Positions 1 to 33,733 of a DNA stretch of 33,733 nucleotides are shown in pieces (positions within the stretch are counted from its first letter, which is position 1; each line of letters begins with the position of its first letter). The position numbers and the translations under genes were made by a program. Under the pieces are notes generated by a model that did no database searches, had not been told where the DNA came from, and was given only the letters and a program-made list of their open reading frames with translations. Origin of the DNA: Candidatus Tanganyikabacteria bacterium (GTDB lineage: Bacteria; Cyanobacteriota; Sericytochromatia; S15B-MN24; VGJW01); assembly GCA_016867235.1 (NCBI GenBank), contig VGJY01000029.1, forward strand, positions 1 to 33,733, in the 5' to 3' direction.

Positions 1-144
1 CGCGGCGGGCGGCGTGGGCGTCGTGCCGGCCGCCGCGCGACCGGTCCTGCCCGTGACGTTTCCTGCCGGATCGCACCCGGCGGCCACGATCATGGCAGCC
101 AGGCATGTTCCGAGGGACCAGCCGCGCGGGCCCGGAAGTATCAA
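1..144 (-). CDS. N-terminus of a putative lipoprotein, running off the left edge
   Basis: A minus-strand frame stays open for 48 codons from a TTG at 144 to the window edge. It begins with a short region containing Arg7, then a hydrophobic stretch ending in the lipobox V-A-A-G-C with Cys24, followed by a Gly/Thr/Pro/Ala-rich linker. That is the standard layout of a lipoprotein signal peptide and surface linker, and third positions are mostly G or C as in neighbouring genes. The TTG is preceded by a G-run about three bases upstream, a poor ribosome site, so the start is uncertain. The mature domain lies outside the window and no function can be given. Confidence 0.4.
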   Translation of the reverse strand, partial: MILPGPRGWSLGTCLAAMIVAAGCDPAGNVTGRTGRAAAGTTPTPPAA

Positions 145-253
145 GCGCCCCCCAAGAGTCTCCCTTGTTGCTTGGACGAGAGCATTTGTACCCTCGGGCG
201 TCGCCAGCGCGCGCTTGTTCCGGCCAGGCTGCGCGACCGGCCGGTTCCGGCGG

Positions 254-418
254 CTAGAAGAGCTGCAACAGGCTAGGCATGCCCTGGCCGCGGACCGGCC
301 CGCCCTTGCCGGGTCGCCCGCCGGCCCACGGCATGACGTTGTCGAATAGCGCCGGCAACTGCTGGATGCCGCGGCGTACCAGGCCGGAGAAAATCGATCC
401 GAAGCCGTTGATTCCCAT
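254..418 (-). CDS. possible small protein of unknown function (54 aa)
   Basis: A 54-codon minus-strand frame starts MGINGFGSIFSGL and is rich in Gly, Pro and hydrophobic residues, with an amphipathic-looking N-terminal half and the C-terminus SLLQLF. A GGGGG run lies five bases before the ATG at 418; further in-frame starts exist at 430 (ATG) and 439 (GTG). It has no recognised domain or signal peptide. It lies just upstream of, and divergent from, the MiaE-like gene. It could be a chance frame in GC-rich DNA. Confidence 0.3.
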   Translation of the reverse strand: MGINGFGSIFSGLVRRGIQQLPALFDNVMPWAGGRPGKGGPVRGQGMPSLLQLF

Positions 419-456
419 CACAACCCCCATTTCACCCACCCGCCCGTGTTATACCC

Positions 457-1092
457 ATGTTTGGCGGCTTTAAACGCCTGTTTCGCTACAATGAAACAAT
501 GGTCCTCCCGCACGAACGTCTCGGCCTCCTGGCGCCCACCCGGCCGGAATGGGTGGCGGCGGCCTGCGCGGATACCGCCACGTTGCTGGCCGACCACGCG
601 CATTGCGAGAAGAAGGCGGCGGCGACCGCTCTCAGCCTGATCTCCCGCCACCCGGAGGACGCTCGCCTGGTCGAGTCGATGCTGCACCTGGCGCAGGAAG
701 AACTCGGGCATTTCCAGCGCCTCTTCGCGGTCCTGCGGGCGCGCCGCATCCCGTTGCCGCGCGACGAGGCCGACCCGTACGTGAATGCGCTCCTTTCGCT
801 CGTGCGGCGCGATCCGGCCGTCAACCTTCTCGACCGCCTGCTGGTGCTGAGCATGGTGGAGGCGCGCAGTTGCGAGCGCTTCCTTCTCCTGGCGGAGCGG
901 CTGGAAGATCCCGACCTCGCGCGGCTGTATGCCGACCTGGCCAGGTCGGAGGAAGGGCATGCGCGCTTGTTCGTGCAGCTTGCCGAGCGTTATGTATCAA
1001 ACTCCGCGGTTGCCGCGCGCCTCGACGAGTTCCGGAGACACGAAGCGGAAATCGTTGCCCGATTGCCGGACCTCCCGCGCATGCACGGGTGA
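457..1092 (+). CDS. miaE: MiaE-like tRNA-(ms2io6A37) hydroxylase
   Basis: This is a diiron, ferritin-like protein of the MiaE family, which hydroxylates the isopentenyl group of 2-methylthio-N6-isopentenyladenosine at position 37 of certain tRNAs. The full ligand set is visible: Glu51, Glu82 and His85 (in EELGH), Glu135, and Glu165 and His168 (in SEEGH), spread over four predicted helices. At 197-211 aa it matches the shorter members of the family. Family alignments normally begin near LLAPTRPEW, so the ATG at 499 may be the true start. Neither 457 nor 499 has a clear ribosome site, and a TACAAT hexamer at 487-492 could serve as a -10 box for a near-leaderless transcript from 499. It appears monocistronic, with the PilZ gene 105 bp downstream. 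Confidence 0.85.
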   Translation: MFGGFKRLFRYNETMVLPHERLGLLAPTRPEWVAAACADTATLLADHAHCEKKAAATALSLISRHPEDARLVESMLHLAQEELGHFQRLFAVLRARRIPLPRDEADPYVNALLSLVRRDPAVNLLDRLLVLSMVEARSCERFLLLAERLEDPDLARLYADLARSEEGHARLFVQLAERYVSNSAVAARLDEFRRHEAEIVARLPDLPRMHG

Positions 1093-1165
1093 ATGTTGCA
1101 ACATAATCAACAAATTTTGTGATCAACGTGACATTTGCTCGCTCTTGCGGGTAAACGAGTACTCG
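1093..1165. promoter_or_regulatory. two perfect palindromes upstream of the PilZ gene
   Basis: ATGTTGCAACAT (1093-1104) and CGAGTACTCG (1156-1165) are perfect palindromes in the 105-bp space between the MiaE-like gene and the PilZ gene. The stretch between them is unusually AT-rich for this window. They are plausible operator half-site pairs in the PilZ leader, but no regulator family can be assigned and no convincing -35/-10 pair was found. Confidence 0.3.
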
Positions 1166-1197
1166 GAGAATTGGGGTAAGCGCAAGGAGGCGCGACG

Positions 1198-1614
1198 ATG
1201 GGTGATATTATGTTGGCGAAACGGAGTTCGCCGGATAACTCGCAATTTGGCTCATGCGGTTGGCATGATCTGGTCGAACGCGACCGGCGCCATGCCGTGC
1301 GAAAGGCCGTGTCCCTGCAAGTCGAGATCGTGACGCCGGACGGCACCTCGCAATGTGCCAGGGTCTTCAACCTCTCGGCGTCCGGCATGCTGATCGCGGA
1401 TCTTCCCTTCAGGCCGGAGGTCGGCGACGTGCACGAGTACCGCCTCAGCGTGGCGGATCAGGAGATCGGCCTGCGAGGCGTCGTGCGGCGCCGGCAGACC
1501 ATCCCGCAGTTCGGCAACGCGGCGGGGGTGGCGTTCGTCGGCCTGCCCGAGCGAGTACGCAGGGCGCTACTCGACTTCCTGTTCGGCTCGAAGTTGGCCG
1601 GCGCTTCGGCCTGA
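1198..1614 (+). CDS. PilZ domain protein, putative c-di-GMP receptor
   Basis: A single-domain PilZ protein of 138 aa. The c-di-GMP-binding signature is present: an Arg-rich segment ERDRRHAVRKAV (Arg31 and Arg35 in RxxxR spacing), then N-L-S-A-S-G at 58-63, which corresponds to the D/NxSxxG motif. The remainder has the alternating beta pattern expected of the barrel and ends in a helix (RVRRALLDFLFG). A strong ribosome site, AAGGAGG, sits about seven bases before the ATG. PilZ proteins bind c-di-GMP and pass the signal to motility, exopolysaccharide or transcription partners; nothing nearby names the target. About 80 bp separate it from the next plus-strand gene. Confidence 0.85.
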   Translation: MGDIMLAKRSSPDNSQFGSCGWHDLVERDRRHAVRKAVSLQVEIVTPDGTSQCARVFNLSASGMLIADLPFRPEVGDVHEYRLSVADQEIGLRGVVRRRQTIPQFGNAAGVAFVGLPERVRRALLDFLFGSKLAGASA

Positions 1615-1696
1615 GTTCCGGAACTCGCGTGACGCTCCCCTGAAGGTCGCCTGAAGTCCAGGTGCTTCCGCCGGGTAAGAGACCCGGAGAGGCCTC

Positions 1697-4654
1697 GTGG
1701 GACAGAAGCGACTGATGGGGAGCGGCCAGCCGAGGCACGTCGCCATGGCGTGGCTCGCGGTGGCGATCTGCGCCGTCTTTGCGGCCCTTGCCGGCTGCAC
1801 CCTGGCGGGCGGGGCCGGCCGCCTCGCGGCGGTTGCCGGTCTGGTCCCCGCGGCCGCGCCGGCCGGACCGGCCCTTGTCGTGGGCGAGGCGGAGCGCCTG
1901 GCCCCGGGAGCCGTGCCCCCGGGCAAAGGTCAGGTCGAACTGGGCGTGCGCTGGCCGGCGCGCGCCGCGCAGGTGATCCCGGATTCGACCGATCGGGTGG
2001 CATTCGACGTCATCCGGGCCGGCACCCTGGTTGCGTCCACTTCGGTCGCGCGACCGGCCGGCGGCGGCACGGCCACCTCGTCGCTCGAACTCGACGCGGG
2101 GAGCTACCGCCTCGACGCGGCGGCGAAGACCGGCGTGGCCGGCACCGTCGTGGCGACCGCGTCGGCGACTCTGACAGTGATCGGCGGGGCGCGGGTGTCG
2201 GCGGCCCTCACCCTCGGCGCCGCCTACTCGCCCGCGATCACGGCCTTGAGCCAGACCTCCGGCCTGGTGGGCGAGAGCGTGATCGTCACCGGCAGCAACC
2301 TCGTGCTGTCCTGGGCGGGGACGCCGTCGGTGCGGTTCACGGGCACCACGGCCTCGGTATCGGCCACGGTCGCCGCAATCGGCACGGACTCGATCACGGT
2401 CACCATACCGGCCGGCGCCGTCTCGGGCCCGGTGCAGGTGAGCGTGGACGGCGTCGTGGCCGCCAAGGTGGACTTCGGCGTGGTCGCCGGAAACCCGCAA
2501 CTGTTCGCGCTGCAAAGTCCGATCGCGTCGGCGGGCGACACCATTTACCTGGAAGGCATCTTCGGCTCGGCGGCGGTGGTCAACTTTCCCGGAGGCGTGA
2601 CCGCCAACGCCACGGTCCTGGGACGCAACCGGGCGAGCGTGGTGGTGCCTGCCAGTGCGACGAACGGAGCCCTCACCGTCAGCACCGCGGGGGCGACCAC
2701 GACCGGCCGGCCTTTCCGCGCCGCTTCGTTCACGCCCGGCCTGGGCAAGGCGTTTCGCAAGCGCTACGAGCAGACCGACAGCGGGCGGCAGATGCCCTCG
2801 ATGGCTCAGCCCCGAGCATTCGCCTGCACGGCCCAGATCGGCCGCTACGTCTACTCGGTCGCGGGCGACGCCGGCGGCGGCCGCCTCGGCACGGTGGACC
2901 GCGCGGCGTTCGACGCTGCCGGCAATCTGGGGCCATTCGCCACCGTCTCGGGCGTGGACCTGGCGGTGCCGCGGGAGAACCTTGGCTGCGCGGTCGTCGG
3001 CAGCTACTTTTACGTCTTCGGCGGCTATGGCCTCTCGACGCACCCCGGTTCGGTCGAGCGCGCGCCGATCGACGCGGCCGGCAACCTGAGCGACTTCGAG
3101 ACCGTTCCCGGTGTTACCTTGGTGACGCCGCGAGAGAGCTTCGGCTGGGCCGTCATTGGCCGCCACCTGTACCTTTTCGGCGGCTACGGCAACACGTCGC
3201 TCAACACCGTCGAGCGTGCGCCGATAGACGCCAGCGGCAACCTCGGGACCTTCGCGACCTGGCAAAACGCGATGAACGGGGATCGCTGGCGCTTCGGCCT
3301 CGCGGTCCTCGGCAACTACGTCTACGCGATCGGCGGCAAGATCGGCGGAGTCCTTGTCGGGACGGTCGAGCGCGCGGCGATCGACGGCGAAGGCAATGTC
3401 GGCGCGTTCCAGGCGGTTGGCGGGATCAACCTCGTCGCGGCGCGTCAGAATCACGGCACCGCGGTCGTCGGGAGCGCCGTGTACGTGTTCGGCGGGGAAG
3501 GTGGGTCGACGCTCGACACCGTCGAGTGCGCGCCCGTCACCGCCGGTACCCTGGGGACCTTCGCCACCGTGTCCGGCCTGACGCTCACGACCGCCCGCTA
3601 CTCATTCGGGACGGCCATCGGCGGGAACCATCTGTACGTCTTCGGCGGGCAGGGAGCCAGTGGCCGGCAGTATGGCGTGGAGCGGGTCGCCATCGCCCCG
3701 GCGGGCTCCCTGGGCGACTTCGCGGCCGCCCCTGGCAGCGTGCTCACCCGCGGGCGCAAGGAGTTTGGCCGCGCGCTGGTCGGCAAGTACTACTACGTGT
3801 ACGGCGGCGACGGCGGCGGGGGCGTCGGCCCCATCGGCGACGTCGAGCGCGCGGAAATTGACGCGGCCGGCAACATGGGCAGCTTCTCGGTGGTGTCCGG
3901 CGTGACGCTGCCGGGCAATCTCAAGTACGTCGGGTCGGCCCTGGTGGGCGGCAAGCTGTTCACCATGGGAGGGCACTCGGGCGGCTCCAGCTCCGGGGTA
4001 TGGCAGTCCGCGGTCGATCTGGACGGCAACTTCCCCAGCCCCTCGAATGTCTCGGGAGTCGACCTGGTAACCGGCCGGCACAGCTTCGGCATCGCGGTGA
4101 TCGGCAACTACGTCTACGTCTTCGGCGGCTACGGGACGGTCGGCTGCTGCCAGAGCGCCCTGGACAGCGTCGAGCGCGCGACTCTGGATGGCTCGGGCAA
4201 CATCGGCGACTTCGCCGCCTACGGGACGAGCGTCCTGACCCAGGCGCGAAGCGGGATCTGCAGCGCGGTGATCGGGAACTACGTCTACGCCCTCGGTGGC
4301 GGCTACGGCGGGGTCGTGGATCGGGCGGCCATCGACGCGTCGGGCAATCTGGCAACCTTCGCCTCGGCGGGCGTCAGTCTCGCGTCCGACCGGATCCGGC
4401 CGGAATGCGCGGTGGTCGGCGACTACCTGTACGTGTTCGGCGGCTGGGTAGGCGGGGCGCGCGCAGCTTCGGTCGAGCGCGCGGCAGTCTCGGCGGCAGG
4501 CGATCTCGGAGCTTTCTCGGTCGTGGGCCAGCTCCTGGGCACGGGGCGGGGGGCGTTCGGCCACGCCCTGATCGGCAACTGGCTGTACGCCGTGGGTGGC
4601 GGAGAGGACGGGGCGTTCGTGACGACCTCGGTGGAACGGGCCGCCCTCCCGTGA
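1697..4654 (+). CDS. large lipoprotein with two TIG domains and a 12-repeat kelch-like propeller (paralog 1)
   Basis: A 985-aa exported lipoprotein. GTG at 1697 follows the ribosome site GGAGAGG. The signal peptide ends in the lipobox A-L-A-G-C with Cys34. Residues about 50-175 form a beta-rich domain (GQVELGVRWPARAAQ). Two IPT/TIG immunoglobulin-like domains follow at about 177-262 and 265-345. From residue 383 to the end run twelve tandem repeats of about 52 residues, consensus (N/R)YxYVFGGYxxxxLxTVERAxIDxxGNLGxFxxVxGVxLxxxRxxFGxAVIG. The last repeat is a half and is completed by the segment before the first, the Velcro closure typical of propellers. The repeats resemble kelch/galactose-oxidase blades but are degenerate. 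An enzyme role is not supported; a surface binding or adhesion role is an inference. Its paralog lies at 5561-8491. Confidence 0.8.
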   Translation: MGQKRLMGSGQPRHVAMAWLAVAICAVFAALAGCTLAGGAGRLAAVAGLVPAAAPAGPALVVGEAERLAPGAVPPGKGQVELGVRWPARAAQVIPDSTDRVAFDVIRAGTLVASTSVARPAGGGTATSSLELDAGSYRLDAAAKTGVAGTVVATASATLTVIGGARVSAALTLGAAYSPAITALSQTSGLVGESVIVTGSNLVLSWAGTPSVRFTGTTASVSATVAAIGTDSITVTIPAGAVSGPVQVSVDGVVAAKVDFGVVAGNPQLFALQSPIASAGDTIYLEGIFGSAAVVNFPGGVTANATVLGRNRASVVVPASATNGALTVSTAGATTTGRPFRAASFTPGLGKAFRKRYEQTDSGRQMPSMAQPRAFACTAQIGRYVYSVAGDAGGGRLGTVDRAAFDAAGNLGPFATVSGVDLAVPRENLGCAVVGSYFYVFGGYGLSTHPGSVERAPIDAAGNLSDFETVPGVTLVTPRESFGWAVIGRHLYLFGGYGNTSLNTVERAPIDASGNLGTFATWQNAMNGDRWRFGLAVLGNYVYAIGGKIGGVLVGTVERAAIDGEGNVGAFQAVGGINLVAARQNHGTAVVGSAVYVFGGEGGSTLDTVECAPVTAGTLGTFATVSGLTLTTARYSFGTAIGGNHLYVFGGQGASGRQYGVERVAIAPAGSLGDFAAAPGSVLTRGRKEFGRALVGKYYYVYGGDGGGGVGPIGDVERAEIDAAGNMGSFSVVSGVTLPGNLKYVGSALVGGKLFTMGGHSGGSSSGVWQSAVDLDGNFPSPSNVSGVDLVTGRHSFGIAVIGNYVYVFGGYGTVGCCQSALDSVERATLDGSGNIGDFAAYGTSVLTQARSGICSAVIGNYVYALGGGYGGVVDRAAIDASGNLATFASAGVSLASDRIRPECAVVGDYLYVFGGWVGGARAASVERAAVSAAGDLGAFSVVGQLLGTGRGAFGHALIGNWLYAVGGGEDGAFVTTSVERAALP
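2843..4651 (+). repeat. twelve kelch-like coding repeats of about 156 bp, paralog 1
   Basis: These are tandem in-frame repeats, each encoding an NYVYVFGGYG-like strand, a TVERAPIDxxGNL strand and a PRxxFGxAVIG strand. Copies 1-11 are complete and copy 12 stops after VERAALP. Copies 7 and 9 carry short loop insertions (Gly-rich in 7, two adjacent Cys in 9). Copy 3 has lost the usual VxGV segment and has a Trp-rich substitute. Confidence 0.8.
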
Positions 4655-4661
4655 CGCATCT

Positions 4662-5408
4662 CTAGAAGCGCACGAGCTTGAGCATGCGCCCGAAGAGGCT
4701 CCCGCCGCCGCGCAGCATGAAGCCGCCGGCGTTGCCGGCGAGGCGGACCGGCGCCGGGCCGTAGCCGGCCACCTTCTCGACCATGGCGGCTCCCAGTTCG
4801 CCGCCCTTGACGATGCCCCGGGCCGACATGCCTTGCACGGCGCCCAGCACACGCGCCCTGGCCTGCTTCGAGGCAAACTCCCCGGCAGCCTTCTCCCCGC
4901 CCCGGCCGAGCGCGCGGGCGTAGTCGTCCAGCGACGACAGCAAGGTCTCCTCCATCGCGACATGGGCCTCGCCCATCACGCGGGCGGCAGCGTCGGTCGC
5001 TCCCCGCCAGCCGCCGGGCTTGACGCCCGCCCACTTGGTCGTGATGAAGCTCCCGCCCTCCGGCGCCTTCTCGATGAGGAAGAACGCCTTGCCCGTGAAA
5101 CCTTCGGTGAGCTTCACCGACACCAGGGCCTTCTTGCCGGCCCGGGCGCGTTTGAGTGCCAGCGCCAGGTTCGCCTTGCTCTCCTCGATGCGCAGCCACG
5201 GCATGCCGGGGAGGTTGAGCGGGCTGAATTCGAAGACGAGTTTCTTGCCGGTGTCGGTGGCGTTGCGCGTCCTGCCGACCCTGAACCAGGTTCCCCAGTC
5301 CCGCGACAGGGCGCGGACCAGGTCCGACGGTTCGGCCGCGACCCTGGTCTTCGTGGTGACCGTGATGCGGCCTCCCCGGACGATCATGGGGCTTTCGACG
5401 CGTTGCAC
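4662..5408 (-). CDS. uncharacterised protein, N-terminal half SRPBCC-like
   Basis: A 248-aa soluble protein without a signal peptide. GTG at 5408 is preceded by AGAGGAG nine bases upstream. Residues about 14-160 (opening ITVTTKTRVAAEPSDLVRAL and ending in a long helix, ARVMGEAHVAMEETLLSSLDDYAR) have the strand-helix-strand...long-helix order of SRPBCC/START-type ligand-binding folds. The C-terminal 90 residues are Ala/Gly-rich, with small-residue helices, and end in GRMLKLVRF. It is inverted between the two kelch lipoproteins and ends 7 bp from the first, so both must terminate in or past each other. The fold assignment rests on pattern only; the function is unknown. Confidence 0.65.
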   Translation of the reverse strand: MQRVESPMIVRGGRITVTTKTRVAAEPSDLVRALSRDWGTWFRVGRTRNATDTGKKLVFEFSPLNLPGMPWLRIEESKANLALALKRARAGKKALVSVKLTEGFTGKAFFLIEKAPEGGSFITTKWAGVKPGGWRGATDAAARVMGEAHVAMEETLLSSLDDYARALGRGGEKAAGEFASKQARARVLGAVQGMSARGIVKGGELGAAMVEKVAGYGPAPVRLAGNAGGFMLRGGGSLFGRMLKLVRF

Positions 5409-5560
5409 GCTCCCTCGCTCCTCTGATCAGCTTCATCGCCATTTCATGGGGCCAAGCTTGCGTAATGAGCGGATTAAGGTTCTGGCGATCGGGAAAATAC
5501 TGAAATGGCGACCGGCCAGCGGACCTAGACTGCTCGTGGGGTTCTGCAATCGCCTCGGGG

Positions 5561-8491
5561 ATGATGATGGCAAATCGATCCCGCTGGTTGGCGGCGCTCG
5601 CCGGCATGCTGGTGGCAGCGCTCGCCGGCGTGCTCGTGGTCGCGCTGGCCGGCTGCGCTTTGGCGGTGCTGCCCGAGCGGTTCGGCGGTCGGGCGCAGCC
5701 CCCCACGGTCGGCCCGCAGGCGGCCAGCATTGCGGCCAGCATTGCGGCCGGCGCTCCCGCGGCGCTGCCCCCGGGATCGGTCGCCGGCGGAAAGGGCCGG
5801 GTCGAGCTGAGCGTCAGGTGGCCGGAGCGGGCGGCGCAACTCATCCCCGACTCGGCCGGCCGCGTGGTCTTCGACTTCAAGCAGGGTGGCACCCTCGTGG
5901 CCTCGGCGTCGCTCACCCGGCCGGGAGGGGCGACGACGGCCACGGCGGCGGTCGACGTGGACGGCGGCGCCTATCGCCTGGAGGCCGCGGCGCAGAGTGG
6001 GCCGGCTTTCACGCCGGTGGCGACCGCGGCGACCGACGTCGTGGTGGTCCCGGGCGCGCGCGTGGCCGTCGCGCTCACCCTGGGACCGGCATACCCGCCC
6101 GCGGTAGCGGGTCTCAGCCAGACGGCGGGCCTGGTCGGCGAAGCCGTCGTGCTCGCGGGCAGCAACCTGGTGCTGTCCTGGGCGGCCACCCCGTCGGTGC
6201 GGTTCACTGGCACGACGGCCTCGGTGTCCGCCACGGTAACGGCGGTGGGGACCGACACGGTGACGGTCCGCGTGCCGGCCGGCGCCGTCTCGGGAGCGGT
6301 GCGGATCGCCGTGGACGGCGTACCGGCCGCCACCGTGAGCTTCGCCATTCGCCCCGGGAGTCCTTTCCTGGCGTTCATCCTGACTCCCGTGGCCTCGGCG
6401 GGCGACACGATCTTCCTCGAAGGGATCTTCGGCTCCAGCGCGGTGGTCAACTTCCCGGGCGGCGTGACATTCAACGCGTCGGTACTGGGTCCGCACCGCG
6501 CGAGCGTCGCGGTACCCGCCGGCGCGACCGCGGGCCCGCTGACCGTCACGACGGCCGGGACGACCATCGCCGGCCGGCCGTTCCGGGCGCCGTTCTTCTC
6601 TCTCGGGCTCGGGGCGCCGTTTCAAGCGCGCTACGACCAGATCGCCGGCGCGAGCCGCATGCCGGGCCTCGTCACGCCGCGCCGCGGCGCCGGCATCTGC
6701 GTGATCGGGAACTACCTCTACGTCATCGGCGGCACGACCGGATCCTCGCTGGATTCGGTCGAGCGCGCCGCGATCCAGGCTGACGGCACGCTCGGGCCCT
6801 TCAGCACCGTACCGGGAGTGACGCTCGCCGTCGCCGAGGGGGGGCCGGCCCGCGTGATCGGCAACTTCGTCTACTTGTTCGGCTACACCACCATCCAGCG
6901 CGCGACGATCGGCGAAAACGGCAATTTGAGTACGTTCCAGACCGTTGCCGGTGTGGCGACCACGGCCCAGTCGGCCCCGGGGATCGAGGTCATCGGCCGG
7001 TACGTGTACGCCGTGGGCGGCTACAACTCCCAGAGCGGCTACATGAAGACCGTGGAACGCGCGCCGATCGACGATTCCGGCAACCTCGGGCCCTTCGAAC
7101 CCGTCGCCGGCACCACCCTCGTGACGCAGCGCTATGCCTTCGCGACCGCCGTCGTCGGGGACAAGTTCTACGTCATCGGCGGCTCGAACGGCCCTATTCT
7201 GACCTCGGTCGAGCGGGCGTCCATCGACGGCAGCGGCAACCTGGGGACCTTCGAGGCCGTTCCGGGCGTGACCCTGGCCGCGCAACGGTTCGCGTTCGGG
7301 AGCGCCGTGATCGGGCCGCACGTCTACCTCATCGGCGGTTCCGACGGGCCCTTCCTCGGCTCGGTCGAGCGCGCCACGATCTCTGCCGGGGGCACCTTGA
7401 GCACCTTCCAGGCGGTGGCCGGCACCGCCTTGGCCACGCCGCGGGACAATTTCGGCACCGCGGTCGTCGGCAACTACCTTTACGTCGTGGGAGGCTACAA
7501 CGGCAGCAACGTCGGCGGCGTCGAACGGGTCGCGATCAACGGCTCCGGCGGCCTGGCGACGTTCGGCGCGGCCCCGGGGGGAGGCCTGCAGACACCGCGC
7601 GGCGGCTTCACGTCGGCGATCGCCGGCGGATACGTCTACGTCCTCGGGGGCTACGGCGGCACGTACCTGGCCACCGTCGAACGCGCACCGGTCGACGCGG
7701 CGGGCGACCTCGGCGCCTTTTCGGCGGTCACGGGGGGCGACCTGCCGACGAGCCGCTCCGGCCATACCAGCGCCGTCATCGGGAACTACCTCTACGTCCT
7801 GGGCGGGTATGGCCCGAGCATTTCGTTCGGGACGCAGATCGAACGGGCGACCCTCGATCCGGCGGGGAATCTCGGCGCTTTCGAGACCTTGAGCGGGGTC
7901 ACGCTGGAGTCCGGGAGGGCCGTCGGCCGCTGTGTCGTGATCGGCAACTACCTCTACCACCTGGGCGGCTACAGGTGGGGCTGGCTCAAGACCGTGGAGC
8001 GGGCCCAGATCGACGGCGCCGGGAATCTGGCGACCTTCCAGGCCGTCGGCGACGTCAACCTGGTCCGCGAGCGGGAGAAGTTCGGCATCGCGGTCCTGGG
8101 GAACTGGCTCTACGTCATCGGCGGGTACGATGGCCAGAACTTGCTAGACAGCGTGGAGCGGGCTCCGATAGACGGTTCAGGCAACCTCGGCGCCTTCGCG
8201 ACCATCGCGGGCATCACCCTGACAACGGCCCGTAACGCCATGTCTTGCGTCGTCATCGGGCGCTACCTCTACGTGGTCGGGGGCGAGGCCGCTGGCAAGC
8301 TCGATACGGTGGAGCGAGCCCCGATCTCGACGTCGGGCGAACTGGGCCCCTTCGAAGCCGTCACCGGCGTCACCCTGGGGCTGGCGCGCGCCGAGTACGG
8401 CATCGCGGCCGTCGGCAACTACCTCTACGCCGTCGCCGGGTTCGGCAACTCGGGAGCGACCAGCACCGTAGAGCGGGCCCTGCTACGTTAG
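5561..8491 (+). CDS. large lipoprotein with two TIG domains and a 12-repeat kelch-like propeller (paralog 2)
   Basis: A 976-aa paralog of the 1697-4654 product, with the same order and nearly the same spacing: lipobox V-A-L-A-G-C (Cys32), an N-terminal beta domain, TIG domains at about 177-262 and 268-345, and twelve repeats from residue 384 ending VERALLR. The TIG region is close at DNA level too (about 6160-6240 against 2295-2375), so this is a gene duplication. Three ATG codons in a row open the gene, and a GGGG run just upstream best serves the third (5567). A 12-bp tandem duplication at about 5724-5755 encodes a repeated ASIA in the linker after the lipid-anchored Cys. Repeat 2 is shortened (LFGYTTIQRATI lacks the GG loop). 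A surface-exposed or periplasm-facing binding role is inferred. Confidence 0.8.
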   Translation: MMMANRSRWLAALAGMLVAALAGVLVVALAGCALAVLPERFGGRAQPPTVGPQAASIAASIAAGAPAALPPGSVAGGKGRVELSVRWPERAAQLIPDSAGRVVFDFKQGGTLVASASLTRPGGATTATAAVDVDGGAYRLEAAAQSGPAFTPVATAATDVVVVPGARVAVALTLGPAYPPAVAGLSQTAGLVGEAVVLAGSNLVLSWAATPSVRFTGTTASVSATVTAVGTDTVTVRVPAGAVSGAVRIAVDGVPAATVSFAIRPGSPFLAFILTPVASAGDTIFLEGIFGSSAVVNFPGGVTFNASVLGPHRASVAVPAGATAGPLTVTTAGTTIAGRPFRAPFFSLGLGAPFQARYDQIAGASRMPGLVTPRRGAGICVIGNYLYVIGGTTGSSLDSVERAAIQADGTLGPFSTVPGVTLAVAEGGPARVIGNFVYLFGYTTIQRATIGENGNLSTFQTVAGVATTAQSAPGIEVIGRYVYAVGGYNSQSGYMKTVERAPIDDSGNLGPFEPVAGTTLVTQRYAFATAVVGDKFYVIGGSNGPILTSVERASIDGSGNLGTFEAVPGVTLAAQRFAFGSAVIGPHVYLIGGSDGPFLGSVERATISAGGTLSTFQAVAGTALATPRDNFGTAVVGNYLYVVGGYNGSNVGGVERVAINGSGGLATFGAAPGGGLQTPRGGFTSAIAGGYVYVLGGYGGTYLATVERAPVDAAGDLGAFSAVTGGDLPTSRSGHTSAVIGNYLYVLGGYGPSISFGTQIERATLDPAGNLGAFETLSGVTLESGRAVGRCVVIGNYLYHLGGYRWGWLKTVERAQIDGAGNLATFQAVGDVNLVREREKFGIAVLGNWLYVIGGYDGQNLLDSVERAPIDGSGNLGAFATIAGITLTTARNAMSCVVIGRYLYVVGGEAAGKLDTVERAPISTSGELGPFEAVTGVTLGLARAEYGIAAVGNYLYAVAGFGNSGATSTVERALLR
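6710..8488 (+). repeat. twelve kelch-like coding repeats, paralog 2
   Basis: These are tandem in-frame repeats of roughly 51-54 codons with the same consensus as paralog 1 but more uniform, mostly NYLYVIGGYNG followed by VERAxIDGSGNLGxF. Eleven are full copies, and a terminal half copy is completed by the segment PRRGAGICVIG before copy 1. Repeat number and phase equal those of paralog 1, so the duplication was of the complete gene and blade number has been kept since. Confidence 0.8.
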
Positions 8492-8662
8492 CGGCGCCCG
8501 CCCCGTACCGGGCGTCCGCCTCGTCCCGAAGAGGTTAGCTTGACGTCGAAAGTTACACTGCTACACACTCAAGGGCTTGTTGAGACCAATTCTCAACGCC
8601 GGCCGGGAATTCACATCAAACTTTACACGCCATCCCGGCCGGCCGGGAAATCTTAAAAAACT

Positions 8663-8860
8663 TTACACCGCCAGGCGGTTGCCAGCCCTTGCGCGGTGGC
8701 CGGCACGCAGGGATACCGTGGCCCAAGGCGAGCGGCCGCCGGCCTGCCGCCCGACACCATCGAACAAGGCCCTGACCAGATGCCAGGGCCCAATTCCATT
8801 CAGTTCGAGAGCGACCTGGTCCGATTCGAGGTAGACCCGATACTTCCCCTGGGCCGGCAC
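8663..8860 (-). CDS. doubtful 65-codon frame downstream of ahcY
   Basis: A minus-strand frame from GTG 8860 to TAA encodes a protein-like segment, KYRVYLESDQVALELNG, followed by a less convincing Arg/Ala-rich tail. There is no ribosome site, because the GTG sits inside the loop of the 8848-8875 hairpin. The stop lies inside the GTGTAAAG of the 40-bp repeat. It may be a decayed gene remnant or chance coding potential. No family was recognised. Confidence 0.15.
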   Translation of the reverse strand: MPAQGKYRVYLESDQVALELNGIGPWHLVRALFDGVGRQAGGRSPWATVSLRAGHRARAGNRLAV

Positions 8861-8875
8861 CGAGGCCGGCCCAGG
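8848..8875. terminator. strong dyad downstream of ahcY, candidate terminator
   Basis: Perfect 11-bp arms, CCTGGGCCGGC (8848-8858) and GCCGGCCCAGG (8865-8875), enclose the 6-nt loop ACCGAG, starting about 25 bp past the ahcY stop. No U-tract follows in either direction, so it may act as a factor-assisted terminator or as an RNA-end stabiliser. A weaker 9-bp stem with an AAAA loop spans the ahcY stop itself at about 8886-8907. Confidence 0.45.
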
Positions 8876-8901
8876 TCGACTCAACTTAGGCCGAAAACGG
8901 C

Positions 8902-10200
<1,299 letters not shown>

Positions 10201-11331
10201 TCAGCGGCGCGACGCCCGCCAGAGCAGGACGCCCCCCGCCAACCCGGTGACGCCATTGGGCATCCAGGCGGCCCAGACCGGGTCGAGTACCCCCGACTGG
10301 CCCAGGGCCATGGATACGAACATGGCCACGTAGTAGGCGAAGATGATCAAGATGCTGAGACCCAGCCCCAGGGCATTGCTGGCTCGTTGCGGCCGGAGCC
10401 CCAGGGAGGCGCCGACCAGGGCGAATACCAGACTGGCGAACGGGATCGACAGCTTCTGGTGCCATTGTACGCCCAGGTCGTTCACCTGGCTATCGTTGCG
10501 CCCGGACGATTCGAGGTGCCGGATGTGCTCGCCCAGCTCCCGCAGGGTCATCTCCGCCGGTTCGCGGTGCTCGCTGGTGAGCGCCAGGAGCGAGGGCTTG
10601 AGCCGCACTACTTGCTCGTCGAAACGCAGCACGTAGCGGTACTCGCCCGTGTCCTGCGCCAGGTGGTAGAGCGTGCCCTTGTGGAAGCGCCAGGTCGTTC
10701 CGTCGTAAGAGGCAGCCTCGGCCTGGATGATGCGCGCCAGGCGGTCGCCGTCGAACTCCTGCACCAGCACGTTGTCCATCTTGGCACCGTCGAAGTGCCG
10801 GGCGTAGAAGAAGCGCACCAGACGGCCGTGCTCGTCGAGTTCGTCGAAGAAGATGTTGTCGCGGGCGAGCGGTAGCTTGCGCTTGTGCTGCGCCTCGTAG
10901 AGCAGATTCTTGGCTTCCCACTTGAGACGCGGAACGGCAAACTCGCCCATCGCCACCGTCGCGGCGCTCACCACGAGCGCAAAGCCCAGGACCGGCGTCA
11001 CCAGCCGCAGGAGCGACACTCCGGCCGCCCGGAACGCCGTGATCTCGGAATCGCCCGATAAACGCCCGAAGGCCAGCAGCGTGGCCAGCAACGTGGACAT
11101 CGGGAACGTGTAGAAGATCATCTCGGGCAGGCGCAGCAGCAGGACATAGGTCACCACGCCGGCCGGCAGGCCGATGTGGACCATCAGCGAGATGAGGAAG
11201 AAGAGGACCTGCGACGCGGTGAGGATGGCGGTGAACGCCGCCACGCCGAAGAGGAAGGGCCCCGCGTGCTCGGCGAGGATGTATCGGTCGAGGCGTCCCG
11301 GCCGCCAGTAAGCCAGCGGGGAGCGGGTCAC
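10201..11331 (-). CDS. lptF: LptF/LptG-family LPS export permease
   Basis: An inner-membrane permease of the YjgP/YjgQ family (376 aa). With LptB it extracts LPS from the outer leaflet of the inner membrane and passes it to the LptC-LptA bridge. The order is typical: N-terminal membrane helices (from YILAEHAGPFLFGVAAF through GVVTYVLLLRLPEMIFYTF), the cytoplasmic segment FGRLSGDSEITAFRAAG, a further helix, a periplasmic beta-jellyroll (about 110-280) and C-terminal helices (SIPFASLVFALVGASLGL onward). The GTG start at 11331 overlaps the lptB stop in the sequence GTGA, so translation is coupled. Only one permease gene is seen here. LptF and LptG usually pair, so a second copy should lie elsewhere or this one works as a homodimer. 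LptF versus LptG cannot be decided. Confidence 0.9.
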   Translation of the reverse strand: MTRSPLAYWRPGRLDRYILAEHAGPFLFGVAAFTAILTASQVLFFLISLMVHIGLPAGVVTYVLLLRLPEMIFYTFPMSTLLATLLAFGRLSGDSEITAFRAAGVSLLRLVTPVLGFALVVSAATVAMGEFAVPRLKWEAKNLLYEAQHKRKLPLARDNIFFDELDEHGRLVRFFYARHFDGAKMDNVLVQEFDGDRLARIIQAEAASYDGTTWRFHKGTLYHLAQDTGEYRYVLRFDEQVVRLKPSLLALTSEHREPAEMTLRELGEHIRHLESSGRNDSQVNDLGVQWHQKLSIPFASLVFALVGASLGLRPQRASNALGLGLSILIIFAYYVAMFVSMALGQSGVLDPVWAAWMPNGVTGLAGGVLLWRASRR

Positions 11332-12044
11332 AACCCGAACTCTTCTCCCAGGTAGTGCTTGCGGGCGATGTCCGAGGCGACGATCTCGTCGGGCGAGCCG
11401 TGGAAGAGGATGGTGCCCGAGTCGATGATGTAGGCGCGATCGACTATCTTGAGCGTGTCGCGGACGTTGTGGTCGGTGATCAGGAGGCCCAGGTTGCGGC
11501 TCCGCAGGTGCCGGAGCATCTTCTGGATGTCGGCGATCGCCAGCGGGTCGATGCCCGAGAAGGGCTCGTCGAGCAGGATGAAAGACGGGCTTGTCGCGAG
11601 CGCCCGGGCGATCTCCACGCGCCGCCGCTCTCCGCCCGAGAGCTGGAATCCCTTGCTCTTGCGGATCTTCTGGATGTGGAACTCGTCGAGCAACTCCTCC
11701 AGGCGCTGCTTCTGCACCTTCTTGGGCACGCCGAGCAGTTCCCAGACCGCGAGCAGGTTCTGCTCGACCGAGAGCTTGCGGAACACCGAGGGTTCCTGGG
11801 CCAGGTAACCGATGCCCTTGCGGGCCCGCAGGTGCATGGGGAGGTGCGCGATGTTGTCGCCGTCGAGGGTCACGTTGCCCGCCGCGGGCCGCACCAAGCC
11901 GACGACCATGTAGAACGTGGTGGTCTTGCCCGCGCCGTTGGGGCCGAGCAGGCCGACGATCTCGCCCCGATCGACCGAGATCGAGACCTCGTTGACCACC
12001 TTGCGGCCCCTGTAGACCTTGACCAGCTGATCGGTCTTGATCAC
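11328..12044 (-). CDS. lptB: LPS export ABC transporter ATP-binding protein LptB
   Basis: The cytoplasmic ATPase that drives LPS extraction and transport. It is 238 aa, the usual family length. Walker A is GPNGAGKT (34-41), the ABC signature LSGGE (134-138), Walker B ILLDEP with catalytic Glu159, and the switch His191 lies in LLITDHNV. The LptB-typical segments YMVVGLVRPAAG and GIGYLAQEPSVFRKLSVEQN are present. The GTG start at 12044 overlaps the lptA stop (GTGA). A longer in-frame extension upstream overlaps lptA and is not LptB-like, so the short start is chosen. Confidence 0.95.
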   Translation of the reverse strand: MIKTDQLVKVYRGRKVVNEVSISVDRGEIVGLLGPNGAGKTTTFYMVVGLVRPAAGNVTLDGDNIAHLPMHLRARKGIGYLAQEPSVFRKLSVEQNLLAVWELLGVPKKVQKQRLEELLDEFHIQKIRKSKGFQLSGGERRRVEIARALATSPSFILLDEPFSGIDPLAIADIQKMLRHLRSRNLGLLITDHNVRDTLKIVDRAYIIDSGTILFHGSPDEIVASDIARKHYLGEEFGL

Positions 12045-12433
12045 TTCGCCCCGGCCCCCTTGGCACCCGGCAGGATGAGGCGGGTGCGCGTGTTGCCCTC
12101 GGCGATCAGCTTGCGGGTGCCCACGTTGTAGGTGACGCGATCGCCCCGGAACGTGCCCTTGCCCCGCAGGGCCACGACCTCGCCGATGAAGACGATGCGT
12201 TCGACCCGCTGGTCGTCCTTCGACAGGAAGATCTGTGCTTCCTTGCACGTCACCTCGAGGTCGCGGACCGTGATGTGGACGTCGCCGGCGACCTTGTACG
12301 TGTGCCCGGCGCCGTCGAACTCGGTGCTGGCGGCCTCGATGGCCACCTCTTCGGGGCTGACGGGCCTGGGCGTGGGCTTCGCCGCCAGGCCGGCCGTGGC
12401 GAGGGCCAGCACCACCAGGAAGGCGGGGTTCAT
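12041..12433 (-). CDS. lptA: LptA/OstA-like periplasmic LPS transport protein
   Basis: A 130-aa secreted protein with a short signal peptide (MNPAFLVVLALATAGLAA) and one OstA-type beta-jellyroll. The alternating segments STEFDGAGHTYKVAGDVHITV, DLEVTCKEAQIFLSK, VERIVFIGEVVAL and RGDRVTYNVGTRKLIAEG match the LptA repeat pattern of a layer that lists altered forms of one strand pair. LptA oligomers bridge LptC at the inner membrane to LptD at the outer membrane. It is slightly shorter than Escherichia coli LptA. Its ATG overlaps the lptC stop as ATGA, and its own stop overlaps lptB. Sequence similarity in this family is weak, so the call leans partly on gene order. Confidence 0.85.
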   Translation of the reverse strand: MNPAFLVVLALATAGLAAKPTPRPVSPEEVAIEAASTEFDGAGHTYKVAGDVHITVRDLEVTCKEAQIFLSKDDQRVERIVFIGEVVALRGKGTFRGDRVTYNVGTRKLIAEGNTRTRLILPGAKGAGAK

Positions 12434-12873
12434 CGGTCGGCGGCGACCTGGAACCGGGCCCGCATCTGGCCGGCCACGAGCTTGCGCTCGTTTCCCACCC
12501 AGCGGGCGCCCTCGAGCACCATGTGGCCGCCGCGCCCGGTGAAGTCCACCGGGCCGTCCATCACCAGGTCGCGGCTGACCGTGTCGAAGCTGGCCCCCGA
12601 AGCCCGGCAGACCGCATCAACCTTGCCGCCGCGGTAGTAGTGAAGCGTCACGCCGTCGAGGCGGGCGATACGATCGTCGTAGCGGACGTGATCGGCTTCG
12701 AGGCGCCACAAAGCCGTGGCGCCCGCGTACTCGACCAGGGACACGCCGTGGAACGCGATGGCCGGCCCGCCGTGGGAACCGCCCTTGTCGCCCTGGCCCG
12801 GCCGCAGGCTGCAACCCGCGCCCCCGGCCGCGACGGCCAGCAGCACGGCCGCAAGTCGAGCGAAGCGGCTCAT
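12430..12873 (-). CDS. lptC: LptC-like LPS assembly protein, here with a lipobox
   Basis: A 147-aa protein beginning with a lipoprotein-type signal that ends G-G-A-G-C (Cys21), then the strand-rich LptC jellyroll: AIAFHGVSLVEY, LWRLEADHVRYDD, ARLDGVTLHYYRGG, ASFDTVSRDLVMDGPVDFTG, HMVLEGARWVGNERKLVAG. LptC normally keeps an N-terminal membrane helix. A Cys lipid anchor would be a different way of holding it in a membrane, and the lipobox is not ideal (Gly at -3), so a plain helix remains possible. It is the first gene of the lptC-A-B-F operon, with no clear ribosome site before ATG 12873 and 90 bp to the upstream SDR gene. Confidence 0.8.
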   Translation of the reverse strand: MSRFARLAAVLLAVAAGGAGCSLRPGQGDKGGSHGGPAIAFHGVSLVEYAGATALWRLEADHVRYDDRIARLDGVTLHYYRGGKVDAVCRASGASFDTVSRDLVMDGPVDFTGRGGHMVLEGARWVGNERKLVAGQMRARFQVAADR

Positions 12874-12963
12874 AGCCCAGCGATCTTACCACTGTTCTGC
12901 ATCACTGCTTGTAGAGACGGTCACGGGGAGCGGGGAGTTCCCGTTTCTCTCTCGGGTAGGCGG

Positions 12964-13830
12964 TCAGGCCGGCGAACCGGCCACTTCCGGCAGCCCCAGC
13001 AGCCTCGAGCTCTCCGCCCACAGCATCGCGGCCGCGGCGTCGTCGCGGGCGTCGCGGGACGGGGTCACGAGCTTCCGCTCGTCGTAGTAGCCGCCCGACA
13101 GCCGGTCGAACTCGGGCGCGGTGGCGAGGTGCAGCGACGTGTCGGCGCCCTGCTCCTCGGAGATCGTGAAGAGGCCCATCAGCGCCAGGGCGAACTTCGG
13201 CAGCGGGAACAGGTTGGTCGCGATCACGCCGGGATGCAGGCAGTTGGCGGTGACGCCGGTACCCTCGAGGCGCCGGGCGAGTTCCCGCGTGTACAGGACG
13301 TTCGCCAGCTTCGAGCGGGCATAGGCGCCGAACGTCGTGTAGCGGCGCTCGTTCTGCAGATCGGCCGGATCCCACTTCGCGCGGAAATGGGCGTCGGAGG
13401 CCACGTTGATCACCCGCGCCGGCGCCGACGACTCCAGCTTGCCCCGCAGCAGGTGGGTCAGGTAGAAGCCGCCCAGATGGTTGACGCCGAAGGTCGTCTC
13501 GAAGCCGTCGGCGGTGAGGGTACGCTTGAGCGAGATCAGGCCGGCATTGTTGAGCAGGACGTGCAGGGCCGGGTAGGTCGCGTCGAACTCCCGGGCGAAA
13601 GCTTCGATCGAGGCCTTGCTCGCCAGATCGAGCTTCATGACCGCCACGTCGGCGTCGCCGACGACCCCCAGCACGTCCGCCCGGGCCGCCTGGCCGCGTT
13701 CGGGGCTGCGGCACGCCATGACGACGGTGGCGCCCTGGCGCGCCAGGCCCTTGACGGTCTCCTTGCCGATCCCGGCATTCGCGCCGGTGACGATGCAGAT
13801 GCGCCCCTTCATGTCGGACATGGGCGCCAT
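12964..13830 (-). CDS. short-chain dehydrogenase/reductase, retinol-dehydrogenase-like
   Basis: A classical SDR with a Rossmann fold, 288 aa. The cofactor loop is TGANAGIG (15-22); CRSPER after the second strand favours NADP(H). NNAG is at 94-97, and the catalytic residues are Ser145 (NVASDAH) with Tyr170 and Lys174 (YARSKLAN), followed by HPGVIATN. The pattern FGVNHLGGFYLTHLL plus SDAHFRAKWD is typical of the RDH11-14/WWOX-like group that reduces lipophilic aldehydes or ketones. The substrate is unknown. ATG 13830 follows AGGCGG, and two more in-frame ATGs lie at codons 4 and 7. Confidence 0.9.
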   Translation of the reverse strand: MAPMSDMKGRICIVTGANAGIGKETVKGLARQGATVVMACRSPERGQAARADVLGVVGDADVAVMKLDLASKASIEAFAREFDATYPALHVLLNNAGLISLKRTLTADGFETTFGVNHLGGFYLTHLLRGKLESSAPARVINVASDAHFRAKWDPADLQNERRYTTFGAYARSKLANVLYTRELARRLEGTGVTANCLHPGVIATNLFPLPKFALALMGLFTISEEQGADTSLHLATAPEFDRLSGGYYDERKLVTPSRDARDDAAAAMLWAESSRLLGLPEVAGSPA

Positions 13831-13875
13831 GGTACCGCCTGGAACGACGAAAGGAGCCGGAGGCGATCCGGCCCG

Positions 13876-15375
13876 CTAGCTTTCCAGTTTCTGGATGATG
13901 TGGCTGATGACGTCGGGCGTGGCGTACTCGTTGACCGCGAACTGGCCGTCGGCCTTCTTGTAGCTCTGGTGGAAGCCGTTGCGGGTCTTGTAGTCGATCA
14001 TGGCGCGAGTGGTCTTCTCGTCCCAGACGCCGGTCTTGTCGCTGTCGTAACCCAGGGCCCGCAGGAGTGTCTGCAACTGCTTGATCTGTTTCGCCGGACC
14101 GACGTCGGGCCCGAGGGCGTTGCCTTCGTACGACTGCACCTCGATCAGGAACGTGCGGACGTTGACCGGATCGGTGTCCAGGCCGTACTTGCGGGCCAGG
14201 GCGGTCGTCTCGTCCTCGGTGACGGTCTTGGGGTCGACGCCCTTGGGGATGGCGTTGATGCGGCCCAGCAGGTCCAGGGCCAGGCCCGCGGCCGGCGAGA
14301 TGGGATACAGGATCGCCGGGTTCTGCATGGCAAACCGCGCGGCACTGCTCGCGAGCTGGCTCCAGCGGCTCTCCTGCGCGGCGACCTCGCCGGCCGCCAC
14401 CGCGACCTTCGCCCCGCGGCCGGCCGCCCCGGCAGCGGCCAGGATCTCCGCGGCCTTCGCGCCGTCGAGGGCCACCTTGCCGGTCAGGAAACCGCGCACC
14501 AGGCCCGGCTCGAGCGCCTTGCCCGCCATCACGGCCTTGGCGACCAGCGACGCCCGCGTCGCCGCCTCGGCGGTCTCGGCGGTCGCCTTGGCGCCGCCGG
14601 CCAGCCACGAGAATCGCCCGGCGCGGATCAGCGCGTCGCTATGCGCCAGGAGTTCCGCCGACTTCATCATGGTGCCGGCCACGTTGACGTGGTACAGCCG
14701 GCCGAAGAGGTTGGCGTAGTGGCCCACCTTGCTCACGTTGCCCAGCTTGGCCACCTGGGCGGCGCGGGCCGACGCGTTTGCCATCTGCGCCATCTTGGCG
14801 GCCTCGCCCACGTGACCCAGCTTGGCCAGGCGTTCGGCCTTCACGGCGTAGCTGGAGGCCTGCATGGTCCACTTTCCGGCGTAGTAGCCGGTCTTGGCGG
14901 CCGTCGCGACCCCTTGCCCCGCCTTGAGGGCACCCGCAGCGCCCTGCCCGAAGGCGACGGCGCCCTTGGCGCCCTGGACCACGCTCTGCGGGCTGACGAA
15001 CAGCGAACCGATCTCCACGATGCCGCGGCCCAGGGCCTTGCCCGGATGGCCGCTCTTGACCGCCTCGATGTAGGGGTCCACGAAGGCGTGGCCGATCATC
15101 GACAGGCCTTCCTTGGGATTGGTCACCAGCGTGGTGGCCAGGTAGGCGATGCCCTTGGCGGTCTGGATCGGGTGCAGCACCATGTTGCCGACGCCCTTGG
15201 CCATGTCCCAGATGGCCTCGCCGCCGCCCACGAAGACGTCCTTGACGAAGCCCAGGGCGCCGCCGAGAATCCCGCCCTTCTTCTTCGGGGCTTCCGCCGG
15301 GAGCGGCTGGGTACCGCCGGGCAGCGGTCCCGAAGCGGCCAGCGGCCGGGTCCCGCTCTGGACGTTCTCGCCCAT
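13876..15375 (-). CDS. large protein with toxin-preamble-like N-terminus and C-terminal peptidoglycan-binding domain
   Basis: ATG 15375 has AGGGGG eight bases upstream and is preferred over an in-frame GTG at 15384. The product is 499 aa with no signal peptide. After a Pro/Gly-rich head (about 1-30), residues 30-150 contain GFVKDVFVGGGEAIWDMAKG, HPIQTAKGIAYL, TNPKEGLSMIGHAFVDPYIE and LGRGIVEIGSLFV. This pattern is known from pre-toxin or linker regions of secreted polymorphic toxins and other large export substrates. The middle (about 150-370) is a long Ala-rich helical tract with repeating AKLG units. Residues about 425-495 form a PG_binding_1-type domain (QLQTLLRALGYDSDKTGVWDE, then TRAMIDYKTRNGF). 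No nuclease or other toxin domain is visible. A cell-wall-directed or injected substrate is an inference only. Confidence 0.6.
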   Translation of the reverse strand: MGENVQSGTRPLAASGPLPGGTQPLPAEAPKKKGGILGGALGFVKDVFVGGGEAIWDMAKGVGNMVLHPIQTAKGIAYLATTLVTNPKEGLSMIGHAFVDPYIEAVKSGHPGKALGRGIVEIGSLFVSPQSVVQGAKGAVAFGQGAAGALKAGQGVATAAKTGYYAGKWTMQASSYAVKAERLAKLGHVGEAAKMAQMANASARAAQVAKLGNVSKVGHYANLFGRLYHVNVAGTMMKSAELLAHSDALIRAGRFSWLAGGAKATAETAEAATRASLVAKAVMAGKALEPGLVRGFLTGKVALDGAKAAEILAAAGAAGRGAKVAVAAGEVAAQESRWSQLASSAARFAMQNPAILYPISPAAGLALDLLGRINAIPKGVDPKTVTEDETTALARKYGLDTDPVNVRTFLIEVQSYEGNALGPDVGPAKQIKQLQTLLRALGYDSDKTGVWDEKTTRAMIDYKTRNGFHQSYKKADGQFAVNEYATPDVISHIIQKLES

Positions 15376-15459
15376 GTTTCGCACCCCCTAGGCTCTGTAG
15401 TGGAGTTGTCCCCACCGGCAGCATCCGCGTTGTGCGCGCGATCAGAAACTTAAAAGAAG

Positions 15460-16428
15460 CTAAACAGTTGTCAGGACAACCTTGCCCACGGACCGGCGGC
15501 TCTCGAGGAGGTCGTGGGCGGCCCGCGCCTCGCCCAGCGGGAACGTCGCGCCCACGTGCGGCCGCAGTTTTCCGGCACGCACGAGGGCGAGCAGGGCGTC
15601 CGAGACGTCCCGCAGCTTCTCCACCCGCCCGACGAAGCGCAGCATGTTGAGGCCGATCAGGGCGCGGCTCTCGGCGACGAGAGGGTGCACCGGCAGGAGG
15701 CTGCCGGCGAGTTGCGCGGCGACGGCGCCGAGAATGCCCCGTCCCGCGCCCGCCGCGATGCCCAGGGCGACCAGGCGGCCGCGCGGCGCCAGCAGGCGCA
15801 GGCCGGCCGGCACCGACGCGCCGCCAAGCGAGTCGAGGATCAGGTCGAGTTCGCCGCCGGCCTCCCTAACGGCCGCCGCCCAGTCGCGGGCCCGGTAGTC
15901 GATCGGGTGCTGCACCCCACGTTCGGCAAGGAACGCGCACTTGGTCTCCGAACCCGCGGTGCCGAACAGGATCGCGCCGTGCGCGAGGCCGATCTGCACG
16001 GCCGCCAGGCCCACTCCGCCGGCCGCCGCGTGGATCAGCACGCGGTCGCCGGCGCGGAGGGGCCCGTAGCCCAGCATGGCCAGGCCCGCGGTCAGCGACG
16101 TCACCAGGAAGCCCGCCCCCTCTTCGAAAGAGAAGCCCGCCGGCAGGGGGAAGACCTGCGAGTCGGGCACGGCGACCACCTCGCTGTACCCGCCGAACAC
16201 CGTCAAGGCCATGACGCGGCGGCCGTCGGGGGTTTCGCCGGCCACTTCGTAGCCCGGCACGAAGGGGCGCGGCGGGGCGTCCGGATAGAGGCCCTGCCGC
16301 GCCAGGCAGTCGGCGAAGTTTACGCCCGCGGCCCGCACGCGGATCAGGGTATGGCCCGGCGGCACGACGGGTTCGGGGGTTTCCTCGACCCTGAGGCGGC
16401 CGAAGAGGTCGATGGCGACGGCTTTCAT
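15460..16428 (-). CDS. zinc-independent quinone oxidoreductase-like enzyme (MDR superfamily)
   Basis: A 322-aa medium-chain dehydrogenase/reductase of the zeta-crystallin/VAT-1 type, NADPH-dependent. The N-terminal GroES-like half has AAGVNFADCLARQGLYP and VPGYEVAGE; the nucleotide-binding motif is AAAGGVGLAAVQ (134-145). The catalytic and structural zinc Cys/His sets of true alcohol dehydrogenases are absent, as expected for quinone or enone reductases. ATG 16428 follows AAGGAGC at seven bases. The promoter candidate TTCGCT-N17-CATAAT lies upstream. It probably forms its own transcript, and the next gene on the strand starts 85 bp after its stop. The substrate is unknown. Confidence 0.9.
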   Translation of the reverse strand: MKAVAIDLFGRLRVEETPEPVVPPGHTLIRVRAAGVNFADCLARQGLYPDAPPRPFVPGYEVAGETPDGRRVMALTVFGGYSEVVAVPDSQVFPLPAGFSFEEGAGFLVTSLTAGLAMLGYGPLRAGDRVLIHAAAGGVGLAAVQIGLAHGAILFGTAGSETKCAFLAERGVQHPIDYRARDWAAAVREAGGELDLILDSLGGASVPAGLRLLAPRGRLVALGIAAGAGRGILGAVAAQLAGSLLPVHPLVAESRALIGLNMLRFVGRVEKLRDVSDALLALVRAGKLRPHVGATFPLGEARAAHDLLESRRSVGKVVLTTV

Positions 16429-16454
16429 GGCGTTGCTCCTTCGGCCGGCGGTTT

Positions 16455-16490
16455 AAGGCCGATTATGGCCTTACGTCGCTCTTTAGCGAA
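16455..16490 (-). promoter_or_regulatory. promoter with centred operator for the quinone oxidoreductase gene
   Basis: On the minus strand TTCGCT (16490-16485) and CATAAT (16467-16462) are spaced by 17 bp, a fair sigma-70 match. A perfect dyad, AAGGCC-GATTAT-GGCCTT (16455-16472), is centred on the -10 box, where a dimeric repressor would block polymerase. The predicted leader is about 27 nt. A second imperfect dyad, CTCTTT/AAAGAG, overlaps the -35 region. Confidence 0.4.
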
Positions 16491-16538
16491 AAAGAGTGAT
16501 TATGTGCCGGCATTTCCGCCTTGCTTGACAATAAACTC

Positions 16539-16567
16539 TTGAATCGCGCCGAGCAGGCGCCTAAAGT
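16539..16567 (+). promoter_or_regulatory. weak promoter candidate for the small gene at 16646
   Basis: TTGAAT (16539-16544) and TAAAGT (16562-16567) are separated by 17 bp, each matching four of six sigma-70 consensus positions. This would give a leader of roughly 70 nt. A better -35 word, TTGACA (16525-16530), is nearby but has no -10 box at the right distance. Confidence 0.25.
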
Positions 16568-16645
16568 TATCCCATCTGGAACCGATAAGGGCCAGTTCGG
16601 AAGACACGGAGGTCTTTCGCAAGCGAACCAAGGAGGTTCTATCCG

Positions 16646-16936
16646 ATGTACGACGCACAGGGGCAATACGAACCCCCTTCGCGGGCATTCTCGCGCCGCC
16701 ACTCCTCCGGGCGCTGGCAGACGCGCACGCTGCTCGACTTCCCGAGCGCGGCCCGCAAGGAAGCGGTCAGATCCCGCACCGAGGCGCCGAACACCGAGCC
16801 ACGCGAGACCGACGTCCGAAAGTTCGACATCGAGGCGCTCCTCGCCGAGGTCACCGAGCTGTCAAACCAGCTCGCGCCGAGGCGCGGTGCCGCCGAGATC
16901 CGGCAATTCCCCCAGAGGGAAGCCGGTTCGACGTAG
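16646..16936 (+). CDS. small hydrophilic protein of unknown function (96 aa)
   Basis: The ATG at 16646 follows a strong ribosome site, AAGGAGG, nine bases upstream, which supports translation. The protein is highly charged and probably disordered over residues 1-55 (many Arg, Ser, Glu), with one predicted amphipathic helix, KFDIEALLAEVTELSNQL (59-76), then a basic tail. It has no membrane segment and no recognised domain. It converges with the helicase gene and is followed by several hairpins. Confidence 0.6.
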   Translation: MYDAQGQYEPPSRAFSRRHSSGRWQTRTLLDFPSAARKEAVRSRTEAPNTEPRETDVRKFDIEALLAEVTELSNQLAPRRGAAEIRQFPQREAGST

Positions 16937-16952
16937 CTGCACCACAGAAGGG

Positions 16953-16989
16953 GTCCGGCTCACGGACGAGCCGCCCGGCCGGTGCCGGG
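16953..16989 (+). terminator. clustered hairpins after the small gene, with two mutually exclusive stems
   Basis: GTCCG-GCTCA-CGGAC (16953-16967) and CGGCTC-ACGGAC-GAGCCG (16956-16973) are perfect stems that share bases and cannot form together. Immediately after comes CCCGGC-CGGT-GCCGGG (16974-16989), also perfect. No U-tract follows. The set could be a factor-assisted terminator, or a structured RNA that switches between folds. Confidence 0.35.
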
Positions 16990-17084
16990 TAAGCCAAGAG
17001 GGCACATCCAGTCCCCTTCCTCGCATAGGATCGGTTGACGGACCGTCGCTCGCCACAGAGCGGCCGGAAATGACCCAGCAAGCC

Positions 17085-17120
17085 CGCGCCCCGGAAGGCT
17101 TTCTCAGCCTCCGGGGCGCG
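17085..17120. terminator. bidirectional terminator-like hairpin between convergent genes
   Basis: The arms CGCGCCCCGGA (17085-17095) and TCCGGGGCGCG (17110-17120) pair perfectly. Inside them AGGCT pairs with AGCCT around the loop TTCTC, giving about 15 bp with one bulged A. It lies 19 bp beyond the helicase stop and between two genes that face each other. No long U-tract is present. Confidence 0.55.
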
Positions 17121-17139
17121 TAAGTTCCTCCGGCGTGCC

Positions 17140-18549
17140 TCAGCGGCGGCGCCGGCGCGGGCGCTGGGGGGGCGCCGCGGAAACCGATTCCTCGGGACTC
17201 GCCTCGGCGAGCGGATGGCTGGCCAGCAACGCCGCCACCAGGGTGACCGGGTCGCCGATGTGCAGCAGGTGCCGGGCCATCGGGAGGAAGTCGTCGAGGC
17301 GGTGACCGGCATAGTCGATGAAATCGTGGGGATCGGGCCCGCGCCGCCTGGGGTGCGCGGGCGCCGGCGCCGGAGCCCGCTCCTCCGGCACGCGCCCGGC
17401 CGAGCGCGGCTCCGCGGGCGGGGCCGCCGACCGCGGCCTGACCGGCGCGGCGGAGGCCGCGACCAGCTTCTCGATGCGGGCGTACTGGCGCTCGTCCTTG
17501 GGCGTGACCAGGGTGATGGCGATGCCGGAGCGACCGGCGCGCCCGGTGCGGCCGCTACGATGCACGTAAATCTCCGGGTTGCTGGGCACCGAGTAGTTGA
17601 TGACGTGGCTGACATTGGCGATGTCGAGGCCGCGAGCGGCTACCTCGGTAGCGACCATGATCTGCACGTCGCCGCGCTTGAATGCTTCGAGCGCGTCGAA
17701 GCGCTCGGTCTGGGACATGTCGCCGTGCAGGCAGCCGCTCTTGAAGCCGGCCGAGCGCAACCGCCTGGCGAGCCACGGCGTCTCGGTCTTGGTCTGGCAG
17801 AAGATGAGGGCCGAATCGGGCTTCTCGGCCTTGAGCACGTCCACGAGCGTCTCGAAGCGATGCTCGTGGGTGGTGCGGACGGCGCGATGCGAGATGGTGG
17901 TGGGCGTGGCTTCCTCGGGCTGCGCCTGGATCTTGCGTGCGTCGCGCATGTAGGTCTTGGCGATGCGGATGATCTCGCGGGGGAAGGTGGCCGAGAACAG
18001 CAGCGTCTGCTGGCGGCCGCCACCCGCATCCAGGATGAATTCGAGATCCTTCTTGAAACCCATGTCGAGCATCTCGTCGGCTTCGTCCAGGACCACCGCG
18101 CGGACGGTGTCGAGGCGCAGGTGCCCGCGCTCCAGCAGATCGCGCAGCCGCCCCGGTGTGCCCACCAGGAAGGTGGACCATTGCGCGGCGGTGATGTGCT
18201 CCTTGATCGGGACGCCGCCGAAGACCGCCTCGATGAGCACCCCCAGGTGGCGCCCCACCCGGGCGATTTCGCTGGCGACCTGCAGCGCGAGCTCTCGCGT
18301 CGGCGTGATGACGAGGCACTGGGTACCCACGCGCTGCAAATCCAGCCGATTGAGGAGGCCCAGGCCGAACGCGAGCGTCTTGCCGGATCCGGTCTTGGCC
18401 TGCACCAGGAGATCGTGGCCGGCAATGACCTCGGGGATGGCCAGAGCCTGCACCGGCGTGGGCTGCGAATAGCCCATGTCGGCGAGGCCTTCGAGCAACT
18501 CGTACTTCAGGTGGAACGACTTGAATTCGGGACGCTTGTCATGACCCAT
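17140..18549 (-). CDS. DEAD-box ATP-dependent RNA helicase
   Basis: A two-RecA-domain helicase of 469 aa that unwinds RNA duplexes with ATP, usually in ribosome assembly or RNA decay. Motifs in order: F...GYSQPTPVQ (Q motif, Gln34), AKTGSGKT (motif I, 51-58), PTREL (83-87), TPGR (131-134), DEAD (155-158), SAT, ALIFCQTK, ATEVAARGLDI and HRSGRTGRAGRSG. The C-terminal 100 residues are Pro/Ala/Arg-rich with a short helical block, HDFIDYAGHRLDDFL, and end in five Arg, which suits RNA binding. ATG 18549 is chosen because the family starts close to its F-x-x-F/L helix; in-frame ATGs further upstream (up to 18591) would overlap the divergent selenoprotein gene. The two divergent starts are only 25 bp apart. 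Confidence 0.93.
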   Translation of the reverse strand: MGHDKRPEFKSFHLKYELLEGLADMGYSQPTPVQALAIPEVIAGHDLLVQAKTGSGKTLAFGLGLLNRLDLQRVGTQCLVITPTRELALQVASEIARVGRHLGVLIEAVFGGVPIKEHITAAQWSTFLVGTPGRLRDLLERGHLRLDTVRAVVLDEADEMLDMGFKKDLEFILDAGGGRQQTLLFSATFPREIIRIAKTYMRDARKIQAQPEEATPTTISHRAVRTTHEHRFETLVDVLKAEKPDSALIFCQTKTETPWLARRLRSAGFKSGCLHGDMSQTERFDALEAFKRGDVQIMVATEVAARGLDIANVSHVINYSVPSNPEIYVHRSGRTGRAGRSGIAITLVTPKDERQYARIEKLVAASAAPVRPRSAAPPAEPRSAGRVPEERAPAPAPAHPRRRGPDPHDFIDYAGHRLDDFLPMARHLLHIGDPVTLVAALLASHPLAEASPEESVSAAPPQRPRRRRR

Positions 18550-18574
18550 GATCGCCCATGCTAACATCGACGCC

Positions 18575-18781
18575 ATGACCATCGAGATCACCTACTGCGT
18601 CCAGTGAAACTACCTCCCCCACGCCGCCGGTCTGGCGGCTGATCTCAAGGCGAAGACCGGCCACGAGGCCAGGCTCATCGAGGGGTCGCGCGGCATCTTC
18701 GACGTAAGGATCGACGGGAAGCTCGTGTTCTCCAAGTACGAATCCGGGCGCTTCCCCACGCTGAAGGACATCGTCCAGTGA
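18575..18781 (+). CDS. SelW/Rdx-family selenoprotein with in-frame UGA (Sec11)
   Basis: Read with the TGA at 18605-18607 as selenocysteine, the frame gives 68 residues that match the Rdx family (SelW, SelT, SelH relatives): MTIEITYC-V-Q-Sec-NYLPHAAGLAADL, then LIEGSRGIFDVRIDGKLVFSK and ESGRFPTLKDIV. The active-site CxxU (Cys8, Sec11) follows the first strand, as in the thioredoxin-like fold. Homology continues on both sides of the UGA, so it is not a real stop; Cys homologs have CxxC here. A SECIS-like hairpin lies directly downstream. The role in this family is thiol redox chemistry in the cytosol, with partners poorly known. It ends in a GTGA overlap with the next lipoprotein gene. The ATG has no clear ribosome site. 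Simple gene calling would miss it, because the frame appears to stop after ten codons. Confidence 0.9.
18608..18640 (+). promoter_or_regulatory. bacterial SECIS-like element of the selenoprotein gene
   Basis: Perfect arms GCCGCC (18623-18628) and GGCGGC (18634-18639) enclose the loop GGTCT. The hairpin starts 15 nt after the UGA. Bacterial SECIS elements lie within the coding region just after the UGA and present G and GU in a small apical loop to SelB; the Escherichia coli fdhF loop is the same GGUCU. The distance from the UGA to the loop Gs (about 22 nt) is inside the usual range. Confidence 0.8.
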
Positions 18782-19434
18782 AAGTTCGGCCCCTGGCCTT
18801 TGCCGTCCCCACCGTCCTGCTGGCGGGCTGTCCGGGGTTCTTCCCGTTCACGACCCTCCCGGGCGCCATGTCTCGACCGCCGGATGGGACGATGGTCGCG
18901 CCCGCGCCAGCCATGCCTGGTTTGATCGCCCAGTATGGGCCCGTGGCCGGCCGCTGGCGCATCAAGCTGTTCGACCGCGGCCGGACCCGGGAATTCTCCT
19001 TCGACGCCGAGACGGCCGGACGCCACGTGTCCGGCAGGCTCGCCCCCCTCAACGAAGATTCGCCCCCCAAGTGGACGGTGGACGGGCTGCTCAGCGAGAC
19101 CGCCGCGTCGACGCTATCGCTGTCGATCGGGTCGACGACGTCGGCGGAGCCGGCGACCACGAGCATCACGGTCGTCGCCCACCTGCGCTACGGGGAGTAC
19201 GGCTTCGCCTCGCCGGCACCGGCCGCCACGCCCACTCCCACGCCGTATCCCACGCCCGTGGCCAACTCCGGCTCCGTGCCGACACCCGGTCCCTACTACG
19301 ATCGCCCGCCCGAGAAGGTGCCTTACGGCCCGCCGGGAGCGGGTTTCGGCAGCTACACGTTGCTGGGGACATGGGAGGAAGGCCAGGCCAGCGGATCCGC
19401 CACCGCCATACGGGTTGTTCGCGTAGGTTCCTAG
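18778..19434 (+). CDS. lipoprotein of unknown function, translationally coupled to the selenoprotein gene
   Basis: The GTG start overlaps the selenoprotein stop (GTGA). The 218-aa product has a signal peptide with lipobox L-L-A-G-C (Cys18). Residues about 45-135 form a beta-rich domain (GRWRIKLFDRGRTREFSFDAE, then RHVSGRL and a strand-rich segment) that could be a small barrel such as a lipocalin-like fold. A Pro/Thr-rich, Gly/Tyr-containing linker (about 142-185, with TPTPTPYPTP) precedes a last strand pair, SYTLLGTWEEGQASGSATA. No family was recognised. With no ribosome site of its own, its translation probably depends on ribosomes passing the UGA. Confidence 0.75.
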   Translation: MKVRPLAFAVPTVLLAGCPGFFPFTTLPGAMSRPPDGTMVAPAPAMPGLIAQYGPVAGRWRIKLFDRGRTREFSFDAETAGRHVSGRLAPLNEDSPPKWTVDGLLSETAASTLSLSIGSTTSAEPATTSITVVAHLRYGEYGFASPAPAATPTPTPYPTPVANSGSVPTPGPYYDRPPEKVPYGPPGAGFGSYTLLGTWEEGQASGSATAIRVVRVGS

Positions 19435-19439
19435 GGATT

Positions 19440-19474
19440 TTGGCCTTACGTACTGATTCAGTTAGAAATCAGTA
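19440..19474 (+). promoter_or_regulatory. promoter and operator candidate for the matrixin-like gene
   Basis: TTGGCC (19440-19445) and TAGAAA (19463-19468) with 17-bp spacing give a moderate sigma-70 match. A perfect dyad, TACTGATT (19451-19458) and AATCAGTA (19467-19474), spans the spacer and -10. It is followed by A residues rather than T residues, so on this strand it is not an intrinsic terminator. The word TGGCCTTACGT at 19441-19451 also occurs at 16466-16476. Confidence 0.35.
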
Positions 19475-19521
19475 AAAAACCCTGACATGCGAGGCGGAGC
19501 CAGGTAAGCTAGCTGGCGACC

Positions 19522-20214
19522 TTGCGTTGCCTGCTAGCCATTGTTTGCGCGGCGCTCCTCGCCGGCTGCGCCGTGGACGCGCGCCCCGGTCCCTTCGCCG
19601 TCGCGCCGGAGCGGACGCTTCCGGCCGGCAGCCCGGTCGGGCTTCCCGCCCCTAACGGGTCGCGCCTCGTCCTGCCGGCCGACATCGACGCTCGGCGCGC
19701 TCCGGGCAGGAAGTACGCGCCGCTCCAGCTCTTCGACGGCCGCTACCTTCGCTGGGAGCGGGGGCGGCTTGCGCTGGTCTCCGGCAGCAGGGAATTCTCG
19801 GCGCGCGAGGCCAGCCTGTTCGCGGAAGCGGTGGCCGAAGTCAATGCGGCCATCGGCCGGCCGGTCTTCGCGACCTCGGCCCCGGCCCCGGATGCCGTGC
19901 CGGTGAGCGCAGAAGCCGAAGGGGCTCCGGGCGTGCAGGCCTACGTGGAGTTCACGCTCCGCAACGCGGTCGAACGGGGCGGCTACCTCGAAGCCCGCAT
20001 TGCGCTGAATGTCGGCATGTTGCGCGCGTCTGCCCCGGATGGACCGGCCTACGAGTCGCTCTTCAAGGTCGTCGCGCTTCACGAACTCGGCCACATCGCG
20101 GGCCTCGACCACGATCCGGAGATCGGCACCTTGATGCACATCGGCCGCGATCCCGCGGCCACGACCTTCTCCCGGGCGGAGCTAGACGCGTTGCGGCTGC
20201 TCTACGGCACTTGA
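19522..20214 (+). CDS. matrixin-like zinc metalloprotease, lipoprotein
   Basis: A 230-aa lipoprotein starting at TTG 19522, with lipobox L-L-A-G-C (Cys16). The C-terminal domain carries the metzincin zinc motif HELGHIAGLDHD (HExxHxxGxxHD) and a following Met-turn candidate, TLMHI, as in matrixins. A helix SAREASLFAEAVAEVNAAIG and strands lie upstream, as expected of the N-terminal subdomain. There is no Cys-switch propeptide. It is probably a lipid-anchored envelope protease; the substrate is unknown. Its last 33 bp overlap the convergent PP2C gene. The ribosome site is weak. Confidence 0.8.
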   Translation: MRCLLAIVCAALLAGCAVDARPGPFAVAPERTLPAGSPVGLPAPNGSRLVLPADIDARRAPGRKYAPLQLFDGRYLRWERGRLALVSGSREFSAREASLFAEAVAEVNAAIGRPVFATSAPAPDAVPVSAEAEGAPGVQAYVEFTLRNAVERGGYLEARIALNVGMLRASAPDGPAYESLFKVVALHELGHIAGLDHDPEIGTLMHIGRDPAATTFSRAELDALRLLYGT

Positions 20215-21861
20215 CGGCTCGGGGCCGAACACCACCGACAAGGGTTCCACGCGAATAGCCAGCGCCGTGATGTTGTCGAGGCCGCCGCCGTCGTTGGCCT
20301 GGGCGATGAGATCGGCGACCGCGGCCTCGGGATCGTCCCAGTGGCGAACGACGGTCTTGTGGACGTCCGATTCGGGCACCATGTCGGCCAGGCCGTCCGA
20401 ACACAGCAGGAGATAGCAGGGCTCGGTCAGCGGGACGTAGCCGGTGTCCGGATGCACGAACTCGCTGCTCCTCGGCCCGAGAGCCTGCGTGAGGTGCTTG
20501 CCCACCGGGCTCCGGAACGCCTCCAGCATCGTGGCCACGCCCAGCTTGACGTCCCGGGTCCCGACGTTGTGGTCCTCGGTGACCTGCTCGATGCGATCGC
20601 CCGTGATCAGGTAGATGCGGCTGTCCCCTACGTGCACCCAGACGGCCCGATCGTCTACCACGGCCACCATGACCACCGTGGTGCCCATGCGCCGGAAGGG
20701 CCCGTCCTGGTCGCCGCCGTTGCGCGCCAGGATGGCCGCGTTGACCTCCTCGCGCACGAGTTTCCGCAGGATGCCGGCCAGGTCGCCGTCGCCCGGGTCG
20801 TCGCCCATCAGCGCCGGCACCACGTAGCGCTGGACCATCTGCACGCAGGTGCGGGACGCGACCTCGCCGCGCTCGTGGCCGCCCATGCCGTCGCAGACCG
20901 CGAAGAGCCCGCGCACGCCGCTGAACGGTCCTTCCGGCCGCATTTCCTTGACCGCCGCCTGCCAGCCGAGGTAGCTGTCTTCGTTGTTCTCGCGCTTGCG
21001 ACCGGTATCGGTCGCGCCATGATGGCGGATATCGGTGCGAGGCCGGCCGCGCAGGGCGAGCAACTCGTGTTCGACGTCCACCAGCCCGCTTTCCCCAACG
21101 GCCAGGCGGTCGATAAGGCGCGGCACCGCCGCGTCGGCGCCCGCGCCGGCCAGGTCGCGCCAGACCGCCGCGAGCCTCTCGGCGGGCGAAGCGCCGCCGG
21201 CGTCCCGGAGCAAAGTGCGCACGGCGAGGTTGCCGTCCGGAGCGATCCGCAGGTTGGCCGGATCCAGGACCGTCTGCGCCCAGCCTTCGGTCGCAAGCGC
21301 GATCGCCAGCCGCACCCACGCGGTCAACCAGGCGAGGCGGCGCTCCGTGGCGGCGCCGGGCCAGCGGTCGGCGATGGCAGGGAACAGGTTGCCGTGGCGA
21401 TCCACCGGGCCTGCCGAGAGCAGCCACTCGCCGCCGTCCTGGGCCCGCACCGCGTCGAGCAGCGACGGCAAGCCGGGCAGGTGCGCGAGACGCCTGTACG
21501 CGCCGGGCACCGAATCGTCGGCCGGCTTCTCGGCCAGTCGCTTGGCATACGGCTTGCAATCCACCGCGAGGTACTGCCCGGCCCCGAGGGCGCCCATGAT
21601 CCGGAAGCGCCCGTCACAAGCGAGATCGCCCGGGGCCAGGTCCGGGTGACCGGCCGGCGCGATGAGCATGGCGGGCACGGCGAGCGCCGTCTGGCAATCC
21701 TCGCAGGCCGGGCCCGGCAGCGTTCCCAGCGCCTCGTCGGGGTAGGCCCGCTCGCACGTCGGGCAGGCGATCTGCGCCAGGTCCGTGCCGCAGCGGTTGC
21801 AGTAGCGGCCGGTGTTCTCGCTCCGGCAACCTGGTTTGGGACAAATCGCGACCGCGGACAT
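20182..21861 (-). CDS. double zinc ribbon + pseudokinase-like region + PP2C phosphatase
   Basis: A 559-aa cytosolic protein; ATG 21861 follows AAGGAGG. It starts with two four-Cys zinc ribbons (Cys7, 12, 21, 24 and Cys33, 36, 53, 56). Residues about 83-270 look like a degenerate protein kinase: DGRFRIMGALGAGQYLAVD resembles a P-loop start, and LDPANLRIAPDGNLAVR sits where an HRDxxxxN loop would, with the catalytic Asp absent. Residues about 280-545 are a complete PPM/PP2C phosphatase: ENNED (motif 1), VCDGMGGH (Asp324, metal), GTTVVMVAV, VHVGDSRIYL, TEDHN, LLLCSDGLADM and GGLDNITALAI. It removes phosphate from Ser/Thr, most likely from substrates of the kinase encoded 8 bp upstream. Last gene of a four-gene operon. 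Confidence 0.92.
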   Translation of the reverse strand: MSAVAICPKPGCRSENTGRYCNRCGTDLAQIACPTCERAYPDEALGTLPGPACEDCQTALAVPAMLIAPAGHPDLAPGDLACDGRFRIMGALGAGQYLAVDCKPYAKRLAEKPADDSVPGAYRRLAHLPGLPSLLDAVRAQDGGEWLLSAGPVDRHGNLFPAIADRWPGAATERRLAWLTAWVRLAIALATEGWAQTVLDPANLRIAPDGNLAVRTLLRDAGGASPAERLAAVWRDLAGAGADAAVPRLIDRLAVGESGLVDVEHELLALRGRPRTDIRHHGATDTGRKRENNEDSYLGWQAAVKEMRPEGPFSGVRGLFAVCDGMGGHERGEVASRTCVQMVQRYVVPALMGDDPGDGDLAGILRKLVREEVNAAILARNGGDQDGPFRRMGTTVVMVAVVDDRAVWVHVGDSRIYLITGDRIEQVTEDHNVGTRDVKLGVATMLEAFRSPVGKHLTQALGPRSSEFVHPDTGYVPLTEPCYLLLCSDGLADMVPESDVHKTVVRHWDDPEAAVADLIAQANDGGGLDNITALAIRVEPLSVVFGPEPSSAVEQPQRV

Positions 21862-21869
21862 TTGCCTCC

Positions 21870-22802
21870 TTATACCGCCGCCAGCGCGCGCTTTAGCGTC
21901 CTGGCCGAAGGGGGGCGCTCCGCCGCGATGAACGCCGTCGCCTCCCGGACGATCCGCGACAGCGCCGGGGACATCCCACGCTTCTCTAGGTCCATGAAGG
22001 TGCCCTTGGCCGTGTCGTAGAGCGTGGCGGGGTTCTGGCCAGTGACCAGGGCGATGATGGTGCAGCCGACCGAATACAGGTCGCTTTGCGGGACCGGCGA
22101 ACCCTGGCTCTGCTCGAAGGGCGCGTACCCGGGAGTGGCGATCACGGTGCCGGGCGGCGCCCCGGCTTCCTTCACGGCGCCGAAGTCGATGAGCACCAGG
22201 GCTGGCGGCGATCGCCGCAGCAGCAGGTTGCCCGGCTTGATGTCGCGGTGGATCACCCGGCGGCCATGGAGGTACTCGAGGATGTCGCACAGTTCCATCA
22301 TCCACCGCACGACGCGGTGCTCCGGCAGGCGACCGCCGGCTTCCATCGCCAGGCGGTCGAGGCTCGTCCCGTGGATGAGATCCATCACCTGCACCCTCCG
22401 GCCGCCCTCCACGAAGAATTCGATGAGGCGGGGGATGGCGGGGTGATCCAGCGCACCCAGTGCCATCGCCTCCCGGGCGAACAGTTCCCGCACCTTCGCC
22501 TTGTCGGCGGTCTGGGCTAGTAGTTCTTTTACCGCGACATGCCGCCCGCCCGGATCGACCGCGTGAAAGGTCTGGCCCATTCCGCCCTTGCCCAGGAGCC
22601 TCACGAGCCGGTATGCACCCTGCTTGCGCGTACCGAGCGAACCGAGCGGATCCCCGCACTGCTGGCAAAAGGCGACCGCGGCGCCTTGATGGCCGCAGCC
22701 GCCGCATGGCAGGAGGTAGCCGTTGCCGCATGCCTTGCAAACCCGGTGGCCGCGCGGTACGGCGGCCCCGCAGAAGGGGCATGGCGGCGCGGTCCCGGGC
22801 AT
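21870..22802 (-). CDS. Ser/Thr protein kinase with N-terminal double zinc ribbon
   Basis: A Hanks-type kinase of 310 aa. Two zinc ribbons lead (Cys8, 11, 22, 25 and Cys33, 36, 46, 49), then the kinase domain from residue 64: glycine loop GKGGMGQTF (71-79), VAVKE (Lys92), HRDIKPGN (catalytic Asp187), DFG (206-208), then TPGYAPFEQSQG. All catalytic residues are intact. No transmembrane segment or extracellular sensor follows, so it is cytosolic and its input may come through the zinc ribbons or the operon partners. The start lies 4 bp after the FHA gene stop. Confidence 0.95.
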   Translation of the reverse strand: MPGTAPPCPFCGAAVPRGHRVCKACGNGYLLPCGGCGHQGAAVAFCQQCGDPLGSLGTRKQGAYRLVRLLGKGGMGQTFHAVDPGGRHVAVKELLAQTADKAKVRELFAREAMALGALDHPAIPRLIEFFVEGGRRVQVMDLIHGTSLDRLAMEAGGRLPEHRVVRWMMELCDILEYLHGRRVIHRDIKPGNLLLRRSPPALVLIDFGAVKEAGAPPGTVIATPGYAPFEQSQGSPVPQSDLYSVGCTIIALVTGQNPATLYDTAKGTFMDLEKRGMSPALSRIVREATAFIAAERPPSARTLKRALAAV

Positions 22803-22806
22803 GGCG

Positions 22807-23562
22807 CTACGAGAGGCGGAAGGTGAACACGACCTTGGCGCCCTGGCCGAATGCGATGCGATCGCCGTCGGCCAGATCGGTCTCGGCCCGCACCCGGACG
22901 TTGTTGACGTACGTGCCGTTGGCCGAGCCCAGATCCTCGAGGCGCACCTCGCCGTCGCTGACCAGGAGCCGCGCGTGCTTGCGCGATACGACGGAACTCT
23001 CGGGGAAGCCGGAGACGTCCACGTCCGGACCGCCGCCCGGGCGGCCCACCACCAGGGCGGCGTCGGCCAGGGGCAGGCGGATCTCCACGCCGGTGCCCTC
23101 GTGGACCAGGCGGAACGTCGGCCCGGCTTTCGGGGGGACGCGGCCGGCGAAGTCCTCGAAGACGGGTGGCGCCGGTGAAGGCGACCAGGTGGCCGGAGGA
23201 GCGGCGCCGGCCGGGGAAGCGGCGCTGGCTTGGGGAGGGGCGCTGGCCGGTTGAGCGGCGCTAGGCGGGGGCTGGGGAATCATTGACGGCGGCTGGAGTG
23301 AATGCGCCGGCGGATCCGGCGGCGGCGCCGGAGCCGTCACCGGCGCCGCGGGCCCCTTGAGGCGCGACGGGCCGCCGGAGAATTTTTTCTCGAATCCCAG
23401 TTCCGACCCGCAATTCCCGCAGAAGCGCGAATCGGCGGTATTCATGAACCCGCACGTCGGGCAGGCCTGGTACTGCGGGATCAGCAGCCCGCAATCCTCG
23501 CAGACCGTCGCTCCGGGCCGGTTGCCGAAGCCGCAGACCGGGCAGATCAACTCCGCGCTCAC
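22807..23562 (-). CDS. FHA domain protein with N-terminal double zinc ribbon
   Basis: A 251-aa adaptor. GTG 23562 overlaps the vWA gene stop (GTGA). Two zinc ribbons (Cys7, 10, 21, 24 and Cys34, 37, 48, 51) are followed by a Pro/Ala-rich flexible linker (about 65-140) and a C-terminal FHA domain. Its phosphothreonine-binding residues are visible: VVGR (Arg174), SSVVSRKHARL (Ser193, His196) and GSANGTYVNN (Asn215). FHA domains bind phospho-Thr peptides, so this protein probably recognises a target of the neighbouring kinase. Confidence 0.93.
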   Translation of the reverse strand: MSAELICPVCGFGNRPGATVCEDCGLLIPQYQACPTCGFMNTADSRFCGNCGSELGFEKKFSGGPSRLKGPAAPVTAPAPPPDPPAHSLQPPSMIPQPPPSAAQPASAPPQASAASPAGAAPPATWSPSPAPPVFEDFAGRVPPKAGPTFRLVHEGTGVEIRLPLADAALVVGRPGGGPDVDVSGFPESSVVSRKHARLLVSDGEVRLEDLGSANGTYVNNVRVRAETDLADGDRIAFGQGAKVVFTFRLS

Positions 23563-24818
23563 TGGAGCACCGTCCGGGTGACGACCTCGCCCTGGATCAT
23601 CGTCTTGTCGGAGATGCGGCCGTCGCGCTTGAGTTCGGTCAGCGTGGCCTCCAGGACGGTGCGGAGTTCCTCGTTGCCGGCCTGGCCCGCCAGTTCGGTG
23701 GCGCTCTGGAGCATCGTGCGGGCCATGTCGGGATTGGTGACGGCGAGCGCGATCGCCTTCTGGCGCTGCTTGTAGATGGCCATGCGGGCGATGTGCCGCT
23801 GTATGTCGGGATCGGGCGCCGCCACGTACGGGCTGACCCACTCGGCGGCCACCGCCACCGGTTCGACCGAACTCGCGCCCGAGGCGTCCTCGTAGACGGC
23901 GTCGACCGTCGCCACGGCCCGCGTGCCGGCCTCCCACCCCGGCAGATAGAGCGTGCAGAGCAGCACGGCTGGCCCATCGGAAGGCATGTCCCCGAGATTG
24001 ACGTAGAACTCGCCGGCGCCGCCCTCGATATCCTGGACCACGATCGCCGGGCTGACCATGCAGACCGGATCGCGGGTACCGAGTTCCACGCCGGGCTCCA
24101 GGCACACGCGCAACCGGACCCGGGTGGCGCCGATGCGCTGGACGCTCGCGAGTTCTTTCTGGAACGCCTCGTTGATGTGCGTCGGCGACGCCACATGGTG
24201 CAGCATGCCGTTCCCGGCGTTTGCTACGTCGCGCAGGACATCCACGCTGAACTTCTCCCCGATGCCGAAGGTCGAGAACGTGACGTGCTCCTTGACGGCC
24301 TGCCTGGCGAGCGCCACGCATTGCGCGTCCTGGCCGTGCTGGTTGTGTCCGTCCGTCAAGACGAAGACGCGGTTGATGCTCGCGAGGCCCGGTCCCTGCT
24401 CGGCCAGGAACCTGGGCGCCAGGACCTTGCGGAGCTCCCGCAGCCCAAGCTCCATGCCACCGTCGATGCAGGTCCCGCCGCCGGCCTCCAGGCGCTGCAC
24501 CGCCGCCTCGATCCCTGCCGGGTCGGCCACCAGGCGGCTGCTCACCAGCAGTTCGGGCTGCTCGTTGAACGCCACGACCGCCACCCGGTCACGCGGCGAC
24601 AGGGAGCGCACGATGTGCGACGCGGCCTGCTTGAGGCAGTCGAGCGCCACGCCCTGCATCGAACCGCTCTTGTCGAGCACGAGGCCCAGGTTCAGCGGCA
24701 GCGCCGTCGAAGCGTCGGCCACGGCCACGGCCTCGATGCACAGGATCCGTTGCGACTCGGTAGCGGCCGCGGCGTCGACGCGGGGATCCGAGAGGCGGGC
24801 GCGAAGTTCCAGGGGCAA
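23559..24818 (-). CDS. von Willebrand factor type A (vWA) domain protein
   Basis: A 419-aa cytosolic protein, first gene of the vWA-FHA-kinase-PP2C operon. The vWA domain has an intact MIDAS: DKSGSM (Asp49, Ser51, Ser53), GGTCIDGG (Thr116) and LTDGHN (Asp156). A beta-rich domain follows (about 220-330), then a helical C-terminus (RHIARMAIYKQRQKAIALAV onward). The start is uncertain: TTG 24818 has GGAGG nine bases upstream and is preferred, while TTG 24845 would add nine residues. Kinase/PP2C/vWA groupings are known from the TerY-P triad linked to Ter stress systems; no Ter genes are seen here. Confidence 0.88.
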   Translation of the reverse strand: MPLELRARLSDPRVDAAAATESQRILCIEAVAVADASTALPLNLGLVLDKSGSMQGVALDCLKQAASHIVRSLSPRDRVAVVAFNEQPELLVSSRLVADPAGIEAAVQRLEAGGGTCIDGGMELGLRELRKVLAPRFLAEQGPGLASINRVFVLTDGHNQHGQDAQCVALARQAVKEHVTFSTFGIGEKFSVDVLRDVANAGNGMLHHVASPTHINEAFQKELASVQRIGATRVRLRVCLEPGVELGTRDPVCMVSPAIVVQDIEGGAGEFYVNLGDMPSDGPAVLLCTLYLPGWEAGTRAVATVDAVYEDASGASSVEPVAVAAEWVSPYVAAPDPDIQRHIARMAIYKQRQKAIALAVTNPDMARTMLQSATELAGQAGNEELRTVLEATLTELKRDGRISDKTMIQGEVVTRTVLQ

Positions 24819-24918
24819 ACCGGGCAACCTCCGGGCGTTAGGCAACCCCGGGCTCGGCCCGGGAGTGACTTACTACTTCTACCCTTGACGGGCGGCGCTT
24901 CGCGCCGCGCGGGCGGCA

Positions 24919-24947
24919 AATCGCCACGATCGTGTATTCACGCTATA
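24919..24947 (+). promoter_or_regulatory. promoter candidate for the gene at 25077
   Basis: TCGCCA (24919-24924) and TATATA (24942-24947) are spaced by 17 bp, with the -10 in one of the few AT-rich spots nearby. The palindrome CACGATCGTG (24923-24932) lies in the spacer. The predicted leader is about 120 nt and contains an 11-bp tandem repeat. Confidence 0.35.
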
Positions 24948-24981
24948 TAAAGCCGTTTCGTCACGTTATGGAAAGGTCCGT

Positions 24982-25003
24982 GCAACATTCGCGCAACATT
25001 CGC
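24982..25003 (+). repeat. two tandem copies of an 11-bp unit
   Basis: GCAACATTCGC occurs twice head-to-tail without a mismatch in the leader of the small gene at 25077. An 11-bp period matches one helical turn, so a protein-binding direct repeat is possible. The palindrome CCCTCGAGGG (25032-25041) follows 28 bp later. Confidence 0.5.
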
Positions 25004-25076
25004 GTCGCATGCTGGAGACATAGGGTTGCCGCCCTCGAGGGGCCTCGGGGGCAGGGGTTGGAGGGGGAGATTCAGG

Positions 25077-25319
25077 ATGGCGATGAGCTATCCAGCCAGG
25101 AAACCGTGCCGTTTCCGGGTGGACGTCGAGGGCATGCGCAGGACCGACAACTTCGCGCAATACGTGGTGGAGGCGAGGGATCCCGAGGAGGCGATGGCCA
25201 AGGTCAGCGCCGCGACGGGCGCCAAGCGGCTGAAGGTGCACCCGATCACGACCGCCACGCTGTTCCTCGGCTGGCTGAACTACGTGGACGAGAAGGTCCG
25301 CCTATTCCTCAACTGCTGA
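25077..25319 (+). CDS. small basic protein of unknown function (80 aa)
   Basis: ATG 25077 is preceded by GAGGGGGAGA at about six bases. The 80-residue product has a strand-helix-strand feel (CRFRVDVEGM, YVVEARDPEEAMAKVSAATG, RLKVHPI) and ends in a hydrophobic stretch, LFLGWLNYVDEKVRLFLNC, with a terminal Cys. The middle resembles small alpha/beta domains with a VEAxDPEEAxxK helix. No function can be assigned. It is monocistronic, facing the next gene across a terminator. Confidence 0.6.
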   Translation: MAMSYPARKPCRFRVDVEGMRRTDNFAQYVVEARDPEEAMAKVSAATGAKRLKVHPITTATLFLGWLNYVDEKVRLFLNC

Positions 25320-25336
25320 TCTACTGACCAGCCAGT

Positions 25337-25365
25337 GGTGCCGCCCCACCTGCCGGGGCGGCACC
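25337..25365. terminator. bidirectional terminator-like hairpin
   Basis: Perfect 11-bp arms, GGTGCCGCCCC (25337-25347) and GGGGCGGCACC (25355-25365), enclose the loop ACCTGCC. It fills most of the 70-bp space between two convergent genes. Neither side has a long T-run. Confidence 0.6.
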
Positions 25366-25389
25366 CCGATATCCTTGCCGCGCCTGCCG

Positions 25390-26187
25390 TCAGGCCGGGA
25401 GCATGCCAGTCAGCAGCTTCCGAGCGCGGCGGCGCTGCAGCGAGGCGTTGTCGACCAGCTGATGCCGTTCCGCGCCGGGCGGAGCGGCCTTGACCTGGTC
25501 GGTGGCGAGGGCGGCGACGGCGGCTGCGTCGGCGACGGCATGCATGCGGGCCTGCTGGGCGCGGTCGGCGGCGGCCTGCTCGTCGCGGCGCGCTTCGTCG
25601 CGGCGGGCAAGGGCCTTGCGCTCCTCGAGGCGCTTCTGGTAGCTGGCCTCTTCCTGCTGGCGCTTCTCTTCCTCGGCCTTGCTGCGCGTGAAGACCGAGA
25701 ACGCCTTCGCGACGGCCGCCACGACCCAGGCCTTGAACGCGCCCGCCCGCTCCGCGATCCAGGCTCCGACGGCCTTGGCCTTGTCCCAGGCCCAGGCGAG
25801 CGAGGACTTCATGCCGGCCCAGAGCGAGTCGAGCTGCTCGCTTCCGGCTCGCAGGAGCTTGTGGGTGCCGTTCCAGAGCATCTCGCCGAACTCGCGCAGC
25901 GACGGGTTCGTGGACGTCAGCCACGACGAGCCGCCGCCTGAAAGCGAGAACAGCCCGGTCCAGGCATCCCGGAGCCACGCCGCGATGTTTGCCGGCAAGT
26001 CCGCTAAAATCTTGATCAGCCCCGTGCGGGGGCTCGCGGAGGCCGCCTGGCCCTCGCGCACGAACGTATCTTCATAACGCCCGGCAAGCGCGGCCATCAG
26101 GGGTGCGGTCATGCGGGCGACCAGATTCGCGGGCCGCGAGGCAGGCTTGGCCTCTCGTCCGGGACCGATCGCTACGGCAGCTTCCAC
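25390..26187 (-). CDS. uncharacterised helical protein with charged coiled-coil segment
   Basis: GTG 26187 has GGAGG five bases upstream. The 265-aa product has no signal peptide. Residues about 50-160 are Trp-rich amphipathic helices (ANIAAWLRDAWTGLFSL, MKSSLAWAWDKAKAVGAWI). Residues about 168-215 are a dense Glu/Lys/Arg/Gln coiled coil (KAEEEKRQQEE, RRDEARRDEQAAADRAQQ), followed by an Ala-rich tail. Such a mix of amphipathic helices and coiled coil suggests membrane association or a scaffold, but no family was recognised. Confidence 0.65.
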   Translation of the reverse strand: MEAAVAIGPGREAKPASRPANLVARMTAPLMAALAGRYEDTFVREGQAASASPRTGLIKILADLPANIAAWLRDAWTGLFSLSGGGSSWLTSTNPSLREFGEMLWNGTHKLLRAGSEQLDSLWAGMKSSLAWAWDKAKAVGAWIAERAGAFKAWVVAAVAKAFSVFTRSKAEEEKRQQEEASYQKRLEERKALARRDEARRDEQAAADRAQQARMHAVADAAAVAALATDQVKAAPPGAERHQLVDNASLQRRRARKLLTGMLPA

Positions 26188-26271
26188 TGACTCCTCCGCT
26201 GAGCGTTATCGCCCGGTCTCCCTCGCGAATTGCGAGTCTTTACCCAACGTTAAACGGGAGAACCATTCGCC

Positions 26272-27255
26272 ATGCCAAGTTCCCTGCTGCCGCTCCTGGC
26301 CCAGTGGATCATGCTGTCGAACCACACGCACACGCTGGCCAGCCCCGACTCGGGCCTGCAGGTGGCGCAACTCGCCGGCCTGGCTGAAGCCAGGGGCGTG
26401 CACGCCGTGGTGATCACCGACCACAACTCGGTGGCAGCCGTCCTGGACCCCGCGTTCAAGGCATCCGGGCCGGTGACGCTGATCGAGGGCCAGGAGTGGG
26501 GAGATATCCTTGGGCCGCGTTTCATCGGGCACATCGGCATGATGGGCCTGCGCGGCGACGTGGCGGTCTCGCCGCGCTTGCCGCTGGACGAGGCCCTCGG
26601 AGAAGCCCGGGCGCGCGGGGCGCTTGCGGTGGTCAACCACCCGTTCAACGTGTTCCTGCCCTTCAAGCACCAGGATCTTCCCGCCGAGGCCGGCGGCATC
26701 GAGGTGTGGAATCAGCCCTGGAACTCCTGGGAGATGAACAACGGCCAGGCCCTTGCCTGGTGGGATGCCGTCCTCCGTGCCGGGCGCCGGGCGGTCGGCG
26801 TCGGCGGCTCCGATGTCCACGGGATTCCGCTGCTGGGCACCTTCGGCGCGGGCAACGTCGACGAACCCGTCAACCTGGTGTGGGCCGAGGACGCTTCGAC
26901 GGACGCCATCATGCGCGCCTTGCACGCCGGTCGCGTGGTGATCACCAGGGACGCGAAGGGGCCACGACTGGACATGCAGGTCGGCGCGGCGCGCATTGGC
27001 GACGAAGCGCCCGGCGGCGCGCCCGCCACCGCGTCGGTGCGGGTGACGGGCGGCAACAAGCGGGTGCTGGCGCTGTTCGGCCGGGACGGCAAGGTCTTCG
27101 AGCAACGGCTCGAGTCGGACGACGCGGCGATCGAGGTCCCGTTCACGCCCCGGCCCGATCACGACTTCCTCCGGGCCGAGCTGCGCGAGGTCTCGGGATG
27201 GCCCGAGCCCGAGATGGCCGCGCTCTCTAACCCGATCTACTTCCGGGGGCGCTGA
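26272..27255 (+). CDS. PHP-domain metallohydrolase (CehA/McbA-like)
   Basis: A 327-aa PHP-fold protein with the metal ligands in order: NHTHT (His18, His20), ITDHN (Asp50, His51), EGQEW, His87, NHPFN (His123) and GGSDVHG (Asp181, His183). This arrangement fits the CehA/McbA group of PHP hydrolases, which cleave phosphoester or carbamate-type bonds; the substrate here is unknown. The C-terminal 100 residues (ASVRVTGGNKRVLALFGRDG) form a small beta domain. ATG 26272 has GGGAGA about twelve bases upstream; ATG 26311 is an alternative just before the first motif. It sits 28 bp upstream of the biotin carboxylase gene and may be cotranscribed with it. Confidence 0.85.
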   Translation: MPSSLLPLLAQWIMLSNHTHTLASPDSGLQVAQLAGLAEARGVHAVVITDHNSVAAVLDPAFKASGPVTLIEGQEWGDILGPRFIGHIGMMGLRGDVAVSPRLPLDEALGEARARGALAVVNHPFNVFLPFKHQDLPAEAGGIEVWNQPWNSWEMNNGQALAWWDAVLRAGRRAVGVGGSDVHGIPLLGTFGAGNVDEPVNLVWAEDASTDAIMRALHAGRVVITRDAKGPRLDMQVGAARIGDEAPGGAPATASVRVTGGNKRVLALFGRDGKVFEQRLESDDAAIEVPFTPRPDHDFLRAELREVSGWPEPEMAALSNPIYFRGR

Positions 27256-27283
27256 CCGCCGGTCGGGCGTATACTGGCGGGCG

Positions 27284-28630
27284 ATGTTCCAGAAGGTCCT
27301 CATCGCCAACCGCGGCGAAATCGCCATCCGCATCCTCGCGGCGTGCCGTAAGCTCGGCGTCACGCCCGTCACCATCCACTCCGAGGCCGACGCCCAGGCG
27401 CGCCATGCCCGCGAGGCCGAGTCCTACCTGGTAGGGCCGCCCCCGGTCCCGCAGAGCTACCTCAACGTGGCGCGCATCCTGGAGGTGGCTCGCCAGGCCG
27501 GCTGCGAGGCCGTGCACCCCGGCTACGGCCTGCTTTCCGAAAACGCGGCGTTCGCCCGGGCCGTGCAGGATGCGGGCCTGGTGTGGATCGGACCGCCGCC
27601 TGCGGCAATCGCGGCGATGGGCAGCAAGACCGAGGCCCGAGCGTTCATGTCGGAGGCGGGCGTTCCCGTGGTGCCGGGGACCACCGCCGCCCTGGCCGAC
27701 GCGCCGGAGGCCGCCCGCGTGGCCGGCGAGATCGGCTACCCGGTGATGCTCAAGGCGGTGGCGGGCGGCGGCGGCATCGGCATGCAACTGGTGGCCGGGC
27801 CAGCCGAACTCGAGAAGGCCTTCAAGCTCTGCTCGGCCCGGGCCAGGGCGTACTTCGGCAACGGCGACCTCTACGTCGAGAAGGCCCTCGTGCGGCCGCG
27901 CCACATCGAGATCCAGGTGCTGGCCGACACGCATGGCGCCGCGGTCCACCTGGGCGAGCGCGAATGCTCCATCCAGCGCCGCCACCAGAAGGTCGTCGAG
28001 GAAGCCGGATCGCCGGCGGTCTCCCCGGAGTTGCGCGCCGAGATGGGCGAGGTGGCCCTGCGTGCCGTGCGCAAGCTTGGCTACACCAATGCCGGCACGC
28101 TCGAGTTCCTGCTGGACGAGGGCGGCAAGTACTACTTCCTGGAAATGAACACCCGCCTCCAGGTCGAGCACCCCGTCACCGAACTCACGACCGGCGTGGA
28201 CCTGGTCTGCGAGCAGTTGCGCATCGCGGCGGGCCAGCGCCTGGGGCCGCAAGCCAGCGTCACCGCGTTCGGCGGGCACGCGATCGAGGTGCGCCTCTAC
28301 GCCGAGGACCCCGACACCGGCATGCCCAGCCCCGGGACGATCTCCTCGGTCGCGTGGCCGGCGGAAGCCCGGGTCGACACGTTCGTCGAGGACGGCACCG
28401 TCATCAGCCCCCACTACGACCCGATGATCGCCAAGCTGTGCGTTCACGCCGCCGATCGCCCGGCGGCGGTCGCCAAGCTGGCCGTGGCGCTGGATGGAGT
28501 GGCGCTGACGGGTTTGAAGACCAATCTGCCGCTGTTGCGGCGCATCGCTGGCGACCCGGACTTCGCCGCCGGGCGCATCGCCACGGATTTCATCTCCCGC
28601 ATGTCGGCTCCGGCAGTCTCGGGCCGCTAG
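27284..28630 (+). CDS. biotin carboxylase subunit of an acyl-CoA carboxylase
   Basis: The ATP-grasp enzyme that carboxylates biotin with bicarbonate and ATP. The 448-aa length is that of a stand-alone biotin carboxylase, without a fused biotinyl domain. Visible motifs: KVLIANRGEIAIRI at the N-terminus, HPGYGLLSENAAF, MLKAVAGGGGIGM (glycine-rich ATP loop), RPRHIEIQVLAD, GERECSIQRRHQKVVEEAGS and FLEMNTRLQVEHPVTE. By context (biotinyl carrier, HMG-CoA lyase, methylglutaconyl-CoA-type hydratase) it probably serves 3-methylcrotonyl-CoA carboxylase rather than acetyl-CoA carboxylase. The matching carboxyltransferase is not in the window. Confidence 0.9.
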   Translation: MFQKVLIANRGEIAIRILAACRKLGVTPVTIHSEADAQARHAREAESYLVGPPPVPQSYLNVARILEVARQAGCEAVHPGYGLLSENAAFARAVQDAGLVWIGPPPAAIAAMGSKTEARAFMSEAGVPVVPGTTAALADAPEAARVAGEIGYPVMLKAVAGGGGIGMQLVAGPAELEKAFKLCSARARAYFGNGDLYVEKALVRPRHIEIQVLADTHGAAVHLGERECSIQRRHQKVVEEAGSPAVSPELRAEMGEVALRAVRKLGYTNAGTLEFLLDEGGKYYFLEMNTRLQVEHPVTELTTGVDLVCEQLRIAAGQRLGPQASVTAFGGHAIEVRLYAEDPDTGMPSPGTISSVAWPAEARVDTFVEDGTVISPHYDPMIAKLCVHAADRPAAVAKLAVALDGVALTGLKTNLPLLRRIAGDPDFAAGRIATDFISRMSAPAVSGR

Positions 28631-28654
28631 ACTTCGAAAGGGTTCATCGCAGAA

Positions 28655-28867
28655 ATGCCATCCGTGAAGGCGCACATGGCCGGTACCATCCTGGAAGTCC
28701 CCGTCAACGTGGGTGACAAGGTCGAAGAGGGGCAGGACGTGGCCTGTCTCGAGTCGATGAAGATGCAGATGTTCATCCAGGCCGAGCAAGGCGGCACCGT
28801 CGCCGAGATCAAGGTGGGGCCGGGCGACTTCGTCAACGAGGGCGATGTCATCTTGGAACTCTCGTAG
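28655..28867 (+). CDS. free-standing biotinyl carrier protein
   Basis: A 70-aa biotinyl/lipoyl domain with the biotinylation motif ESMKMQ (Lys36) and the paired strands VKAHMAGTILEVPVNVGDKV and EIKVGPGDFVNEGDVILEL. It accepts carboxylated biotin from the preceding subunit and swings to a carboxyltransferase. It is unusually short for a carboxylase carrier, having no N-terminal linker, and is encoded as a separate gene. In most MCC and PCC systems it is the C-terminus of the biotin carboxylase. Its stop overlaps the next start by one base. Confidence 0.93.
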   Translation: MPSVKAHMAGTILEVPVNVGDKVEEGQDVACLESMKMQMFIQAEQGGTVAEIKVGPGDFVNEGDVILELS

Positions 28868-29814
28868 TGGCCAGGAGCTTGCCCGGGGCGGTCCGGATCG
28901 TCGAGGTCGGGCCGCGCGACGGGCTCCAGAACGAGGCGAAGGGCGTCGCGACGGCCGACAAGATCCGGCTGATCGAGCGCCTGGCCGCTGCCGGCCTGCC
29001 GCACGTCGAGATGACCTCGTTCGTCAACCCGAAGTGGATACCGCCCCTGGCCGACGCTTTCGAGGTGGCCACCGGCGTGCGCAAGAAGCCAGGCGTCGTC
29101 TACTCCGCGCTGGTGCCCAACCTCAAGGGCTACGAGCGCGCTCGCGAGGCCGGGATCGACACCTGCGTGCTGTTCCTCTCGGCTTCCGAGACGCATAGCC
29201 GCAAGAACATCAACAAGTCGGTGGCCGAGGCGCTGGAGGCCTATCGCGAGGTGGCGGCCGCCGCCCTGGCAGACGGCAAGGCGCTGCGCGCCTACATCTC
29301 GACCGTCTTCGGCTGCCCGTACGAGGGCGAGGTGCCGGTCGCGGCCACCATCGATATCGCCCGCGCCCTGCTCGACATGGGCGTGGCCGAGGTCTCGCTC
29401 GGAGACACGACGGGCCTCGGGACGCCCGGCCAGGTCGAGGCCTACCTGTCGTCCATCTTCGCCGCATTGCCCCGGGAGCGCTTCGCCTGCCATTTCCACG
29501 ACACGCGCGGGACGGCCCTGGTCAACGCCCTGGTAGCGCTCGAACAAGGCGTGACCACGCTCGACGCCTCGGTCGGCGGCCTTGGCGGCTGCCCGTATGC
29601 GCCGGGCGCCACCGGCAACCTGGCGACCGACGATCTGCTGTACATGCTCGATGCCCTGGGGATCGAGACCGGCGTGGATCGCGAAGGGGTCCTGGAGATC
29701 ACGCGGTGGATCTGCCGCGACGTGCTCGGGATCGACATTCCGAGCCGCTACGCGAAGGCCGAACTGGCCGCCCGGGGTCGGGATGCTGCCAAGGAGTCAG
29801 CGGCAAGTGCCTGA
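28867..29814 (+). CDS. hydroxymethylglutaryl-CoA lyase
   Basis: A TIM-barrel lyase that splits 3-hydroxy-3-methylglutaryl-CoA into acetyl-CoA and acetoacetate, the last step of leucine catabolism. EVGPRDGLQNE (Arg17, Asp18) binds substrate and metal; the HFHDT pair (His209, His211) completes the metal site. The family signature GGLGGCPYAPGATGN contains the catalytic Cys242. At 315 aa it is a typical length. The GTG start at 28867 overlaps the biotinyl gene stop. Confidence 0.96.
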   Translation: MARSLPGAVRIVEVGPRDGLQNEAKGVATADKIRLIERLAAAGLPHVEMTSFVNPKWIPPLADAFEVATGVRKKPGVVYSALVPNLKGYERAREAGIDTCVLFLSASETHSRKNINKSVAEALEAYREVAAAALADGKALRAYISTVFGCPYEGEVPVAATIDIARALLDMGVAEVSLGDTTGLGTPGQVEAYLSSIFAALPRERFACHFHDTRGTALVNALVALEQGVTTLDASVGGLGGCPYAPGATGNLATDDLLYMLDALGIETGVDREGVLEITRWICRDVLGIDIPSRYAKAELAARGRDAAKESAASA

Positions 29815-30598
29815 AACTCTCACCGAAGCCCTGCGCGTCGATTCAGCCGACGGCGTCGTGACGCTGACGCTCAACCGGCCGGATGTGCGCAACGCGGTCA
29901 ACCTGGCGTTGCTGCAGGCCTTGCGGTCTGTCCTGGAGGGTCTCCGCTTCGACCGGGCGGTCCGGGCCGTGATCGTCACGGGCGCCGGCGACCAGGCCTT
30001 CTGCGCCGGGGCCGACCTCAAGGAGCGGGCCGGGATGAGCCCCGAGCAGGTCAAGGTGTTCATTCACACCATCCGCGAGCTGATGAGCGCCCTGGAAGAT
30101 TTCCCCAAGCCGGTGATCGCCGCGATCAACGGCCTGGCGCTGGGCGGCGGCACCGAACTGGCCCTGGCCTGCGACATCCGCATCGTCGCCGACAAGGCGG
30201 TCATGGGGCTCACCGAGACCTCGCTGGCGATCATCCCGGGCGGCGGCGGGACGCAGCGGCTACCGCGCCTGGTGGGCAAGGGCCGGGCCAAGGAGCTGAT
30301 CTTCACGGCGCGCCGGGTGGCGGCGGCCGAGGCCCTCGAGATCGGCCTGGTCGAGAAGGTCGTGCCGGCCGCCGGCCTGCTCGAGGCCGCCCGCGACATG
30401 GCGCTTGCCATCTCGGCCAACGGCCCGCTGGCCGTCGAGATGGCCAAGTGGGCGATCAACCGCGGCACCGAGGTCGATCTCGCGACCGGCCTGCAGATCG
30501 AGTCGCGGGCCTACGACCAGGTGATACCCACCAAGGATCGCCTGGAGGGCCTCGCGGCGTTCCGCGAGAAACGCAAGCCCGTCTACACGGGCGAGTAA
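29807..30598 (+). CDS. enoyl-CoA hydratase/isomerase family, AUH-like methylglutaconyl-CoA hydratase
   Basis: A 263-aa crotonase-fold enzyme. GTG 29807 has AAGGAG ten bases upstream and overlaps the end of the HMG-CoA lyase gene. The oxyanion-hole loops CAGADLKER and NGLALGGGTELALACD are present, with both catalytic glutamates (Glu117, Glu137). The stretch GLTETSLAIIPGGGGTQRLPR is characteristic of AUH-type methylglutaconyl-CoA hydratases, which form HMG-CoA from 3-methylglutaconyl-CoA. It therefore feeds the lyase encoded just upstream. A general enoyl-CoA hydratase role is not excluded. Confidence 0.92.
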   Translation: MPETLTEALRVDSADGVVTLTLNRPDVRNAVNLALLQALRSVLEGLRFDRAVRAVIVTGAGDQAFCAGADLKERAGMSPEQVKVFIHTIRELMSALEDFPKPVIAAINGLALGGGTELALACDIRIVADKAVMGLTETSLAIIPGGGGTQRLPRLVGKGRAKELIFTARRVAAAEALEIGLVEKVVPAAGLLEAARDMALAISANGPLAVEMAKWAINRGTEVDLATGLQIESRAYDQVIPTKDRLEGLAAFREKRKPVYTGE

Positions 30599-30619
30599 TT
30601 CTCCCGCCTCGCGGCGGGT

Positions 30620-33600
30620 ATGAGTGAAGAAGTCGTGAACCCGCTGCGCAGCCGTCTGGCGAGCTACCTGCCACGTTTGCTCGTGCGGCACTGCGCGGCA
30701 GTTTCCGGGAAACCGGCCGCCCGGGTGGAGGCATTCCGCGCCGCCATCCTGCTGGCCGATGTTTCCGGTTTCACGGCGCTCGCGGAGCGGCTCGCGCGGA
30801 AGGGAAGCCTGGGTGCGGAGGAGCTCACGGCCGTGCTCAACGGCTATTTCGGCCCCCTGATCGACGTCATCGGGCGATTCGGGGGCGACATCGCCAAGTT
30901 CGCCGGCGACGCCCTGCTCGTGCTGTGGCCCGACGAGGATCTCGACCGCGCCTTGGAGTCGGCGGTCGCCTGCGGGCGCGCCATGCAGGCGGAGATCGGC
31001 CGATTGCGGGCCGGTGCCGAGATCGCGCTGGAGCTGAAGGTGATCGTGGGGGCCGGCGACTTCGCCCTGGCGCAGCCTGGCGGCGTGCTCGGGCGCTGGG
31101 AGTGGGTGGTCATGGGCGCGCCCTTCGCGGCGCTCGCCGAGGCCGCGCACCGGGCGAGGCCGGGCGATGTGGCGCTGGCGGCCGGTTGCGAGGAACCGGT
31201 CGGCCTCCCGGCCGGCCGTGCGACGCACCAGGCGAGACCCGCCGGCGTGGCGCCGGCGGCCGGCTGCGAGGACCCGGCGGACTCCGCTGGCGGCCGTGTG
31301 GTGGCTGGCGACGGGGAGGTCGCAGGCGGGTTTGCAGCGGTGGCGGGCCTCGGGGGACTCCCCGCTCCGGGTCTGCTCGAGGGCTTCCTGCCCGGAGCGG
31401 TGCGGGACCGGGTGCTGGCGGGCCAGGAAGCCTGGCTGTCCGAGTTGCGGCAGGTGAGCGTGGTCTTCGTGAACTTGCCCGACCTGCATCACGACATGCC
31501 GCTCGCCTTCGCGCAGGAGCTGATCGAGGCGCTCCAGGGCGCGCTCTATCGCCACGAGGGGTCGCTCAACAAGCTCAGCGTGGACGAAAAGGGAGTGTCG
31601 CTGGTCGCGGTGCTCGGCCTGCCGCCGCTGGCGCATGCCGACGATGCAGCGCGCGCCGTACGGGCGGCCGTGGCGATGTCCGAAGTGCTAGCCGACCGCG
31701 GCGTGCGCGGGGCGATAGGCGTGGCTTCGGGCAAGGCGTTCTGCGGGGAGGTCGGCAACGCCTCGCGGCGCGAGTACACGGTCATGGGCGACGTGGTGAA
31801 CCTGGCCGCGCGCCTCATGCAGACCGCCGGTCGAAACATCCTCTGCGACGCCGCGACGCGGGAAGCCGCCCGCGGACTGGCCTTCGAGGAGTTGCCGCCC
31901 GTGGCGCTCAAGGGCAAGGCGGACCGGGTGGCGGTGTTCCGCCCGACCGGCGAGGCGGTCGTGCCCGGCCGAAGCGCGCGGCTGCTGTGCGGTCGCGGCG
32001 CCGAGAAGGCGGCCATCGAGGCGCGGCTGCAGGCTCTCTGGCACGGCGGAGCGGCCTCGGTGCTGGTGGTCGAGGGCGAGGCCGGAATAGGCAAGTCCGA
32101 ACTGGCGCGGTTCGCTCGCTCGCGCTGCGATGCGCTAGGTGTACGTCACCTGACCGGTATCGCCGACGCCCTGGAGCCCACCACGCCGTTCTTCGCCTGG
32201 CGCGACGTGCTGGCCGCGGTGGTCGCCGATCTGGCCCTGGATCCTGGCGACCCGCGCGCCTCGCTCCTGGCCGCGGTGCTTCCCGGCCGTTTCCCGGAGG
32301 CCACACCGCAGGAAGGGGCTTCCCGGGCGGAGCAGACGATCGAGTTCCTGGTTTCGCTCCTGCGCCGCTGGCAGGCCGGGCAGCCGCTCCTGGTCTTCCT
32401 CGAGGACAGCCACTGGCTGGATTCGGCCTCCTGGGCCCTGGCCGCCGCGCTCGCGTCGCGCGCCGAAAACCTGCTGCTTGTGCCCCTCACCCGGCCCGTT
32501 CCCGAACCGCTCCCACCCGAGTACGCGGCGCTCCGCGCCAGGGGCGCGGTCCTGCGGCTGGGCGCGCTGGGGACGGACGCCGCCGCCGATCTGGTCCGGC
32601 ACCGGCTTGGCGGCCATGTGTCGCCCGAGGCGGCCGAGGCCGTCGCCGCGCGTGCCGGCGGCCATCCCTACTTCTGCGAGGAGCTTGCCGCGGTGCTCGC
32701 GGAGACCGGCGAGACCGCCGCGCTCCCGGCCACCATCCAGGGTGCCCTCACCAGCCGTATCGATCGCTTGCCGCCGGCCGAGCAGCTAGCGCTGAAGGTG
32801 GCGAGCGTGGTCGGCCGGACCTTCTCGGCGGAGGCCTTGCGCGCCGCCCACCCCCTCGCTCCGCCCGACGCCGAGGTGGCGGCGGCGCTCGTTGCCCTGG
32901 AGCAAGCGGACCTGGCCTCGCCCCGGCCGGATGGCGACTACGCCTTCAAGCACGCGATCACCCAGGAAGTGGCCTACGACCTCCTGCTGCACTCCCAGCG
33001 CCGCGAGGTCCACGCAAGGCTGGCAGAGTGGCTGGAGGCCCAGCCGATCCCGTCCTACCCGCTCCTCGCCCACCACTATGACAGGGCGGGGAATGAAGGA
33101 AGAGCGATAGAGTTCCTGGCGCTTGCCGGGGAACAGGCTCTGGCAACCTGGGCACCGAAAGAAGCATGCCACTTCCTTAGCCGGGCCCTTGAGCTCGGAG
33201 GGAAGGTAGGCGTAACGCCTTCCATCTCCTCGAGTATGGTCGTCCTTGGCAAGGCCTATTACGCGCTTGGGAAGCCAGACTTGGCAATCCGCCTCCTGGA
33301 AGATGCCGAGCGACTGTGTCGCGAATCGGGAAACCACCAGGACCTTCTCCGAGCACTTTCCGCCAAGATGCGAGCACTCAATCAACTAGGAAAGAAGCTT
33401 CACGCGATTGAGGTAGCGAGCCAAGCCATATCCGTTGCCAGGTCACTCGGCGACTCTCCTCGACAGGCGGGGATCTTAGCCTACCTCGGTATGCTCTACG
33501 TGGCCACGGATTTGCCGAATCTCTCCGAGTTCGAGCGGATTCGGCTAGGAATGGCGTATTTGCAGGAAGCAATTGATATTAACCGAAGATCTGGCGACCT

Positions 33601-33667
33601 TGTAGAGCTCTATGGCATGCCTATCCGCTTGCCCCAGAAGGCTCGCTCGTGTAGTCTGGTGGCATGA
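30620..33667 (+). CDS. soluble-adenylyl-cyclase-like protein: two cyclase domains, AAA ATPase, helical repeats; C-terminus probably truncated
   Basis: A 1015-aa class III cyclase with the layout of mammalian soluble adenylyl cyclase. Cyclase domain C1 (about 42-180) has AILLADVSGFTAL and KFAGDALLVLW, giving metal ligands Asp47 and Asp97. C2 (about 278-440) has EYTVMGDVVNLAARLM, giving Asn394 and Arg398, plus Lys318 and Thr387 where adenine-selective residues sit. An ATPase follows, with Walker A GEAGIGKS (486-493) and Walker B LLVFLEDSHWLD, then TPR-like helices. Product: cAMP, predicted. An insertion of two similar units (178-226) lies between C1 and C2. From about 33,090 codon use becomes visibly more A/T-rich. 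The final residues after RRSGDLVEL are unlike the repeats, and the stop overlaps the transposase start. It lies 21 bp after the hydratase gene. Confidence 0.85.
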   Translation: MSEEVVNPLRSRLASYLPRLLVRHCAAVSGKPAARVEAFRAAILLADVSGFTALAERLARKGSLGAEELTAVLNGYFGPLIDVIGRFGGDIAKFAGDALLVLWPDEDLDRALESAVACGRAMQAEIGRLRAGAEIALELKVIVGAGDFALAQPGGVLGRWEWVVMGAPFAALAEAAHRARPGDVALAAGCEEPVGLPAGRATHQARPAGVAPAAGCEDPADSAGGRVVAGDGEVAGGFAAVAGLGGLPAPGLLEGFLPGAVRDRVLAGQEAWLSELRQVSVVFVNLPDLHHDMPLAFAQELIEALQGALYRHEGSLNKLSVDEKGVSLVAVLGLPPLAHADDAARAVRAAVAMSEVLADRGVRGAIGVASGKAFCGEVGNASRREYTVMGDVVNLAARLMQTAGRNILCDAATREAARGLAFEELPPVALKGKADRVAVFRPTGEAVVPGRSARLLCGRGAEKAAIEARLQALWHGGAASVLVVEGEAGIGKSELARFARSRCDALGVRHLTGIADALEPTTPFFAWRDVLAAVVADLALDPGDPRASLLAAVLPGRFPEATPQEGASRAEQTIEFLVSLLRRWQAGQPLLVFLEDSHWLDSASWALAAALASRAENLLLVPLTRPVPEPLPPEYAALRARGAVLRLGALGTDAAADLVRHRLGGHVSPEAAEAVAARAGGHPYFCEELAAVLAETGETAALPATIQGALTSRIDRLPPAEQLALKVASVVGRTFSAEALRAAHPLAPPDAEVAAALVALEQADLASPRPDGDYAFKHAITQEVAYDLLLHSQRREVHARLAEWLEAQPIPSYPLLAHHYDRAGNEGRAIEFLALAGEQALATWAPKEACHFLSRALELGGKVGVTPSISSSMVVLGKAYYALGKPDLAIRLLEDAERLCRESGNHQDLLRALSAKMRALNQLGKKLHAIEVASQAISVARSLGDSPRQAGILAYLGMLYVATDLPNLSEFERIRLGMAYLQEAIDINRRSGDLVELYGMPIRLPQKARSCSLVA

Positions 33668-33733
33668 GCCGACCGCGCTCCCTGCCTGACTTTCAGCGTG
33701 CCTTCCCTGACGAGGCGGCCTGCGCCGCGTACC
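33615..33733 (+). mobile_element. left end of an IS1595-family-like insertion sequence, cut by the window edge
   Basis: The cyclase coding pattern fades after about 33,610 and a transposase-like start appears at 33664, so an element end should lie between. No terminal inverted repeat or target duplication can be identified without the right end. The boundary given is an estimate. Confidence 0.35.
33664..33733 (+). CDS. N-terminus of an IS1595-family transposase (partial)
   Basis: The 23 codons before the window edge read MSRPRSLPDFQRAF then PDEAACAAY. This matches the conserved opening of IS1595-type transposases (S-L-x-x-F-x-x-x-F-P-D-E-x-A-C-x-x-Y-L), which precedes a zinc ribbon and a DDE-type catalytic domain. 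The start overlaps the cyclase stop as ATGA, which is a result of insertion rather than operon structure. The match is short, so confidence is limited. Confidence 0.6.
   Translation, partial: MSRPRSLPDFQRAFPDEAACAAY

What the first reader, a model, noticed from the sequence alone, without database searches (positions are those of the whole stretch)
18575..18781. UGA-encoded selenocysteine in a SelW/Rdx-type protein
Seen: the frame from ATG 18575 continues through TGA 18605-18607 for 57 more sense codons to TGA 18779-18781. Protein similarity runs on both sides (YCVQ-Sec-NY before; SRGIFDVRIDGKLVFSK and GRFPTLKDIV after). Known: Rdx proteins (SelW, SelT, SelH) have CxxU or CxxC at exactly this place. 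The stop is therefore very probably recoded, and ordinary annotation would discard the gene or start it after the UGA.
Basis: partly seen in the sequence, partly recalled or inferred. Interest (0 to 1): 0.85.

Follow-up and report, generated by a model that had tools for sequence, protein, structure and literature searches.

The report
SelW-like selenoprotein with recoded UGA
A small bacterial redox protein gene whose internal "stop" codon is almost certainly read as selenocysteine; the prediction is well supported, but it is an ordinary new member of the long-known SelW-like selenoprotein family.

Summary
ATG 18575, in-frame TGA 18605-18607, 57 further sense codons, terminator TGA 18779-18781. 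The read-through product matches Pfam Rdx (E 1.3e-18) over residues 2-68, across the TGA, with CxxU in place of CxxC. The window's own genome has tRNA-Sec (UCA anticodon), selA (split over two contig ends), selB and selD, and that selD has an internal UGA itself. The UGA is kept in all four Rdx genes found in other genomes of the order and in 53 of 55 well-aligned relatives from many phyla; the two Cys forms are archaeal. A bacterial SECIS hairpin lies at 18623-18639: 6 bp, loop GGUCU, 21 nt after the UGA. It is supported by covariation and by strong synonymous-codon bias (274 of 312 stem pairs against 219±6 expected from the amino-acid sequences). Within the class, the gene occurs only in genomes with selA (5 of 7 against 0 of 11). 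It is not novel: bacterial SelW-like (Rdx, CxxU) selenoproteins have been catalogued since at least 2005, and UGA read-through was confirmed in Campylobacter jejuni by Ribo-seq and proteomics. Expression of this gene was not tested.

The parts
18575..18781 (+). SelW-like (Rdx family) selenoprotein gene, 68 residues with Sec at residue 11 (motif CVQU)
   Evidence: Pfam PF10262 E 1.3e-18; TIGR02174; only Rdx match in the genome
18605..18607 (+). in-frame UGA read as selenocysteine
   Evidence: Conserved as TGA in 4 of 4 order relatives with the gene and 53 of 55 well-aligned relatives
18623..18639 (+). bacterial SECIS hairpin: stem GCCGCC/GGCGGC, loop GGUCU at 18629-18633, with 21 nt between UGA and loop
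   Evidence: Forms in the minimum-energy structure of 18605-18645; covariation; synonymous-codon test z 9.7 over 52 genes
18779..18781 (+). terminating UGA of the same gene, which overlaps the possible GTG start (18778) of the next reading frame
17140..18549 (-). divergent DEAD-box RNA helicase gene (neighbour; the start at ATG 18549 is my choice)
   Evidence: Pfam DEAD E 1e-44, Helicase_C E 1e-32
18778..19434 (+). downstream reading frame for a small proline-rich protein with a lipoprotein-like start; no Pfam match

Best explanation
This is a gene for a small SelW-like (Rdx family, thioredoxin-like) selenoprotein. During translation SelB bound to Sec-tRNA-Sec recognises the SECIS hairpin just downstream of UGA 18605 and inserts selenocysteine as residue 11; translation then runs to the ordinary UGA at 18779. 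The CxxU pair is inferred to do thiol/selenol redox chemistry, but its substrate is unknown. Shown here: the family, the conserved UGA, the conserved SECIS hairpin and the complete Sec machinery. Inferred: actual insertion in this organism, and the redox role.
For: Family match across the UGA. tRNA-Sec in the own genome at 67.5 bits, cut-off 47, confirmed by ARAGORN with a TCA anticodon. selB 334.8 bits (over the cut-off), selA 485.9 bits and continued on the contig that begins just before selB, selD 392.3 bits with its own in-frame TGA in TRTAG-U-ASK. UGA conserved in order relatives and 53 of 55 relatives. SECIS: 92.6% of cells paired against 73.5% in shuffles, 29 double changes against 6.2, 0 of 500 shuffles reach either; 274 of 312 stem pairs against 218.9±5.7 under synonymous recoding, none of 5000 as high; the loop Gly codon is GGT in 15 of 15 against 44 of 319 elsewhere, and the loop Ser codon AGT in 22 of 24 against 11 of 193. 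The two archaeal Cys forms lack the hairpin (0 of 6 pairs). Co-occurrence with selA in the class: 5 of 7 against 0 of 11, Fisher P 0.0025.
Against: No expression or mass-spectrometry data for this organism. Folding energy of this one hairpin is not exceptional in every stretch tried (z from -2.4 to -0.5), and in a slightly longer fragment a competing hairpin wins. Sequences are related, so the pooled figures overstate independence. selA is split by an assembly gap.
Confidence: 0.97

Rival explanations
1. A pseudogene: a Cys codon (TGT/TGC) mutated to TGA and the gene is decaying.
For: A single base change would give TGA from TGC or TGT; the genome is a fragmented draft.
Against: The TGA is at the same residue in four other genomes of the order and 53 of 55 relatives; the rest of the frame is intact; there is a conserved hairpin after the TGA and complete Sec machinery.
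Confidence: 0.01
2. UGA is reassigned generally in this organism (for example to Trp), or the gene starts after the UGA as a truncated protein.
For: None found beyond the open frame itself.
Against: UGA also terminates this same gene and Sec machinery is present. A start after the UGA would remove the first strand and the CxxU redox motif that the family keeps.
Confidence: 0.01
3. UGA is read through with Cys or another near-cognate amino acid rather than Sec, at least when selenium is scarce.
For: Cannot be excluded from sequence; Sec decoding depends on selenium supply (general knowledge).
Against: Conserved SECIS and cognate machinery point to Sec as the selected residue.
Confidence: 0.01

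Closest known systems
Bacterial SelW-like selenoproteins (Pfam PF10262 Rdx, CxxU)
   Same: Same family, CxxU motif at the same place, bacterial SECIS right after the UGA. The most abundant selenoprotein family of the Sargasso Sea survey (48 genes, PMC1088965), listed in bacterial genomes such as Geobacter sulfurreducens (PMC1794560), and as SELENOW-like, pfam10262, CxxU in a 2022 review (PMC9312934).
   Different: Only the host lineage; no structural or mechanistic difference found.
Campylobacter jejuni SelW (CJnc60); NCBIfam NF041051 SelTWH_Campy
   Same: Small SelW with UGA read by tRNA-Sec; full-length translation seen by Ribo-seq and proteomics (PMC11955535). Our protein scores 81.3 bits against NF041051.
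   Different: Falls short of that model's equivalog cut-off of 88 bits, so it is not a member by that model; neighbouring genes were not compared.
Rdx proteins of solved structure (2fa8, 2oka, 2p0g, 3dex; C17orf37 2ljk)
   Same: Detectable sequence similarity over residues 3-68.
   Different: The two shown aligned (2ljk, 2fa8) have CxxC, not CxxU; overall similarity is weak.

Membership tests
Rdx family / SelW-like selenoprotein | Match to PF10262 above the curated cut-off | tested here: met
   67.4 bits, cut-off 22.6; TIGR02174 58 bits, cut-off 34.2
Rdx family / SelW-like selenoprotein | CxxC or CxxU after the first strand | tested here: met
   YCVQU at residues 7-11, aligned in 53 CxxU and 2 CxxC relatives
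Bacterial selenoprotein gene | SECIS hairpin immediately downstream of UGA with a G in a small apical loop | tested here: met
   Hairpin 18623-18639, loop GGUCU; covariation; synonymous-codon bias. Criterion from PMC1088965
Bacterial selenoprotein gene | tRNA-Sec, SelA, SelB, SelD in the genome | tested here: met
NF041051 SelTWH_Campy equivalog | Score at or above 88 bits | tested here: not met
   81.3 bits
Bacterial selenoprotein gene | Sec in the purified protein | not testable with these tools
   Needs mass spectrometry
Rdx family / SelW-like selenoprotein | Thioredoxin-like fold and redox activity | not tested
   No fold prediction was run; sequence similarity to solved Rdx structures only

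The most novel reading that the evidence does not exclude
The terminating UGA (18779) overlaps the GTG start (18778) of the next frame, so translation of the downstream small protein might depend on Sec read-through upstream, making it selenium-responsive.
Probability: 0.07. Interest if true: 0.4.

Novelty: new member of a known kind. Interest (0 to 1): 0.18.

Why it matters
It confirms a gene that UGA-blind annotation would miss or truncate, and documents a genome with an apparently complete selenocysteine system. It does not change what is known about SelW-like selenoproteins.

Tried and rejected
Rfam scan of the window gave no match, and no tRNA lies in the window; tRNA-Sec is elsewhere in the genome. 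Weak tRNA-Sec matches occur in all 14 control genomes, so only the match well over the cut-off was used. Per-sequence synonymous-codon tests of the hairpin are individually not significant, including for the window (P 0.28); only the pooled test is decisive. Ten of the 66 loci are chance matches to an unrelated secreted protein through the KAKTGHEA stretch (it resembles the molybdate-binding protein ModA, from memory), and one (L088) is a fragment of an archaeal copy; all 11 were excluded. My first pattern for the Sec in SelD was too narrow and was redone.

Full report
Observation. The reported frame is exactly as described: ATG 18575, TGA 18605-18607 at residue 11, 57 more sense codons, and the terminator TGA 18779-18781. 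Translated through the TGA it gives a 68-residue protein that matches Pfam Rdx (PF10262) from residue 2 to 68 with E 1.3e-18, and NCBIfam TIGR02174 'SelT/SelW/SelH family' above its cut-off. It is the only Rdx gene found in the genome. Relatives with solved structures align over residues 3-68.

Machinery. The window lies in a 6.1 Mb draft genome of 514 contigs, rated 100% complete. It has one tRNA-Sec above the Rfam cut-off (67.5 bits), which ARAGORN also calls tRNA-SeC with anticodon TCA. It has selB (704-residue frame, 334.8 bits) and selD (392.3 bits). selA is found in two pieces: model positions 1-355 on contig 221 and 388-453 at the first bases of contig 429, just before selB. This looks like a selA-selB operon broken by an assembly gap (inference). 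The selD gene has an in-frame TGA in TRTAG-U-ASK, so it is probably a second selenoprotein gene in the same genome.

Conservation. Of ten genomes in the order (the own genome included), five have an Rdx gene and all five have the TGA. A search of the species collection gave 55 well-aligned relatives: 53 have TGA at this codon, across Acidobacteria, Proteobacteria, Planctomycetes, Chloroflexi, Gemmatimonadetes, Actinobacteria and others, and two archaeal ones have TGC. In the class, the five genomes with the gene are all among the seven with a full-score selA, and none of the eleven without it has the gene (Fisher P 0.0025). The same seven have a tRNA-Sec match of 67 bits or more; in the others the best match stays at or below 50 bits.

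SECIS. The RNA 18605-18645 folds into GCCGCC-GGUCU-GGCGGC, with 21 nt between the UGA and the loop. The same hairpin is in the relatives, with the loop mostly xGUxU (AGUUU, GGUCU, AGUCU, CGUGU). On 25 sequences the seven-pair helix is 92.6% paired with five pairs showing double changes; sliding the partners by one to three columns drops pairing to 55% or less. Because this stretch also codes for a conserved peptide (roughly A-A-G/S-L-A-A), I tested it against synonymous recoding: 274 of 312 stem pairs are formed against 218.9±5.7 expected, none of 5000 trials reaching it. The loop codon is GGT in 15 of 15 glycines and AGT in 22 of 24 serines, although these are minority codons elsewhere in the same genes. 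The archaeal Cys forms do not have the hairpin. Relatedness inflates these figures somewhat, but not to the point of doubt.

Mechanism. From established knowledge of bacterial Sec insertion (summarised in PMC1794560 and PMC9312934): SelA converts Ser-tRNA-Sec to Sec-tRNA-Sec with selenophosphate from SelD; SelB carries it to the ribosome and binds the SECIS hairpin. The CxxU motif suggests redox function, as stated for the family in PMC1088965; the physiological substrate is unknown.

Known or new. SelW-like selenoproteins were the most abundant selenoprotein family in the Sargasso Sea survey (PMC1088965), are listed for several bacterial genomes (PMC1794560), and appear as pfam10262, CxxU in a 2022 review (PMC9312934). 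Read-through of such a UGA was confirmed by Ribo-seq and proteomics in Campylobacter jejuni (PMC11955535). PMC1794560 also notes that SelW-like proteins have few or no Cys homologs in Sec-containing organisms, in line with what is seen here. The finding is therefore correct and well supported, but an ordinary new member of a known family.

Surroundings. A divergent DEAD-box helicase lies upstream. In the relative L025 a frame that looks like the antisense of a similar helicase lies on the same side, and a ferredoxin and a PP2C-like phosphatase frame follow the Rdx gene; the window has a PP2C domain further downstream too. The helicase and PP2C readings in L025 rest on inspection only.

Noticed in passing
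G000 contig 198, 3769-4695 (locus L019): selD of the same genome has an in-frame TGA at what looks like its catalytic position (TRTAG-U-ASK), so it is probably a selenoprotein too.
   Followed up: partly
18778-18781: The terminator of the selenoprotein gene overlaps the GTG start of the next frame (GTGA), which could couple their translation; the ferredoxin after the Rdx gene in relative L025 does not overlap it.
   Followed up: partly
18778-19434: Downstream frame for a 218-residue proline-rich protein with a lipoprotein-like start and no Pfam match.
   Followed up: no
L057:2025-2072, L070:1639-1686, L083:2031-2078 (Actinobacteria and Gaiellasilicea): Rdx selenoprotein genes with one extra codon between the UGA and the hairpin, so the UGA-to-loop distance is 3 nt longer.
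   Followed up: no
L044, L049 (Entotheonella), around 2031-2075: SelW-like genes with UGA whose hairpin does not form in the common register (1 of 6 pairs), perhaps a shorter or shifted SECIS stem.
   Followed up: no
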